The notes under the pieces were generated by a model. The model was given only the letters and a program-made list of their open reading frames with translations, ran no database searches and was not told where the DNA came from. 64,000 nucleotides of DNA from Planctomycetota bacterium (GTDB taxonomy: Bacteria > Planctomycetota > Planctomycetia > Planctomycetales > Planctomycetaceae): contig VGZH01000003.1 of the NCBI GenBank assembly GCA_016872645.1, forward strand, positions 1 to 64,000. Direction: 5' to 3'. The position numbers were made by a program, and so were the translations under genes. The first letter of the stretch is position 1, and every line of letters begins with the position of its first letter. This document shows positions 1 to 64,000 of the stretch, piece after piece.

Positions 1-136
1 GCTGTTCGTGAACACGCAAGGTGCACTTGGCGGGTAAATGATTCCGCCATCGCGACTGCTAGTCGCGCCGCCGTTGGATTCGGTATCCTGACCCCCTGTT
101 TTTGCGTCGCACTTCATTCCAAGGATTTCGACAACG

Positions 137-1426
137 ATGACAAACAAATTTCTGATTGCGGCGGCGGGGATGTTTTTTTTCGCCGGACACGCGGGTTTCG
201 CCGCCGACATCGTGGATTGGCGTTCATGGCGCGGGCCACTGGGGAATGGAAGCGTTGAACGGGGAAGTTATCCCGTATCTTTCGGCGCTGAAAAATATCT
301 CTGGCGGACTCCGCTGCCGGGCAAAGGGTGTTCGACGCCGATCTTGCTCAGTGGGATGATCTATTTGACTTCCCCCGCCGACGGAAACGACGCGCTGCTA
401 TGCTATGACTTGAACGGACGCGAGAAATGGCGAACGGCCTTTGGGAAAGAGAACGCGGGCAAGCACCGTAACGGTTCGGGAAGCAATGCGTCGCCGGTCA
501 CCGATGGCAAAGCGGTCTTTGTCTTCTTCAAAAGTGGCACCTTCGCGGCGGTGGATCTCAACGGAAAAGTTCGCTGGAAGACCGATCTCGTAGAACGATT
601 TGGCAAGGATACTTTGTTTTGGGATCACGGCACCTCGCCCGTGTTGACTGAGAATTACGTCATCATGGTGCGGATGCATCAAGGAGAATCGTGGTTGGCG
701 GCATTCGACAAAGAGACAGGGGCGATGGCTTGGAAGGTTGCACGAAATTACAAAACGCCAACGGAGTGCGATCACGGCTACTCAACGCCGCTGGTGATTC
801 AGCATCAGGGCCAGGAGTCAATCTTGGTTTGGGGAGCTGAGCATCTCACGATGCACGACTCGACCGACGGGAAGGTCACCTGGTCATGCGGCGACTTCAA
901 TCCGGATGCCAATAAGTTGTGGCCGGCAATCGCGACGCCGGTCATCGTTGGAGACATCGCCGTGATCGCTTACGGCCGGAACGATCGCGGCATCCCCCGA
1001 CTGCACGGAATTCGATTGACCGGATCCGGGGACGTCACGCAGACCAATCATGTCTGGCGTCGCGACGACGTCGGCACGTTCGTCCCGACACCTGTCGCCT
1101 ACAAAGGCCAAGTGATCCTGGTCGGCGATCACGGCGGGGTTGCCAGCATCGCCCCTGCGACCGGTAAGACGATTTGGTCGGGCGCGTTTCCAAAGAGCCG
1201 AGCCAACTACTACGCCTCGCCGCTCGTCGCTGGAGACAAGCTTTTTGCTCCGCGGGAAGATGGCGCCGTGTTTGTCGCCAGCATCGCCAACGACAAGTTC
1301 ATTTTGCTCTCCGAAAACAACATGGACGAGTCCGTCATCGGCTCGCCGGTGCCAGCTTCGAATCGACTTCTCATTCGCGGCGAGAAACATCTGTTCTGCA
1401 TTGCCGCGGAATCGTCGTCGCCGTGA
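137..1426 (+). CDS. Secreted PQQ-like beta-propeller protein
   Basis: The 429-residue product opens with a signal peptide (charged MTNK, hydrophobic core, likely cleavage after GFAA) and then the WRGPLGNG motif near residue 31, which commonly starts planctomycete PQQ-like propellers. Blade motifs with Trp and Gly recur, for example ETGAMAW near residue 192 and ATGKTIW near 337, as expected of an eight-bladed PQQ/BamB-like propeller in the periplasm or on the surface. No dehydrogenase catalytic motif is evident, so a binding or scaffolding role is as likely as an enzymatic one. It converges on the Gfo/Idh gene with only 14 bases between the stops. Fold class is confident; substrate is unknown. 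Confidence 0.85.
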   Translation: MTNKFLIAAAGMFFFAGHAGFAADIVDWRSWRGPLGNGSVERGSYPVSFGAEKYLWRTPLPGKGCSTPILLSGMIYLTSPADGNDALLCYDLNGREKWRTAFGKENAGKHRNGSGSNASPVTDGKAVFVFFKSGTFAAVDLNGKVRWKTDLVERFGKDTLFWDHGTSPVLTENYVIMVRMHQGESWLAAFDKETGAMAWKVARNYKTPTECDHGYSTPLVIQHQGQESILVWGAEHLTMHDSTDGKVTWSCGDFNPDANKLWPAIATPVIVGDIAVIAYGRNDRGIPRLHGIRLTGSGDVTQTNHVWRRDDVGTFVPTPVAYKGQVILVGDHGGVASIAPATGKTIWSGAFPKSRANYYASPLVAGDKLFAPREDGAVFVASIANDKFILLSENNMDESVIGSPVPASNRLLIRGEKHLFCIAAESSSP

Positions 1427-1440
1427 TTGCCATCCCATGC

Positions 1441-2811
1441 CTACATCTGGATTTCGAATCCTTTGCGGTTTTCGCGGCCGAGGAATGAGTTTGCCTGGGC
1501 ATCTCCGATGATTTCGCGTTTGACCGGGTCCCATTTGACTTCGCGATTCAAACGCATGGCGATGTTCGAAAGATGACAAATCTCAAGCATCCGGTTATGC
1601 GACCAGACATCGGAGATCGGCTGCTTGCGTGCTTTCATCCCCTCGATGAAGTTGGCGGTGTGATTCGCACTGACCTTGCCGCCGTAGACTGTTTCGATCG
1701 CGCCGTCCGGCAGCGGTTTGTCTTTCAGGTCTTCGACTGGCTTGCCCGTAAGTTTGCCGCGATTGACGAAGAAGCGACCCTCCGTCCCCTCGAACAGAAT
1801 GCCGTTGTCCCCTTCGCTGGTGATGGTCAACTCCACGTCGTTGGGCATGTCGACGCGGATGGTGAATTGAGTTGCCGCGTTGTACTGATCGGCAACCGTG
1901 GGGTGGCCGTCTTTGTACTCAATCGGCAATTTGTACTCGACCGGAGTGACCTTGCTCGGCCCGGTCTCAGTGGCACCGAGCGCCCAGCAGGCGATGTCCA
2001 CATGATGGGCTCCCCAGTCGGTCAGCTTGCCGCCGGAGTACTCGTGCCAGTTGCGGAACGAATAGTGACAGTTGCTGTAGAGCGGCACGCCGCCTCCATA
2101 ACCTTTTCGCAATTCTGGCAAAGCTCGATACGAGACCTTGGGGGCTGGGCCGAGCCAGAAATCCCAATCAATGTGCTCCGGGACAGCCACTTCCGGAATG
2201 ACAGGTGATGACTCCATTCGATCGATGCCGCACGTCACCTTCTTCACCGTGCCAATGCGGCCGTCTCGGACGAGCGCGATCGCCTTCAGGAAACGGAGAT
2301 CACTTTCGGTTCGCTGCATCGTTCCGACCTGAAAGACTCGGCCGGTCTGCTTGACAATTTTTTCGATCAGCTTCCCTTCCGCGATGGTCAGCGTGAGCGG
2401 CTTCTCGCAATACACGTCTTTGCCCGCAAGCATCGCTTCGACGGCGATCTTCGTGTGCCAATGATCGGGCGTGGCAATCATCACCGCATCGATATCTTTC
2501 CGATCGAGGATCTTGCGGTAGTCCTTGTAGGCATCAGGCTTCTTCTTTTGAGCCTTTTCCACCTTGCTGACGTTCTCCGCCAGGACGTTGGCATCGACGT
2601 CCGCCAACGCGGCGAAATCAGCGAACCCGAAGGACTTGCTGGTAATCGCCCAGCCTTGATTGCGCAATCCGATGGTCGCAAAGACCGGACGCTCGCTCGT
2701 CGACTGATAACCCACAGCACGGTTCGGCGACGGCAGCAGAATGCTTGCGGCTCCTGCTGCGGCGATACCGTGAAGGAACTGACGACGCGAGGCCTGGTGA
2801 GAAGAGAGCAT
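1441..2811 (-). CDS. Tat-exported Gfo/Idh/MocA family oxidoreductase
   Basis: The 456-residue protein begins with a twin-arginine leader (SRRQFLHG near residue 8 followed by an Ala-rich core), so it should be folded with its nicotinamide cofactor and exported by Tat. The N-terminal Rossmann half carries the family EKP motif (DVYCEKPLT near residue 136), where Lys is the usual catalytic residue. The C-terminal half has the typical GGGVPLYSNCHYSFRNW region and a DWGAHHVDIACWALG stretch. Such proteins act on sugars or inositols, but the substrate cannot be read here. It is collinear with, and 273 bases downstream of, the sugar ABC operon, so it may act on the same sugar. Confidence 0.9.
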   Translation of the reverse strand: MLSSHQASRRQFLHGIAAAGAASILLPSPNRAVGYQSTSERPVFATIGLRNQGWAITSKSFGFADFAALADVDANVLAENVSKVEKAQKKKPDAYKDYRKILDRKDIDAVMIATPDHWHTKIAVEAMLAGKDVYCEKPLTLTIAEGKLIEKIVKQTGRVFQVGTMQRTESDLRFLKAIALVRDGRIGTVKKVTCGIDRMESSPVIPEVAVPEHIDWDFWLGPAPKVSYRALPELRKGYGGGVPLYSNCHYSFRNWHEYSGGKLTDWGAHHVDIACWALGATETGPSKVTPVEYKLPIEYKDGHPTVADQYNAATQFTIRVDMPNDVELTITSEGDNGILFEGTEGRFFVNRGKLTGKPVEDLKDKPLPDGAIETVYGGKVSANHTANFIEGMKARKQPISDVWSHNRMLEICHLSNIAMRLNREVKWDPVKREIIGDAQANSFLGRENRKGFEIQM

Positions 2812-2850
2812 TTGTTGAACCCCATGTGTTGAGAATTAATACGAGCGTTT

Positions 2851-2884
2851 GCCAGCGGACATTCCAAAAAAGGAGCCCGCTGGC
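2851..2884. other. Perfect 8-bp inverted repeat upstream of the Gfo/Idh gene
   Basis: GCCAGCGG at 2851-2858 pairs with CCGCTGGC at 2877-2884 around an 18-base loop. It lies 40 bases upstream of the Gfo/Idh start and about 200 bases after the permease stop. There is no U-tract after the stem on the minus strand, so it is not a textbook terminator; a leader hairpin or operator is equally possible. The rest of the 273-base gap shows nothing recognisable. Confidence 0.4.
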
Positions 2885-3084
2885 CGATTGACAGACAGTG
2901 AACAATTCTGCGTTGCTGACGGAAACGGCTTGTCTCACCGTTGCTCGATTTACGATATCGGAACTCGCCAGTCACGTGAACTCACTGGTCCCGCATGGCT
3001 TGCGCGGTTCACCGGCGGATGATGATTCGGCAGCAACACGAGCCAGGCGACACAACTGAACCTTCGCAAGAAACCGATTCCCAG

Positions 3085-4476
3085 CTACCCGGAAGCGCGG
3101 TCGTTCGTGCCGCGATTCAACGCATCCGCGGGACCCTTCCGGGAATCATTTCCTCCGCCGGACACATTCAGAGAATCGAGCAGCACTGCTCCAAGAATGA
3201 CTCCTCCGAGCACGACTTTCTGCGTGTAGCTTTCGACGTTCGTCAGATTCATACCGTTTTGAATCACGGCGATCGTGAAGGCTCCGATCAGCGTGCCGAA
3301 CATTTTGCCTTCGCCGCCGCTGAGGCTCGTGCCGCCAACCACGACCGCCGCGATGACATACAACTCGTACATGTTGCCGTAAGTCGCCGAGCCGCTCTTG
3401 AGTTGCGAGGCCATGATCACTCCGCCCAGTCCCGCCAGCAGGGCGCTCGCGATGTACGCGAACATCAACACGCGCTGCACCGGAACGCCGGAGAGTCGCG
3501 CCGCCTCACGGTTGCCGCCGACCGCGTACAAATGCCGGCCGAGCCGCATCCGCGACATCAACACATGCGCGGCTCCGTAAAGGATCAGCATCAACAGTAC
3601 GGCGTTCGGGATCCGCGCAAAACCTTCGCCTCTGCCGAGCCACACGAACGAATCGGGAAGCTGATAGATTGACTGACCGGCCGCGAGGAGGTACGCCAAC
3701 CCGCTTCCCACCAGCATCATTGCCAGCGTCACAATGAAGGGAGGGATGCCGAACACGGTGATCATTCCGCCGGAAAACGCACCGATCAGTCCGCAAATCA
3801 GCACGGCCGCGCTGCCAGCCAAAGTCATGCCGAGCGCGGAGGCTTGTTCGGCTCCCGCGTAATCGCGGATGAACCGCGCGGCCAGCACCGCCGACAGGGC
3901 AATCAAGCTGCCGACCGAAAGGTCGATCCCGCCGGTGATGATCACCATCGTCATCCCGATCGCGATGATCGCGATTACTGCGATCTGATTGGCGATATTG
4001 ACCAGATTCTCCGACTTCAAAAAGTTCGGCCACTTCTCGGTTCGTGGTTGCACCAACTGCGGATCACCAAGCGTCGGGAACTCGGCTTTCAAATCCGCAA
4101 AGACCAGCCATGCGGCCGTTGTGCGCGTGCCAGCGATCACGTCCAGCGACTGGCCCTCCGACACGATTTTCTGAAGCGCCGCGCGAGCGTCCCTCGGTTC
4201 TCCTTTCACCACCGCCAACAACTTCGCCCCGCTGGCCGACAAGGCAGCTTCGAGCTTGTTCGCAAACAGCGTTTCATCCGCCTGATCGCGAGCCGCGATC
4301 AACACTCGCGGAGCCTTGCCGAAGTTCGCAATGAGCGCCGCTGCCACTTGTCTCGCTGCCGCTTCCCCGGTCGGAGATTGCTCGCTGTAGGTCGCAATGC
4401 TGAAGAATGCGCACAGCAAAGCCAGCACAAAGATCATGCCGTAGTCGGTCAACACTCGTGACAGGTTGCGAGTCAT
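3085..4476 (-). CDS. Sugar ABC transporter permease (RbsC family) with extra extracytoplasmic domain
   Basis: The 463-residue protein is longer than usual RbsC-type permeases (about 320-350). From about residue 155 it matches the family: a hydrophobic segment, GGIDLSVGS, several membrane helices and the cytoplasmic loop GGNREAARLSGVP that contacts the ATPase. The extra length lies between the first helix (residues 13-32) and residue 150: a soluble alpha/beta-looking region with VLIAARDQADETLFANK and LDVIAGTRTTAAW that resembles one lobe of a LacI-type periplasmic binding protein. It ends the operon binding protein, AroE-like, ATPase, permease, 87 bases after the ATPase stop. Transport role is confident; the sugar is unknown. 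Confidence 0.9.
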   Translation of the reverse strand: MTRNLSRVLTDYGMIFVLALLCAFFSIATYSEQSPTGEAAARQVAAALIANFGKAPRVLIAARDQADETLFANKLEAALSASGAKLLAVVKGEPRDARAALQKIVSEGQSLDVIAGTRTTAAWLVFADLKAEFPTLGDPQLVQPRTEKWPNFLKSENLVNIANQIAVIAIIAIGMTMVIITGGIDLSVGSLIALSAVLAARFIRDYAGAEQASALGMTLAGSAAVLICGLIGAFSGGMITVFGIPPFIVTLAMMLVGSGLAYLLAAGQSIYQLPDSFVWLGRGEGFARIPNAVLLMLILYGAAHVLMSRMRLGRHLYAVGGNREAARLSGVPVQRVLMFAYIASALLAGLGGVIMASQLKSGSATYGNMYELYVIAAVVVGGTSLSGGEGKMFGTLIGAFTIAVIQNGMNLTNVESYTQKVVLGGVILGAVLLDSLNVSGGGNDSRKGPADALNRGTNDRASG

Positions 4477-4489
4477 GAGAATTCTGTGG

Positions 4490-4551
4490 CCAGGTTCGCC
4501 AGAACCTGGAAAACGGCGACAAACGACAAACCCACGTTCTGGCGAACGTGG
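4490..4551. repeat. Two copies of a dispersed GTTCTGGCGAAC hairpin repeat, inverted
   Basis: Two perfect 8-bp stems lie back to back between ATPase and permease: CCAGGTTC/GAACCTGG (4490-4497, 4502-4509, loop GCCA) and CCACGTTC/GAACGTGG (4532-4539, 4544-4551, loop TGGC). The second is followed by GGCTACG, and the first is the same core in the opposite orientation. A third copy with the same GGCTACG tail lies at 36612-36631. A stable intergenic hairpin inside an operon can set the relative level of the downstream permease; that is inference. Confidence 0.65.
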
Positions 4552-4563
4552 CTACGAGACGCT

Positions 4564-6063
4564 TCACGCGATCGCGAGTTTCATAATCTGTTCCTGCGTC
4601 GCATTGCGAGCGTCAGGGATCTCGCCGGTCACGCGGCCTTCGTGCAAGACGAGGATCCGGTCGGCCATTCCCAACACCTCTGGTAACTCAGAACTGATCA
4701 TGAGGATCGCCTTTCCCTGCGCGGCCAGTTCGTTCATCAACAGATAGATCTCGTACTTCGCGCCGACGTCGATGCCGCGCGTCGGCTCGTCGAAGATCAG
4801 AACGTCGCAATTGCGAGCCAGCCATTTCGCCAGCACGACCTTTTGCTGATTCCCGCCCGACAAAGTCCCCGCTCGTTGTTCACTGCTGGAAGCTTTGATC
4901 CGCAGCGTTTCGACATACCGCGTGTATTCGTCTCGTTCACGGCGACGTTGCACGAAGCCCATGCGAGTCAGCCAATCCAAGTTCGGCAATCCAAAGTTTT
5001 CACGCACCGAATGGCCGAGCACGAGTCCTTGCAGCTTGCGATCCTCGGTCAGCAATCCGATGCCGGCGGCAATCGCATCGCGCGGCGAGCGAATCGCCAG
5101 CAAACGTCCGTCAAGCCGGATCTCTCCCGCTTCGCGCGGATCAGCCCCGAAAATCAGCCGCACGGTTTCCGTGCGACCGGCTCCGACTAATCCGGTCAAA
5201 GCCACAATCTCGCCGCGCTTCACCGAGATTGACACCTCACGCACGGCGCGGCCACGCCGCAAGCCGGTGACTTCCAAGCGTGGCGGACCGATCGTGATGG
5301 CACGCTTCGGAAACTCATCGCTCAACTCGCGGCCGACCATCAGTTCGATCAGCTCTTGCCGGGTGACTTGGGCAATCGGCCGCTCGCCAACATTCATGCC
5401 GTCGCGAAGCACCGTCACTCGATCAGCGATCGTGAAGATTTCATCCAGTCGATGACTGATGTAGACGACGCCGATCCCTTGCCGCTTCAGCTCCTCGATG
5501 ATCGCGAACAACCGGCTGACCTCGTGCGACGTGAGCGCGGCGCTCGGTTCGTCCATAACAATGATGCGGGCTTGAAACGCGAGCGCCTTGGCGATCTCGA
5601 CGAGTTGCTGCTGCGCCGTCGTCAGACGCCGGCACGGAGCATCGAGATCGACTTCGACTCCGAGACGCTGAAACAATTCGGTCGCTTGTCGCCGTTCCTG
5701 GGCCTGCGCGACAAAACCTGCGCGAGTCGGCTCTTGTCCGAGAAAGATGTTCTCACAGGCCGTCAAACCGGGAACGAGATTGAATTCTTGATAGATGACG
5801 GCCACGCCAGCCTGGCGTGAGTCCTGCGGCGACGCAAAGTGCTGCGCGACACCATCGATCTCAATCACACCCGAATCGGCTCGGAAAGCTCCGCCGAGCA
5901 CTTTCATTAACGTGCTCTTGCCGGCTCCGTTTTCACCCAGCAACGCCAGAACTTCGCCAGCCATCAGCGACACGTTCACACCACGCAGCGCCTGCACTCC
6001 GGGAAACGACTTCACGATACCGTGCATTTTCAACAGCGGTGCGGAAGCAGTCATCATCGTCAT
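4564..6063 (-). CDS. Sugar ABC transporter ATP-binding protein (RbsA family, tandem ATPase)
   Basis: The 499-residue product is a fused pair of ABC ATPase domains, the form used by ribose/galactose/inositol-type importers. The first domain has Walker A GENGAGKST and the Q-loop and signature LTTAQQQLVEIAKAL followed by MDEPSAALT. The second has the usual degenerate Walker A GLVGAGRTET, a full LSGGNQQKV signature and FDEPTRGIDVG. I start it at the ATG of MTMMTASAPLL, because the longer reading adds 37 residues with no family similarity. It sits 112 bases after the AroE-like gene and 87 before the permease. It powers uptake on the cytoplasmic face of the membrane. Confidence 0.95.
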   Translation of the reverse strand: MTMMTASAPLLKMHGIVKSFPGVQALRGVNVSLMAGEVLALLGENGAGKSTLMKVLGGAFRADSGVIEIDGVAQHFASPQDSRQAGVAVIYQEFNLVPGLTACENIFLGQEPTRAGFVAQAQERRQATELFQRLGVEVDLDAPCRRLTTAQQQLVEIAKALAFQARIIVMDEPSAALTSHEVSRLFAIIEELKRQGIGVVYISHRLDEIFTIADRVTVLRDGMNVGERPIAQVTRQELIELMVGRELSDEFPKRAITIGPPRLEVTGLRRGRAVREVSISVKRGEIVALTGLVGAGRTETVRLIFGADPREAGEIRLDGRLLAIRSPRDAIAAGIGLLTEDRKLQGLVLGHSVRENFGLPNLDWLTRMGFVQRRRERDEYTRYVETLRIKASSSEQRAGTLSGGNQQKVVLAKWLARNCDVLIFDEPTRGIDVGAKYEIYLLMNELAAQGKAILMISSELPEVLGMADRILVLHEGRVTGEIPDARNATQEQIMKLAIA

Positions 6064-6175
6064 GCCAAGTCCTCTGTGTCCCGTCGTGCCTCTGTGGAAT
6101 CCTCGGCCACGAACTGCTCTCCTTTGCTGAGTGAGTGCGGACACCACCGAGATATGACCGAGCGCAGAGATCACT

Positions 6176-7030
6176 TCATAATCCGAGCGCCCGTTCCAAC
6201 GCTCGCCGCATCACCGCCGCATCGGGCTCGATGCCGGTCCAATACTGCACGCCGACAATCCCTTGATTCACCAGCATCCCCAATCCATCGAGCGCGATGC
6301 AGCCACGCTCGGCTGCGTCCCGAATCAACCGCGTGTGCGGCGGATTGCCAATCACATCCGCGACCACCATCCCCGGCTTCAACGAGTTGATATCCAAGTT
6401 CAGCCGAGCCTCCGCGTCGTAAAGTCCGATCGATGTCGCGTTGATCACAACGTCCGTTCCGGCGGGAATTGCATAATCGCCATTCCACACAGCCAACTCG
6501 GCATTGAGCTGCAGCTTGCTGCGCAGCAGTTCGACCAATTCGGCACCGCGCGATTTGGAGCGATTCACCACGATGATCTGCCGAATTCCTGCCAGCCCCA
6601 ATTCGACAGCAATCGCTCTTGCCGCACCGCCGGCTCCGAACATCACCACCGATTTTCCTCGCGGATCAGTGGCCGACGTCAAAGATTTAAGGAAACCTTT
6701 GCCATCGGTATTCTCACCGATCAATTGGTCGCCGCGACGGACGACGCAGTTGACGGCTCCCATCACGGCGGCCGATTCCCCAAGCCCATCAAGATGCGAG
6801 ATGACCGTCACCTTGTGCGGCAGACTGCAATTGAATCCGCGAAAGCCCATCGCGCGAGCACCTCGCACGGCCGTTCCCAACTCTTCGGGAGTCACCTCCA
6901 TGTTGATGTACCGCCAGTGCAATCCGTGATGAGCAAACGCCGCTTCCATCATCGCCACCGTCGGATTCCCCGCCGCTCCCTGCGACATCGAGCCAACCAG
7001 CTCAGGCAAGAAGTTCTGTGAATCGCTCAT
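6176..7030 (-). CDS. Shikimate dehydrogenase-like (AroE family) oxidoreductase in a sugar-transport operon
   Basis: The 284-residue protein has the AroE fold signature: NCSLPHK with the catalytic Lys near residue 70, GENTDGKGF with the catalytic Asp, and a C-terminal NADP-binding MFGAGGAARAIAVEL followed by VVNRSKSRG. The N-terminal substrate loop, usually a GxPIxHSxSPxxHN motif, instead reads GSMSQGAAGNPTVAMMEAAF, so the Ser-x-Ser pair that grips the shikimate carboxylate is not preserved in its normal context. Lying between the binding protein and ATPase of a sugar importer, it more likely oxidises an imported polyol, cyclitol or quinate-like compound than supplies aromatic amino acids. The start MSDSQNF was chosen because upstream codons show no similarity. 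Confidence 0.85.
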   Translation of the reverse strand: MSDSQNFLPELVGSMSQGAAGNPTVAMMEAAFAHHGLHWRYINMEVTPEELGTAVRGARAMGFRGFNCSLPHKVTVISHLDGLGESAAVMGAVNCVVRRGDQLIGENTDGKGFLKSLTSATDPRGKSVVMFGAGGAARAIAVELGLAGIRQIIVVNRSKSRGAELVELLRSKLQLNAELAVWNGDYAIPAGTDVVINATSIGLYDAEARLNLDINSLKPGMVVADVIGNPPHTRLIRDAAERGCIALDGLGMLVNQGIVGVQYWTGIEPDAAVMRRALERALGL

Positions 7031-7184
7031 GAGTTCTATCTCTGTATAAAAGGAAAAACCGAGACAACGAACGACTGCACAGATCGCGTCGACTTCTCTT
7101 CGCGCCCTTGGCGACCTTCTGTCCAAAATGATTCGCGTTCAAACCGAAGATTGCCAAGGACACCAAGAGTGAGAAGCCAACGGA

Positions 7185-8177
7185 TCACTTCAGATCCGGG
7201 TCCGCTTCGGCGTCTGCTTTGCGATACAGGCTCGTCGGGATCAGCATCTGTGGCGGGAGTTCTTCGCCCTTTGAGTGCTTCACGATGGCGGCGACGATTT
7301 CGACTCCCATCTTGTCGGGAAACTGAATTGGGTCCGCGTAGATCTTGCCCTCTTTGATCGCCTGCTTTCCTTCCGGCTGGCCGTCGAAACCGACGATCAA
7401 GACTTGATCCGCTTTGCCGGCCTTCTCCAGAGCGGCTCGCGCACCCAGCGCGGCGGGATCGTTGATTGCGAAGATGCCTCGCAGATCGGCGTGAGCTTGG
7501 AGCGAATCCTCGGCGGCCTTGTAGCCCTGATCCTTCGCTCCGCCGCTTTCGAGTTCGGTGACCAGCTCAATCTTCGAGGCAGCTGACTGGTTGTGTGCAT
7601 CGATGACCTCACGAAAACCTTTCACGCGGAGCAAGCAAGATTCCGCCTGCTTGAAGTGCAGGATCGCAACCTTGCCTCCCGCTTCGCCGAGTGCCTCGAT
7701 CATCGCGTGCCCCGCTTCTTTGCCGCCGCCGTAATTGTCGGTCGCGACTTGGGTGGCGATCTTCACGCCCGGTTCGTTGCAGGGGATATCGACGGTGAAG
7801 ACCGGAATCCCTGCTTCGTTCGCTTCTTGGATGACCGGAATGATCGACTTGGAATCGCACGGGCTGAGTACAATCGCGCTCACCTTCTTAACGATGAAGT
7901 CTTTGATCTGATTGCTCTGCTTGGCGACATCTTTATCGCCGCTGACCACGATCGTTTCGTAACCGAGTTTCTTACCTTCGGCCGTGATGTTGTCGCCGAT
8001 GACCTTGAAGAACGGGTTGTCGAGCGTCAGCAGCGAGACGCCGATCGTTCCCTTCGATGTCACGGGAGCGACGACGGTCGGCAACGCGCCCGACGGTTTG
8101 ACGGTATCGTCCGACTTGCCGCATCCCAACAAGCAGAGCAACGTGCTGGTAAACAGACACCAAAATGTGTGTTTCAT
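7185..8177 (-). CDS. Sugar-binding lipoprotein of an ABC importer (RbsB/LacI-type)
   Basis: The product, 330 residues from MKHTFW, has a lipoprotein signal ending at the lipobox LLGC near residue 17. The mature part matches periplasmic sugar-binding proteins of the LacI/RbsB class: GTIGVSLLTLDNPFFKVI at the start, NQIKDFIVKKVSAIVLSPCDS, then IPVFTVDIPC and a C-terminal VLIVGFDGQPEGKQAI hinge region. It delivers a sugar to the permease and ATPase encoded downstream and is the first gene of that operon. An inverted repeat at 8241-8305 lies just upstream. The ligand cannot be named; ribose, inositol or an autoinducer-like sugar are all possible for this class. Confidence 0.92.
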   Translation of the reverse strand: MKHTFWCLFTSTLLCLLGCGKSDDTVKPSGALPTVVAPVTSKGTIGVSLLTLDNPFFKVIGDNITAEGKKLGYETIVVSGDKDVAKQSNQIKDFIVKKVSAIVLSPCDSKSIIPVIQEANEAGIPVFTVDIPCNEPGVKIATQVATDNYGGGKEAGHAMIEALGEAGGKVAILHFKQAESCLLRVKGFREVIDAHNQSAASKIELVTELESGGAKDQGYKAAEDSLQAHADLRGIFAINDPAALGARAALEKAGKADQVLIVGFDGQPEGKQAIKEGKIYADPIQFPDKMGVEIVAAIVKHSKGEELPPQMLIPTSLYRKADAEADPDLK

Positions 8178-8240
8178 GAGTTGATCTCGTTTGATTTTTC
8201 GAGGTTTCGGGGCTGCAACAATGATGCACTTGGCAGGTAC

Positions 8241-8305
8241 AAAATCGGGGTAACAAATGCGTGCTCGCGCGGAAATTGGCGGTCTCATTTTTTACCCCCG
8301 ATTTT
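8241..8305. promoter_or_regulatory. Long inverted repeat upstream of the sugar ABC operon (possible operator or terminator)
   Basis: AAAATCGGGGTAA (8241-8253) and TTACCCCCGATTTT (8292-8305) are inverted copies differing by one extra C, separated by 38 bases. They lie between the stop of the 8343-9578 gene and the start of the binding-protein gene. They could be a two-site operator for a dimeric repressor of the sugar operon, or the stem of a weak terminator. No regulator gene is adjacent. Confidence 0.4.
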
Positions 8306-8342
8306 TTGCCAGCTCGTTTGACTAAGACAATCATCCCCTGAC

Positions 8343-9578
8343 TTATAGCTTGCCTGTTTTCAGGAAGTCGTGGCGCACCGGCGCAGTCACGCGCTGGCCG
8401 TTCGTCGAGACGAACGTGACCTGCCCCGTCGCGAATTCGAGCGTCTTGACCATCTCAAAGCCGTCGGGAATCTTGACTGCGCCCTGGATGTAATTCACTG
8501 TCGTCGGCTGCGTAGCCTTCAGTTCGATCGTGGTAGCGATCCCTTCTTTGCTCAAAATGTTCTCGCGCATCGACGCCGCCAGTCCGTCGGCAAAGTGTGC
8601 GGTCACGTCTTCGAGGCCCAGACAATTGTTGCGTCCGTTCCAGGGATGTCCGTGTCGTCCGTGGTTCTCAATCCAGAAGACCGTGCTGCTCAACACGGCT
8701 GGGTCTTTCAGGGAGAACCACAGATATCCCGCTTCGGTAAACGTGGCGGTCATCCAGGCGGGGCCGTTCGTTTTCTCCCAAGGTTCGTTGACGAGCTGAA
8801 TCAAATCGGCGTGCCCCTGCCGAGCCGGCAACTTAGTGAGATCCGCATCCGGCTCCCCTTTCCAGGCGACCGGAACTTTGGTCAGTGTTGTCCACTTCGC
8901 GTTGGGTAACAGCGATTGATACTCCCGCTGCTTCGGATCGCTGAACGTGCCGGGATACGTCATGCCGAATCGAAACGGACTGGCCGCGAGCCGCACGGTT
9001 CCCTCTTTGTCCGGCATCGCGAGCGTCGCGTGATGTCCCAGCGGCACGCGACCGGCAAAGCCGTCGATCGTGTGCCGTGAATAGATCACGTTCTGAGTAT
9101 CGATCAGCGAGAGTTCCTTGGTCACTCGGCCGCGACGCACTTGCGTGTCGATCGACAGCGTGAGCGTCGTCACGTCCCCCGACTTCTTCGTGCTGACATG
9201 CTTCCATTTCGCTCCGGCGATCTCGCCATGTGGCGGATGTTTCTCACCGGAGACTTCATCCGAGTTGCCTCCAAATGGCATGCAGAAAAAGTCGCCTCTC
9301 AGCGGAACTAAAACAGGAACGGGCATCGCTGTCGGTTTCTCATCCTGCCACGGGCTGACATAGTATGGTCGTACCGGCTTGTCCGAGTCGCGGAAGAACG
9401 TCACCGGAGCCATGTGCCCGCCGAATTCCGTAACGGCCAACTCCACTTGTTTCGTGAAGACGACAAAGCATGGCTGTTGGTGAATCGTGCGAACCTTTGT
9501 GTCGTCTGCGAAGCCATCGGTCAGAGCGAACACGACGAACAAACTCAAAGCCCGGCAATTGGTCTGAAGCAAATTCAT
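8343..9578 (-). CDS. Secreted protein of unknown function, possible galactose-mutarotase-like fold
   Basis: I start this 411-residue product at the ATG preceded by GAGGATCAATTCC, a good ribosome site; an upstream TTG would read through that site. A signal peptide (MNLLQTNCRALSLFVVFALTDGF) precedes a mature, beta-rich protein with features seen in aldose-1-epimerase-like folds: ELAVTEFGGHMAPVTFF, an FCMPFGGN stretch, then WFSLKDPAVLSSTVFWIENHGRHG. I cannot name the family with certainty. Its position just upstream of the sugar importer, same strand, fits anomer handling or sugar binding at the surface, but this is inference from context. Confidence 0.7.
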   Translation of the reverse strand: MNLLQTNCRALSLFVVFALTDGFADDTKVRTIHQQPCFVVFTKQVELAVTEFGGHMAPVTFFRDSDKPVRPYYVSPWQDEKPTAMPVPVLVPLRGDFFCMPFGGNSDEVSGEKHPPHGEIAGAKWKHVSTKKSGDVTTLTLSIDTQVRRGRVTKELSLIDTQNVIYSRHTIDGFAGRVPLGHHATLAMPDKEGTVRLAASPFRFGMTYPGTFSDPKQREYQSLLPNAKWTTLTKVPVAWKGEPDADLTKLPARQGHADLIQLVNEPWEKTNGPAWMTATFTEAGYLWFSLKDPAVLSSTVFWIENHGRHGHPWNGRNNCLGLEDVTAHFADGLAASMRENILSKEGIATTIELKATQPTTVNYIQGAVKIPDGFEMVKTLEFATGQVTFVSTNGQRVTAPVRHDFLKTGKL

Positions 9579-9617
9579 GGAATTGATCCTCAAAAAGATG
9601 TGGGAACTTTAGCAACC

Positions 9618-11426
9618 TCACCGCGGAGGCGAAGTCCGTGACAGGGTTTGAACCTCCGGTTCGGTCAACGCGCGACGGTAGAGCCGCACTTCACGAATCT
9701 GCCCCGTGAAAAAGTCTTGCTCACCGGAGCCGATCCGGAGCGGCTGATTGGTTGTGAGGTCATAGTCCTCGGACGAGAATGGCGTGGACTTTGCCACCAT
9801 TCGACCAGAGACATAGAGCCGGAGTTCTCCGCCAAGACGCTGAGCGACGAGATGCTTCCAGCCGGGGCCGAGGTCTTCGTCGTACGAAAGGCACTCGCCG
9901 GCCTTCAGGGAGTAGACGCTGCCACGTACGCCGGCGGGAGCGTCCTGCATGGCGCTGGTGCAACTGCCGATGCTCGCGAAGAGCAATCCTTGATAAACGG
10001 TCAGGCTGGTGACTCGCGTCCAATTGTTAATCTCGCCTCGTACAGGGTCGGTTGGCGGGCCGGGTTCCCAGCCGGGGGGCGAGAAGAATTTGTGCAACGA
10101 CGTCCAACCTCGCTCATCGTCGTACCGCGAAACTTCGCCGCGCGGAATCGCTCCGGCGTAGAGCTTGCCGTTGTAGACGGTCAGCGCGTTGATCTCCGTG
10201 CCATCTCCCAGGCGACCACGATCGATCCATCGTTCGCCACCTTGATGCTCGACGACCCGCGCTTCCGGCCACATGCCGGCCAGCAGCTTGCCGCGAAAGA
10301 CCTCCAGCGAATGCACTTGCAGAAACGGCTTCTGATCGAGCGGTGTGTGGCCGATCGGCGTGCCGGTGAATTCCCACGTGCGTCCGTCGAAGGCGTAGAC
10401 GTTCGGGTAGCCGACATACAACTTGCCGTCGTGAACCGCCATCGCGTGGGGGTAACAGTTCTTCGGCGGATCAGCGGGCAAGCTGCCGGCGATGGACCAT
10501 TTCGTCCCACCCTCCCAGAAATAGACCCGATACGGCCGGCCGGTCCACTGCTTCTCGCCGGGCGGGGGCAAGCCGCGATCACCGCCGACGTACAGTTTTC
10601 CGCCATAGGTCGCCATGCAGTTGATCCGCAGCATCTCGCTGGGCTGACCGCAATCGGTCCACGTCGTTCCCCCTTCATAGCGATAGACCCGAGCGGGCTC
10701 GTACTCGCCGGAGAAGACGCGAGTCCAATCGTAGGTGGACGTCCCCGCGTACAAGTGCCCTTGATGGACGATAAGCCCCATCACGCCGGTCGTTTTTCGC
10801 GAACCGACACGTCCGCAGTCGATCCACTGCTGGCCGCCGGCATAGCGAAAGACATGACACCAGTCGGCTTCGTTCTGCGCGTCGATGTTGGCGGCATACA
10901 ATTGTCCGTTGAACACGGTCAGTGAATTGCTGACATAGTTGCTGGTCGGACTGGGGCGACCGCAATCCTGCCACTTGCCGAGCTTCGCGTTATCGATGCC
11001 GAAGTGAACGTGCCGGTCATCTCCCGAAGACTGATAGCCTCCGGAACTGGCTTTGAGGTTTAACGTCACACCTCGTCGAGCCTGCGGATCGTACCAGCTG
11101 AAAACATCCCCCAGCGTGTCATCGACGATCGGGTCGGTGTGGACCCAAGCGGAGATCGCGAAGTCCCCTTGTCCCAGTTGCAGCGACTTATGACTCGGGA
11201 CTTCGACGTAAGCGGAGCGTCCATCGAAGCGACCGGTCTGCAGATCGACACCGTGATTCACGCCATGATTGTTCCGCCCCGATGAGTCACGGCAGTCTCC
11301 TTGCAGTTTCCAATAGCCGACGAGGTCGCGTTGCAACTCGACTTCTCTCACCGCATCCGGCGGCGCGGCTGTCAGCAAGTGCTGAGCAATGAGCCAATAA
11401 CACACGACAACTCGAATCAGACTCAT
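9618..11426 (-). CDS. Secreted LamG/concanavalin-like protein with inserted seven-repeat beta-propeller
   Basis: The 602-residue protein has a signal peptide, then the first half of a LamG-type jelly roll (LVGYWKLQGDCRDSSGRNNHG near residue 35, then FAISAWVHTD). From about 150 to 500 come seven repeats of an L-x-V-x-x-GKLYAG motif (for example LTVFNGQLYAAN, MAVHDGKLYVGY, LTVYNGKLYAGA). The remaining LamG strands follow (LRLYVSGRMVAKS, then FFTGQIREVRLYRRAL near 580). The seven repeats predict a seven-bladed Kelch-like propeller set into a lectin-like domain. A glycan-binding or adhesion role at the cell surface is likely. It is 24 bases upstream of the start of the next minus-strand gene's 39-base gap, so co-transcription is plausible. 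Confidence 0.82.
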   Translation of the reverse strand: MSLIRVVVCYWLIAQHLLTAAPPDAVREVELQRDLVGYWKLQGDCRDSSGRNNHGVNHGVDLQTGRFDGRSAYVEVPSHKSLQLGQGDFAISAWVHTDPIVDDTLGDVFSWYDPQARRGVTLNLKASSGGYQSSGDDRHVHFGIDNAKLGKWQDCGRPSPTSNYVSNSLTVFNGQLYAANIDAQNEADWCHVFRYAGGQQWIDCGRVGSRKTTGVMGLIVHQGHLYAGTSTYDWTRVFSGEYEPARVYRYEGGTTWTDCGQPSEMLRINCMATYGGKLYVGGDRGLPPPGEKQWTGRPYRVYFWEGGTKWSIAGSLPADPPKNCYPHAMAVHDGKLYVGYPNVYAFDGRTWEFTGTPIGHTPLDQKPFLQVHSLEVFRGKLLAGMWPEARVVEHQGGERWIDRGRLGDGTEINALTVYNGKLYAGAIPRGEVSRYDDERGWTSLHKFFSPPGWEPGPPTDPVRGEINNWTRVTSLTVYQGLLFASIGSCTSAMQDAPAGVRGSVYSLKAGECLSYDEDLGPGWKHLVAQRLGGELRLYVSGRMVAKSTPFSSEDYDLTTNQPLRIGSGEQDFFTGQIREVRLYRRALTEPEVQTLSRTSPPR

Positions 11427-11576
11427 AATCTGGTGTCCCGAACATTGCCTGACGACTTCAACGAGCGACCAACGACGATTTCACGCTTGCAATTCTTGAA
11501 CGAGCATCGCTGGGTTATATTCTGTGAGTGGTTCAACGGATATCGTTTTCATAATCCCGGCTTAAGGACTTCTTGG

Positions 11577-13193
11577 ATGATTCGTGCGATGAGAGAACTT
11601 GCGGGGCTCGTTGTGTTGTTTGTCGTTCCCGCATCTTTTGCGGGCGAGATCTCGGCAGACCGGATCAAGTCTGCGGTCGCTCAATTGGCGAGCGACAAGT
11701 TCGAAGGCCGGGAACCAGGAACTAACGGCGAAGTGCTCACGACGGAGTATCTCGCCGACGAGTTCGAGAGGGTGGGACTGAAGCCGATCGGCGAGCGAGA
11801 CTCGTACTTCCAACCGGTGCCGCTCGTGCGCGTCATCACCAGCCCAAAGTCCACTCTTCAAGCAGTGAAGGCCGGAACCACGCTCGACATCCCGTGCGAA
11901 GAGGGCTTCGCGGGGACGAGTCAAACGCAAACAGGCGACGCAGCGTTCGATGCCGAAGCCATCTTCGTCGGACACGGCATCACCGCGCCGGCGTTTGGAT
12001 GGGACGATTATCAGGAAGTCGATGTGACGGGGAAGATTGTCGTCCTCTTCACAAATGAGCCGCCGTCGAGCGATCCGCAATTCTTCAGCAGCACGGCCCT
12101 GACCTACTACGGACGCTGGACGTACAAGTTCGAAGAAGCGGCTCGGCGAGGCGCGAAGGCCTGCTTCATCATCCATACAAATGAGACGGCGGGGTATCCG
12201 TACTCCGTCGTGCGACGATTAGAGAGTGCGCAGCTCAAGCGGGAACCCAATCAACCTGCGCTGGCCTTCGCCGGATGGCTCTCGCGAACCGCGGGGGACA
12301 AGCTGCTCGGTCTGTCGGGCCGCAACGTCGACGACGCCTTAAAGGCCGCCGACACCAAAGGCTTCAAGCCCTACTCGCTTGGCGTGAATCTGAAAGCCAA
12401 CATTCCCACGCGCGTCGAGAACTTCGTCAGTCACAACGTCGTCGGTCAGGCGGAAGGGAGCGATCCGACACTGAAATCCGAAGCGATCGTCTTCACGGCG
12501 CACTGGGATCATCTCGGCATCGGCAAGCCGGTTCTCGGCGATACGATCTACAACGGCGCGGCGGACAACGCCACCGGCTGCGGACTGCTCGTCGAGCTGG
12601 CCCGGGCATGGTCCGCACAATCGCCGAAGCCCAAACGATCGGCTGTGTTTCTGGCCGTCACTGCCGAAGAGAAAGGACTGCTCGGCTCCAAGTACTACAC
12701 TCGGAATCCGCTCATCCCCCTGAGCAAGACCGCGCTCAATCTGAATATGGACATGATCCTGCCACTGGGCGTTCCAGAGTCAGTCGTCGTCACCGGCGCC
12801 GACCGCACGACCGCCTGGCCGATCGTCAAAGCCGCGGCTGAGAAGAATCACTTGCTGATCGAAACCGACCAGCGAGCTCACCTGGGAATCTTCTACCGCT
12901 CGGACCATTTCTCGATGGCACAGTCAGGCGTCCCCGCGTTCTCCATCGGATCGGGGATGAAGATCAAAGGCCAGCCAGACGACTTCGCAACCAAGGCTCA
13001 CAAGGATTTCACCGACAAGGCATACCACTCACCGCAGGACGAATTCCAAACCAACTGGGACTTCTCCGGCTTTGTCGTGTTGGCCGAATTCATGCTCGAC
13101 ATCGCACGCAACGTGGCGAACGCCGACCAACTGCCGACTTGGAACGCCGGAGACGAATTTCTTTCTGCACGGAAAAAGCAAGACGCCAAGTAA
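11577..13193 (+). CDS. Secreted M28 family zinc aminopeptidase with PA domain
   Basis: The 538-residue product starts at an ATG preceded by AAGGA; a longer upstream reading is non-coding in character. After a signal peptide ending at SFAGE comes a region of about 90 residues, a protease-associated domain (AIFVGHGITAPAFGWDDY, then KIVVLFTNEPP), and the M28 catalytic domain. The zinc ligands are visible in order: HWDHLG, GAADNATG, TAEEKGLLGS, NMDMILP and RSDHFSMA with GVPAFSIG. This is the complete co-catalytic zinc site, so the enzyme should be active on peptides outside the cytoplasm. It is followed after 9 bases by the aldo/keto reductase gene. Confidence 0.93.
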   Translation: MIRAMRELAGLVVLFVVPASFAGEISADRIKSAVAQLASDKFEGREPGTNGEVLTTEYLADEFERVGLKPIGERDSYFQPVPLVRVITSPKSTLQAVKAGTTLDIPCEEGFAGTSQTQTGDAAFDAEAIFVGHGITAPAFGWDDYQEVDVTGKIVVLFTNEPPSSDPQFFSSTALTYYGRWTYKFEEAARRGAKACFIIHTNETAGYPYSVVRRLESAQLKREPNQPALAFAGWLSRTAGDKLLGLSGRNVDDALKAADTKGFKPYSLGVNLKANIPTRVENFVSHNVVGQAEGSDPTLKSEAIVFTAHWDHLGIGKPVLGDTIYNGAADNATGCGLLVELARAWSAQSPKPKRSAVFLAVTAEEKGLLGSKYYTRNPLIPLSKTALNLNMDMILPLGVPESVVVTGADRTTAWPIVKAAAEKNHLLIETDQRAHLGIFYRSDHFSMAQSGVPAFSIGSGMKIKGQPDDFATKAHKDFTDKAYHSPQDEFQTNWDFSGFVVLAEFMLDIARNVANADQLPTWNAGDEFLSARKKQDAK

Positions 13194-13202
13194 AACCCCA
13201 TC

Positions 13203-14102
13203 ATGGTGAATCGCCGAATTCTTGGAAACACGGGGCTGGCTGTTACGCAACTTGGTTACGGCAGCATGGGACTGCGGGGGCCGCGGACTTGGGGCGTTCG
13301 GGTGGTGAACGATCACGATGCCGAGCGGTTTCTGAATGCCGTACTGGATGCGGGGATCAATTTCATCGACACGTCACCCGATTATGGGGCCAGCGAAGAG
13401 CGGATCGGTCGCTTCATCGGATCACGTCGCCGTGAGTTTTATCTCGCCACCAAATGCGGGTGTGTTTACACGCAACGCGAGGATCATCTGGAACTCGATC
13501 ACGTCTGGAAGCCGGATGTCATTCGGCGGAATCTGGAAACGAGCCTCCAGCGGTTGCGCACAGATTATGTAGACGTTCTGCAATTCCACGGTGGCGATGC
13601 GGAGACTCTGCAACGTGAGGGGTTGATTGACCTCCTGACCAATCTTCGGGATCAGGGTCTGGTCCGGTTCATCGGAGCGTCCAGTTCTCTGCCGAATCTC
13701 CCGGCGTTGATCGAGCTGGGTGTGTTCGACACGTTTCAGATTCCGTATTCCTGTCTGGCCCCGCAGCATCACGATCTCATCTGTCGAGCCGGCGAGTCAG
13801 GTGCCGGCATCATTCTGCGAGGCGGGATCGGTCAAGGTGGTCCCGATGCGGAAATCCAGCGACCGGCGCTCAATGAGGTTTGGGAAAAAGCCAGACTCGA
13901 AGAACTGCGTCCCAACGACATGACTGCGGCGGAACTCATCCTGCGATACACGCTCTCGCATCTGCACTGCCACACAACGATCGTCGGCACCTGCAACTTC
14001 GCTCATCTGGCGGAGAACCTGAAGGCTGCCGCTCGCGGGCCGTTGCCGGTAGAACTCGTCTCAGAAATCACCGCGCGAGTTGCCAAGGTGATGTGTCCTT
14101 GA
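13203..14102 (+). CDS. Aldo/keto reductase
   Basis: This 299-residue cytosolic protein has the AKR (alpha/beta)8 barrel landmarks: DTSPDYGASEERIG with the catalytic Asp and Tyr near residues 60-66, YLATKCG with the Lys, and DVLQFHG with the His. This is an intact Asp-Tyr-Lys-His tetrad, so NADPH-dependent carbonyl reduction is expected. The C-terminal part keeps the NADP-binding TIVGTCNFAHLAEN. The start follows the peptidase stop by 9 bases, suggesting one transcript, although no shared pathway is obvious. Substrate unknown. Confidence 0.92.
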   Translation: MVNRRILGNTGLAVTQLGYGSMGLRGPRTWGVRVVNDHDAERFLNAVLDAGINFIDTSPDYGASEERIGRFIGSRRREFYLATKCGCVYTQREDHLELDHVWKPDVIRRNLETSLQRLRTDYVDVLQFHGGDAETLQREGLIDLLTNLRDQGLVRFIGASSSLPNLPALIELGVFDTFQIPYSCLAPQHHDLICRAGESGAGIILRGGIGQGGPDAEIQRPALNEVWEKARLEELRPNDMTAAELILRYTLSHLHCHTTIVGTCNFAHLAENLKAAARGPLPVELVSEITARVAKVMCP

Positions 14103-14127
14103 CCTTTGCTTTTAAGAGGAGTCCAGC

Positions 14128-14544
14128 TTGATCACTTCAAAATCCAAAGACGTTCCGTTTCCCGAGCTTCCCAAAGGGGCGGGGCGAATCGACAAAGACG
14201 CGGCGACGTCGTTCACGGCGACCGCATCCGGACTGCAATACCGCATCCTTCGCCGGGGCACCGGAGCCAATCCCAAGGCGAACAGTTCGGTGCGAGTCCA
14301 CTATCACGGCTGGCTGGATAACGGGACGGTGTTTGACAGTTCCTACCGGCGCAACGAAGACATCTCGTTCGGTCTGAACCAAGTCATCAAAGGTTGGACG
14401 GAAGGAATGCAGCTTGTCGGTGCCGGCGGCATGATCCAATTGCAGATCCCATCGGACCTCGGCTACGGCAACCGTGGAGCTCCGCCAGACATTCCTCCGA
14501 AAGCGACGCTGCACTTTCTGGTCGAGCTGATCGAAATCCGATGA
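14128..14544 (+). CDS. FKBP-type peptidyl-prolyl cis-trans isomerase
   Basis: The 138-residue protein is a single FKBP domain: VRVHYHGWLDNGTVFDSSY, then FGLNQVIKGWTEGMQLV and IPSDLGYGNRG. These carry the aromatic residues of the proline pocket (Tyr, Phe-Asp, Val-Ile, Trp, Tyr). No signal peptide is present, so it should act in the cytoplasm on protein folding. The start is a TTG, chosen because AGAGGAG sits seven bases upstream at 14114-14120 and the family similarity begins soon after. The short N-terminal tail is rich in Lys and Pro. Confidence 0.93.
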   Translation: MITSKSKDVPFPELPKGAGRIDKDAATSFTATASGLQYRILRRGTGANPKANSSVRVHYHGWLDNGTVFDSSYRRNEDISFGLNQVIKGWTEGMQLVGAGGMIQLQIPSDLGYGNRGAPPDIPPKATLHFLVELIEIR

Positions 14545-14587
14545 GACGGATTTAACTTACGAACCTTTTTTCAACGGAGTTCCGCAC

Positions 14588-15550
14588 ATGTCCACTCGCG
14601 GTGTCCTTTACTTGTTGATGATCGTTGGCTTGTCCGATCTGGTCGGTTGGGCTCAAGAGACCAAAACCGAGAAGAAAGATTCGCCGAAGCCAGCGGTCAA
14701 AGCACCGCCGATGAATGTCGTGCCGCCAACGCACGCCGATGTCCCCTACGGCAAGCACGAACGGCAAGTGATCGATTTCTATCAAGCGAAGTCAGACACA
14801 CCGACTCCGCTCGTCTTCTACATTCACGGCGGAGGCTGGCAAGGGGGCAGTAAAACGGGCTTCAACGTGAAGCCGTATCTGGAAGTAGGCATCTCCGTCG
14901 CGGCAATCAACTACCGCTATGTGAAGAATGGCATTGACGACAAAGTGGAGCCGCCAGTGAAGGCTCCGTTGCATGACGCCGCTCGAGCCTTGCAGTTCGT
15001 CCGTTCGAAGGCCAAAGAGTGGAACATCGACAAAGTTCGCATCGGCGCGACCGGCGGTTCAGCGGGAGGCTGCTCGTCGTTGTGGCTGGCGTTCCACGAC
15101 GACCTCGCGGACCCGAAAAGCGAAGACCCGATCGCACGCGAATCGACTCGCTTGTATTGCGCAGCGGTGAATGGCGCTCAAGTGACCCTCGACCCAATCC
15201 CGCTTCGCGAATGGATGCCGAACTACAGCTACGGCGCCCACGCTTTCGGCCTGAAGAACCTCGACGAAGTGAACCAGCGGCGAGAGAAGATCGCTGATTG
15301 GATCAAGGAATATTCTCCGATGTCACATGTGACGAAGGACGATCCCGCGATCGGCTTGTTCTACGGCGGCGTTGCCGGAGCCAAGAAGGGCGAAGAACAT
15401 CCCGACCCGACGCATTCCCCAATGCTCGGCCTGATGCTGATGGAGACGCTCAAGAGCGTCGGCGTGGAATGTCACATGACTTACAACGGCGGACCAACTC
15501 CGAAGTACACCAACGCCACCGTGTTTCTGATCGAGCGGCTGAAAATGTAG
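14588..15550 (+). CDS. Secreted alpha/beta-hydrolase, BD-FAE/esterase type
   Basis: The 320-residue product has a short signal-like N-terminus (MSTRGVLYLLMIVGLSDLVGWAQE), a Lys/Pro linker, then an alpha/beta-hydrolase fold. The oxyanion motif YIHGGGWQGGS and nucleophile elbow GGSAGG are intact and resemble acetyl-xylan or feruloyl esterase-like planctomycete proteins. The C-terminal third is less standard: at the position where a His-Gly-Phe catalytic His is normally found the sequence reads YNGGPTPKY, leaving DPTHSP or VECHMT as the only candidate histidines. An ester substrate in the periplasm is plausible but activity is uncertain. Confidence 0.85.
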   Translation: MSTRGVLYLLMIVGLSDLVGWAQETKTEKKDSPKPAVKAPPMNVVPPTHADVPYGKHERQVIDFYQAKSDTPTPLVFYIHGGGWQGGSKTGFNVKPYLEVGISVAAINYRYVKNGIDDKVEPPVKAPLHDAARALQFVRSKAKEWNIDKVRIGATGGSAGGCSSLWLAFHDDLADPKSEDPIARESTRLYCAAVNGAQVTLDPIPLREWMPNYSYGAHAFGLKNLDEVNQRREKIADWIKEYSPMSHVTKDDPAIGLFYGGVAGAKKGEEHPDPTHSPMLGLMLMETLKSVGVECHMTYNGGPTPKYTNATVFLIERLKM

Positions 15551-15552
15551 AG

Positions 15553-18500
15553 ATGTTTCGAAGGAGAATGCCGTTGGTTGGTCGTTGGCGAATCGTTCTG
15601 TTTGTCGTGCTTCTGCTGGTCCACAATCGAACCAGTCGCGCTGATGATGCGGATTATTTTCGGCAGCGAGTGCAGCCATTACTGGATCGTCGCTGTTACG
15701 AGTGCCACAGCCATCGAGCGAAAGAACTGCAAGGTGGCTTGTCGCTCGATTCGCGCAGCGGCTGGGTGAAAGGAGGCGATTCCGGCACAGCGATTGTCCC
15801 CGGCAAGCCAGACGAGAGTTTGCTCATCAAAGCCGTACGGCGCACGAACAAAGACTTGCAGATGCCCCCCGACGAGAAACTCAAGGACGAAGAAATCGCG
15901 GTGCTCGTCGACTGGGTCTCACGCGGGGCGATCGATCCTCGCGACTCGCTGGATACCGAACGGGGCGGCGGTTCGTGGACCGAGAAGCTTTCCGAACGGC
16001 GGAAGCACTGGTGTTGGCAACCAGCCAAACGACCGGCGGTCCCCAATGATCGCGGAGAGTCGTCCACACAAGTCGACCGATTCCTGCTTGCGCGTATGAA
16101 GTCCGAAGGACTCGCACCGTCGCGCGATGCCGATCGCTGGTCACTGGCGCGGCGATTGTCGTTCGTATTGACCGGGCTGCCCCCCGCACCAAACGAGCTG
16201 GAACACTTCGTGGCCGATGAATCGCCGGATGCTTTCGACAAACTCGTCGATCGCACGCTTGCATCGCCGTACTTCGGCGAGCACTGGGCGCGACACTGGA
16301 TGGACCTCATCCGGTACAGCGACACACACGGCTCCGAACACGATCCACTGATCCCTCACGCCTGGCGATACCGCGACTACCTGGTCCGGGCCTTCAACGG
16401 CGATCTGCCGTACGATCGCCTCGTGCGCGAGCACTTGGCGGGCGACCTGCTGCCTCCGCGCGGAAATCTAACACTCGGCATCAACGAATCCCCGATCGGC
16501 ACCGGCTGGTTTCGCTTCGTCGAGTTCTATCCGACTCCGATCGACGTGAAGAACGAAGAGATCGTCGTCGTCGACGCGCAGATCGACGCCTTCAGCAAGA
16601 CGTTCCAAGCACTGACGATTGCGTGCGCTCGCTGCCACGACCACAAGTTCGATGCGATCTCCGCTCAGGATTTCGCCGCGCTTTACGGCATCTTCGCCAG
16701 CACTCGCACGACGATGCACCGAGTCAACGACCCGGCCGTGCAGCACGCGCTCGATCCAAAGTTGGCCGAGTTGAAGCCGGCGATTCGCCGCTCGCTGGCC
16801 GAGTTATGGCGCGAGCAGCTCACTCACTGGCCGACGGCGATCCTGGCCGCTCGCGACAACATGCTGGAACCGGAGCCGCCCAAGGTGACCGACAAAGACA
16901 AGCCAGCCGCCCCAGCGCCGCCGCCGTTCAAGCCGGGCACCCGATCGGCTGAAGCCGAAACATTTCGCTGGCTGACGGCGCTGAAGGCCGCGAAAGGCAA
17001 ACCATCCGAACCGCTCTACCTCCTCGCGCGGCTGGCTGGGCCTTCCAATGACATCGACGCGAAACTTTGGATCGATTTTGCGAATGAGCGACTCGCAACG
17101 GAACAGCGGCGGTCGGCCGTCGGAGACCGCTTTCGTTGGTTCGCCGACTTTGGCGTGCGGGATGTCAGTCCCGCTTTTGATCGCGTCGAAGGAAAGATTG
17201 AATCCTCAAAGAATCCAAACATCCGAAGCGTTGCTGTCACTCCACACTCCAAAGGCTGGTTCACCTCCGACAACTTTTCGTCGTCACACGTCGGTGGGGA
17301 ATTCGCGGTCTCGCCAAACGGTGGCGTGCTGACATCCATTCTGCCCAGTGCTCTCAGTTCGCACCTTATCAGCGACAAGCACGGGGGAACCCTGCGGTCG
17401 CCGAACTTCAAGCTCGATATGAAATTCATCAGCGTGCTGGCCGGCGGGACGAACAAAGCTCGCGTGCGGCTGGTCATCGAGAACTTCGTCGCCGACGGCG
17501 TCCTGTTCACGCAAGTGATGCCGATGCTCAACGATCCTCGGTTGAAGTGGGTCACGCTCGGCATTCGCGAGGCCTGGGCCGGGCGGCGAGCGTATCTCGA
17601 AGTCATCCCGCGCGACGAGATGCCGTATCCCGGCAAGCACCCCGACGCGCGAGTGCTCCACACCGACGGCCGCAGCGGTGTCAGCGTTCGAGCCGTCGCG
17701 TTTCACAACATTCCCGGACCACCGGAGTTGTCGTCGCCACTTCCCGATGAACTGTGGCAGGCCGAACCAGATTGGCCGGCACTCGCGAAGCAACTGGCGA
17801 AGCTGGCGAGCGACGCGATCAACGCCTGGGCCGACGAACGCTGCTCCGACGAGCAAGCGCGATTTGTCGATGAACTACTGCGGTCGGGCGTGCTGCTCAA
17901 CGACGCTCCCGCCGATCATCAGCTGGCACGATTAGTCGATCGATATCGAGACGTCGAATCGAACATCCCTGTACCGATCCGAGCCGCCGGAGTCACCGAT
18001 GAAGAGGGCTTCGACGAAGCTCTCTTTCCACGCGGCAATTACCGCCGTGCGGGAACAATTGTGCCGCGTCGGTATCTGGAGGTACTTCAAAGTAGCCAAC
18101 ACGAACATAGCCGTCTCGCTCCGCCAGATGAAACGCCGAGTGCAGAATTGACAAACGACCTCAGAAGCAACGTCGATCGCACGCTCGGCAATCCTTTCGC
18201 GGAGCGAAAGGGCTACGCTGGCAGCGGCCGACGCGAACTGGCCGAAGCGATTCTCGATCCGCGCAACCCGCTCACCGCGCGAGTCATGGTCAATCGTTTG
18301 TGGCAGCATGTCTTCGGAGTGGGTCTGGTGAAGACGGTGGACAACTTCGGAATGCTCGGTGAATCGCCGAGCCATCCTGAATTACTCGACTGGTTGGCGG
18401 CCGAGTTCATCGAATCGGGCTGGTCGATCAAGCACATGCTCCGACTGATGCTGACCAGCAGAGTCTTTCAACTTTCAACCGAAGCCCCACAAGCCGCGCG

Positions 18501-19098
18501 CGATCGCGATCCAACCAACCGGTTCCTTTCGCACGCGAATGTCCGCCGACTCCAAGCCGAGTCACTGCGTGACACGTTGCTGTTCATCTCCGGGCGATTG
18601 GACCGATCTCAAGGGGGACTCGGCGTGCCGCTGCCGTTGCGTACCGGTTTCAAGGACTTCGAGAATCCGCTGGCCGGACCAGCTGATGGCAATGGTCGCC
18701 GCAGCATTTATCTCGAAGCCCGCCGCAACTACCCGCAGCAACTACTGATCGCGTTCGATCAACCCAAGCCCGTGCTGACCGTCGGCGAACGAAATGTCAC
18801 GAACGTGCCGGCTCAAAGTCTGGTACTGCTCAACGACGCTTTTGTAGGAACACAATCGGGACTGCTGGCCGAACGGCTTCGCTCGCTGCCAACTCCAGAG
18901 GCTCGCTTGCAATCGCTGTGGCTGATTCTGTTCTCTCGACCGGTGACCGAGACCGAGAGGGATCGCACTTTCGCCTTTCTGAAGTCTCAAGCGATCCTGC
19001 TCGGCATCGCCCGCGACCATTGGCAGACCGACCAAAACCTCTGGCACGATTTGGCTCACGCATTGATCAACATGAAAGAGTTTTTGTACCTGCGTTGA
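15553..19098 (+). CDS. PSCyt1-DUF1549-DUF1553 planctomycete cytochrome-like protein
   Basis: The 1181-residue protein follows the esterase stop by two bases. A signal peptide precedes the planctomycete cytochrome C domain (PSCyt1) with haem motif CYECH near residue 51 and the closing [21 protein letters not shown]1549 follows (residues about 175-400: [25 protein letters not shown], then a second CxxCH motif [10 protein letters not shown]). A central insert of about 400 residues is partly unlike the family, and C-terminal DUF1553 has [14 protein letters not shown] and [16 protein letters not shown]. Function of these proteins is not established; redox or sugar-uptake roles have been proposed. 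It pairs with the DUF1501 gene that follows. The start could instead be the ATG at 15568. Confidence 0.9.
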
Positions 19099-19111
19099 TA
19101 AGGACAAAGCG

Positions 19112-20530
19112 ATGGTCAACCAACGACGCCTGACTCGCCGAGACGTTCTCCATCGGAGCGCGATGGGCTTCGGTGCGCTCGCCCTTCGAGGATTCTTGGC
19201 TGATCATGCACAGGCTGATGTTCCAAGCTCCTCGCTCCGCCCCCCGCATTTCGCTCCGAAGGCCAAACGCATCGTGATGCTGTTCATGGACGGCGGCGTA
19301 TCGCAGGTTGATTCGTTCGATCCGAAACCCCGGCTGACCGCCGAGCACGGCCAGCCGTTCAAAATGAAAATCGAGACGACACAATTCGAGAACAACGGCT
19401 CGACGTTCGGTTCGCCGTTCACGTTCAAGAACTACGGCGATTCCGGGACGCCTGTCAGCAGTTTGTTTCCGCACATCGCTCAGCACGTCGATGACCTGTG
19501 CGTGATCCGTTCGATGCAGACGCCGTTCGGTGAACACGCGCAGTCCTGCTACATGCTGCACACCGGGCATCCATTGACGGGACATCCCAGCATGGGATCT
19601 TGGATTTCGTATGGACTCGGCAGCGAATCGGCGAACTTGCCAAGCTATGTCGTCGTCAACGGCGGACAGTTGCCGCTCGGCGGCATTGCGAATTATTCAA
19701 GCGGCTTCCTGCCAGCGATTCACGAGGCGTCACTGTTTCACGTCGGCTTGAATACGCCGGTCGTCGATAACATCCAACCCGACGAACCGAAGCCCGGCCA
19801 GCAGCTCAACAAACTGCGGTTCATCGCCGAGACTGACCGCAACTTCGCGGGACAAATCGGCAGTGGCGAGGAACAAATCGAATCGGCCATCCGCAATTAC
19901 GAACTCGCCTTTGCGATGCAACGCTCGGTCCCCGAAGTGGCCGACTTCAAGGACGAGACACCGGCAACGCTCGAAGCGTACGGCTGCAATTCAGCGAATA
20001 CGTTTGAAGCTCGGTACGCTCGGCAATGCTTGCTCGCTCGGCGGCTGTTGGAACGAGGCGTGCGGTTCGTTGAGTTGACCTGCGTCGGAGGCATCCGCTT
20101 TGTTTCGCCGTGGGACTCACACGACAACATCAAAGGGGACCATCTAAAGAATGCCGAGATCGTCGACCGACCGATCTCCGCACTGCTGGCCGATCTTAAG
20201 CATCGCGGACTGCTCGACGACACCATCGTCGTCTGGACCGGTGAGTTCGGCCGCACCCCGTTCGCCCAAGGGAGCACCGGCCGCGATCACAATCCGCAAG
20301 GCTTTTCGCTCTGGCTGGCTGGCGGCGGCATTCGCGGCGGCATGATCCACGGAGCGACCGACGAGTACGGCTATCACGCCATCGAAAACATCGTCACGCC
20401 GTATGACCTGCAAGCGACGCTGCTGCATCAACTCGGCATCGACCACGAACGACTCACCTTCCGCTTCGGCGGTCGAGATTTTCGCCTGACCGACGTGCAT
20501 GGAAATGTCGTCCGCGAGATACTGGCGTGA
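19112..20530 (+). CDS. DUF1501 protein with twin-arginine leader
   Basis: The 472-residue product begins with TRRDVLHRSAMGFGALAL, a Tat leader of the type usual in DUF1501 proteins. The mature part looks like the alkaline-phosphatase/sulfatase superfamily fold: MLFMDGGVSQVDSFDPK near residue 55, HTGHPLTGHPSMGSWISYGLG, TIVVWTGEFGRTPFAQG and GRDHNPQGFSLWLAGGG. Several Asp/His positions of a metal site are present, but substrate and activity are unknown for the family. It starts 13 bases after the DUF1549/1553 gene, the standard pairing, and probably shares its transcript and partner. Confidence 0.92.
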   Translation: MVNQRRLTRRDVLHRSAMGFGALALRGFLADHAQADVPSSSLRPPHFAPKAKRIVMLFMDGGVSQVDSFDPKPRLTAEHGQPFKMKIETTQFENNGSTFGSPFTFKNYGDSGTPVSSLFPHIAQHVDDLCVIRSMQTPFGEHAQSCYMLHTGHPLTGHPSMGSWISYGLGSESANLPSYVVVNGGQLPLGGIANYSSGFLPAIHEASLFHVGLNTPVVDNIQPDEPKPGQQLNKLRFIAETDRNFAGQIGSGEEQIESAIRNYELAFAMQRSVPEVADFKDETPATLEAYGCNSANTFEARYARQCLLARRLLERGVRFVELTCVGGIRFVSPWDSHDNIKGDHLKNAEIVDRPISALLADLKHRGLLDDTIVVWTGEFGRTPFAQGSTGRDHNPQGFSLWLAGGGIRGGMIHGATDEYGYHAIENIVTPYDLQATLLHQLGIDHERLTFRFGGRDFRLTDVHGNVVREILA

Positions 20531-20560
20531 ACTTTTTGAAAACCCTTTTACCTCGACAGA

Positions 20561-20631
20561 ATCAGCACGATGAGCCAGCGAGTGATCCGTCGTTGAACTC
20601 AGCCACTCGCTAACGTGTCGTACTCGTTTTG
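20561..20631. repeat. Dispersed palindromic repeat (AGCACGA...CCAGCGAGTGA...CACTCGC type)
   Basis: This intergenic stretch starts ATCAGCACGATGAGCCAGCG and contains AGCGAGTG paired with CACTCGCT 19 bases on. It aligns over about 70 bases with 52527-52595, sharing ATCAGCACGA, GCCAGCGAGTGA, ACTCGC, and CGTGTCGT/CACGTCGT before a T-run. Two related copies 32 kb apart, both in intergenic DNA after a stop codon, indicate a dispersed REP-like element. Confidence 0.65.
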
Positions 20632-20653
20632 CAACAACCGACTGGAATATCTT

Positions 20654-21022
20654 ATGAGCGTTTCAATCCAAACCTGTGATCAACTCCGCAGCAAACAGTG
20701 TGTTCCCTGCGAAGGGGGCGTGCCGAAGCTGACCTCCGCCGAGGCTGAGGCTCAGATCAAACATCTGACCAGCTGGGAATTGTCCGCGAATCACGAACGC
20801 ATCCGCAAATCGTGGGTCGTGAAGAACTACATGGCCGCAATGAACTTCTTGAATCACGTCGCCTGCGTGGCCGAGTGCGACGGCCATCACCCCGACGTCC
20901 ACATCGAGCGGTATCGCAACGTGACCATCGAACTCTACACGCACGCGATCGGCGGCCTCTCCGAAAACGATTTCATCCTCGCCGCCAAAATCGACGCCCT
21001 GCCAGTGTCTCTGAAACAGTAG
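20654..21022 (+). CDS. Pterin-4-alpha-carbinolamine dehydratase
   Basis: The 122-residue product is a PhhB/PCD1-type dehydratase that recycles 4a-hydroxytetrahydrobiopterin. It has the usual N-terminal CVPCEGGVP motif and the catalytic stretch FLNHVACVAECDGHHPDVHI, where the His-His-Pro-Asp cluster is the active site, plus LYTHAIGGLSENDFILAAKID. It is a full-length cytosolic enzyme. I start it at the ATG of MSVSIQ rather than 13 codons earlier, because the upstream codons lie next to a palindromic repeat. No aromatic hydroxylase is nearby, so a folate-related or moonlighting role is possible. Confidence 0.95.
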   Translation: MSVSIQTCDQLRSKQCVPCEGGVPKLTSAEAEAQIKHLTSWELSANHERIRKSWVVKNYMAAMNFLNHVACVAECDGHHPDVHIERYRNVTIELYTHAIGGLSENDFILAAKIDALPVSLKQ

Positions 21023-21076
21023 CTCGACCGAAAGCCGTTGGCCGTTATCCCATACCTTCCGCTCCGAAAGTTTCCC

Positions 21077-22459
21077 ATGCAAACCGTTGTTCAATATCTG
21101 CAAGCTCATCAGTCCGAAGCCCTCGAAACCCTGAAGTCGCTGCTACGAATCCCCAGCGTCAGTGCGATCACAGCTCACAAGCCGGACGTGCGGCGCGCAG
21201 GCGAGTTCGTTCGCGATCAGCTCGCTTCTGCCGGGCTGACGACGGAACTCGTCGAGACCGCCGGGCATCCGATCGTCCACGCCGAATGGCTCAAGGCCGA
21301 GAACCCGAATGCTCCGACCGTGCTGATCTACGGCCACTACGACGTCCAGCCCCCCGACCCGCTCGACAAGTGGATCACGCCCGCGTTCGAGCCGACTGTG
21401 CGCGACGGTCTTCTGTTTGCTCGCGGAGCCACCGACGACAAAGGCCAGATGCTGACGCACGTCCTGTCCGTCGCGGCGTGGCTGAAGGCGGTCGGCAAGC
21501 TGCCGATCAACGTCAAGTTCGTCATCGAAGGGGAAGAAGAAGTCGGCAGCAATAATCTCGACATCTTCCTCGCCGCCAATCGCGAGAAACTACGCTCCGA
21601 CATTGCGGTCATCAGCGACACCAGCCAGTACGCTCCGAATCTCCCCGCGATCACCTACGGCCTGCGCGGCATTTTCGCCTGTGAGGTCCGCGTCATCGGG
21701 CCCAAGCAAGACCTGCACAGCGGCATCTTCGGCGGAGCGATTACAAATCCCGCCACCGCACTCGCACGACTGATTGCCTCATTGCACGACGCCAACGGCC
21801 AAGTCCAAATCCCCGGCTTCTACGACGACGTCAAACCGCTGAACGACACTGAACGCTCCGGTTTCGCCGCCCTGCCCTTCAACGAACGGGACTTCCTGGC
21901 CAGCGTCGGTGTCGAGAACAGTTGGGGAGAGGCCGGCTTCAGTTCAACCGAACGCCGCTGGGCGCGGCCGACGTGCGAGATCAACGGTCTCACCTCCGGT
22001 TATCAAGGGGAAGGACCGAAGACGATCATCCCGTCGTGGGCCTCCGCCAAGATCACCTGCCGGCTGGTGCCGAATCAAGACCCGCACAAGCTGACGAAGT
22101 CGCTCGGCCAGTTCTTGCAGCAGCAGTTGCTGCCCGGCTGCCGTTTGGAATTCATGGAGGCTCACGGCTGCCCCGGCTTCGTTGCCGATGCGAACAGCCC
22201 GTTCATGGACGCTGCCAAGAGCGCGATCCAAGACGCCTTCGGCACGAAGCCTGTGATGATCCGCGAAGGAGGCTCGATCCCCGTCGTCGGCACGCTGAAG
22301 GAATTGCTCGGCGTGGACACGCTGCTGCTCGGCTGGGGCCAGAACACCGACAACCTCCACAGCCCCAACGAACATTTTTCGGTGGCCGACTTCCACAGAG
22401 GCACGCTCGCCAGCGCGCTGCTCTGGCAACGGATCGCTGATCGCTGTGTGCCGCAATGA
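21077..22459 (+). CDS. M20 family dipeptidase/carboxypeptidase
   Basis: The 460-residue protein is an M20 metallopeptidase of the CNDP/ArgE-DapE type, cytosolic, with no signal peptide. The metal ligands and catalytic residues are in order: YGHYDVQPPDPLDKW, FARGATDDKGQM, EGEEEVGSNN, ISDTSQY and, near the end, HSPNEHF. The central dimerisation domain contains LHSGIFGGAITNPATALARLI. All ligands of the co-catalytic zinc pair are present, so hydrolysis of short peptides is expected. The start MQTVVQYL is 54 bases after the dehydratase stop. Confidence 0.94.
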   Translation: MQTVVQYLQAHQSEALETLKSLLRIPSVSAITAHKPDVRRAGEFVRDQLASAGLTTELVETAGHPIVHAEWLKAENPNAPTVLIYGHYDVQPPDPLDKWITPAFEPTVRDGLLFARGATDDKGQMLTHVLSVAAWLKAVGKLPINVKFVIEGEEEVGSNNLDIFLAANREKLRSDIAVISDTSQYAPNLPAITYGLRGIFACEVRVIGPKQDLHSGIFGGAITNPATALARLIASLHDANGQVQIPGFYDDVKPLNDTERSGFAALPFNERDFLASVGVENSWGEAGFSSTERRWARPTCEINGLTSGYQGEGPKTIIPSWASAKITCRLVPNQDPHKLTKSLGQFLQQQLLPGCRLEFMEAHGCPGFVADANSPFMDAAKSAIQDAFGTKPVMIREGGSIPVVGTLKELLGVDTLLLGWGQNTDNLHSPNEHFSVADFHRGTLASALLWQRIADRCVPQ

Positions 22460-22542
22460 CGAGCGACGAGATACCTAATGATGAAGGAACCTCGAAATCC
22501 GGACGCTCGAAGCCGTTCGTCATTTGAGCTTCGTCATTCCCC

Positions 22543-23880
22543 TCACAGCCACTTCGGCTCGAAGCCTTTGCGATACGGCTTCGTCAGCAGCGCGGTCGCT
22601 TTGTCGCTGTTCGTGAACTTCAAATCGGCCGCGTTCCATTGCAGAGTCTGAGCCGGAATGCGGATCGCGATCGTCCCCAGCAACACCGTTTCGGTCAGCG
22701 GGCCGGAGTAATCGAACAGCGAGGTCGTGTGCCCGACGCCTCGGCAGGCATCCGCGAAGCTGACGTAGTGGTCGCGGGCCGGAACCATTTCGATCTTGAA
22801 GTCGGCATACTTTTCTTCCGGGAAGAGCTTCGGAGGCGCAACGTGCGGGATTAGCAAAGAGCCTTTCTCACCCACGATCACCGAGCCGGAACCGGGCAAC
22901 GAATATCCCGCCGGAACACCAAGGAGATCATTCGCCGGCTTATGCCCATCACCGTCGAACCACGTCACCGTGATCGGCTTGCCGCCAGTGATCTCAGTGC
23001 CGGGGAATTCGTAGATGACCTTCGACCACTTGTGCCAGATTTCTTTGTTGAGCTTCGGGGCATCGGCGAACACGCTGGTCGGAGATGTCAGTTTCACCGC
23101 CATGAAGACCGGGTCGAGAATGTGACAGCCGAAGTCTCCGAGCTGTCCGTTGGAGAAGTCCTGCCACGCTCGCCAGTTGAACGAGTGATAGATTTTGTTC
23201 TTGAACGGTCGTGCCGGAGCGACGCCGAGCCACTCGTCCCAATGCACGGCGGACGGCAGCGGGTCTTCTCCGGCCGGGCGATCGTCCGCCAGAATCCAGC
23301 CCATCCCGCCACTTTGCCACGAGAAAACTTCCTTGACCTTGCCGATCGCGCCGTCGTGCACCAGCTTGACCGCCGTGCGATAGAACTCGTGTGACTGAAT
23401 CTGATTTCCCATCTGCGTGACGACGTTGAACGCCTTCGCCGCCAACCGCATCTGCCGAGCCTCATGCACCGTGTGGGTCAGCGGCTTCTGACAATGCACG
23501 TGCTTACCTAGCTGCATCGCCGGCAACGAAACCGGAGCGTGCATGTGATCCGGAGTCGAAACCAGCACCGCGTCGAACAACTTCGCCTCGTCGAGCAGCT
23601 TTCGGTAATCGAAGAACTTCTTCGCGGCGGAGTATTTCTCAGCGGCTCGACCGAGGTGATTCGTCGTTTCGTCGATGTCACACAGTGCGACGACATTGAC
23701 GTGTGGACTCTTCGTCGTCCCTTCGAGGTCCGACCACCCTTTGCCGCCACACCCGACCGAAGCAAGGTTGAGCTTCTCGTTCGCTCCGTAAACCCGGCTC
23801 CAACTCGCCGCAGTGAACGCGGACGCTCCGGCAATAACGCTGTGCTTCAGAAAATCACGACGGGTGGATCGAGCTGTCAT
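22543..23880 (-). CDS. Tat-exported Gfo/Idh/MocA family oxidoreductase
   Basis: The 445-residue product starts MTARSTRRDFLKHSVIAGASA, a clear twin-arginine leader, with AAGGAG seven bases upstream. The Rossmann half has LASVGCGGKGWSDLEG and the family Lys motif as LGKHVHCQKPLTHT, where the usual EKP reads QKP. The substrate half contains NGQLGDFGCHILDPVFMAVK and a Trp-rich stretch FSWQSGGMGWILADDRP. The Glu-to-Gln change before the catalytic Lys-Pro is common among planctomycete Tat members. The start codon lies just after one arm of the 21-bp inverted repeat at 23894-23982. Confidence 0.92.
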   Translation of the reverse strand: MTARSTRRDFLKHSVIAGASAFTAASWSRVYGANEKLNLASVGCGGKGWSDLEGTTKSPHVNVVALCDIDETTNHLGRAAEKYSAAKKFFDYRKLLDEAKLFDAVLVSTPDHMHAPVSLPAMQLGKHVHCQKPLTHTVHEARQMRLAAKAFNVVTQMGNQIQSHEFYRTAVKLVHDGAIGKVKEVFSWQSGGMGWILADDRPAGEDPLPSAVHWDEWLGVAPARPFKNKIYHSFNWRAWQDFSNGQLGDFGCHILDPVFMAVKLTSPTSVFADAPKLNKEIWHKWSKVIYEFPGTEITGGKPITVTWFDGDGHKPANDLLGVPAGYSLPGSGSVIVGEKGSLLIPHVAPPKLFPEEKYADFKIEMVPARDHYVSFADACRGVGHTTSLFDYSGPLTETVLLGTIAIRIPAQTLQWNAADLKFTNSDKATALLTKPYRKGFEPKWL

Positions 23881-23893
23881 CGGAAGGCTCCTT

Positions 23894-23982
23894 GGAGTGC
23901 GGTGTGTCAGCACCACTTTGTATGGCATGGGGAGATCAACGAATTCCAACGCATCTGAAACGGTGCTGACACACCGCACTCC
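23894..23982. repeat. Dispersed inverted repeat, perfect 21-bp arms
   Basis: GGAGTGCGGTGTGTCAGCAC at 23894 (21 bases to 23914) is perfectly complementary to 23962-23982, around 47 bases. A second copy with identical core arms is at 34274-34346, and the end motif ACCGCACTCCAAA recurs at about 59007. On the minus strand CACACCGCACTCCAA ends about 12 bases before the start codon of the Gfo/Idh gene, as in the other copy. Confidence 0.8.
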
Positions 23983-23988
23983 AAAAAT

Positions 23989-25035
23989 CTATGGCTTCGC
24001 CGGCTCGGATGCTGCCGGCGGCTCTGTTGCTTTGAACTCGCAGACGGCGATCTTGTGGTGGCCGACGGCGAAGACCGTATCGTACGACTCGTTCAACGCC
24101 AACTGATGAACGTGCATCGGCAGCTTGTCTTGATGAATCGGCTTGCCGGTTTCGACGTCGGTGAATGTTACGAAGCCGTCTCCCGCACCGCCAGAACTCA
24201 GCAGCCATTTGCCCGAGGGATCAAACACGAGATCTTCGACCAACGCTTTGAACTTGTCGTTGTTGAGCTCGTGTTTTCGCTCGCCCTTTTGCCAGTCGAA
24301 GATTTCGATCCGCGCCGGCGCATCGAGGTGGTCGATATTCCCGATCTGCCCGATGCCGCCGACTGCAATCCATTTACTGTCCGGCGAGAACGCGAGTGCT
24401 CGGATGCCGCCGATCGAATGCCGTCGTTGCCGAGGATCCCAAGTGTAAAGCCCCGGAGCTTCGACCGTCGCCACCTTTGAGCCACTGGTCGCTTCCCAGA
24501 TCGCGACGTGTCCGACCTTGTCGCCGGTCGCGAGAAACTTGCCGTCGGGAGAGAACGCGACCGCGTGCAACATGCTCGGAAAATCGTGCGGCGTGATCGG
24601 CTTGTGATCGGAGAACTGCCGCAGCATCTCGCCCGTCTCGGCGTTCCAGAGTTTGCATTGCATGTCGTCGGCCACGCTGGCGATCGTCTTGCCATCCGGG
24701 CTGATGACCAGCCGCCGAATCCACAACTCGTGAGCTTTCACCTTGCGAGTCGGCTCACGCTTTTCGACGTCCCACCAAATCAACTGGCCGTCGTAGCTGC
24801 CGGAGACAGCGACGTTCGGAGCAGGCAGCACGACGCCGGTGACGTAGCTCTGATGCCCTTCGCCACCGAACGGAGTCGGCTGCGGCTTCTCGGCAAAGAC
24901 GTCGATCTCGTGCAGCTTGAAGTCGGAACTACCGAAGATCAGCCGTCCGGAATTGGGCACGCGTGCGACGCACATCGCAATCGACGGGATGCCGATGTCT
25001 TTGGTCTTCTGCAACTTGGTCGGGTCGGAAGGCAT
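23989..25035 (-). CDS. WD40-repeat protein
   Basis: The 348-residue protein has no signal peptide. At least six WD40-type blades can be followed: PNVAVSGSYDGQLIWWDVEKR near residue 80, ISPDGKTIASVADDMQCKLWN near 115, FSPDGKFLATGDKVGHVAIWE near 165, FSPDSKWIAVGG near 215, and FDPSGKWLLSSGGAGDG near 268. It should form a cytoplasmic protein-binding propeller. It closes a minus-strand array of DUF1501 and DUF1549/1553 genes, a common arrangement in planctomycetes, and lies 98 bases after the DUF1501 gene. Confidence 0.9.
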   Translation of the reverse strand: MPSDPTKLQKTKDIGIPSIAMCVARVPNSGRLIFGSSDFKLHEIDVFAEKPQPTPFGGEGHQSYVTGVVLPAPNVAVSGSYDGQLIWWDVEKREPTRKVKAHELWIRRLVISPDGKTIASVADDMQCKLWNAETGEMLRQFSDHKPITPHDFPSMLHAVAFSPDGKFLATGDKVGHVAIWEATSGSKVATVEAPGLYTWDPRQRRHSIGGIRALAFSPDSKWIAVGGIGQIGNIDHLDAPARIEIFDWQKGERKHELNNDKFKALVEDLVFDPSGKWLLSSGGAGDGFVTFTDVETGKPIHQDKLPMHVHQLALNESYDTVFAVGHHKIAVCEFKATEPPAASEPAKP

Positions 25036-25133
25036 GAGTCACTCCGAGAGGTTCGGATTTACCACAGAAACACCGCGAGAGAACTGCTCTGCTTCCGGCT
25101 TTGTGTCCTGTGTGTCCCTGTGGCGAATTCAGT

Positions 25134-26405
25134 TCAAGCAAGAACGTCTTTGATCGGCTTTGCACCAAAGTCGGAAAGCGGCACGGGGCGAGCACCGACG
25201 TGGTACTCCTTGTTCGGGTCGATGCCGAGGGCAGTAAAAATCGTCGCGAACAAGTCTCCCGCGCCGACTTCGCCGTCGGCAACTTTATGGCCGTCTTCAT
25301 CAGTTTTTCCGAAGCAAGCTCCGCCGCGCACGCCGCAGCCGGAAAGTGTCGCACTCCAGGCAGCGGCAAAGTGATCGCGTCCGAGACTCGCATTGATGTT
25401 GGGTGTCCGACCAAATTCCCCGAACGTCAGAATCAGTGTGTGCTCCAGCAATCCACGATCCCTCAGATCGTCGAGGAGCACCGACATCGAATGATCGAGG
25501 TCCGCGCACAGCTCGCGATGCGTTTCAAAATTCTCGCCGTGACTGTCCCACCACGCGCGAGCAACCTTCACGAACGGCACACCTGCCTCGACCAAGCGCC
25601 GAGCAATCAAACACTGCTGGGCGAATTGCGTCGGGCCGTACTTGGCTCGTATCTCGGTCGATTCTTGTTCGATGTCGAACAACTTCTCGCTGGCCATCAA
25701 TCCGCGCACGCGCTGATACGCCTGGGTATGACTGCCGAGCGAATCGCTGTGCCGGTTCTGAGTGAACTTCTTGGCGAGCAAGTCGCGCAGAGCCAACCGA
25801 TCCTGATGATCAATGTCGCTGATCGATTCCAGGCGGCGGATGTTCTCCGGTTGCATCGATTCAGAAAGGAACATCGGAGCGTATCGCGAGCCGAGGAATC
25901 CACTCGTCCCTTTGCGGCGACCTTCCGTAGACGTGTACATCGAAACGTAATCAGGAACCGCGCTGTCGAGCCGACCGAGTTCCTTCGCGCAGATCGCTCC
26001 CAGATCGGGGTACTCGATGCCGGGATCTTTGATCCGGCCGGTCTCCATGATCGTCGCCCCGCCACCGTGATCCGCGTTCTTCGTGTTGAGCGACCGTATG
26101 ATCGCCGTCGTCTGCTGAATCCGAGCCGCCATTTTCGGCAGCAGTTCGCTGATGTGAACTCCAGTCGCCGAAGTCGGGATCGCTCGATACGGCCCGCCGG
26201 TGGGACGTCCCGGCTTTGGATCAAACGTCTCGAATTGACTAGCTCCACCGGCCAGCCACAGCAGGATGACTCGCTTGCCCTGCTTCTTAACCTCATCGGC
26301 CCACGAGGTCTGCCGCAGCAGATCAAGCCGCGTCATGTCGGAGGCGAATGTTCCGGCTGTGCCGAGTGCCGCCGCATTCAAGAACCCGCGTCGAGAAAGA
26401 GTCAT
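25134..26405 (-). CDS. DUF1501 protein with twin-arginine leader
   Basis: The 423-residue product starts MTLSRRGFLNAAALGTAGTF, a Tat leader. The mature domain has the DUF1501 landmarks ILLWLAGGASQFETFDPKPG near residue 45, STKNADHGGGATIMETGR-like sequence near 105, LILTFGEFGRTPNINAS and GRDHFAAAWSATLSGCG. Its fold is related to sulfatases and alkaline phosphatases; activity is unknown. It follows the short DUF1549/1553 gene by 123 bases and precedes the WD40 gene. It is distinct in sequence from the DUF1501 protein at 30898, so the two are old paralogues rather than a recent duplication. Confidence 0.92.
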   Translation of the reverse strand: MTLSRRGFLNAAALGTAGTFASDMTRLDLLRQTSWADEVKKQGKRVILLWLAGGASQFETFDPKPGRPTGGPYRAIPTSATGVHISELLPKMAARIQQTTAIIRSLNTKNADHGGGATIMETGRIKDPGIEYPDLGAICAKELGRLDSAVPDYVSMYTSTEGRRKGTSGFLGSRYAPMFLSESMQPENIRRLESISDIDHQDRLALRDLLAKKFTQNRHSDSLGSHTQAYQRVRGLMASEKLFDIEQESTEIRAKYGPTQFAQQCLIARRLVEAGVPFVKVARAWWDSHGENFETHRELCADLDHSMSVLLDDLRDRGLLEHTLILTFGEFGRTPNINASLGRDHFAAAWSATLSGCGVRGGACFGKTDEDGHKVADGEVGAGDLFATIFTALGIDPNKEYHVGARPVPLSDFGAKPIKDVLA

Positions 26406-26528
26406 AAGGTCATCTCCCTTCCCCACCGACCTTGCGTCAGTGGCTCGCGGGCTTCTGCACGACTTCGTCAAACAGCAAATAGTTGTGCAGAAACGCGAGA
26501 GCCACAGGGGCAAGCCCAGTGGGGTTCG

Positions 26529-28178
26529 TTAGTAGCTGAATCTCATCTCCGGTCCCGTGAGCAGTACCCAAACCAGTTGCCGAATCGCGGCCAGTCGATC
26601 GGCGGAGCGTTTTTGCAAAAAGTCATCGAGTGCCGCTCGCTCGTCACCGCGCGGCGGTCGAGAACAGATCGTCAGCACCGCCGCTTCAATGACAGCTTGA
26701 TTGTCACCGAGCGACTTCAAGTGACCAACCAATCGGTCGCCTGAGTCGCGCAGAAATTCGTCTTCAATCCGCTTGTTGTTGCTGAATAACAGTGCCTCAT
26801 CGACGGCGACATGAAAACTCTCGCCGGGCATCTCGAAGCTTCCGGCCCAGCCGTTCGACGTGTTCTCCAACTGTTCGCGGCGGGTCGTCCATGGCTCGGC
26901 TTGATCGAGTGCCGGCCACTGCGTCGGGTTATTCACCGCGACCAACAGCGACAGCGAATACTGGCGCGGCGTCAGTGGTTTGACATTCGCAACCGCAAAC
27001 AGCGCCGCATCGGGGAACTGCGAACCGGCGGTCCATTCGCTCGACCGCGAGTACGCCTGACTGAGTACGATGCCGCGAATCAATCGCTTGAGGTCATAGC
27101 CGTGAGCAACCATGTCACGCGTCAGCCAGTCGAGCAACTCGGGATGCGATGCCGCGTTGGCGGCGTGCAGTTGATCAACCGGATGCACGAGGCCGCGTCC
27201 GAAAAACCGATCCCAAACGCGATTGACGATGTTGCGGGCGAAGAAGCGATTGTCTTCCGCCCGCAGCGCGACCTCGACCAGTTTTTCACGCGGGCTGAAG
27301 GCCGGCTTCTCCGGTGGTGGAGCGTCGTCCTTTTGCATCGACGCCTTGATGGTTTCCTCAATCTTCTTGATGTCGTCGGCCGATCGTTCGACGACCGGTT
27401 CTTCGACGATCGCCCCCGTGAGGAATTCGAACTTTGCGGTCTGCTCCCCTTTAGTGTCGTCTTTGCGTTTCGACTTGAACTTCACTTCGCCGAAGGGACG
27501 CTCGGCCAGCAAGTTTTTCTTCGTGACATACGTCCGGCTGAAGAACGAGGCCATGCCGAAGTAGTGATGCTGCTTCCAATCGGGAGTCAGCGGATGATCG
27601 TGACATTTCGCGCAGGTGACGTTGACTCCGAAGAACAAGATCGCCGTGTCGTTGAGCATGTCGTCAAGATCGCGAGCCCGCGACTTGATGAACGTCAGCG
27701 CGGGCTGGCGATTCTCGTCGGCTTCGTCGCCCACCAGCATGTCGCGGAACATCGCGTCCCACGATCGATTCTCTTTGACCGCCCACAGCAGATACTTCCG
27801 AAACTCGCCGTCGTTGGGCTTGTTCGGCAGCAGCATGCGTTCCAGTTCGTTCCGCTGATGCCAGAAGAAATCGGGACTTGCCAAGAGCCGATCGACCAGT
27901 TCGACGCGCTTCGCCGCCGAACGATTTGCAGCATACGTTTTGGCTTCTTCGGATGTCGGAATGCGACCCGCCACATCCAACATCAGCCGTCGCAACACAT
28001 TCGCATCGTCTGCCTGCGGAGAGGGTGCGACCTTCGCAGTATCCAGTCGCTGTTGGACGAACTGGTCGATGACCTGCTCGATCGGCAAATTCGCCGATGG
28101 CAACTCCGCCCCGTTTAAAGAAACAACGATCGACAGCAGCCACAAGGCGACCAAGTTGATGCGGCAGAAGAATCGCAT
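26529..28178 (-). CDS. Short DUF1549-DUF1553 protein
   Basis: At 549 residues this lacks the N-terminal PSCyt1 domain of larger family members. After a signal peptide (MRFFCRINLVALWLLSIVVSL) DUF1549 spans about 35-230 with RRLMLDVAGRIPTSEEAK and the haem-type motif TCAKCHDHP near residue 190. DUF1553 follows with FFARNIVNRVWDRFFGRGL and LLDWLTRDMVAHGYDLKRLIRG. A Lys/Asp-rich linker lies between. It should be exported. It sits between the larger Ig-like homologue and a DUF1501 gene on the same strand, and probably works with one or both. Confidence 0.9.
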   Translation of the reverse strand: MRFFCRINLVALWLLSIVVSLNGAELPSANLPIEQVIDQFVQQRLDTAKVAPSPQADDANVLRRLMLDVAGRIPTSEEAKTYAANRSAAKRVELVDRLLASPDFFWHQRNELERMLLPNKPNDGEFRKYLLWAVKENRSWDAMFRDMLVGDEADENRQPALTFIKSRARDLDDMLNDTAILFFGVNVTCAKCHDHPLTPDWKQHHYFGMASFFSRTYVTKKNLLAERPFGEVKFKSKRKDDTKGEQTAKFEFLTGAIVEEPVVERSADDIKKIEETIKASMQKDDAPPPEKPAFSPREKLVEVALRAEDNRFFARNIVNRVWDRFFGRGLVHPVDQLHAANAASHPELLDWLTRDMVAHGYDLKRLIRGIVLSQAYSRSSEWTAGSQFPDAALFAVANVKPLTPRQYSLSLLVAVNNPTQWPALDQAEPWTTRREQLENTSNGWAGSFEMPGESFHVAVDEALLFSNNKRIEDEFLRDSGDRLVGHLKSLGDNQAVIEAAVLTICSRPPRGDERAALDDFLQKRSADRLAAIRQLVWVLLTGPEMRFSY

Positions 28179-28365
28179 CGGCGGGTCTCGTTCGGAGGGA
28201 GGAATTCAAGCGGGAGTTGGCAGAGGGCTCTCCATTGCTCTCGGCCGTAAAATCTTAGGGCAGGCTACCTTAACAAGGGAGAACCATCAAGCAGTTCCGA
28301 TGTTATCGACCGCATCTTTGCAAGAACTCAGTGGAAATTATCCGTAGGCACTTTCGCGCTGACCG

Positions 28366-30834
28366 TCACCGATTGAACAAGAATTCTTTACTGCTGAGCA
28401 CACTCCAGTACAGATCCTCGACGGCTTGTCGCCGTTCCTCAGGACTGGCGACGCTGAGGATCTCGGTCATCCGCTGACGTTCGCGATCTGTCGGAAAACG
28501 GCTAAGCGCGGAAAGGAATAATTCGTCCGCCAGTTGCTCCGGCGGAAGATTGGCTTCGAGTTGCTTGGAAAGGCGATTGTCCTTGGCCTCCAGTTTTTGA
28601 ATCAGCGTTTCTCCATTCAGGATGTGCAGGACTTGTGTCATGCTCGGCTCGTCCGAGCGTTCGCATTCGCAAGTCAGGATGCGTTCGGGGCGGCCGAACG
28701 TTTTGAGAAAATCTGAGGCGATGTTGGCATCGGGAAGCTGCATCGCTCGGGTGCCGGCGGGGAAGTCTTTGAACGCCGTCGGCGCTGCGGTCACTTGAGA
28801 CATGATGTCGAGCAGAATCTCGGCCTTCAGTCGCTTGGGGTAATAGCGAGAGTAGAACCGCTCATCGGGTTCATTCCCTTGGGTGAGTTGGCTGCTGCGC
28901 TGGTAGGTCTGAGACGTGAGGATCAGTCGCATCAGCTTCTTGAGATCGTAGGGACGTTCGCCGCTGACCAAAAACGTAGCAAGCGTCGAGAACAACTCCG
29001 GGTTGCTCGCCGGATTCGTCAATCGCAGGTCATCGACTTTTTCGACCAGGCCGACTCCAAAGAAGTTCGCCCAGACGCGGTTCACAATCGCTCGGCTGAA
29101 GTACGGATTCCCCGGCGAAGTCAACCACGCAGCAGCGGCGATGCGCCGGTCCTCCCCAGACTCAGGCGGCAACGCTTGGCCGTCGAGCGGCTTGGGTGGC
29201 TGCGGTTTGCCAGTGCGCGGCTGAATGAGCTCAGACTCGTCGTCCAAAAAGATGACCCGGTGACCATCTCCGCTCCGAAAATCGCCGCCCCAACCTTTAC
29301 CACGCACGCGAGCAAACAGGCTCGCGAAACCGTAGTAATCGTTGTTCGTCCATTTCTCCAACGGATGGTCGTGGCAATGGGCACACTGAATCGACATGCC
29401 CAGGAACGCCATCGAAGTCGTCTCCGCCATGTCCAAGGGGTCTTGATGAAGCGAGTAGAAATTCGCAGCTCCATTGTCGAACGTGCTCCCTTTGGCAAGC
29501 ACAATCTGGCGGACAAACTCATCCCACGGCGTGTTGTCGGCGACGTTTTGGCGAATGAAGGCGTAGAAGGATTTCAAGGCCTGAGGCCGAAGCTTCTCCC
29601 CCGACAGCAACAGGAGGTCAGACCACTTGTAGGCCCAGTAATCGACGAACTCTGGTCGCGTCAGCAATTGATCAACCAGTCGGTCGCGTTTGTCGGGTGA
29701 CTCGTCGGCGAGGAACGCACGAACCTCATCGGTCGTCGGCAGCACGCCGATCGTGTCGAGAAACGCCCGGCGCAGAAACTCCGAATCGGAGCATCGCGAG
29801 GAAGGCGGAATGTTCAAACTCTTGAGCTTTGCGAGCACGGAATCGTCGATGAAATTGGACCGCTCTGCACTCGCGAAGACCACCGCGTCGACCGCTGTCT
29901 CATAAGGCGAATTGATCGTCGCGATTACGTTCTGACTGAGATACCACGCGCTGATCGCACCCTCTCCGGAACCGATAATCTTCACGAGACCTCGATCCTC
30001 CACGTTCGCAACAGTCGCGTTGGCCGAACTGAACTTGCACCAGCGAGTCACGTCCTCGACATGCCCGTCCGAGAAGTGTGCTCGCACCACCATCTGCTGG
30101 CTCGCACCTTTTTTTTGTTGCGACGCCGTCGGCAGAATTTCGAGATGCTTCACGCGCGGATCGTCGTCGCTCGGAGCGGGATGCCCGGCTGCGATCCACT
30201 CAGCGATCACACGGTATTCCAAAGAATCGACGTCGAACCGCAGACCTCCCTTGTGAGGAATCGCTCCCGATGGCTTCGTCAGCATCAGGCTGCGTCCCGG
30301 GTCGCTCGGCACGACGCGACGCCCGCGAGCCTGCCGAGTCAGCGTCCGAAAATCGGCATCGGGGTCGTAGCCGCGCAGCGAGAGTTTGAATCCCCCCTTC
30401 CCGGCCGCCGCCCCGTGACACGCACCCATGTTGCAGCCCGACTTCGAGAGCACTGACTGCACATGATTCCGAAAGCTCCACGAGTGCGGTTGCTCGAACT
30501 TTTCGACAGTCACCGACGCCGTCGCTGTTTGGCTTCCGACTTTCGCAGTGATCGTCACCTTTCCGTTGCCAACGGGCACAACGAAGCCGTCTTCGATCTT
30601 TACGACCTTCTCGTCCGATGACGTTACGGAGAGACCATCGGCGATCTGTCCAACGACTCGCCCGTCAGTCGTCGCTTGCACAAGAATCCGCTGACGAGCC
30701 TCAGGACCACTCAACGTGAATTCCGCGGGCAAGACCGTCAAAGATTCCGCCGCGGTGAGCCCCTCTGAGGCCGACACACACATGATCGCCACGCACAAGG
30801 CTGACTCTCGAAGGACTCTGAGCATCGTCGGCAT
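28366..30834 (-). CDS. Ig-like (BIG2) / DUF1549 / DUF1553 protein
   Basis: The 822-residue product (start MPTMLRVLRE; a Met three codons later is an alternative) has a signal peptide and a bacterial Ig-like domain (about 35-110, ending GNGKVTITAKVGSQTATASV). The cysteine motif SGCNMGACHG near residue 132 has two Cys and a His but a longer spacing than CxxCH. A second Ig-like region follows (about 230-310), then DUF1549 with RRAFLDTIGVLPTTDEVR and IQCAHCHDHPLEKW, then DUF1553 with SRAIVNRVWANFFGVGL. It is exported and probably binds haem at CAHCH. It follows a DUF1501 gene by 63 bases. Confidence 0.9.
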   Translation of the reverse strand: MPTMLRVLRESALCVAIMCVSASEGLTAAESLTVLPAEFTLSGPEARQRILVQATTDGRVVGQIADGLSVTSSDEKVVKIEDGFVVPVGNGKVTITAKVGSQTATASVTVEKFEQPHSWSFRNHVQSVLSKSGCNMGACHGAAAGKGGFKLSLRGYDPDADFRTLTRQARGRRVVPSDPGRSLMLTKPSGAIPHKGGLRFDVDSLEYRVIAEWIAAGHPAPSDDDPRVKHLEILPTASQQKKGASQQMVVRAHFSDGHVEDVTRWCKFSSANATVANVEDRGLVKIIGSGEGAISAWYLSQNVIATINSPYETAVDAVVFASAERSNFIDDSVLAKLKSLNIPPSSRCSDSEFLRRAFLDTIGVLPTTDEVRAFLADESPDKRDRLVDQLLTRPEFVDYWAYKWSDLLLLSGEKLRPQALKSFYAFIRQNVADNTPWDEFVRQIVLAKGSTFDNGAANFYSLHQDPLDMAETTSMAFLGMSIQCAHCHDHPLEKWTNNDYYGFASLFARVRGKGWGGDFRSGDGHRVIFLDDESELIQPRTGKPQPPKPLDGQALPPESGEDRRIAAAAWLTSPGNPYFSRAIVNRVWANFFGVGLVEKVDDLRLTNPASNPELFSTLATFLVSGERPYDLKKLMRLILTSQTYQRSSQLTQGNEPDERFYSRYYPKRLKAEILLDIMSQVTAAPTAFKDFPAGTRAMQLPDANIASDFLKTFGRPERILTCECERSDEPSMTQVLHILNGETLIQKLEAKDNRLSKQLEANLPPEQLADELFLSALSRFPTDRERQRMTEILSVASPEERRQAVEDLYWSVLSSKEFLFNR

Positions 30835-30897
30835 CTCGTTGTTGCAAAAAACAAAAAGGGCAAGCACTCGGCTTGCCCAGAGGGAACAGCAAATCGG

Positions 30898-32277
30898 TCA
30901 AGCAAACAGTTCGGTGATTGGCTTGGTTCCGAAATCAACCAGCGGGAAGGGTCGGCCTGCGGGGCCTGGAAGATGCGCTTCGAGGTTGAAGCCGAGGCTG
31001 TGAAAGATCGTCGCCACCACTTCTGCCGGGTTGACCGGACGCTCGGCCGGATAGCCGCCGATCGGATCACTTTTGCCGATGACTCGGCCACCTTGAACGC
31101 CGCCACCCGCGAAGTACATCGACCAGCATTGCGGCCAGTGATCGCGGCCGCCCGCCGGATTCACGCGCGGAGTGCGGCCGAACTCGGCGAGATTGCAGAC
31201 CATCGTGTTGTCGAGCATCCCGCGCTCTTCGAGGTCTTCGATCAACGCCGCATAGCCTTGATCGTACATCGGAGCCACGATGTCGCGCATCCCCTCGATC
31301 GACGTAAACGGCTTCGTTCCGTGGATATCCCAAGTGATCTCGTCAAAGACGGTCAAGAACGTGTTGACCGTGACAAATCGCACGCCCGCCTCGACCAACC
31401 GGCGAGCCAGCAGGCAGCTTTGACCGAAACGGCTCATGCCGTACTTCTCCCGAACTGCTTTCGGCTCGCGAGTCAAATCAAACGCCGCGCGAGCCTGCTC
31501 GCTGGTGACCATGCGGAACGCCGCCTCAAAACTGCTATCGACGAGCTTGGCATTTTCACTTTTCTCGAAGTTATTGACCGTTGTGTCAACGACTTCGCGC
31601 AGCTTGCGGCGACGGTCGAGTCGCACTTCGCCAATCTGCTTCGGCGGCAGCAAGTCCGGCACTCGGAAATCTTCTTTCGACGGATCGGCATTCAGAAAGA
31701 ATGGCGCGTGCGCTTTGCCGAGGAAACCGCTGTCCTGACCATGTGGCAACCCTCCGCCGGTGTTACCCATTGTTTGCGGCATGATGACGTGAGCCGGCAA
31801 ATCGGTACGACGGCCCATCAGATAACTCGTCACGCAACCGGCATGCGGTGTGATGATGCCGCCGGAGAACAGCCGCCCCGTCTGCATCATCTGATGGCCG
31901 GTGTCGTGCACCGCAGCTCCCGTATGAAAGCAACTTCGCACGATCGAAAACTTGTCCGCGATCGCCGCGTGTTTCGGAAAGATTTCGCTGATCTGAATTT
32001 CGGGAGACTTTGTGGCGATCGGCTTGAACGGCCCGCGAATCTCAGCGGGAGCATCCGGCTTCGGATCCCACGTCTCAAACTGACTCGGCGCGCCGAGGTT
32101 GAAGATCATAATACAGGAGCGTTCTTCCTTGCCCTTCTCGACGGCACCGGCCTGCTTTGCTCGAACCGCATCAGCGAGGGTCAACCCGGTAGCTCCGAGC
32201 GCTCCTGCTTGCAGGAAGTCGCGCCGTGTCACTCCGTCGCAGGTGTGAGCCGATCCGTTGCCGGTGAATTGCAGCAT
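30898..32277 (-). CDS. DUF1501 protein with twin-arginine leader
   Basis: The 459-residue product starts MLQFTGNGSAHTC, with GGAG six bases before the ATG, and then has VTRRDFLQAGALGATGLTLA, a Tat leader. The mature part carries IMIFNLGAPSQFETWDPKPD near residue 55, CNLAEFGRTPRVNPAG and GRDHWPQCWSMYFAGGG. This is the DUF1501 variant found with the Ig-like DUF1549/1553 proteins, and here it precedes that partner. The order DUF1501 then PSD is opposite to the plus-strand pair at 15553-20530. Function unknown; probably periplasmic. Confidence 0.92.
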   Translation of the reverse strand: MLQFTGNGSAHTCDGVTRRDFLQAGALGATGLTLADAVRAKQAGAVEKGKEERSCIMIFNLGAPSQFETWDPKPDAPAEIRGPFKPIATKSPEIQISEIFPKHAAIADKFSIVRSCFHTGAAVHDTGHQMMQTGRLFSGGIITPHAGCVTSYLMGRRTDLPAHVIMPQTMGNTGGGLPHGQDSGFLGKAHAPFFLNADPSKEDFRVPDLLPPKQIGEVRLDRRRKLREVVDTTVNNFEKSENAKLVDSSFEAAFRMVTSEQARAAFDLTREPKAVREKYGMSRFGQSCLLARRLVEAGVRFVTVNTFLTVFDEITWDIHGTKPFTSIEGMRDIVAPMYDQGYAALIEDLEERGMLDNTMVCNLAEFGRTPRVNPAGGRDHWPQCWSMYFAGGGVQGGRVIGKSDPIGGYPAERPVNPAEVVATIFHSLGFNLEAHLPGPAGRPFPLVDFGTKPITELFA

Positions 32278-32400
32278 GGTGAACTCCAATTGGTCGTGAG
32301 CCGTCAGCTCGGCCGCTCCCTCATGGTCGCGGTACCGATCTCTCTCGCATCAGTCACGGCAGATTCTAACATCAGTCGGTTTCACTCACAGCCCGGGAAC

Positions 32401-32433
32401 AAAAAAAGCGAGCGTCGGCGGACCGACGCTCGC
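32401..32433 (-). terminator. Rho-independent terminator of csrA
   Basis: On the minus strand, 44 bases after the csrA stop, an uninterrupted 11-bp stem (32408-32418 with 32423-32433, GCGAGCGTCGG and its complement) closes a four-base loop and is followed at once by seven U (32401-32407). This is a textbook intrinsic terminator and separates csrA from the DUF1501 gene downstream. Confidence 0.9.
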
Positions 32434-32477
32434 TCATTTCGCTCAAAGCTCGAAGGCCTTCCCCCGAGCAACTCGGC

Positions 32478-32681
32478 CTACTCTGCCGTGCACAACTCTG
32501 CGTGCGACACCCCTTCGATCACGATTCCGTTCGGATCACACAACTCTTCACGGACAATGTTCATGTCCCTGGGAGCCTCAATACCCAATCGAACCGCGTT
32601 GGGACCAATCCGAACCACCGTGACGACGACCTTGTCGCCAACCAAAACCCGCTCACCGACCTTCCTGGAAAGCACCAGCAT
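32478..32681 (-). CDS. csrA: Carbon storage regulator CsrA
   Basis: The 67-residue product is a full-length CsrA: MLVLSRKVGERVLVGDKVVV, then VRIGPNAVRLGIEAPRDMNI and VREEL, with the Leu-4 and the Arg of VREEL that form the RNA-binding face. It is a dimeric RNA-binding protein that blocks or stabilises mRNAs by binding GGA in hairpin loops. The tail (NGIVIEGVSHAELCTAE) is not conserved. It is monocistronic, with a strong terminator at 32401-32433. Two GGA triplets overlap its own ribosome site, which suggests autoregulation. No FliW gene or flagellar genes are visible in the window. Confidence 0.95.
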   Translation of the reverse strand: MLVLSRKVGERVLVGDKVVVTVVRIGPNAVRLGIEAPRDMNIVREELCDPNGIVIEGVSHAELCTAE

Positions 32682-32698
32682 GTCATTTCTCCTTCCTT
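32682..32698 (-). promoter_or_regulatory. csrA ribosome-binding site with overlapping GGA pair
   Basis: The minus-strand leader reads AAGGAAGGAGAAATGAC before the ATG. AAGGAG is a strong Shine-Dalgarno, and the two GGA triplets four bases apart are the core of CsrA target sites. Binding of CsrA here would hide the ribosome site. The autoregulation is inferred from other CsrA systems. Confidence 0.45.
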
Positions 32699-32701
32699 AG
32701 A

Positions 32702-33165
32702 ACCTTCCTTGTTCGATCGAGTCGGCTTTGAAGATCGCCTGCCTAGTTCCACCTCGAGCGGGCCTTCCCGTTTCGACTCAATCACGTCGCCAACCTGACG
32801 ACGTCGCCGGGATGATAACACCCGCAAAACCAATCCGCCTAGACCAACCAGCAAAATCCGCCAGGCCAGCACCAGCAACCAATCAGGTCGCCATAAACCA
32901 CAGCAGAGCGCACGCGCTAAGCACATTTCTGCACCACACGCCTAATAACCCAGCAGCACCAGCCGATTGATTCGCGATCAGGAGCCGAAGCCTCCCGGTG
33001 GCCAGACTGAAGAAGCAACTCACTTTGCCTAACGGAAAGGCATTTTAGCCCCTACCAACGCGCCAGCTGCTGCCCGCTTGAATCTTTAGGCGTCGAGTCG
33101 GATGCTACGCACCCTTTTGGAAAAAACTCGAAGAACTCAGAACGCCTCGACCTCGGAGCACCAGC
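32702..33165. other. Intergenic region between divergent csrA and Gfo/Idh genes
   Basis: About 460 bases separate these divergent genes. It must hold the promoters of both, but I cannot pick convincing -35/-10 pairs. Short reading frames on both strands lack ribosome sites and family similarity. GGAGCACCAGC, with GGAG 12 bases before the 33166 ATG, is a weak ribosome site for the plus-strand gene. I see nothing else in it. Confidence 0.4.
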
Positions 33166-34263
33166 ATGGTCCGCATCGGCCTGATCGGCATCGGCTTCAT
33201 GGGCATGACCCATTTCGAAGCATCGACAAAACTAGAGCCAGACGCCGCTTCCGGGCGACGCAAGGGGATCGGCTCCAAATTGAGCGGCGGAGAAATTATT
33301 GCCGTCGCCACACGAGACACTAAGAAGCTGGCCGGAGACTGGACCTCGATCCAAGGCAACTTTGGACCGCGCGGGAGCCTGATGGACTTGTCGCACGTCA
33401 CAGGCTACGCGGACTACCGGCAATTGCTGGCTGACCCGAAGGTAGACTTAGTGGATATCTGCCTTCCGACCGACCAACATGAAGCCGTTGTGCTGGAAGC
33501 ACTCGCAGCCGGAAAGCATGTGCTCGTCGAAAAGCCGATCGCCACGCAACTTCCGGCAGCAAATCGGATGACAGACGCTGCGAAGAGGGCAGGCAAACAG
33601 TTGCTGGTCGGCCAAGTGCTGCCATTCTTTCCCGAATTCGCGTTCGCAGCCCAGACCGTCCGAGAAGGCAAGTACGGAAAGCTGCTGGCGGCACATTTCC
33701 GACGAGTCATCGCTCAGCCGAATTGGTCGAGCGACATGAGCGACTTCCGCAAGCTCGGTGGCTGGGGAGTCGATTTGCACATCCATGACAATCATTACAT
33801 CGGCCTGTTGTGCGGAGTGCCGAAACAAGTCTTCTCGCGCGGACTGCTGCAAGAGGGACTGGTCAATCATGTCCACACGAATTACTTGTTCGACAACCCG
33901 AACCTCGCAGTGACGGCGGTCAGCGGTGGCATTGCGGCAAAGGGACTGGCCTTCGGACACGGCTTTGAAATGTACCTCGAACAAGCCACGATCGTTTACG
34001 ATGCCGGAACGTATGCCGGCGAGTGGGCCGTGAACCGCCCGCTCACCCTGATCACAAACGATGGCTCTGCGGCAAAGCCTGAACTACCGGGCGGCACCGA
34101 GTGGTGTGCCGCATTCACCGCCGAACTGCAAGCCGCCGTCGACAGCATCACGACTGGCCGCGAAGCCCCTGAACTTTCGGGAACGCTCGCGCTGAACGCG
34201 CTGCGGCTCTGCGAAGCGGAGCGAGTCAGCATCGAGAGCGGCAAGATCGTGAATCTCGCTTAA
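33166..34263 (+). CDS. Cytosolic Gfo/Idh/MocA family oxidoreductase
   Basis: Unlike the Tat-type members in this window, this 365-residue protein has no leader and begins directly with the Rossmann motif [16 protein letters not shown]. The Lys motif is canonical: [11 protein letters not shown] near residue 120. The substrate half has [18 protein letters not shown], with the His used in catalysis by relatives. It therefore oxidises or epimerises a sugar or cyclitol in the cytoplasm using NAD(P). It is followed by a copy of the dispersed inverted repeat and the RNase Z-like gene. Confidence 0.92.
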
Positions 34264-34273
34264 TTTGTGGAAC

Positions 34274-34346
34274 GCGGTGTGTCAGCACCGCTTTGGATTG
34301 GCGCGATCGAAAACTGATTCGATCCACAGCGGTGCTGACACACCGC
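34274..34346. repeat. Dispersed inverted repeat, perfect 18-bp arms
   Basis: GCGGTGTGTCAGCACCGC (34274-34291) is perfectly complementary to 34329-34346 around 37 bases. The arms share GCGGTGTGTCAGCACC with the copy at 23894-23982, and the inner edge CTTTG is shared too. The right arm, followed by ACTCCAAAG, ends 15 bases before the start codon of the RNase Z-like gene, the same placement as the other copy. Confidence 0.8.
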
Positions 34347-34361
34347 ACTCCAAAGCGACTC

Positions 34362-35201
34362 ATGGTTGAAAATCTTCCCGTCCGCACGCACAAGCACAAA
34401 GCGTTGACCATTGAAGGTTACTCGCGGGCAGCGGTGCAGAGTTATTGGCGCGTCCCCGAACTGCGGATCGGTTTCGATCTGGGCGGGGCACCCTGGTCAT
34501 TCACGGGAACGCCGACGATTTTCATCACGCACGCGCACCTGGATCACATGGCCGCGCTGCCGGCATTCGTCGCGCGGCGGCGAATGATGAAGATGGAACC
34601 GCCGACAATTTACCTGCCGGAGTCTGTAGTTGAGTCCACCGAATTGCTGCTCAAGATTTGGCAGCGACTCGATCGAGGCCGCATGAACTGCACGCTCGTC
34701 CCGGTCAAAGCGGGGGATACAATTGAACTTTCGCGCGAGCATCTCGTCACCGCATTTCCGACGACGCATACCGTCCCGTCGCTGGGGTACCTCGTCTGGG
34801 AGCGGCGCAAAAAACTGCGGCCCGAGTATTTCGGCCTCACGCAGGATCAGATTCGCGACGTCCGACTCTCCGGCAAAGAGGTCTCTTGGGAAGTCCGAAC
34901 TCCTCTGCTGTGTTACACCGGCGACACGTCACCGGCCGGCCTGGATGTCGAACCGGATTTGTTCAACGCGCAAATCCTGATCACCGAAGTGACTTTCTTC
35001 CGCCCGGAACATCGCAAAGAAAAAATTCACAAGTTCGGCCACATGCACCTTGATGACATTCTGGAGCGAGCCGACAAGTTCAAGAACGAACTGCTGATCT
35101 TCGGCCACTTCAGCACACGCTACAACGAGCGGCAATTCGAGAAAGCGTTGCAGCAGCGGCTGCCGGCATCGCTGAAAGAACGCGTCGTCGCGTGGTTATA
35201 G
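34362..35201 (+). CDS. Metallo-beta-lactamase fold hydrolase, RNase Z-like
   Basis: The 279-residue protein has the zinc motif [12 protein letters not shown] near residue 56 (HxHxDH), a later [11 protein letters not shown] supplying the bridging Asp, and a final [12 protein letters not shown] with the His of RNase Z-type motif V. The insertion [18 protein letters not shown] matches tRNase Z-like proteins from planctomycetes. It lacks the long flexible exosite arm of classical RNase Z, so tRNA 3'-processing is possible but not proven. I start it at MVENLPV, because upstream codons lie inside the palindromic repeat. Confidence 0.88.
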
Positions 35202-35243
35202 CTCAGGCCCTTATCATCTGCATGATAGACCAAATTGGTATCC

Positions 35244-35264
35244 CCCGACCCACAACGGGTCGGG
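35244..35264. repeat. CCCGACCC/GGGTCGGG hairpin with GGGCTACGG tail
   Basis: A perfect 8-bp stem (35244-35251, 35257-35264) with loop ACAAC is followed by GCTACGG and lies between two convergent genes. The GGCTACG tail is shared with the hairpins at 4532 and 36612, although the stem sequence differs. It may serve both convergent genes as a transcript-end hairpin. Confidence 0.5.
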
Positions 35265-36551
35265 CTACGGTCCCTTAAACACGACGCCGTCTTTCATCAC
35301 GAACGCGACGTGCTTTAAGAGGCTGATGTCGGTCAGCGGATCGCCTTTGACGGCGACGATGTCGGCGATTTTTTTCTCTTCGAGCGTGCCAAGTCGATCG
35401 TCGATCTTGAGCAGTTGCGCGCTCACGAGCGTCGCCGACTGAATCGCCTTCATCGGCGGCATTCCCCCCGCGACCATCAGTTCAAACTCGCGAGCGTTCT
35501 GCCCGTGCGGGGAGACGCCGGTGTCGGTACCGAAGGCGATTTTCACTCCCGCCGCGTGCGCTTTCTGAAACGTATCGCGAATCTGCGGGCCGATCGCGGC
35601 GGCTTTCGGACGCACGATTTCCGGGAAATAACCCGGTTCTTTGGACTTCATGGCCACCCACTCGCCCGCCATGTTGGTCGGCACCCAGTAGGTGCCGCGA
35701 GCTTTCATCAGCCCCATGATTTCATCGGTCATGTATGTGCCGTGTTCGATCGAATCGACTCCAGCCAGCACGGCCCGTTTCATTCCTTCAGCGCCGTGCG
35801 CGTGTACGGCGACGATCATGTTGTAGTCATGAGCGGTCTCGACAATCGCTTTCAGTTCTTCGTCCGTAAACTGCGGATTCTGTCCGCTTGCGGCGAGACT
35901 GAGTACGCCGCCGGTGGCCGTCAACTTGATGAGGTCGGCTCCGTCTTTGTACCGCTGACGCACGGCTTTGCGGGCGTCGTCGGGACCGTTGATGACCCCT
36001 TCGAGCGGCCCGGCGTCTCGTTTGTAATCGCCTCGCAGCGCATTGGTCGGATCGGCGTGGCCGCCGGTCGTGGCCAGCGACTTGCCGGACGTGAAGATCC
36101 GCGGGCCGGGAACCCAGCCATTCTCGATGGCCTTGCGCAATGCAATCGAGTTGACGCCATTGTCCCCCAAATCACGCACGGTCGTGAATCCGGCAAGCAG
36201 CGTGACGCGCGCGTAAACCGTCGAACGCAGCGCGTAGTCCGCCTGATCCATGAAGAACCGCTCGGTGTACGAGTCTTTCGAGTGCTGCGACTGCAAGTGC
36301 GTGTGCATGTCCATCAGACCGGGCATCACCGTGTGCTCGATCAGGCGGATCAACTTGTCGTCGGGACCGGCGTCAATGTAGCCAGCCGCCACTCGCGTGA
36401 TCCGGCCATTGTCGATCACGATCGATACTTCACGGCGCGGTTGGTCGTTGCGGCCGTCGATCATTCGGCCCGCGTGAATAATGGTCGCCGCTTCAGACGC
36501 TGATGATAAAGTCGTGAGAATGACGAACGCCGTCAGAGTGAAGTAACGCAT
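35265..36551 (-). CDS. Secreted amidohydrolase (imidazolonepropionase/prolidase-like)
   Basis: The 428-residue product (start [22 protein letters not shown], a signal peptide) is a metal-dependent amidohydrolase. Ligands appear in order: [10 protein letters not shown] with HxH near residue 73, [11 protein letters not shown] with the Lys that is carboxylated in this class, [23 protein letters not shown] with two His, and [11 protein letters not shown] with the Asp. The set is complete, so it should be active, probably on Xaa-Pro or cyclic amide substrates outside the cytoplasm. The C-terminal strand [15 protein letters not shown] is typical. Confidence 0.92.
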
Positions 36552-36611
36552 GGACTGTTTCCTGCGGTTGTCGCCGCACATCGCCAGAGTGCGAGCCATC
36601 GGGGGGAACAC

Positions 36612-36631
36612 CCGCGTTCCGGCGAACGCGG
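36612..36631. repeat. Third copy of the GTTCnGGCGAAC hairpin repeat
   Basis: CCGCGTTC/GAACGCGG (36612-36619, 36624-36631) with loop CGGC is followed by CTACG. It matches the elements at 4490-4551 except for compensating stem bases (A-T to G-C), so pairing is preserved while sequence changes. It lies upstream of the amidohydrolase start. Confidence 0.6.
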
Positions 36632-36846
36632 CTACGCTTCCCATTCAATCGTGCATCGCATGAAACGTGTAGCGTCAGGCCCGCAACTCACGCCAACCGA
36701 CGCATCCGTCTCCGCGGCACATGCCAGAGAATTCACCGGTTTTTTCGCCGATCAAGTGCGGCAAGCCCGCGTGATCCTTTGCTTCGGTAGCGATTTGCGT
36801 TGAAGATATCCCTGTTTGGATGGCCTCACTTCACGAAAGGGATCTC

Positions 36847-37692
36847 ATGCGCAAGACGTTCATTCTACTCGGCCTGACGCTTGTTGTCGGTGCGACGGTC
36901 GGTTTTCAGGCGGCGAAGTTCGGTCCAGTGAATCCCGATCCTGATGGAGTTCGTCCAATTGACGCGGTGGATTCAGTCTTCATCGAGGACATGACCTGGA
37001 TGGAGGTCCGTGACGCGATGAAGGCCGGCAAGGACACGGTCCTGATCGCGACGGGCGGAATCGAGCAGAACGGTCCGTACCTCGCCGCCAACAAACACAA
37101 CGTCGTGTTGCGAGGGACGACCGACGCGATCGCTCGCAAGCTGGGGAACACGCTGGTCGCTCCGATCATTGGCTTCGTCCCGGAAGGGGACATCGACCCG
37201 CCGACGCTTCACATGAAGTATCCTTCGACGGTCAGCTTGACCGAGGACACCTACCGGCGCCTGCTGACCGACGTTTGCTCGTGCTATCGGACACACGGCT
37301 TCAAGCATGTCGTGTTGATTGGCGACAGCGGCGGAAATCAGGACGGCATGAAGGCCGTCGCCGCGGAACTCAATGCAAAGTGGAAGGACGGTAAAACGAA
37401 GTTCTACTTCATCCCGGAGTACTACAACTACAGCGACCTCGCGAAGTGGCTGGAAGAACGGGGCATCAAGCAGACCGACGAGGGCCTGCACGACGACTTC
37501 GCGATGGAAGCGATGATGCTGAGCATCGACCCCGCCAGCGTCCGCATGCAGCAGCGCATCAAGGCCGGCAAATTCAAGATCAACGGTGTGGACCTCGCGC
37601 CCATCGAGAAGACCATCGAGTTGGGCAAGAAGATCATCGACTTCCGCGCCGACCTGACGGTCAAGCTGATCCGCCAAGCCGTCGCGAAGTAG
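36847..37692 (+). CDS. Creatininase-family protein with altered metal motifs, exported or membrane-anchored
   Basis: The 281-residue product starts MRKTFILLGLTLVVGATVGFQ, a signal or anchor sequence. The creatininase fold is recognisable from ATGGIEQNGPYLAANKHN, FVPEGDIDPP and HVVLIGDSGGNQDGMK. Compared with the classical E-x-H, D and GHGGN ligands, His is replaced by Asn in EQNGP, and the usual His of the GHGGN loop is Ser in GDSGGN. Metal binding may therefore be altered or lost. It stands alone between the divergent amidohydrolase and the SprT-like gene. Substrate unknown. Confidence 0.85.
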   Translation: MRKTFILLGLTLVVGATVGFQAAKFGPVNPDPDGVRPIDAVDSVFIEDMTWMEVRDAMKAGKDTVLIATGGIEQNGPYLAANKHNVVLRGTTDAIARKLGNTLVAPIIGFVPEGDIDPPTLHMKYPSTVSLTEDTYRRLLTDVCSCYRTHGFKHVVLIGDSGGNQDGMKAVAAELNAKWKDGKTKFYFIPEYYNYSDLAKWLEERGIKQTDEGLHDDFAMEAMMLSIDPASVRMQQRIKAGKFKINGVDLAPIEKTIELGKKIIDFRADLTVKLIRQAVAK

Positions 37693-37769
37693 GCAGCTTC
37701 GCCTTCACAGAACGGGCCTCTGCTGACACAATCTGTCACGACCTGAAGGGACTCAGGGAGGAGCCAGAA

Positions 37770-38546
37770 ATGTCGCAGGAATTACGTCGACTGGTGGAAG
37801 ATACGCTCGTGCTGGAGCGGGATGCCGAACAGCGTTTGGCGAAGATTTTCGATTCCGTTTTGAACTCATCGCCGTTTATCGACCAACCAAATTTCTCGGC
37901 GCTGTGTGATGAGGATTTGGCACACCTGTTTGATCAATACGATCAGCGGTTCCTCGGCGGTGCGTGCCGGCGAACGCTCGACGCGATGGGCAGCCCAATC
38001 GACTTCCGCGTCTCGCCGAGGATGACACGCGCTGGCGGCAAGACGACTCGCGTGCTGCCGCGAGTCGCTCGCGGTTTGTCCCCCGTGCCCCGTTTCGAGA
38101 TCGCGGTCTCATCGACGTTGCTGTTTCAGACGTTTGCCGACGTCGAACGGCCGATCAAAGTCACCGGAGTCCTCTGCCACAATCGGCTGGAAGCGTTACA
38201 GCGGATCTTTGAGCACGAATTGATTCACCTCGTCGAGATGCTGTTGTGGCAGGCGTCCTGCTGCGGTGCTCCGCGATTCAAGGACATCGCCGGCCGCTTC
38301 TTCGGGCACAAGGAATCGAATCACCAGCTCATCACGCCCGATGAGCGTGCTCGCGAAAAGTTCGGCATCCGACCCGGCGACCGCGTGAGGTTCGAAATGG
38401 ACGGCCTGCCGTACACCGGTGTCGTCAACCGCGTCACCAAACGAGCCACGATCCTCGTCGAAGATGCGCGCGGCCCACGATACTCTGACGGCAAGCGCTA
38501 CGCGAAGTTCTACATCCCGGTGGGAATGCTCGAACGTTGCGCGTAA
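37770..38546 (+). CDS. SprT-like zinc metalloprotease-domain protein
   Basis: The 258-residue cytosolic protein starts at an ATG preceded by GGGAGGAG. Residues about 40-185 form a SprT-like domain: LFDQYDQRFLGG near residue 52, and the zinc motif IFEHELIHLVEML (HExxH) near 150, with another His in GRFFGHKESNH as a likely third ligand. The C-terminal 70 residues (PGDRVRFEMDGLPYTGVVNRVTKRATILVED) look like a small beta barrel of a kind that binds nucleic acid. A protease role in DNA-protein crosslink repair, as for eukaryotic Spartan, is only an analogy. Confidence 0.82.
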   Translation: MSQELRRLVEDTLVLERDAEQRLAKIFDSVLNSSPFIDQPNFSALCDEDLAHLFDQYDQRFLGGACRRTLDAMGSPIDFRVSPRMTRAGGKTTRVLPRVARGLSPVPRFEIAVSSTLLFQTFADVERPIKVTGVLCHNRLEALQRIFEHELIHLVEMLLWQASCCGAPRFKDIAGRFFGHKESNHQLITPDERAREKFGIRPGDRVRFEMDGLPYTGVVNRVTKRATILVEDARGPRYSDGKRYAKFYIPVGMLERCA

Positions 38547-38608
38547 AGTACTCGCCTGTCGAACGACCGTTCGATTGGACGACCGCTCTTGTCGGAGGAT
38601 GATCGGAC

Positions 38609-40810
38609 ATGACTGTGCGTTTTCGAGGTGCTCTGCTGCTGGCCGCTGGCTTCGTTGCGTTGAGCCTCACGACCGTCGCCGACGAACCGGCCGAGTATGA
38701 GGTCACCGACGCCGATCGCGAGCACTGGTCGTTCCGCCCCATCGCTCGCCCGGCAGTGCCGCCGGTAATCAATCGCGACTGGGTTCGTACTCCGATCGAT
38801 GCCTTCATCCTCGCGAAGCTCGAACAAACGGATTGGCAACCGAATCCGCCCGCCGCGCAACGTGATCTGCTGCGACGAACATTTCTCGACCTGACCGGCT
38901 TGCCGCCGACCATCGACGAACAGGACCAACTCATCGCGGACGATTCGCCGACCGCATTCGAGCGATTGATCGACGACCTCTTGAGTCGACCCAGCTACGG
39001 TGAACGCTGGGGCCGACATTGGCTCGACCTCGTCCGTTACGCCGAGACAAACGGCTACGAACGTGACGGAGCCAAACCGAGCGTCTGGCGGTATCGCGAC
39101 TACGTCATCGACGCCTTCAACGCCGACAAGACGTACGACCGGTTCATCGTTGAGCAGTTCGCCGGCGACGAACTCCCGGACGCCTCGACCGAGACTGTCA
39201 TCGCCACCGGATTCCATCGGCTCGGCCCATTCGACGATGAACCGGCGGATTTCGAACAGGACCGCTACGACCAGCTCGACGACATCATTCGTACGACGTC
39301 ACAAGCCTTTCTCGGCATCACGCTTGGCTGTGCCCGTTGCCACAATCACAAGTTTGATCCACTGACCAATCACGACTACTACCGAGTCGCCGCAGTCCTC
39401 AACACGCTCAAGCGACCGCAGAACGGTCGCACGGAACTCGACCTGCCAGCAGGGACGCTCACGCAGCGAGCGGCACTGATGCAACGAGATCGCCGCATCG
39501 ACGAAAACCGCAAACAGATCATCGAAATCCGCGATTCGATTCGCAGCGACTTCCTTGCCTCCGGAAAGAGTGCGTTGTTGCCTGACGCCGTTGATGCGTT
39601 CGGTATCGAACCCGACCAGCGAACTCCCGCCCAAAAAGAGTTGGTCATCAGACATGCACCACAACTCGAAGCCGAGTTACTCGCGGCGTTGCCAGTCGAA
39701 AAGCGGCAACGCATCAACGACCTCGAACAACGCATTGTCTCGCTGCGTGCAGCGACTCCCGATTTGCCACGCGGCTACTTCATGACCGAATCATCTGACC
39801 CGCCTCCAAAATCGTTTCTGTTGTTGCGCGGCCAGGCGTCCGCTCGCGGGCCCGAGCTGCAACCCGCTGTCCCCGTCGTGCTGACACGCCAACCGATAAC
39901 ATTATCCAAACAACCAACAACACAGGGCACCAGCGGTCGCCGTCTCGAATTCGCTCGCTGGATGGCCAACGCCGACAACCCGCTCACAGCGCGCGTGATC
40001 GTCAACCGGGTCTGGCAGTATCACTTCGGAGAAGGGCTCGTCCGCACCTCCAGCGATTTCGGAATCATTGGCGAGGCTCCCACGCATCCCGAATTGCTCG
40101 ACTGGTTGGCGCATTGGTTTTCGCATGACGCCAACTGGTCGATCAAGAAATTGCATCGGTTGATCCTGTCGAGCAGCACTTACCAGATGAGCAAAGCCGA
40201 CCATCCAACCTACGGCGAACGCGACCCACGCAACACAAAGTTCTGGCGGTTTCCGTATCGCCGGCTGGAGGTCGAAGTGATCCGCGATTCGATGCTGTCG
40301 GCCAGCGGCCAGTTGCGACGCACGATGGGAGGACCGGGCGTGTATCTCGAAATTCCACCGGAGGTGCTCGCCGGCAACAGCGACCCGAATGTCGTCTGGC
40401 CGAAATTTGACGAGGTCGCCTCATCGCGACGGACGGTCTACGCCTTCGTGAAGCGAGCGCTCGTCGTCCCGTTCCTGGAAGTGCTCGACGTTTGCGACAC
40501 GACTCGTTCGACAGAATTGCGGAATCGAACCACGATCTCGACCCAAGCGCTGACGCTGTTCAACGGCGACTTCGTGAATCGGCAAGCTCGACACTTCGCC
40601 GAGCGACTGCAACGCGAAGCGGGGAACGAGCCCATTCGGCAGATCGAATTGGCCTACCGACTGACTCTCGGTCGAGCGGCCGCGCCCTCAGAACTCGCCA
40701 CCATGCAGCGATTCTTGGCGGACGCCACCAAATCAGAAGACCATCGGCTGGCGCTCGAACAACTCTGCCGAGTGATTCTGAATCTGAACGAGCTCGTGTA
40801 CTCGAACTAA
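38609..40810 (+). CDS. DUF1549-DUF1553 protein without PSCyt1 domain
   Basis: The 733-residue exported protein (signal MTVRFRGALLLAAGFVALSL) begins its mature part with HWSFRPIARPAVP, the usual junction after PSCyt1, so the cytochrome domain is absent at this locus rather than broken. DUF1549 has RRTFLDLTGLPPTIDEQ, HWLDLVRYAETNGYERDG and the haem motif CARCHNHKFDPL near residue 235. A coiled-coil-like segment of charged residues follows (about 290-390). DUF1553 has ARVIVNRVWQYHFGEGLV and FWRFPYRRLEVEVIRDSML. No DUF1501 partner lies nearby, which is unusual in this window. Confidence 0.9.
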   Translation: MTVRFRGALLLAAGFVALSLTTVADEPAEYEVTDADREHWSFRPIARPAVPPVINRDWVRTPIDAFILAKLEQTDWQPNPPAAQRDLLRRTFLDLTGLPPTIDEQDQLIADDSPTAFERLIDDLLSRPSYGERWGRHWLDLVRYAETNGYERDGAKPSVWRYRDYVIDAFNADKTYDRFIVEQFAGDELPDASTETVIATGFHRLGPFDDEPADFEQDRYDQLDDIIRTTSQAFLGITLGCARCHNHKFDPLTNHDYYRVAAVLNTLKRPQNGRTELDLPAGTLTQRAALMQRDRRIDENRKQIIEIRDSIRSDFLASGKSALLPDAVDAFGIEPDQRTPAQKELVIRHAPQLEAELLAALPVEKRQRINDLEQRIVSLRAATPDLPRGYFMTESSDPPPKSFLLLRGQASARGPELQPAVPVVLTRQPITLSKQPTTQGTSGRRLEFARWMANADNPLTARVIVNRVWQYHFGEGLVRTSSDFGIIGEAPTHPELLDWLAHWFSHDANWSIKKLHRLILSSSTYQMSKADHPTYGERDPRNTKFWRFPYRRLEVEVIRDSMLSASGQLRRTMGGPGVYLEIPPEVLAGNSDPNVVWPKFDEVASSRRTVYAFVKRALVVPFLEVLDVCDTTRSTELRNRTTISTQALTLFNGDFVNRQARHFAERLQREAGNEPIRQIELAYRLTLGRAAAPSELATMQRFLADATKSEDHRLALEQLCRVILNLNELVYSN

Positions 40811-40974
40811 CCGACACCGAGGGGGGATGTTGCAGAGTCTTTGAATTTAAAAGAGGATCGGTGAAACGCTCAGCCTCGCTGTTGCCTCCGGTTATTTTGA
40901 CCGACGAGTTGAATTCCTTCCCTTCGATTTGACATCATCACCCGCCCAAACTTCCCGCTGACCGAGGTACTTAC

Positions 40975-42591
40975 ATGACATCCCGCCTGATTCTTGGTGT
41001 TAGTCTCGCCGTCAGCATGTTTGCCAACGCCGTCTTTGCGCAAAACAAGATCGACGAAATGTCGCTCGATCGCTGGAAACAGCTCCGCGAGGCGGAGCGG
41101 CATCAGATGAATGTCGCCGAGAAGTACTACCGCGAACGCCAGTACAAAATCGCTCTGGGCGAGTACGAAAAGTTCGTCACGCTCTACGAGAAAAGCGAAG
41201 GCTCTTCATTCGCTCAATTCAAATGGGCGATCTGCCAGATTCATTTGAAGAAGCTCAACACGGCGATCAGCGACGGCTTTCAGACCGTGATCGACTACTG
41301 GCCCGATTCGCCGGACGCACCGAACGCAGCATACTATATTGGTCGCTGCCAGAAAGAGATGGGGGAGCTGAAGAAGGCTAATAAATCGTACCTGCAGGTG
41401 GTCTCGAAGTACGAATCGTCTCTTGCGGCGGTGTATGCGCTGTCCGACATGATCGACCTCGCCGACGCAGAGATGAACATCGAGGCCAAGGTCACGACTT
41501 GGAAAAAGCTTGTCTACGACATCAAGCGGACTCCGGGAGACGCCAACAACCTCTGCGTGCAGGCATCGATTCAGCTTGCAACCCATTACTTCTCGGTCGG
41601 CCAGCCGGTGGATGGCGTGGCTTCCATCGCGACCACCTACAAAGACAACCAATTTCCTTATCACCTGTGGTACTACTGTCGGACTCCGATCGGCCAACTT
41701 GCTGCCGACCCGAAGACCAAGGACAAAGCCGACAAGTCCGCAGACGGCTGCGTTGCCGCGATTCGCGAACGGACCCCAACCGATCTCACCAAGGAAGAAG
41801 ACAAGAAGAATGCCCGCGAGTGGGCGTACTACATTGCTGACATCCAAGCGTACTCACGCCGTGACGACAAAGTCGTCGAGGCCTATCAAGCAAGTATCAA
41901 GCAGTACGGTGTCAATGACCTCACCTTGCAACGTTTCGGCGATTGGTACAAGTCGGTGCAGAAATACGACGAAGCTCGCAAGCTCTACGCCCAGTTCGCC
42001 AACCGCCCGGAAGGGCTGAGCCAGATCGCTTGGAGTTTCGTCCAACAGCAGAAATACGACGATGCGGTCGTGCATTACCGCCAAGCCGCTGGACTCGACA
42101 GCCAGAATCAACCGAAGTGGAACGAAGCGATCGCCGTCGCATATCGTCACGGCAGCCGTTGGAAAGAGGCCATCGACGCCTTCACAGAAAACCTCAAGAT
42201 CGACGCTGCGAACACGGAGAAGTGGTTGTGGTGGATCGCCATCACGCAGCGTGACGGAGGCATGTATAAGGAGGCGATTGGAACGTTTCGGCAGTGCACT
42301 AACTTCCCGGAAAACACCAAACAGATGGCGTGGTGTCATCGAGCCCTCAAGGAATGGAACGAGTCGATCATCCTCTACAACCAAGTGACGGCGAGTGCCC
42401 CCGATGCCCCTTGGGCGATGTACCAAATCGCTCAAGTCCGTGAAGCCTCTGGCGACAACGAAGCGGCGATCAAGGCGTACCAAGTCGTTTGCAAGAAGTT
42501 CCCAAAGGACGGCCACGCGGCACAGGCCCACGCCCACTTGCAGACCAAATACAAGATCAACGTCACGCTCGGCGGTGCGGCCGAGGATTGA
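40975..42591 (+). CDS. Secreted tetratricopeptide-repeat protein
   Basis: The 538-residue product has a signal peptide (MTSRLILGVSLAVSMFANAVFAQ) and then TPR-like helical pairs throughout, for example AEKYYRERQYKIALGEYEKFV near residue 45, AYYIGRCQKEMGELKKANKSYLQVV near 122, and WSFVQQQKYDDAVVHYRQAAGL near 350. The final repeat is AQVREASGDNEAAIKAYQVV near 490. The protein is lysine-rich and probably acts as a periplasmic scaffold, comparable to the tol-pal/YbgF type, but no partner is visible. It precedes dnaG by a 423-base gap. Confidence 0.88.
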   Translation: MTSRLILGVSLAVSMFANAVFAQNKIDEMSLDRWKQLREAERHQMNVAEKYYRERQYKIALGEYEKFVTLYEKSEGSSFAQFKWAICQIHLKKLNTAISDGFQTVIDYWPDSPDAPNAAYYIGRCQKEMGELKKANKSYLQVVSKYESSLAAVYALSDMIDLADAEMNIEAKVTTWKKLVYDIKRTPGDANNLCVQASIQLATHYFSVGQPVDGVASIATTYKDNQFPYHLWYYCRTPIGQLAADPKTKDKADKSADGCVAAIRERTPTDLTKEEDKKNAREWAYYIADIQAYSRRDDKVVEAYQASIKQYGVNDLTLQRFGDWYKSVQKYDEARKLYAQFANRPEGLSQIAWSFVQQQKYDDAVVHYRQAAGLDSQNQPKWNEAIAVAYRHGSRWKEAIDAFTENLKIDAANTEKWLWWIAITQRDGGMYKEAIGTFRQCTNFPENTKQMAWCHRALKEWNESIILYNQVTASAPDAPWAMYQIAQVREASGDNEAAIKAYQVVCKKFPKDGHAAQAHAHLQTKYKINVTLGGAAED

Positions 42592-43014
42592 GTCATGCCA
42601 ACCAAGTGGCCATCCTCGCCGACTACGACTCCTCCGATTTTTCCAGCGGCACCGATCGCACGGGCCGTTGAGATCGGGGAATGGGTTTGCAAATCGGCGA
42701 CTTCAACGGTTCGGCGAAGAGCCAACGATTTGTCGGTTTTAACGATTTGTCGGTTTTGAAGTTGCGCGGAGCCTCGATCAAGTCCGCGCAGCTGGCAACT
42801 CCTTGACCGAGGCAGGGCGTCGGGTATGCTTCGCCCGTTCGAGGGAGACGCAGGGAAGTGCCTCCAAGTCTGAACGCTTGAGGACTTGTCGAGTTCAGGA
42901 AACCGCTTTCCAAAGGTCGCGGCCTCAAGACCGAATGATCGCCCCAACCGTTATTGGCCCGAAGGTCGCTTTGCTCGGTTGCTTCGTTGCCATTCCACCC
43001 CTCCAGGAGAAATC
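42592..43014 (+). other. Intergenic region upstream of dnaG, with a 17-bp tandem repeat
   Basis: This 423-base gap contains no supported gene. It holds a perfect direct tandem of AACGATTTGTCGGTTTT (42724-42740 and 42741-42757) and a candidate promoter at 42803-42830. The adjoining repeats could be a binding site for a regulator of the dnaG-rpoD unit. Confidence 0.5.
42803..42830 (+). promoter_or_regulatory. Candidate sigma-70 promoter for dnaG-rpoD
   Basis: TTGACC (42803-42808) and TATGCT (42825-42830) are separated by 16 bases, five and four matches to the consensus boxes. They lie 185 bases before the dnaG start. The match is modest and could be chance in a region of this composition. Confidence 0.3.
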
Positions 43015-45030
43015 GTGTCAACAGAACTCGCCAACAACGACTTCAAGGAATTGGTTCGCTCCCGAACCGACCTTGTCGCGCTGGTCGGTGAGTCGGTGGC
43101 ACTGACCCCCTCGCGAGGCGGGGCCGAGTTCAAATGTCTCTGCCCGTTTCACGACGATCACTCCCCTTCGCTTGTTGTGTATCCCGACCGTCAGACCTTC
43201 CGTTGCTGGGCGTGCAGCACTGGCGGCGATTGCTTCACTTGGGTCATGGAGTTCGACAAGGTCGAGTTTCGCGAAGCCCTCGAATCACTGGCAAAACGAG
43301 CCGGCTTGGAAATGCCCGCCTTCACTGGCCGTCGCTCTGAGAACAACGTCGCTAAGACCGACATTCTCGACGTGCTGTCTTGGGCGGAAAATGAGTTTCA
43401 TCGCTGCCTGCTCGATTCGCAGATGGCTGCACCGGCCCGTGAGTATTTGAAGGAACGCGGTTTCACGGCGGACACGATCACCAAGTTTAAGCTCGGATTC
43501 GCGCCTGCCGATGGACAGTGGATCATCGCTCGTGGACGCGGAAAGGTTTCGCTCGAACGGATGGAGACGGCGCGGCTCATCAAGAAGAGTGATGAAGGGG
43601 ACGGCTACTACCAGTTTTTCCGTAATCGCGTGCTGTTTCCCATTCGGAACGACAAGGGTCACTGCGTGTCATTCGGCGGCCGAGTGTTGCCGCAGTTCGC
43701 TCAACCGGGAGTCGGCAAATACATCAATGGCCTCGAAAGCGACGTGTATTCGAAGAGCAACTTGCTGTTCGGCTTCGATGCGGCTCGCGAGGGGATTCGC
43801 AAAACTCAGACGGCGGTCATCGTCGAAGGCTACACCGACGTGTTGATCCCGCATCAGTTCGGCGTGACCAATGTCGTTGGTGTCTGCGGTACGGCTTTGA
43901 CACAGGCGCACATTGATCGGCTCAAGCGGTTTGCTCAGCGAATCGTGCTGATGTTCGACGGTGACGAAGCGGGGCAAAACGCGGCCGAAAAGGCTCTCGC
44001 CAACTTTCTTGGCGAGAACATCGACCTCCGAGTTCTCGTGCTGCCGAACGATCAAGACCCGGACGAGTTTTTGTTCGCTCACGGGGCGGACGAGTTTCGC
44101 GGGCAGATCGACAGTGCGGCCGAGGCTTGGGACTTCAAGCTGCAAACGGAAATCAATCGACACGGACTGGTCTCAATCGACGCACGACATCGCGTGCTGA
44201 CCGGCATGTTGGAGTTGCTGGCCAAGGTGCCGAAGCTGCGCGGGTCAGTGAAAGAGGACGTGATTCTCAATCGACTGGCGAGTCGCACGTTGCTGTCGGA
44301 GCAAGTCGTGCGGAACCGTTTAACCGAGGCACGAACGAATGTGGCACCGCATTCACCGCGTACCGCTCAGCACAGTGCGTTGCCAAACGGCAACAGGACC
44401 GCTGCGGAAATGCCTCAGGGTGGCTCAGAGGCAACGGCTCGAATCAACAGTGCGCCGGTCGCGTCACTTGGTACTAAATCCCTGCGAGTAGACGGTGCTC
44501 CAACCAATCGCGGTCCATGTTTCTTTGATCGGCCTCTCTCCAAAGAGGACCGAATGGAATGCGAATTGTTAGAGATCATCTTTACCGACCCCTCCACGCT
44601 GGACGTGATCCGGCGGGAGATCGGCGATGAGGACTTTGACAATCCCCAAACTCGTGCGTTGTTGCAAATCTGTTTTGACCTGATGGACCACGACGAGACA
44701 CCGACTTTTGTACGAATCCGCTCGGCAATCGAAGATGCGGTCCTCATGCGACTGTTGGTGTGGATTGATGAACAAGCTCGAAAAAAAGAGATCGCGAGTA
44801 AACTCAAAGACAATTTGATGGCCCCCAGCGGCACGTCGGTGCCACCGTACTTAACGCTCGCACTGCAGCCGTTCCGGTTCCGCCGTGCCGAGCAACAACA
44901 TCAGCGAAACACCGGGCGACTCGCCCAACAACCGGATGCGCGTTCCGGTTTAAATCCCAACGCGAAAGCCCTGCTCGAGCAGGCCACAGCGTTTCATCAG
45001 AAACGTGCCGCCAAGGCCTCTTGGCAATAG
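43015..45030 (+). CDS. dnaG: DNA primase DnaG
   Basis: The 671-residue primase starts at a GTG preceded by AGGAG; a longer upstream reading is not similar to the family. The N-terminal zinc finger is complete ([12 protein letters not shown], then [13 protein letters not shown]2 type). The catalytic core follows, with [24 protein letters not shown] and the TOPRIM motifs [14 protein letters not shown] and [11 protein letters not shown]. After a low-complexity linker (about 425-500) the C-terminal helicase-binding domain is present. It synthesises RNA primers for replication. rpoD follows after 103 bases, the classical macromolecular-synthesis arrangement. Confidence 0.97.
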
Positions 45031-45133
45031 ACGTTGGAATCCCGCTTTCAGTCGAAACAAACCGCCTGACAATTGGACTCCAGCACAGTTCCCCCAACCT
45101 TGCCGAAACCTATCAGACGCGAAGGAACTGCCT

Positions 45134-46765
45134 GTGCATAAGCTCGATGAAGCCCTGACGAAACTGGTCGCCGAAGGACGCAAGCGCGGCTGCTTGACCT
45201 ACACACAAATCAACGCCTACCTCCCAGACGAAGCGGTCAATCCTGAAAAACTGGATGACCTGTTGATGCTGCTGGAAGAACATGGCTTGGACATCGTGCA
45301 GGACGACTACGTGCCGCCGATGACTCCCGCCGAGGCCAAAAAGCTCAAGCCAAAGATCAAGGGCGAAGAGCGTGACCGTAAAGTCGACGATCCAGTCCGC
45401 ATGTATTTGTCGCAGATGGGTGAAATTCCGCTGCTGACTCGGCATCAAGAAATCTCGTTGGCGAAGCAGATCGAAATCACCCGTCGCCGCTTTCGCCGTA
45501 CTTTGTTGGACACGGAATTCGCACTCGTCACCGCAATCGAGATTCTTACGAAGGTTAGCAAGAACGAGATGCCCTTCGATCGCACGATCAAAGTGTCAAT
45601 GACCGAAGGTCTGGAGAAAAACCAAATCCTCGGCCGCATGCCGTTCAACCTGCGGACCATCGAAGTGCTTCGCCAGCAATACCTCGCCGATGCCCAGAAG
45701 TGGCTTGCACTCGATGGTGCGTCTGAGAAGCGGAAAGAAGCGGAACGGATCATGACAGCCCGGCGCCGCAAGATCGTCACGCTTGTCGAGGAACTGTCGG
45801 TACGCACGCAGCGTTTGCAGCCAGCGTTGAAAAAGCTGGAACAGATTTCCTCACGAATGAGCCAACTCGAAAAGTACCTGCGCGATCCGCGCATGACGAA
45901 CTTGAAAGACGACCGCGCCAACTTGCAGAAGGAACTCCACGATCTGATGCAGGTGACTCTGGAATCTCCCGCGACGTTGCGGACTAAGCTGAAACTCATC
46001 GCCAAACGCTACGGCGAATACGAACAAGCCATGCGTGACCTGTCCGGTGGCAACTTGCGACTGGTGGTCAGCATTGCGAAGAAGTACCGCAATCGCGGCT
46101 TGTCTTTCCTGGACTTGATCCAAGAAGGAAACACCGGCCTCATGCGGGCGGTCGACAAGTACGAGTACCGCCGAGGCTACAAGTTTTCGACGTATGCAAC
46201 CTGGTGGATTCGCCAGGCGATCACACGTGCCATCGCCGATCAGGCCCGCACGATCCGCATTCCGGTGCACATGATCGAGACAATGTCGAAACTGCGACGA
46301 GTCAACAAGCGGTTGCTCCAAGAAAACGGCTACGAGCCAACGATCGAGGAGACGGCCGACGCGGCCGGTGTCAGTTTGGAGGAGGCTCGCCGCGTGATGA
46401 AGATTTCGCGGCACCCCATCAGCCTCGACCGCCCGGTCGGCGAAAGCGAAGACAGCTTCTTCGGCGAGTTCATCGAAGATCACGGGACTGACAGCCCGGT
46501 CAACACGGCAGCATCCGAGATGCTCAAGGACAAGATCGACAACGTTTTGAAAACGTTGACGTACCGCGAACGTGAGATCATCAAACTGCGCTACGGCCTG
46601 GGAGACGGCTACACCTACACCCTCGAGGAGGTCGGCCGCATTTTCAAAGTCACTCGCGAACGTGTCCGACAGATCGAAGCAAAAGCTGTCCGCAAACTGC
46701 AACACCCGGTTCGCAGCAAGCAGCTCAAAGGCTTCCTTGAGGGGCTGATGCCGGCGATGTCCTGA
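45134..46765 (+). CDS. rpoD: Primary RNA polymerase sigma factor RpoD (sigma-70)
   Basis: The 543-residue protein starts at a GTG (preceded by AAGGA) encoding [12 protein letters not shown]. Region 1.1 is present, region 1.2 is [20 protein letters not shown] near residue 90, and a charged non-conserved insert of about 180 residues follows. Region 2 has [39 protein letters not shown] and the aromatic -10 contacts in [12 protein letters not shown]. Region 4.2 ends [20 protein letters not shown]. This is the housekeeping sigma factor. The insert is a normal place for lineage variation. Confidence 0.97.
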
Positions 46766-46772
46766 TCAATCG

Positions 46773-46821
46773 CAGGATGGGTACTCTTACCCGTTTCGGT
46801 ACGGCAAGAGTGCCCTACCTG
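46773..46821. terminator. Hairpin between convergent rpoD and Ldh genes
   Basis: Arms 46773-46791 and 46803-46821 (CAGGATGGGTACTCTTACC and its near-complement) pair at 15 Watson-Crick and one G-U of 19 positions around an 11-base loop. It lies 7 bases after the rpoD stop and 5 bases before the stop of the convergent gene, so it can act as a bidirectional terminator. No strong U-tract follows on either strand. Confidence 0.5.
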
Positions 46822-46826
46822 CAGGA

Positions 46827-47918
46827 TTATTCCCACGCGACACCGGTTTCCTTGGCAACAAACCGCAGGTCTTCAACCACTGCCGGGACCAGCGGGATAC
46901 CCGTCGAGCGGCGTTCGATTTCGGCGAAGCGCTCGGGATCACCGGGGATCAACGGGCCGCGTGTCCCGGGTGCGGGGCGAGTCGCTCGAAACGTCCGACT
47001 CCAATCGTCGACCTGTCGTTTGAACTCCAACGGGTCGATGAAGGCGTCGATCCGCATTGCTCCGAAAAAGTGACCGATCCCCTGTCCTACTCGTCGCGGC
47101 GGTTCGGCGTGATCCAGCGTGAACGGAGGCGTGAAGGGTCCCCAATTGGCACCGCTCAGCGGACCACACAACAGATCGACCATCGCTCCCAAGCAATAAC
47201 CTTTGTGGCCGCCGTGATCGCGGTCGGCGCCCAGCGGGAGCATCGCACCGCCATCAACCATCGCGTGCGGGTTCGTTGTCGGATTGCCGTCGCGGTCAAT
47301 CGCCCAGCCATCGGGGATTGGTTTGTCAGTCCGAATCGCCATCTCGACTTTGCCGAACGCGGCGGCCGGCGTCGCCATATCGATCACCACCGGCGGTTCC
47401 TCCAGACCGGGAAACGCGATCGCCAGCGGATTCGTGCCGAGCATTTTCTCAGCGCCCCACAGCGGCGCGACAATTTTCGTGGTGTTCGTCATCGCCCAAC
47501 CAATCATGTCGCGTTTCAACGCTTCCAGCACATACCAGCCAGCGATGCCGTAGTGATTCGTGTGCCGCACCGCGACCCAGCCGGTGCCGACACGATCAGC
47601 CTTCTCCATCGCGATCGCGTTCGCCTGCGGCCCGACGACCAATCCGAGTCCGTTATCTCCGTCGACCGTCGCCGTGCTGGGTGACTCGCGGACGATTGTG
47701 ATGTTCGGCTGCGGATTAATTCGCCCGATCGACAACATGCTGACATACGACCGCAACCGCGCGATGCCATGCGAGTCGATCCCTCGCAAGTCGCTGAGCA
47801 CCAGAATGGCCGCCGCCTGATCCGCAGCTTCGGCTGGCACGCCAAAGTGCTTAAAGACTTGTGAAGCGAACTCGTGTAGACGTTCAGACGCAAAGCAATG
47901 CGATTCCAAGTCGAGCAT
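46827..47918 (-). CDS. Ldh family malate/lactate/ureidoglycolate-type dehydrogenase
   Basis: The 363-residue cytosolic enzyme starts MLDLESHCF; a longer upstream reading overlaps the pepA region and is unlike the family. The NAD(P)-dependent malate/L-lactate dehydrogenase (type II, Ldh) motifs are clear: RGIDSHGIARL near residue 45, VAVRHTNHYGIAG with the catalytic His near 118, TNPLAIAFPG, and DRDHGGHKGYCLGAMVDLL. It reduces or oxidises a 2-oxo/2-hydroxy acid. Substrate within the family cannot be decided. It is convergent with rpoD and 82 bases downstream of pepA. Confidence 0.92.
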   Translation of the reverse strand: MLDLESHCFASERLHEFASQVFKHFGVPAEAADQAAAILVLSDLRGIDSHGIARLRSYVSMLSIGRINPQPNITIVRESPSTATVDGDNGLGLVVGPQANAIAMEKADRVGTGWVAVRHTNHYGIAGWYVLEALKRDMIGWAMTNTTKIVAPLWGAEKMLGTNPLAIAFPGLEEPPVVIDMATPAAAFGKVEMAIRTDKPIPDGWAIDRDGNPTTNPHAMVDGGAMLPLGADRDHGGHKGYCLGAMVDLLCGPLSGANWGPFTPPFTLDHAEPPRRVGQGIGHFFGAMRIDAFIDPLEFKRQVDDWSRTFRATRPAPGTRGPLIPGDPERFAEIERRSTGIPLVPAVVEDLRFVAKETGVAWE

Positions 47919-48000
47919 CTGTTGGCCTTCAAAGGTGTCGATGAACCACCACGGCACAAAGACGGGCAGAAACGACGTTGTGCCTTCGTGTCTTCGTGGT

Positions 48001-49485
48001 TCAACTGTTTGCTGCGACTTCCACGAGTGTCCGCACCAGGCAGCCGGTCGCTCCCCCTTCGCGATGCCCCTTGCTTGACGAGGCGAAGGCGGGACCGGCG
48101 ATGTCGAGGTGAACCCACGGTTTTCCGCCAACAAATTTTTCGAGAAACTTCGCAGCCGTAATGGCTCCGCCCCATCGACCGCCGACGTTCTTGCAGTCGG
48201 CGACGTCGCTCTTGAGCAGTTCGTTGTACGAGTCAAACATCGGCAGTTGCCACACGTCTTCGCCTTGCAACTTCGCGGCGGCTAGCACTTGGTCGCACCA
48301 CTCTTGATTATTCGTGAAGGCTCCCGACACGTCCTCACCGAGCGCGACGACGCAAGCACCAGTCAACGTTGCCAGATCAATCAGCCGGTCGGCTCCATGA
48401 TCGACGGCGTAGCAGAGCACGTCGTTGATGACGAGTCGACCTTCGGCATCGGTGTTGTGCACTTCGATCGTCACGCCATTACGAGCAGTCAGGATGTCGC
48501 CCAGCTTGTAAGCCTTACCGCCGAGCATATTCTCGACGAGCCCGCAGTACCCAATGACATTGACTGGCAACTTCAGACGAGCGATTGCCGTCATCGCGCC
48601 GAGCACCGTCGCGGCCCCGGCCATGTCGCACTTCATCGTCAGCATCCCGTCGGTCGGCTTGATTGACAGACCGCCACTGTCAAAGGTGACCCCTTTGCCG
48701 ACTAATGCCAGCGTCGGTCCATTCGGCCCGCCACCGTGATGCTCCAGCACGACCATTCTTGCGGGGCGATCGCTCCCTTTTGCGACGGCCAACAGCGAAC
48801 CAAAACGTTCAGCCTCCAGTCGATGCTCATCAAAGATGTGACACATCAGTCCACACGACATCGCCTCTTGCGATGCACGAGCGGCGAACGTCTCCGGATA
48901 GATTTCGTGGGGCGGTCGATTCACCAACTCACGGGCCAGATTGATTGCGTCGCCCAAGATGCGACCTCGCTCACTGGCCAAAGAGGCGGAGCCGACATCA
49001 CTGTTGGGTGGCAGCACGATCTGCGCGGCTGCGAATGGAAACCGAGAAGGCTCGGCCTTGAACAAGTCCTGTCCCTGCGAGCCGACAATCAGTGCAGCAG
49101 CCAACACCTCGACAGCCCGGTCACGCAATAGCAAGCCAAGCACCTCCGGCACACAGACCGCTATTCGGAGCTCTTTCTTGGACGACACCTGTCGCACGGC
49201 CGTCATCGTCGCCCTTTCCCAGTGCGCGACCGACAATTCGCTCGGAGAGCCCAGCCCAACCAGCAGCAGACGGCGAGATTTCAGCGTCGGCGTATCGGGA
49301 ATCGTCAGCAGTTCTGCCAGCTTTCCGGTGAGATCACCTGCCTCGCGCAACCGGCTGAGTTGTTCCAGCAACGCATCGTCCAGCGCAATCAGTTCATTCG
49401 GCCACTCGCCCCCTTCGGGAACTCCGACGATCAGCCAGTCCGCATCAACGTCTCGCGCTGCCGCGCTGACAACTCGCAAATCCAT
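48001..49485 (-). CDS. pepA: Leucyl aminopeptidase (M17)
   Basis: The 494-residue product starts MDLRVVSAA, with GAGGAG five bases upstream. The C-terminal catalytic domain carries the two-zinc site: VGKGVTFDSGGLSIKP with the ligand Lys and Asp, MKCDMAGAATVLG, and the NTDAEGRLVINDVLCYA signature that defines the family. The N-terminal domain is poorly conserved, as usual. The end has HLDIAGPAFASSSKG and GATGCLVRTLVE. It is a cytosolic hexameric exopeptidase. The gene symbol is used in the general sense of M17 leucyl aminopeptidase. Confidence 0.95.
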   Translation of the reverse strand: MDLRVVSAAARDVDADWLIVGVPEGGEWPNELIALDDALLEQLSRLREAGDLTGKLAELLTIPDTPTLKSRRLLLVGLGSPSELSVAHWERATMTAVRQVSSKKELRIAVCVPEVLGLLLRDRAVEVLAAALIVGSQGQDLFKAEPSRFPFAAAQIVLPPNSDVGSASLASERGRILGDAINLARELVNRPPHEIYPETFAARASQEAMSCGLMCHIFDEHRLEAERFGSLLAVAKGSDRPARMVVLEHHGGGPNGPTLALVGKGVTFDSGGLSIKPTDGMLTMKCDMAGAATVLGAMTAIARLKLPVNVIGYCGLVENMLGGKAYKLGDILTARNGVTIEVHNTDAEGRLVINDVLCYAVDHGADRLIDLATLTGACVVALGEDVSGAFTNNQEWCDQVLAAAKLQGEDVWQLPMFDSYNELLKSDVADCKNVGGRWGGAITAAKFLEKFVGGKPWVHLDIAGPAFASSSKGHREGGATGCLVRTLVEVAANS

Positions 49486-49605
49486 GATGACTCCTCGACG
49501 CACTCAGGCACTAATCGCAGAACATTGCCGACGATCGTTAGACCACGACATTAGCCTGTCGCGTGGAGCAAGTCATTTCAAGTGAGGCAGCACAACCGCC
49601 GCAAC

Positions 49606-50454
49606 TCAACGCATCTCGGCCGGAACAATTTCCGAGACTTCGTAGACCGGCTTACCCAGTCGGTCACGTTGATTCGGATCAAACTGTCCTGCAACGCTCA
49701 CGGCTTGGCCGCTGCGGAGCGTCTTGAAATGCTGGGGATTCTTGAGCGTGACCTCACCGCCGAATTGATCGTTGTCATTGGGAGCCTGACTGTAGGTCAG
49801 ATGCCAAACCTTGTTCTTGGAATCGAATTCGATAATCCCTTTCAGCCACGAATAACCCTCGGAGTCGTAACCGAATCTGTCGCTGGTTGCACTCACAGGT
49901 GTGACGGCGTTCGCACGAACTCGTGTTCGAAATTCTGCTGAATTCACACTCGATCGCGGCAGCCGCGGTTCATCATCCGCGATAACCGGCACGTCTCGCT
50001 CTGCCAATTCCAGCTCTGAAGAATTCGGTACGTTGGCGAATTCTTCGTCGACCAACGGTTTGGGACGCGATCGTTGGCTGGCCGTTATAACGGTGCGATC
50101 GACCTTCTCATCATCGTTGAGCCCAAACGGCTCCGTGGACTCGGATGGTTGAGCTTTGCCTGGATCCGTTGGCTCCGGCACCGTTTTTCCAGTCGCCGGT
50201 TCGTGATCCCCGTCAAATGATGTTGGAGCGGAGTCGCTAATGGGATTGGGAGCAGTCAACGTGCTCGTACCGGTCGGACTCGCCGGAATCCAAACCGCTC
50301 CGGGAGGAATTTGAGCGGTCCCGTAGGGCTGCGGCACCATTGCCGTATTCGGAGGAGCCAACGTTCCCGGATGACCATACGGGCCATAACTAAAACAGCC
50401 TGTCGCAAACAAGCACACAGCCGACACCAGTCCCAAACGGCAATCCTTGCACAT
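49606..50454 (-). CDS. Hypothetical lipoprotein
   Basis: The 282-residue product starts MCKDCRLGLVSAVCLFATGC, with a lipobox ATGC, and is preceded by AGGGGA. A Gly/Pro/Tyr-rich stretch follows (SYGPYGHPGTLAPPNT), then an acidic linker. A compact C-terminal domain of about 90 residues (GYSWLKGIIEFDSKNKVW, then FKTLRSGQAVSVAGQFDP and YEVSEIVPAE) looks like a small beta barrel. I do not recognise the family; similar two-part lipoproteins are common in planctomycetes. It should sit on the periplasmic face of a membrane. Confidence 0.82.
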   Translation of the reverse strand: MCKDCRLGLVSAVCLFATGCFSYGPYGHPGTLAPPNTAMVPQPYGTAQIPPGAVWIPASPTGTSTLTAPNPISDSAPTSFDGDHEPATGKTVPEPTDPGKAQPSESTEPFGLNDDEKVDRTVITASQRSRPKPLVDEEFANVPNSSELELAERDVPVIADDEPRLPRSSVNSAEFRTRVRANAVTPVSATSDRFGYDSEGYSWLKGIIEFDSKNKVWHLTYSQAPNDNDQFGGEVTLKNPQHFKTLRSGQAVSVAGQFDPNQRDRLGKPVYEVSEIVPAEMR

Positions 50455-51731
50455 GATATCCCCTCTCCCTGGGAAGTAGTCGACCGGAGTGTTAGGCGTT
50501 TTGCCGTGATCGTGTCTAGAGCGATTTCAGAACGGGTATCGCAAATGAACCTGGCAACCGCGTGAACATCATCACCTCCTTCCTACGAGACAGACTCGAC
50601 TCGAGAACTCCACCCGTTGAACGACAAATCGCCATTCCAAACAGCAGCCAACCAACAATCGAGCTGGCTCGGGGGCAAGAACGAGGAACGCTACCGACAA
50701 TCGCCACGGTCCCCCTCTACTGAACCACGAGCGACATCTGTGTCACAGGCGACAATCGGCGCACGCGCGGCCGCCTTCGGGGACTTCGAACGACGATTGC
50801 GACTTCTGAGGATTACTGAATTCCTCTGGCACCAGTTCACATGCGCCCTGACTCTTGGCACCTCCTGGCGTCAGGTCATTTGCCCCAATGGCTTCGGCGG
50901 CGTCGACCTGCCCCAAATCCAGCCCGGATTACGGATCCAGTTTCACTCCCTTGGGCGATACTCGCTTAGAAATATAAACTTTGTTCTTTTCCGGGCACGG
51001 CTCCCAGGGCAGGTCCAGCGTTCACTAAGTCGTTGAATTGAAGAGAACTTCGGAGAGTCACGAGAGAAACCAGCCGGCTTGTGATCGTTTCATTGCGAAC
51101 TGGTTTTGGTGTTGGGATGCCGTTCGAGCAGTTCGATGGCGAAGCGGCGGAGCCAAGCGAGGTTCTCGCCGAGGTGGCGATCAAGGGCGCGACTCTCGTC
51201 TTCGCGGAACGTCATGTCGCGGATCCAATGGCAAGTGCTCGCGATTCACCTCCAACCGCGGATCGGGAAGTTCCTCAAGGTGCTCCGCGATCGACTTCAG
51301 ACTCGACTCTTCAAAACTCAACAGCCAACCCCGCCGTGCCACAGCCCTCAACCCAGACACGATCCCTTCGCGTCGCACGGAGACAACGATAATTTCAAAC
51401 GCTCAATCGCGTCAGCAAGTTACCCCTCCTGCACAAAGTGCGTGCTAACCCTAGATTGCACCTCAAGTATCTCGACCGGGCAAATAGAGTGACACCCCTT
51501 AAGCAAAGACTTCTGGAGTCACCAATCATGCGAAAACAAACGATTTTCCTCGACGAAATGCCGAAAATCACGGTGCCGCGATGGGACCGAGCACTCGCTT
51601 GAATCGGAGCGATTCAATTCATTGGCTTCTGGTTCGTTGGTCACAACTGAAGATTTGTCCGCAGAATTGCGGGGATTGTGACTGAGCCATAGGATTTGGC
51701 CGGTTGATTAACTCTCGAAAGTGAAGGCACG
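50455..51731. other. 1.28-kb gene-poor region with transposase relic
   Basis: Apart from the relic at 51062-51275, I see no gene in this stretch. A 24-codon frame at 51529-51603 (MRKQTIFLDEMPKITVPR...) has a GGAG upstream but no recognisable product. The length is out of keeping with the rest of the window, where gaps are usually below 200 bases, and fits a decayed insertion. Confidence 0.6.
51062..51275 (-). pseudogene. Decayed C-terminal fragment of an ISAs1-type transposase
   Basis: Reading the minus strand, 51275 to 51090 encodes FPIRGWR, a stop, then IASTCHWIRDMTFREDESRA, then LDRHLGENLAWLRRFAIELLERHPN. This matches the conserved end of ISAs1 transposases (typically RGHWxIENSLHWVLDVTFREDxSR, then ENLALLRRxALNLL). 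An in-frame stop interrupts the HWxIEN region (complement of 51246-51248), and the closing KRSQAGW segment is in another frame (51060-51088). No terminal inverted repeats were found, so only a remnant remains. Confidence 0.65.
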
Positions 51732-52505
51732 ATGACGAAGGATACGTTGGTCGCAGCAGGCGACACTCCCTGGCTACTGGTGAGTGTCCGCGATGTGAAG
51801 GAAGCCGAAGCCGCGCTGGCCGGTGGATGCGACATCCTCGATTTGAAAGACCCGAAGAACGGGCCCCTGGGCATGGTTTCCGTGGCGAACATCGGCAAAG
51901 TCGTGACGGCGATACGCAAGAAGTCCAAGACGCTGCCGATCAGTGTCGCCGTGGGTGAACTTTCGGATTGGGACAATCTCAAGAAGATCCCCAAGCTGCC
52001 GCCGGGTCCGACTTATGTGAAGGTAGGAACAGCAAAAATCGGCAAAGACCCCAACTGGCCGGATCGCTGGAAAGAAGTCCGCAAGCAGTTTGAATCAAAT
52101 GCGAAATTGAAATTTTTCTGGGTCGCAGTGGCGTACGCCGATTGGCGGGCAGCGGGGGCTCCATCACCGACCGCAATCGTTGATGCGGTCCTGGAAGAAT
52201 CGCTCACGAAATCCGGTGGCTGTGTCGGCGTGCTCTTCGACACCTGGGCGAAACAAGGCCGCAGTTTGTGGGAATGGATCAGCCGCGCGGATCTCAAACG
52301 ACACGCGGACGCCTTGCATCAAGGGGGCCGACTGGTCGCACTCGCAGGTGGACTGGGCTGCGACAAGCTCAATGGCCTACACACCCTGGAACCCGATATC
52401 GTCGGGATCCGTTCGGCCGCCTGCAAAGATGGTTTGCGCAACGGTGTCGTCACAAAAGAAGCCGTGATCGCGTTTCGCACCTGCCTGAAGGGGACGCGAA
52501 AGTAG
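51732..52505 (+). CDS. mfnB: MfnB-like (5-formylfuran-3-yl)methyl phosphate synthase
   Basis: The 257-residue cytosolic protein matches the UPF0264/MfnB family, with LLVSVRDVKEAEAALAGGCD followed by ILDLKDPKNGPLG, where the Lys of DLKDP is the Schiff-base residue in the archaeal enzyme, then FFWVAVAYADWRAAG and CVGVLFDTWAKQGRSLWEW. It joins two glyceraldehyde-3-phosphates into the furan precursor of methanofuran. In planctomycetes such genes belong to the tetrahydromethanopterin/methanofuran C1 pathway. No other pathway gene is adjacent. It is isolated just downstream of the transposase scar. Confidence 0.88.
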   Translation: MTKDTLVAAGDTPWLLVSVRDVKEAEAALAGGCDILDLKDPKNGPLGMVSVANIGKVVTAIRKKSKTLPISVAVGELSDWDNLKKIPKLPPGPTYVKVGTAKIGKDPNWPDRWKEVRKQFESNAKLKFFWVAVAYADWRAAGAPSPTAIVDAVLEESLTKSGGCVGVLFDTWAKQGRSLWEWISRADLKRHADALHQGGRLVALAGGLGCDKLNGLHTLEPDIVGIRSAACKDGLRNGVVTKEAVIAFRTCLKGTRK

Positions 52506-52526
52506 CATGGCTCATTCGCTGGTCAC

Positions 52527-52595
52527 ATCAGCACGAAGCGCCAGCGAGTGACTCCGCGGTGGATTACTCGCAGGCACGTCGTGCTGGTTTTTCGC
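52527..52595. repeat. Dispersed palindromic repeat, second copy
   Basis: CAGCACGA (52529-52536) pairs with TCGTGCTG (52579-52586), and the interior holds GCCAGCGAGTGA. It aligns with the element at 20561-20631. It lies directly after the mfnB stop, before the convergent ferredoxin gene. Confidence 0.65.
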
Positions 52596-52623
52596 GAGTC
52601 ACAGAGGTTTTCGCTTAACTGCT

Positions 52624-52983
52624 TCAGCCCCAGAAGCGCTCGCCGTGCCAATTGCCGCTCGGAGTCGTTTCGACTTCAATATCACCATTCACCCGGCACT
52701 GACAGGAGAGCCGCAACTTTTTCTCATTGCCGAGTCGCCAGAAAAACAGCAGCGGACCAGCGAGAATTCGGAAGCGTTCCCACAGGCCAGGACGGCTGAC
52801 ATTTTCTTGGCCCTTGGTGATCAGCACTTTACAACTGCCACAGTGGCCAAAGCCCATACAGTTGAAAATCTTGTGCGGCCCCCAATACAGCGGCACTCCG
52901 TTTTCAAGTGCGACTTTTCGCAAGTTGCTACCGGGCTCGACGTCGATGCTTTTCTTTTCGTTGACGAACGTGATCTTGGCCAT
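52624..52983 (-). CDS. 2Fe-2S ferredoxin
   Basis: The 119-residue protein starts MAKITFVNEKKSIDVEPGSN, and its Cys ligands appear as FNCMGFGHCGSCKVLI near residue 42 and LSCQCRVNGD near 95, the plant/adrenodoxin-type pattern. A segment RILAGPLLFFWRLGNEKKLR between them is longer and more hydrophobic than in standard ferredoxins. It is a small soluble electron carrier. The partner enzyme is not evident; it converges with mfnB and diverges from the Gfo/Idh gene at 53125. Confidence 0.88.
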   Translation of the reverse strand: MAKITFVNEKKSIDVEPGSNLRKVALENGVPLYWGPHKIFNCMGFGHCGSCKVLITKGQENVSRPGLWERFRILAGPLLFFWRLGNEKKLRLSCQCRVNGDIEVETTPSGNWHGERFWG

Positions 52984-53124
52984 AGTGTGTTGCGGTTGAG
53001 TTCCTTGATAGTCTGGAATAGCGGAGGATGATAGGAGTCTCCGGTGCTGGTGGCAAATGGCAGACGCGATGGTATCGTGTTGAAAACTCGAAATCCGAAA
53101 TCTGAAATCCGAAGGAGTTTTTCG

Positions 53125-54363
53125 ATGACTGATCGACGCGAGTTTTTGGAATCTGTGGGAGCCACTGCGGCTGGAGTGCTCGCCGCCGGCTACACCGCAA
53201 CGGCCAGGGGCTTTGCGGCGAACGAGACGATCAACGTCGGCTGCATCGGGACCGGCGGCCGGTGTCGCCGGCTGATGGAATCGCTGCGAACGATTCCCGG
53301 CGTGAAGATCGTCGCGGTGTGCGACGTGTGGGACGCCGCGCTCGAAGCGGGCAAGAAACTGGCAGAACCAGAGGCCTTCGAGACGAAAGACCATCGCGCC
53401 TTGCTCGACCGCAAAGACATCGATGCGGTGCTGATCGGTTCGCCAGATCACTGGCATGTGCCGCTGACGATTGACGCTTGCGCCGCGGGCAAGGATGTCT
53501 ACGTCGAAAAGCCACTGACGCACGAATTGTCCGAAGGAAATGCTGTCGTCGCTGCTCAGAACAAGCATCGCCGCATCGTGCAGGTAGGGACGCAGCAGCG
53601 GTCGATGCCGCACATTCAGAAGGCCAACGAGATCATCAGATCCGGGCAGCTCGGCGACATTGTGAAGGTGCATCTCACCTGGAATCGCAATTCGCCGCGA
53701 GCAACTCGACCCAATGATTCCATCGACCCTAAAAGCGTCGATTGGAAACGATTTCTCGGCACCGCGAAGAAGCAGCCTTTCGACGAGTACCGCATGCGGC
53801 AGTGGCGTTGGTTCTGGGACTTCGGCGGCGGCATCTTTACTGACTTGATGGTGCATTGGATTGACGTCGTGCATTGGATCCTGGACCTCGACCATCCGCA
53901 GACAGCGACCAGCGTCGGCGATTGGTTCATGGCACCCGGCTTGTGGGAAACTCCAGACACCGTGCAGACGCTGCTGCAGTACTCGCGCAACCGCAACCGC
54001 GTCTTACAGGTGTACTTCGAAGGGACGTTCAGCAACGCTCGCAATGGTTCGATGGTCGAGTTCATGGGAACCGAGGGGACGCTGTACATCGACCGCGGCG
54101 GCTACGTGATTACGCCGGATCGCAACAAGAAATTGAAGCCCAGTGAATTGATCCTTGGTGAAGGTCCGCGCGGTGCTGACTTCTACAACTTGCCCGATGG
54201 CGAGACGCTGCATCTCTCGAATTGGATCAAGTGCATCCGCAGTCGCGAACGGCCGAACGCTCCCGCCGAAGCGGGCGTCAGTTCGGCGTCCGCCGCGCAC
54301 ATGGCGAATCATGCGCTGCGCACTGAGGCACTGACGAAGTGGGATAAAACTGCTGGCGGCTAG
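53125..54363 (+). CDS. Tat-exported Gfo/Idh/MocA family oxidoreductase
   Basis: The 412-residue product starts MTDRREFLESVGATAAGVLA, a short twin-arginine leader, with AAGGAG seven bases upstream. The Rossmann motif is INVGCIGTGGRCRRLMESL, and the catalytic Lys motif is canonical: GKDVYVEKPLTHEL near residue 133. The substrate half has FWDFGGGIFTDLMVHWIDVVHWILDLDH. It should act with NAD(P) on sugars outside the cytoplasm. A truncated 2-hydroxyacid dehydrogenase pseudogene follows after 17 bases and was probably its operon partner. Confidence 0.93.
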   Translation: MTDRREFLESVGATAAGVLAAGYTATARGFAANETINVGCIGTGGRCRRLMESLRTIPGVKIVAVCDVWDAALEAGKKLAEPEAFETKDHRALLDRKDIDAVLIGSPDHWHVPLTIDACAAGKDVYVEKPLTHELSEGNAVVAAQNKHRRIVQVGTQQRSMPHIQKANEIIRSGQLGDIVKVHLTWNRNSPRATRPNDSIDPKSVDWKRFLGTAKKQPFDEYRMRQWRWFWDFGGGIFTDLMVHWIDVVHWILDLDHPQTATSVGDWFMAPGLWETPDTVQTLLQYSRNRNRVLQVYFEGTFSNARNGSMVEFMGTEGTLYIDRGGYVITPDRNKKLKPSELILGEGPRGADFYNLPDGETLHLSNWIKCIRSRERPNAPAEAGVSSASAAHMANHALRTEALTKWDKTAGG

Positions 54364-54380
54364 GGGGGTAGCAGAGTCCG

Positions 54381-54776
54381 ATGTCCTGGCGAGGGCTGCT
54401 GACCGACCGAGCATGGCCGGACAGTTCAATCGAGCAACGCGAACTGGCTGTGATCGGTGCCGAGTTGATCCAAGCTCCGGAAGGAACGGAGGCCATGCTG
54501 ACTCAGTTGGCGGCGGATGTCGATGCGATCATGACCTGCTGCACCCCCGTGACAGAATCGGTCGTGCGTGCCGCGGTCAAATGTCGGCACATCGCGCGGC
54601 TGGGGATCGGCTTGGACAACATCCCGGTCTCGGTCGCGACCGAACGGTGGATTCGAGTGACGAACGTCCCCGACTATTGCGTCGAGGAACTCGCTGATCA
54701 TGCGATGGCGTCGCCATAGGCACGTGCTCGCAAGGTGGCGTTCTTTGATCCGCGGACGAAAGTCGGCGAGCACTGA
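54381..54776 (+). pseudogene. Broken D-2-hydroxyacid dehydrogenase (SerA/CtBP-like), N-terminal half
   Basis: The reading frame starts like the substrate domain of D-isomer-specific 2-hydroxyacid dehydrogenases: LTQLAADVDAIMTCCTPVTE, IARLGIGLDNIPVSVAT and VTNVPDYCVEELADHAMA. The next five codons, where intact relatives usually read LLLAL, are Ser-Pro-stop-Ala-Arg. The family sequence then resumes in the same frame as ARKVAFFDPRTKVGEH before a second stop (54774). The NAD-binding domain is absent. The 255 bases that follow hold nothing recognisable. The first stop is TAG at 54717-54719. The gene is very unlikely to give an active enzyme. Confidence 0.85.
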
Positions 54777-55031
54777 CCGCAGGCCGGCGGATCACGGCGG
54801 CGATCGGGAAGAGACGCAGGCGGGCCAAACACTGATACGCATCGAATCGCAGATCGCCGAGTTGCATGACCTGGTCAATTCCGCTGCTTCCCTTCGGTGG
54901 AACTTTGGCGCAATCGACTCCTCGTCGACCGCCTGCAACGCTGGAACGGAGACGGGGCCGACGCCGACAGCAAGTGAGACCATGTTCGCGAACCTAGCCG
55001 CTCCTTCCACGAAGCCACTACGTTCACAGAC

Positions 55032-56660
55032 TCATTCCGGCTCCCCACCGTCGCGAGTCTCTAGACGTTCCAACACGCGGCGATCTGTCTTGGTCGAGTA
55101 GAACTTCACCGAACCATCCGCATGCAAGAATGTCGCGCCGGAGCCATTCGCATTTCCAAAACCTCGAAACTGGCGATTCAAGCCTTCTCCGATCGAACGG
55201 ACATTTCCAGGCTCACCCCACGGTGGCGGAGTGGGGTCACGATCGCGAATCTCACCGGCGATGATCGTCTGACTGAGTCCATCGACGAACTGCTCGCGTT
55301 TGACCGGACCGCCATCGCTGAACAATCCAAAATGCACCAACCCCACCGCTTCGCGCACATCCTGTCCACCGACTCCAGCGAAGTGCGCCAGCGCGAATCC
55401 GCGCGGTGATCGCGACGGCTTTCGACGCGGCAGTGAAAATTCTGGTATCTGCTGCTGCATTGCTGGCATGTTGGCGACGGCATCAAATGGTTGCCTCAAA
55501 TCAATCTGCCGATAAACCGCCTCTCGACCGACGAATGGCAACAGCGGAGTCATCCAGCCATGCATCGGGACATTGTCGCCATGCGCGTCGCGGCCCTTGA
55601 GTGCCGCCTCCGGAAAATGCCCCTGCTGCGTGTGAAATTGATCCAGTCCTTCGCCGATGCGTCGCAGCCGCCAGTGAATCTCTTCGCGTCCGGCGTTCTC
55701 GCGCTGCCGCTCGCCCAACCGAGCAAACACGAGCGGCGCGAGGAACATGCCGCAGGCCCCCACGAACACGCTCGATCTCGCGACCCAACGTCCCTTCAGC
55801 CGTCCGCGTGATCGCCGAATATCCGCAGCCGCGACGAAACCAAGCAACACCGCCACCAACCCCGTCACCAGGGCCGGCCCGCGCCACCACCATTCTGGTC
55901 GGAAACTGGCCACAGCCGTGAGTACTGTCAAGACTGCGAACGCCAGCGCCGTCACCGCGCGGCGCGACCATTCTCGTTCGTCATCGTCGAACGATGCTTC
56001 AGCCGGCTCAGGCTGCCACGACGCCCTCACATGTGCCATCGAAGCCAGGCTCGCCGCCTGCACATATTTCTGTTCGAGAGTCAGCTCCGTCCTTAGTGGT
56101 GCCCTTTGCGGAACGCGAGTTGACTCCTCTTCCTCTCCCTTTGGGTGAGGGACGGCATGACGCTCGACTTCCGTCGAAGCGGGTTCCGAGAGCGATCGCC
56201 GTTCGTCACGCGATCCGTCATCCGGCGTTCGGCCACCTTCTCCCAAGGGGAGAAGAACTAGCGGGGAGCCAGGTGACTCATTGGCCGGCGTGCTTTGCAT
56301 CACGCCCCAAAGGCCCTTTGGTTTGACCGAATCGGCGGGTGGAGCGCTCTTCGAACCGCTCATCACGTCCCACAAACTGCGACGGGGCTTGCTCGGCTCT
56401 GCGGCAAGCGACTCGTCGACGGGCGCTGCAATTGAAGTCGGCTCGTTCGAAGGTTCGTTCGGAACAGTCGGAGCAACCACGTCGCCAAGGTGCGACTGCC
56501 ACAACTGCTGGAACATCCGTTTGCCGGACGGAACCTGAGTCGGCAATGAGCGACCGCACGCCGAACAGACACGATCGGCGACAACAGCCGCGTTCGCCGG
56601 CTGATCGGGATCAGCCAGTTCGGTGACCTGTCCGCATTCGCATGTCACCGTCACGGGCAT
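55032..56660 (-). CDS. DUF1559-like protein with N-terminal zinc ribbon and membrane segments
   Basis: The 542-residue product starts MPVTVTCECGQVTEL, four bases after the permease stop, so translation is probably coupled. Paired cysteines (CECG and CSACG) suggest a zinc ribbon in the first 40 residues. A low-complexity region that includes a translated dispersed repeat (about 133-178) follows, then three hydrophobic segments (about 230-340). The last third has DUF1559 features: MTPLLPFVGREAVYRQIDLR, FSDGGPVKREQFVDGLSQTI and the closing FLHADGSVKF, the H-x-DG motif. Typical DUF1559 proteins have a pilin-like N-terminus, which is absent here. Confidence 0.8.
   Translation of the reverse strand: MPVTVTCECGQVTELADPDQPANAAVVADRVCSACGRSLPTQVPSGKRMFQQLWQSHLGDVVAPTVPNEPSNEPTSIAAPVDESLAAEPSKPRRSLWDVMSGSKSAPPADSVKPKGLWGVMQSTPANESPGSPLVLLPLGEGGRTPDDGSRDERRSLSEPASTEVERHAVPHPKGEEEESTRVPQRAPLRTELTLEQKYVQAASLASMAHVRASWQPEPAEASFDDDEREWSRRAVTALAFAVLTVLTAVASFRPEWWWRGPALVTGLVAVLLGFVAAADIRRSRGRLKGRWVARSSVFVGACGMFLAPLVFARLGERQRENAGREEIHWRLRRIGEGLDQFHTQQGHFPEAALKGRDAHGDNVPMHGWMTPLLPFVGREAVYRQIDLRQPFDAVANMPAMQQQIPEFSLPRRKPSRSPRGFALAHFAGVGGQDVREAVGLVHFGLFSDGGPVKREQFVDGLSQTIIAGEIRDRDPTPPPWGEPGNVRSIGEGLNRQFRGFGNANGSGATFLHADGSVKFYSTKTDRRVLERLETRDGGEPE
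56129..56257. repeat. Inverted pair of a CTCTCCCTTTGGG-type dispersed repeat inside a coding sequence
   Basis: CTCTCCCTTTGGGTGAGGGACGG (about 56134-56156) and GGCCACCTTCTCCCAAGGGG (starting 56231, with AGAAG after it) are inverted copies of one hairpin-forming sequence. Read on the minus strand they encode LPLGEGGRTPDD and HAVPHPKGEEEE within the DUF1559-like protein. The LPLGEG peptide is the expected translation of a widely dispersed intergenic repeat type, so this looks like an insertion tolerated in frame. Confidence 0.6.
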
Positions 56661-56664
56661 CGGC

Positions 56665-58395
56665 CTAACCCTTGTCGAGCGTCGAGCGTCCCAGCGCTGT
56701 GTCGAACTCACTGATCGCCGGAATCAGCATCGCGACCGTCGTGAAACCGTAGGCCATCAGGATCGAGAAGCAAACGCCCAAAGTGCCGTGCAGCAAAAAC
56801 TCGGTGATCGCGTAGAACGTCAGGAACGGCAATCCACCCGCCGCCAGTGTCAGCGCGACCGACGGATTTCGGTGCGTCAGCGAGGCGTACAACCCGATGC
56901 TCCCGACGAGGATGAACACCAGGAAACTTTGGAACTGCAAGAAGAACGACGACCGAGCTTCCACCAACAGGATCATGAAAATCACGATGCCGATGAACAG
57001 GAAGAACATCGTCCCCAAGCTGTTGGCAATCGATGCCCGCGAATTGTCAAAACTGAAACCCGCATGCAACCCCAGCATCGCCGCGAAGCCGACTAAGGCC
57101 AGAAAGCTCAGCAGCACATAAAACGAATTCTCAACGCCGACGCCCCCAATCACCAACTGCCAGCCGATCAGCGCCAGCGGAATCGCGATCAACTCTTTCG
57201 TGTTGAACAGCACTCCGCCAAGCTTGCCGAAGACAAATTCTTTGGCCGAGATATCCGTGACCAACAACAACTCCAACGTTTTCGTGTCCTTCTCCGTCGT
57301 GATTGACGTCACTCCCTGAGCATTCACCAGCAACAAGCTCAGCAGACCGAGTGCCACGAATCCGACTCCTGCCGGAGTGACCACGCCCAACAACATCTCG
57401 CCACTGCCGCTCGAAGACCACAACGTCGAGACAACGAATGCCGCGATCGCGTAGTAGACCAACTTGATGAGCACCATCCGTCGGCCATACGCTCGCGTGC
57501 AGATTTCTCGCCACAGGACCGGGTTCGCCCAGATCGTTCGATGTCGCACACGAGTCTCGCCAACCACTTCGGTCTTCTCAGTCTTCGGTGGAGCGAACGA
57601 GGCTTGATTCGGATTCCAGACTCGCAACCGCACGATGCTCACGCTGATCAGAGCAACGGCAAGCAAGCTCAACGCGGACACTGATCGAACTGCCACCTGC
57701 GAGTACGTCAGCCCGCCGTGCGTCTCGAACGGATTCATCACCGACAACAACGCTCGGTACGGATTCAGCAATCCCGCCACGCCGCCAACCACGGTTGACG
57801 AACCGGCAATCGCCACGACCGCTTCGACCGCACCCAGAAACAAAACCAGGCCGAGCACGCAAATCGCCAGCGTCTGGAACGTCTTCTCACGCCAAAATGC
57901 CACCAATCCGCCCCAAGCTCCCGCAGCAAACGTCGCCGCCGTGCAGAGCGCAATGACCCACGCCACTTGATCGGGAGCGACACCTCCCAACAACAGCGTC
58001 ACACAAAACACCGGCACCGAGGTCGCCACCAACACCAGCGGCAGCAACAAGCTGGCCAGTAACTTGCCGAGCACCATCTCGCGCCGCCGCAGGTCCGTCA
58101 TCAACAGCAGAATCAACGTCTGCCGGTCCTTCTCCTGGGCAACGTTTCCGGCGGCGAACAGCATCCCGAAGAACAACACCAACGTCATTTGCAGCAGCGC
58201 GAAAATCTGAAAGATCAAACTTCCAAAGTGGGCGACATCTCCCAAACTACGCACTTGCTGCCAGCCAAAGGTTGCTTGACCGGCCGTGTACATCAGCACG
58301 AACAATCCGGAGACGTAACCGGACCGAATCAAAAAATGGCGCAACCGTCGCGGTGTCGTCAGAGCTTCTCGGCTGAAAATGGGACCGGCGAACAA
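56665..58395 (-). CDS. ABC-2 type transporter permease
   Basis: The 576-residue membrane protein has two sets of hydrophobic helices. Motifs typical of ABC-2 permeases linked to ATPases are AQEKDRQTLILLLMTDLRRREMVLGKL near residue 85 and TEKDTKTLELLLVTDISAKEFVFGKLGG near 375. These are two internally related copies, the cytoplasmic coupling elements. The tandem architecture suggests one polypeptide carrying both half-permeases. No ATPase gene is adjacent, so its energising subunit lies elsewhere. It overlaps functionally with the downstream DUF1559-like gene, which starts four bases after its stop. Confidence 0.88.
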   Translation of the reverse strand: MFAGPIFSREALTTPRRLRHFLIRSGYVSGLFVLMYTAGQATFGWQQVRSLGDVAHFGSLIFQIFALLQMTLVLFFGMLFAAGNVAQEKDRQTLILLLMTDLRRREMVLGKLLASLLLPLVLVATSVPVFCVTLLLGGVAPDQVAWVIALCTAATFAAGAWGGLVAFWREKTFQTLAICVLGLVLFLGAVEAVVAIAGSSTVVGGVAGLLNPYRALLSVMNPFETHGGLTYSQVAVRSVSALSLLAVALISVSIVRLRVWNPNQASFAPPKTEKTEVVGETRVRHRTIWANPVLWREICTRAYGRRMVLIKLVYYAIAAFVVSTLWSSSGSGEMLLGVVTPAGVGFVALGLLSLLLVNAQGVTSITTEKDTKTLELLLVTDISAKEFVFGKLGGVLFNTKELIAIPLALIGWQLVIGGVGVENSFYVLLSFLALVGFAAMLGLHAGFSFDNSRASIANSLGTMFFLFIGIVIFMILLVEARSSFFLQFQSFLVFILVGSIGLYASLTHRNPSVALTLAAGGLPFLTFYAITEFLLHGTLGVCFSILMAYGFTTVAMLIPAISEFDTALGRSTLDKG

Positions 58396-58420
58396 AATCG
58401 TCTCCTTCGGGAATCGCTTG

Positions 58421-58888
58421 TTATTTCTGCCAGTGTCCGCTGCGTCCGCCGGTCTTCTCCAGGAGTTCGACCGGGCCGATCGACATGCCCCGATCGACCG
58501 CTTTGCACATGTCGTAGATCGTCAGAGCGGCGATGCTGACGGCCGTCAGAGCTTCCATCTCGACGCCGGTGCGGCCATGCACTCGGACAGTCGCTTCGAT
58601 GCGGACGGCATCGACATCGACGATCTCGAAGGCGACCTCAGCGCTTTCGAGTCCCAGCGAATGACACAGCGGAATCAGTTCAGCCGTTCGCTTCGTGGCC
58701 ATGATTCCGGCCAGTCGCGCGACCTCGAAGACGTCTCCCTTCGCGACTTGATTGTTGCGGATCAGTTCCAAAGTCGCCGGTTGCATCCGCACGAAGCCGA
58801 CCGCGCGAGCTTGCCGGAGCGTCACCTCTTTCAAGCTGACATCCACCATGCGGCTCGCGCCGGCCTCGTCGAAGTGCGTCAGTTCCAT
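58421..58888 (-). CDS. moaC: Cyclic pyranopterin monophosphate synthase MoaC
   Basis: The 155-residue protein is a complete Moa[26 protein letters not shown] with the catalytic His, then [19 protein letters not shown] and [11 protein letters not shown] with the catalytic Asp and Lys. It acts second in molybdenum cofactor synthesis, making cPMP after MoaA. In most relatives the segment reads LCHPL; here Pro is Ser, next to but not part of the active site. It precedes the ABC-2 permease by 25 bases, so they may be co-transcribed, although no other moa gene is near. Confidence 0.96.
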
Positions 58889-59022
58889 TTTTCAAGTGCG
58901 GCGAGCCTTCGCCGCTTTCCCTTCGCGGCCAAGCCGCTTCCTATGATTGGACGGACGAATGTTACATTGAAAAGCGGCTTCTCCGCGATCCAAAGCAGTG
59001 ATGAATGACCGCACTCCAAAGG
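58889..59022. repeat. Structured intergenic region with GC-rich palindromes
   Basis: This 134-base gap contains GCGGCGAGCCTTCGCCGC (an 18-base near-palindrome) near 58909, AAGCCGCTT paired with AAGCGGCTT about 35 bases on, and ends ACCGCACTCCAAAGG, the end motif of the inverted repeats at 23894 and 34274. It looks like a decayed or composite copy of that element between moaC and the thioredoxin-NHL gene. Confidence 0.45.
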
Positions 59023-61302
59023 TCACTCGGCAACCGCTTCGAGTTTGATCGTGGAGGACTTGCTGTCGGCGGAGACCTTGATCGGGATGTTCCACTTTGA
59101 TGTCTTCAGCTTGCACAGCCCGCCAACACCATCGCGGCAGTACGAGAATGACAGCGTTAACGCCATTTTTGCCTCACCCGTTTGAGTAGCTAACGGGACT
59201 GAAGCCGTCGCTACCTCGTCATTGACCTCGGTCGGGTGACGACCTTTGAGTTGCTCGGCCGCAATCAGCGTTTGATCACCAACGGCCTCTAACTTGTACG
59301 TCACCTTCGCCAGCTTGTTGAGCTTGTAACCCTCCGGCAGTTTAAAGCGAACCTCCAATTTCAACGCCTCTCCAGCTGCGATGTCCTGCACGGGGAGATC
59401 GACCACGCCCTTCGCATCGGCCGCAGACTCTTCGTCTTTCGGAGGAGGCGGCGGTTGCAGACCGTTGATCTTCAGTTCGGTCATCTCTTTCGATTTGAGG
59501 TCGATCACGCAGATGCGGTGATTGTTCGTGTCGGCGACGAACAGCTTCCCGTTGGCGATCGAGAGGCCAGCCGGCTCAGACAACTGTGCGGGGGAAACTT
59601 CCGCACCGGCTTTGCCGCTGCCTACGAACGTCTTTGCGTCACGCTTCACGGCGTCCAATCGCTTGATCTTGTGGTTGTAGCTGTCGGCAACGAACAGGCT
59701 GCCCTCGTGGTACAGCACATCCAACGGATGCTGAAAGCGAGCCTCTTTGCCGATCCCGTCCACGTCGCCAAAGGCGAACAGCGATTGGCCGCTCGGCAAA
59801 TCGGACGTTCCGGCGACAGTCGTGACTTTACCTTTGGCCGCAATCGGCACTTTGCGAATCGACGATCCTTCGCTGTCGGCGACGTACAGAAACTTGCCGT
59901 CACTGCTGATCCCCGACGGCTGCGCGTACGCGGCCTCGCTGTGAGGCCCGTTCAAAATGTCTTCGCGGCCGCTGCCGGAAAACACGCCGATCAAATCCGA
60001 TCCGATTTCATGTGACCAGAGTTGATGCGGCCCGGCCATCGCGATGTACAACGTGCCGTCGACATGCGAGATCGCCCACGGACTGTTGAGCGCGGTCTTT
60101 CGCAACGCTCCGCCATTTGCACGGAATGACGCCTGCACGCCGGTCCCCGCCAACGTCGTCACTTTCTTTGTGTTCAGATCGACCACTCGCAGCAGGTGAT
60201 TTTCCGTATCGGCCACGTACAGCTTGTCACCAACGAGCACCGTCCCTTGCGGGCGGAAGAAGCTTGCGGACTTATAGTCGCCGTCCTCCGCGCCGGCCGT
60301 TCCGCTGCCGATCACGTCCTGCAGCTTGCCGTCCAGCGACGTCACCACCAGCCGATTATGATTGCTGTCGGTGATGAACAGCTGATTGGATCCCTCGTCT
60401 GCCAAGACTTTTCCGGGAAATCGCAACGCTCCCGGCTTTACACGCTGCCGTTCGAGATCGAACCGCACCGGAGTTTCATCGAGCGTCCCTTTCGCTTTGT
60501 GGTACGCGATGACCTTGGCGATGATCGCGTCGAGCGGTTCGCGGTTCCCCTCACCGGAGATGAAACCGCAGTAGTACCCCTCCGGGTCGAGCAGCACCAG
60601 GGTCGGCCAGGCACGAACGCCGAAGCCACGCCAGATCTTCATCTCGGCGTCGTTGACGATCGGGTGTTCGATCTCGTACCGCAGCGCAGCCCGCCGAATA
60701 TTTTCGGTTTCCTTCTCGTTGTCGAATTTCGCCGAATGAACGCCGATGACGACCAACTCCTTCGGGTACTTATGTTCGAGATACTTCAGGTCCGGCAGAA
60801 TGTGCATGCAGTTGATGCAGCAGTAGGTCCAGAAATCGACCAGCACCACTTTGCCTCGCAAGTCTTTGAGCGAGATCTCGCCCGACGTGTTCAACCACTC
60901 GACGCCGCCATCGAGTTCCGTTCCCTCCATTTTGACCCTTCCCGGGAACGGATTTTCGATGCCGGCCGGTGCTTTATCGTCTGCCTTGTTGTCTTTCTTT
61001 TTATCGGCCGCCTTCTTAGTGCTCTTCCCCGTCGTTTTTTTGGCAGGCTTCGCGGCTGGCTCATCGTTCTGCGGATCAGCAGCCAGAGCGGTCGAGGCCA
61101 GCGGCAATGACGGAAGTCGCGTGCTGTTCATTAAAAAAAACATGATGCTCGCCGCCGCAACCAGCAGCAGCGAGCCAACGATCGTCGCTCGAGGTGACCG
61201 ACGAGAGAGCAAAGGAGACGGTGACAGCTCGACAGGAGTCGGAACGGCAGGCTCGGAAGGCATCGGCAAATCCTCACGATCGGGGAGGGAGAGGGCAGGC
61301 AT
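59023..61302 (-). CDS. Membrane-anchored thioredoxin-NHL repeat protein (NHLRC2-like)
   Basis: The 759-residue protein has a cytoplasmic tail of about 40 residues, one membrane segment (TIVGSLLLVAAASIMFFLM) and a Lys/Ala linker (about 75-115). A thioredoxin-like domain follows, with VVLVDFWTYCCINCMHILPD containing the CINC pair as in NHLRC2. An NHL propeller (about 290-640) has repeats such as LFITDSNHNRLVVTSLDG, LYVADTENHLLRVVDL, FLYVADSEGSSIRKV and LFVADTNNHRICVIDL. The C-terminal 110 residues form a beta sandwich with CRDGVGGLC. The domain order matches NHLRC2. It faces the periplasm. The start could be later. Confidence 0.9.
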   Translation of the reverse strand: MPALSLPDREDLPMPSEPAVPTPVELSPSPLLSRRSPRATIVGSLLLVAAASIMFFLMNSTRLPSLPLASTALAADPQNDEPAAKPAKKTTGKSTKKAADKKKDNKADDKAPAGIENPFPGRVKMEGTELDGGVEWLNTSGEISLKDLRGKVVLVDFWTYCCINCMHILPDLKYLEHKYPKELVVIGVHSAKFDNEKETENIRRAALRYEIEHPIVNDAEMKIWRGFGVRAWPTLVLLDPEGYYCGFISGEGNREPLDAIIAKVIAYHKAKGTLDETPVRFDLERQRVKPGALRFPGKVLADEGSNQLFITDSNHNRLVVTSLDGKLQDVIGSGTAGAEDGDYKSASFFRPQGTVLVGDKLYVADTENHLLRVVDLNTKKVTTLAGTGVQASFRANGGALRKTALNSPWAISHVDGTLYIAMAGPHQLWSHEIGSDLIGVFSGSGREDILNGPHSEAAYAQPSGISSDGKFLYVADSEGSSIRKVPIAAKGKVTTVAGTSDLPSGQSLFAFGDVDGIGKEARFQHPLDVLYHEGSLFVADSYNHKIKRLDAVKRDAKTFVGSGKAGAEVSPAQLSEPAGLSIANGKLFVADTNNHRICVIDLKSKEMTELKINGLQPPPPPKDEESAADAKGVVDLPVQDIAAGEALKLEVRFKLPEGYKLNKLAKVTYKLEAVGDQTLIAAEQLKGRHPTEVNDEVATASVPLATQTGEAKMALTLSFSYCRDGVGGLCKLKTSKWNIPIKVSADSKSSTIKLEAVAE

Positions 61303-61458
61303 CGCGTCAGTCCAATCGGTGCGATGTGTGGACAGCATCTAGGTCGCCCCGCACGCCGTCAAGCGGTCGAATCCTCTCCTGATTGCTCAGCGGCCGGCGG
61401 ACTGGCAGAATGCCCCACCAATCGCGGCCCGCCAAGAGCTTACACACGAGGATCTGTC

Positions 61459-62391
61459 ATGCTGATTTCGGACTTTCGTCGACCTCTGCCAAAAACTCGA
61501 TTCGTCGTCTCAGTCGTGTCAATCCTCTTCTCGCTCGGAGCGCATACGTTCGCTGACGAGAAACTGTTCGTCGCCGAACCGCTCACACAGCCGAAGGAAT
61601 TCACCGGCGGAATCGAAGGTCCGCAGTGCGACAGAGCCGGCAACGTCTACGCGGTCAACTTTAAGACCGATGGGACCATCGGAAAGGTCACGCCGCAAGG
61701 CCAGGGGGAGGTGTTCGTCGAACTCCCCAACAAGAGCGTCGGTAACGGCATCGTCTTCGACCTGGCGGGAGCTATGTACATCGCCGACTACGTGAACCAC
61801 AACGTCCTGAAAGTGGATATGGCGACGAAGAAGATTTCGGCCTTCGCTCACAACGCCGGCATGAATCAGCCTAATGATTTGGCCATCGGCCCCGATGACG
61901 TCCTGTGGGCTAGCGACCCGAATTGGGGGAACAACACCGGCCAGCTTTGGCGGATCGACCGGCATGGCAAAGTCACAAAAGTCGCCGGCGAGATGGGAAC
62001 CACTAACGGCATCGAAGTCAGCCCGGACGGTAAGACGTTGTACGTCAACGAGAGCGTTCAGCGCGGCATCTGGGCCTTCAACATCACCGCCGACGGACTG
62101 CAGGACAAACGCCTGCTGAAACAATTCCCCGATCACGGTTTCGACGGCATGCGCTGCGATGTCGACGGCAACCTTTACGTCACTCGGCACGGCAAGGGAA
62201 CGGTCGCCGTTGTCTCGCCGAAGGGAGAGGTTCTGCGAGAGATCGACGTGCTCGGCAAGATGCCCAGCAACCTTTGCTTTGGCGGCCCTGATGGTCGCAC
62301 GATCTACGTCACCGAAGTCGAACACACGCGGCTGGTGAAGTTCCGAGTCGATCGCCCTGGCCTCGCGTGGCAGCGGTGGCAGAAGAAGTGA
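61459..62391 (+). CDS. Secreted SMP-30/gluconolactonase-like protein
   Basis: The 310-residue product starts MLISDFRRPLPKTRFVVSVV, a signal peptide, with GAGGA six bases before the ATG. It forms a six-bladed SMP-30-like propeller: FTGGIEGPQCDRAGNVYAVN, HNAGMNQPNDLAIGPDDVLW, EMGTTNGIEVSPDGKTLYV and FPDHGFDGMRCDVDGNLYV. The Glu of IEGP, the Asn of NQPND and TTNGIE, and the Asp of DGMRCD are the expected metal ligands. Lactone hydrolysis outside the cytoplasm is likely. A small gene follows after 8 bases. Confidence 0.92.
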   Translation: MLISDFRRPLPKTRFVVSVVSILFSLGAHTFADEKLFVAEPLTQPKEFTGGIEGPQCDRAGNVYAVNFKTDGTIGKVTPQGQGEVFVELPNKSVGNGIVFDLAGAMYIADYVNHNVLKVDMATKKISAFAHNAGMNQPNDLAIGPDDVLWASDPNWGNNTGQLWRIDRHGKVTKVAGEMGTTNGIEVSPDGKTLYVNESVQRGIWAFNITADGLQDKRLLKQFPDHGFDGMRCDVDGNLYVTRHGKGTVAVVSPKGEVLREIDVLGKMPSNLCFGGPDGRTIYVTEVEHTRLVKFRVDRPGLAWQRWQKK

Positions 62392-62399
62392 ACCAATCG

Positions 62400-62807
62400 A
62401 TGTCTCGAACCACGATCACCGACGAAGACCTCCGGGCATATCTTGCCGAGCATTTGCCGGCCGCGCGCATGGCGATGATCGAGCAATCCCTTCGCGACTC
62501 CGAACCGCTGCGCCGGCAGTTGGCGACCATTGCACGCGACAACGATCAAGGAGGCTTTTCCGTCGGCGAAGTCTGGCGACGCGAAAGGCTGAGTTGTCCA
62601 ACGCGTGGCCAACTCGGAGCCTACTTGATGCAAGCGCTCGACGACGGCCCGCGCGAGTACATCGACTTTCATCTGCAAATCATCGGTTGCCGGGCCTGCA
62701 ACGCGAACTTCGCCGACCTGCAACAAGCAAGCGCATCCGCCCCGGAGAAGCAACGCCGACGCCGAAAGTACTTCGAATCTTCAGCAGGCTATCTGCGACG
62801 TGACTGA
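62400..62807 (+). CDS. Small hypothetical protein with H-x5-CxxC motif
   Basis: The 135-residue protein starts MSRTTITDEDLRAYLAEHLP, 8 bases after the SMP-30-like gene. An N-terminal helical half (DLRAYLAEHLPAARMAMIEQ, then LRRQLATIARD) is followed by RLSCPTRGQLGAYLMQALDD and a FHLQIIGCRACNANFADL motif, then a basic RRRRKYFESS. The His and paired Cys recall anti-sigma zinc (ZAS) motifs but have a longer spacing, and no sigma-factor gene is adjacent. I do not recognise the family. Small zinc-binding regulator is a guess. Confidence 0.75.
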   Translation: MSRTTITDEDLRAYLAEHLPAARMAMIEQSLRDSEPLRRQLATIARDNDQGGFSVGEVWRRERLSCPTRGQLGAYLMQALDDGPREYIDFHLQIIGCRACNANFADLQQASASAPEKQRRRRKYFESSAGYLRRD

Positions 62808-62818
62808 CGAACGCCGCC

Positions 62819-63916
62819 TCAAAACTTGACTTCGCCACCGACACCGGGTGAGCCGTCGGTTGGATGGCAATACGGCACAAGCTGAATCTTCGAGTTGCCG
62901 CACAGATGCCGACCGGCAACCGCTTTGCCGACGACAAAGCCTAATGCTCCGCCAAAGAAGACGTCCGACAAGTCATGGTCCTGTTCGTCGATCCGGCTGA
63001 ATCCGACGGCTCCAGCCAACAAGTAGGCTGGCAAGCCGATCTTGCAGCCGTAGTATTCCTCCAATACCGCCGCGATCGCGAAAGTACTCGCCGTGTGGTA
63101 CGAGGGAAATCCATAGTGACCATTCGCCCAATTTGTCGAAGGCCGATCGGTATTCGTGGCGAGCTTTAACGCGGTCACACTGACGCCCGTGATGGTGACT
63201 GCGCTGAGCATCGAGCCCATCACCTCACGAAGATCCTCGTCCTGCGACCAGAGCGAATAGCCGTAAACACCCAGCAAGACGGGAACCTGATACTCCACCG
63301 CTCCAAGATTGCTGAGCAATTGGCCGCCGTTCCCCCAACGATTCGGATGATCGGCGACCCACTCTCGCACCTCTTGATCGACTCCCTCTTCTCGGAACAC
63401 GTACGCAACTCCTCCGGCTGCCGTCAGGATGAGGGCGTTATTCCAATTCAGTACCCCTTTGGCATCGGACCACAGTGTCGGCAGAGCGTTATCGAGGTCG
63501 CAGCGAAAACACAATTCTTTGCAACGGCCATTGCACTCGAACTCGCCATCGGCGAGAGCATCTTCGGAGTCAGAGTTGCCTAGCTGTGAAACGAGCGGGG
63601 GCAAATCCTCGCTTTGCCACAATTTGGGTTCCAGCGACGCCAGATTCATCGAACCATCGGATTTCGGTTCTACAATCGCCGGCCTCACCCCCACGTCGCA
63701 CCGAGTCGGTTGCAATTGCCAGCCAATAGACGTTTTGGCAGTAACTGGGGTCCGCTCCACTTCGGAAACCAAGTGGCACGGCAATTTCCTTTGGGATGTT
63801 GAGAATTGGCCTGCCTGACCCAACGCCGCAGACTGACAACCGACCGCCGCAATGCCGAGCAGTCCAGCAGCCAACCACGAGATTGCCGAACTCTGTCGCT
63901 GCGGTCGCGCTGACAT
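62819..63916 (-). CDS. PAP2 family phosphatase with lipoprotein-type signal
   Basis: The 365-residue product starts MSARPQRQSSAISWLAAGLL, with a lipobox-like AAVGC, then a region of about 130 residues including the Cys-rich CNGRCKELCFRCDLD. The C-terminal PAP2 domain has all three motifs: KLATNTDRP near residue 254, GFPSYHTAST near 268 and SRIDEQDHDLSDV near 307, with the catalytic His residues. It dephosphorylates lipid or sugar phosphates at the membrane. Only part of the helices typical of membrane PAP2 enzymes are visible, so it may be peripheral. It converges with the small plus-strand gene. Confidence 0.9.
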   Translation of the reverse strand: MSARPQRQSSAISWLAAGLLGIAAVGCQSAALGQAGQFSTSQRKLPCHLVSEVERTPVTAKTSIGWQLQPTRCDVGVRPAIVEPKSDGSMNLASLEPKLWQSEDLPPLVSQLGNSDSEDALADGEFECNGRCKELCFRCDLDNALPTLWSDAKGVLNWNNALILTAAGGVAYVFREEGVDQEVREWVADHPNRWGNGGQLLSNLGAVEYQVPVLLGVYGYSLWSQDEDLREVMGSMLSAVTITGVSVTALKLATNTDRPSTNWANGHYGFPSYHTASTFAIAAVLEEYYGCKIGLPAYLLAGAVGFSRIDEQDHDLSDVFFGGALGFVVGKAVAGRHLCGNSKIQLVPYCHPTDGSPGVGGEVKF

Positions 63917-64000
63917 CTGCGGGCTCCGTCCCGGAAATTCCGTCTAATCTCCAAGATCGGTCAACCAGCTTCATGCGGCGGAAGGATTTGGTGGGGAGAC

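Follow-up and report, generated by a model that had tools for sequence, protein, structure and literature searches.

Propellers that carry an inserted domain are known from sialidases. The Vibrio cholerae sialidase has a propeller into which a lectin-like domain is inserted (PMC2716378), and an IT-sialidase contains an insertion of another domain (PMC4747158). Lectin-like domains within propellers are already known in this sense, and a whole propeller within a LamG domain would be the reverse nesting. The protein described here differs in this way from the V. cholerae enzyme, a type 2 Asp-box propeller with the lectin-like part inside the propeller. We found no printed description of a propeller nested in LamG in a literature search that was thin on subscription journals, and the main text of PMC11131199 mentions neither LamG, laminin, nor propeller. 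The Asp-box pattern was not found in our protein or in its 217 homologues.

The protein is encoded in a 64,000-nucleotide stretch of a Planctomycetota genome, the whole of which we refer to as the window. A minus-strand open reading frame (ORF) at 9618..11426 translates into 602 residues with zero internal stops, and the entire frame is covered by full-length homologues. Residues 1 to 20 (11367..11426, minus strand) are hydrophobic on inspection and make a probable secretion signal; AlphaFold2 placed residues 2 to 18 in a helix at low to middling confidence. On the same strand follow the LamG N-half (residues 35 to 145, 10992..11324), the inserted seven-bladed propeller (residues 149 to 507, 9906..10982), and the LamG C-half (residues 510 to 590, 9657..9899). 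These limits are close to the segments at about 35 to 130 and 510 to 600 claimed in a preliminary description of this DNA.

The likeness to Laminin_G_3 (PF13385) lies in the strand order and in the signature strands FAISAWV, WKHLVAQR, LRLYVSG, PLRIG, and FTGQIREVRLY. Unlike the 13 aligned LamG stretches from the same genome, which match in one piece, the window protein is interrupted by about 360 residues. Compared with virginiamycin B lyase, RACK1 and other WD40 proteins, and Kelch proteins, the modelled propeller has the same ring, but its termini lie inside a second domain and are not free. Compared with the CE15 glucuronoyl and AXE1 esterases, a domain of that kind fronts the module in some relatives, whereas Pfam found no esterase domain in the window protein. 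The protein has seven repeats and a seven-bladed model, and its parts are obligately paired in a large family. The explanation that best fits the data overall, and one that we consider probable, is a secreted LamG domain interrupted by a complete propeller, with the two mutually nested, that acts as a glycan-binding module. Should this hold, the protein would be a clear natural example of two mutually nested beta folds, conserved across a bacterial class, with the propeller closed by strands from either end of the insert.

Seven repeats and the modelled propeller

The element G-x-[LM]-[YFL]-[AVG]-[AGS] starts at residues 174, 223, 276, 334, 379, 420, and 480. When the protein was shuffled 10,000 times, the element occurred 0.06 times on average and at most 3 times, compared with seven in the native sequence, so the seven repeats reported earlier between two LamG segments hold up on counting. 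Seven conserved tryptophans (152, 201, 256, 310, 351, 400, and 441) alternate with the G-x-L-Y elements, and the first, W152, precedes the first element at residue 174. Among the 217 homologues, the glycines of the repeats are kept at 91 to 100% and the tryptophans at 89 to 100%. Because the first tryptophan lies ahead of the first G-x-L-Y element, the sequence suggests that blade 7 is built from both ends of the insert, with its last strand supplied by the N-terminal end.

We modelled the protein with AlphaFold2 from 13 sequences, and pLDDT was mostly 70 to 95 across residues 150 to 510. The strands of the modelled propeller fall into six groups of four and a seventh group (residues 470 to 507) with three strands of at least three residues; the fourth strand of blade 7 is limited to the two residues 153 and 154. 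A propeller was also modelled for a relative (L014) in a second run with 12 sequences. All blades are read from the minus strand. Blade 1 comprises residues 164 to 206 (10809..10937), with DSSP strands at 170 to 206, and blades 2, 3, and 4 comprise residues 214 to 258 (10653..10787), 267 to 316 (10479..10628), and 328 to 353 (10368..10445); these four were delimited by DSSP and the repeat. Blade 5 (residues 370 to 405, 10212..10319), blade 6 (residues 411 to 446, 10089..10196), and strands A to C of blade 7 (residues 470 to 507, 9906..10019) were delimited by DSSP and conservation. We propose that strand D of blade 7 is formed by residues 150 to 157 (10956..10979), which contain W152, from the count and order of the tryptophans and from the co-variation of C155 with S506 (Z 6.0) between the entering and leaving strands of the insert. 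Blades 1 and 7 also co-vary across the ring closure in 216 homologues (S166-S485, Z 8.1; L169-V472, Z 5.8).

Residues 148 to 514 of the model superposed on the whole of virginiamycin B lyase (2z2o) with Z 28.6 and rmsd 2.7 over 289 residues in VIA-align, and RACK1 and other WD40 propellers scored just behind among the top matches. The two leading Foldseek matches of the modelled protein were Kelch-type proteins, and a profile of 35 homologues matched Kelch structures in the middle region (KLHL20, E 4.7e-9). Both Kelch families in Pfam scored below their cut-offs (PF01344, 11.6 against 20.1 bits; PF07646, 11.3 against 21.3 bits). A PDB search with the single sequence gave one match at E 0.48 and no convincing relative. 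The protein is Kelch-like, yet it falls outside Pfam Kelch membership. As modelled, the region has the seven blades and the closed ring of a seven-bladed beta-propeller, in agreement with the earlier proposal that the repeats close into one.

Conserved residues, fusion partners, and function

Four residues, Q370 and W386 in blade 5, E411 in blade 6, and R471 in blade 7, were present in 217/217 homologues, and a fifth, P428 in blade 6, was present in 216/217. By DSSP of the model, all five lie at strand-A starts and strand-B ends of blades 5 to 7. We infer that they form a putative pocket on the top face of these blades, opposite LamG. With LamG at the bottom side of blade 7, the two surfaces would be fixed relative to each other.

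The same residues bear on the main rival explanation, in which the propeller is itself a polysaccharide lyase or hydrolase and LamG is its binding module. Propeller enzymes usually bear their active site on the side of the D-A and B-C loops, and it is at the ends of these loops in blades 5 to 7 that the five residues, each in at least 216 of the 217 homologues, cluster. Virginiamycin B lyase is also the best structural match. However, a common fold proves no function, only one acid is among the conserved residues, and we recognized no known catalytic set among them. Other modules fused to this one already resemble catalytic ones. We therefore regard an enzymatic propeller as rather unlikely, though ahead of the other alternatives, and prefer a glycan-binding module.

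Of 18 long ORFs collected from the family, 11 were scanned for fused domains. An alpha/beta-hydrolase of the dienelactone, acetyl-xylan, and glucuronoyl-esterase group was N-terminal in 8 of 10 long members. The remaining two were a protein with a C-terminal GDPD domain (L163, G219:C7) and one with no other recognizable domain, and the eleventh long member likewise had none. For the one protein tested (L168), the front part matched structures of the OtCE15A glucuronoyl esterase at E of about 4e-8. Seven of the eight hydrolase fusions matched the family profile only from positions 23 to 46 of 522, which implies that the opening LamG strands of these fusions are absent or altered. In a sister family (see below), a GHL10 glycosyl-hydrolase-like domain follows the module in 2/9 scanned members (L338 and L357). 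Overall, the analysis supports a nested, conserved two-domain unit that mostly stands alone and sometimes occurs in proteins with domains of carbohydrate-active type.

Fusion partners of these kinds, carbohydrate-esterase-like, GHL10, and GDPD domains, also argue against a protein-protein adaptor or a structural protein of the envelope with no sugar ligand. Kelch and WD40 propellers, which mostly bind proteins, are among the nearest to ours by profile and by shape, and the neighboring genes vary among genomes; both points favor such a role. Weighing both sides, we find an adaptor or structural role improbable, more so than an enzymatic propeller.

We return to a glycan-binding module. Judged from sequence, the most probable function is that of a secreted module of this kind. 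Because the layout recurs as a conserved family, at times fused to carbohydrate-acting enzymes, we take it for a probable sugar-handling module with two faces and not for an oddity. The conserved residues and the fusions together also make the propeller a plausible second binding surface, as was first suggested. Our model is that the module is exported and would bind polysaccharide through LamG, through the propeller pocket, or through both, and that it may present or dock the polysaccharide for secreted esterases and glycosidases. A more speculative extension, which we offer as tentative, is that a mutually nested, rigid carbohydrate-active module is present in at least two planctomycete families (one with CE15-like and one with GHL10 fusions) and that the invariant Q-W-E-P-R pocket serves as a binding or catalytic site not described before, representing a CBM or CAZyme family that would be new. 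Glycan binding or cleavage by the conserved face would give planctomycetes, whose carbohydrate machinery is poorly charted, a further module. The fusion of this module to recognizable esterase-like and glycosidase-like domains makes a glycan role directly testable.

The neighbors of the window gene include ABC sugar transporter genes, a shikimate dehydrogenase gene, and a peptidase gene. Downstream on the same strand, positions 1441 to 9593 hold an ORF without any match in Pfam or NCBIfam, a ribose-type sugar-binding protein, a shikimate dehydrogenase, an ABC ATPase, a permease, and a GFO/IDH/MocA oxidoreductase, with the shikimate dehydrogenase sitting inside the transporter cluster. We considered a role in a sugar-uptake operon, as this co-oriented ABC cluster follows the window gene, but rejected it because the cluster is not shared at the homologue loci. 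At 12 such loci, genes of the ABC sugar-transport cluster were not found beside the homologues (the flanks at L004 and L007 measured less than 1.6 kb), and the single cluster match nearby was a distant ABC ATPase with 30% identity at L011.

Genes of the DUF1553 and DUF1501 types lay near 4/10 homologues examined; in the window, they sit on the opposite strand at a distance of about 4 kb from the gene. Such genes are abundant in planctomycetes, so we gave their nearness no weight. At one locus (L010, positions 202 to 7755), a WD40 protein, a PSCyt1/PSCyt2/PSD1 protein, a DUF1501 protein, and a family member follow in succession on one strand.

The two LamG segments and their probable nesting

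Laminin_G_3 was the sole Pfam family above its cut-off in the window protein (65.5 against 27.6 bits, E 8e-18), and it matched in two stretches. The N segment alone covered profile positions 1 to 33 with 14.7 bits, below the cut-off of 27.6, and the C segment alone covered positions 81 to 151 with 53 bits, above it. When the halves were joined without the insert, the profile matched from 1 to 151 in a single stretch at 66.5 bits. Joins made from five of five homologues each gave one stretch that covered at least positions 5 to 150, with 58 to 88 bits. When the halves were joined in the wrong order, the score was 64.3 bits, and the listed stretch covered only positions 81 to 151. The scores of the native protein (65.5), the true join (66.5), and the wrong-order join (64.3 bits) barely separate, and the better stretch in the native protein aligns residues 469 to 593 with profile positions 24 to 151, extending into blade 7. 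Since the gain from joining is small, we read the profile as evidence of complementary coverage and place the main weight on co-variation. The C segment also matched the structures 4qvs, 8sl1, and 5hon, which we take to be LamG-type domains, when the profile of 35 homologues was searched against structures.

Co-variation was calculated over 509 columns from 216 homologues, whose effective number was 140 at 80% identity, with mean-field direct coupling. The alignment had been reduced from 277 to 217 rows by removing those identical to or contained in others, with ORFs shorter than 350 codons and any match weaker than E 1e-100 excluded. One row with more than 25% gaps and all columns with more than 30% gaps were then dropped. 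At Z above 7, couplings numbered 4/5,886 pairs within the N segment, 9/10,032 between the N and C segments, 1/3,403 within the C segment, and 20/39,903 within the propeller, compared to 1/32,832 between the N segment and the propeller and 0/25,344 between the propeller and the C segment (together 1/58,176). Per 10,000 pairs, this corresponds to 9.0 for N-C, 6.8 for N-N, 2.9 for C-C, and 5.0 within the propeller, against 0.3 and 0.0 for the two cross-domain classes. The N-C class differed from these two with a Fisher p of 2.8e-7, a value computed on pairs that are not independent. The contrast was weaker at Z above 6 (15/10,032 against 17/58,176, p 1.5e-5). A smaller run on 158 sequences, drawn from 188 after identical rows were removed, pointed in the same direction with more noise (at Z above 7.5, N-C 13/10,260, N-propeller 8/34,418, and propeller-C 9/27,174).

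The top antiparallel diagonal of the entire matrix joins the N to the C segment (residues 34 to 39 with 580 to 585), and further N-C antiparallel diagonals were found at 92 to 97 with 576 to 581 and at 86 to 91 with 529 to 534. These are presumably the pairings expected of adjacent strands in a LamG sheet. High-ranking diagonals across the domains were present too, at 81 to 86 with 148 to 153, 97 to 102 with 271 to 276, and 186 to 191 with 588 to 593.

Structure prediction, which had been proposed as a check, answered in part. It built the seven-bladed propeller, but a closed jelly roll was built in neither AlphaFold2 run (13 and 12 sequences). In the first run, the N-half was below pLDDT 50 and block means in the C-half were 29 to 58; in the second, on the relative L014, both halves were nearly all below 50. 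Closure of the jelly roll consequently rests on the profile and on co-variation, from which we expect that the two halves would form one closed LamG jelly roll. That the N and C segments are instead two separate small beta domains flanking the propeller, with no nesting, would fit the failure of AlphaFold2 to join them with confidence, the two Pfam stretches in the native protein, and the little score gained by joining, but we do not favor it and think it very unlikely, because each segment covers a complementary part of one profile and N-C co-variation runs at about the within-domain rate, far above that of the cross-domain classes.

One LamG domain split by the propeller, as claimed at the outset, is thus well supported by profile and co-variation, and neither of the outcomes named beforehand as contrary to it, independent end domains or repeats that fail to close, turned up. 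On the evidence of its sequence, the protein is a split member of Laminin_G_3 with an insert at residues 149 to 507; we accept this membership because, in our view, the Pfam family is not defined by an uninterrupted chain.

In the family alignment, the break falls between the strand ending in ...RHVHFGID and the strand before W-x-H-[LV]-A. Set against the 13 LamG stretches that match in one piece in this genome, the break also falls before W-x-H, in a part of the alignment that is loose and rich in gaps. These 13 come from 18 LamG matches in the genome; the five omitted were the window protein, its paralogue, and three matches that were partial or weak.

In the arrangement that we propose, a Kelch-like propeller interrupts a LamG (concanavalin A-like) domain between neighboring strands near residues 145 and 511. 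The entering strand at 150 to 157 would pair with the strands of the leaving segment (470 to 507) in blade 7 and so close the propeller. If the usual strand order applies, strand D of blade 7 enters and strand C exits, both at the bottom face. From this entry and exit, LamG would sit where blade 7 otherwise has its C-D loop, and the propeller would occupy a hairpin of LamG. In this way, each domain would occupy a hairpin of the other, and LamG and the propeller would be held rigidly and not through a linker.

Distribution of the family and its sister family

We looked for the same domain order in other genomes and found it. With the single protein, matches at E of 1e-30 or lower were present in 102/297 Planctomycetia genomes, and with a profile, at E of 1e-40 or lower, in 150/397. 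The architecture had been called uncommon; the nesting behind that description is supported, yet the layout belongs to a conserved family found in about one-third of the Planctomycetia genomes searched. In the taxonomic family of the window, 116/170 genomes matched, compared to 31/95 in another family of the class. In a phylum-wide draw, 12/294 genomes matched at E of 1e-20 or lower, 11 of them from the same taxonomic family as the window and a single one (G420) from outside the class. G420 has six matching rows (among them L045, L052, L058, and L060) and a contamination estimate of 6%. Two records titled Verrucomicrobia and Akkermansia (L012 and L015) contain copies that share 77% identity with the window protein, and it seems likely that they are mislabelled or mixed bins. 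A search of viral contigs gave two weak matches at 26% identity.

The window's own genome encodes a full-length paralogue with 39% identity. It also has a 47-residue piece (L003/L207, contig C172) that is 87% identical to the C terminus, lies at a contig end, and contains one TAG; from its sequence, this is probably a second, cut-off close copy.

When profiles of the propeller (E of 1e-12 or lower) and of the N-LamG half (E of 1e-8 or lower) were searched separately in 79 genomes, they coincided at 35/35 places. At these thresholds, the 79 genomes contained no N-half without a propeller and no full-length propeller without an N-half. The propeller and the LamG N-half form an obligate unit. Seven additional propeller matches, partial and weak, had no N-half, and the five that we inspected led to a sister family.

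The sister family (L338 to L342 and L343 to L359) comprises propeller proteins with a LamG-like C-terminal segment. It was present in 16/148 genomes and missing from the genome of the window. In hhalign, its alignment matched positions 62 to 507 of the 530 in the family profile, with a probability of 99.1% and E 7e-19 across 415 columns. By part, the probability was 98.8% for the propeller and 95.4% for the C segment (E 1.8e-8), and the N segment had no significant match to the N segment of the family (3.3%). The layout may thus predate both families, with the sequence support for a split LamG in the sister family confined to the C side. The counterparts of Q370, E411, P428, and R471 were invariant in the five aligned sister members, and W386 was replaced by tyrosine.
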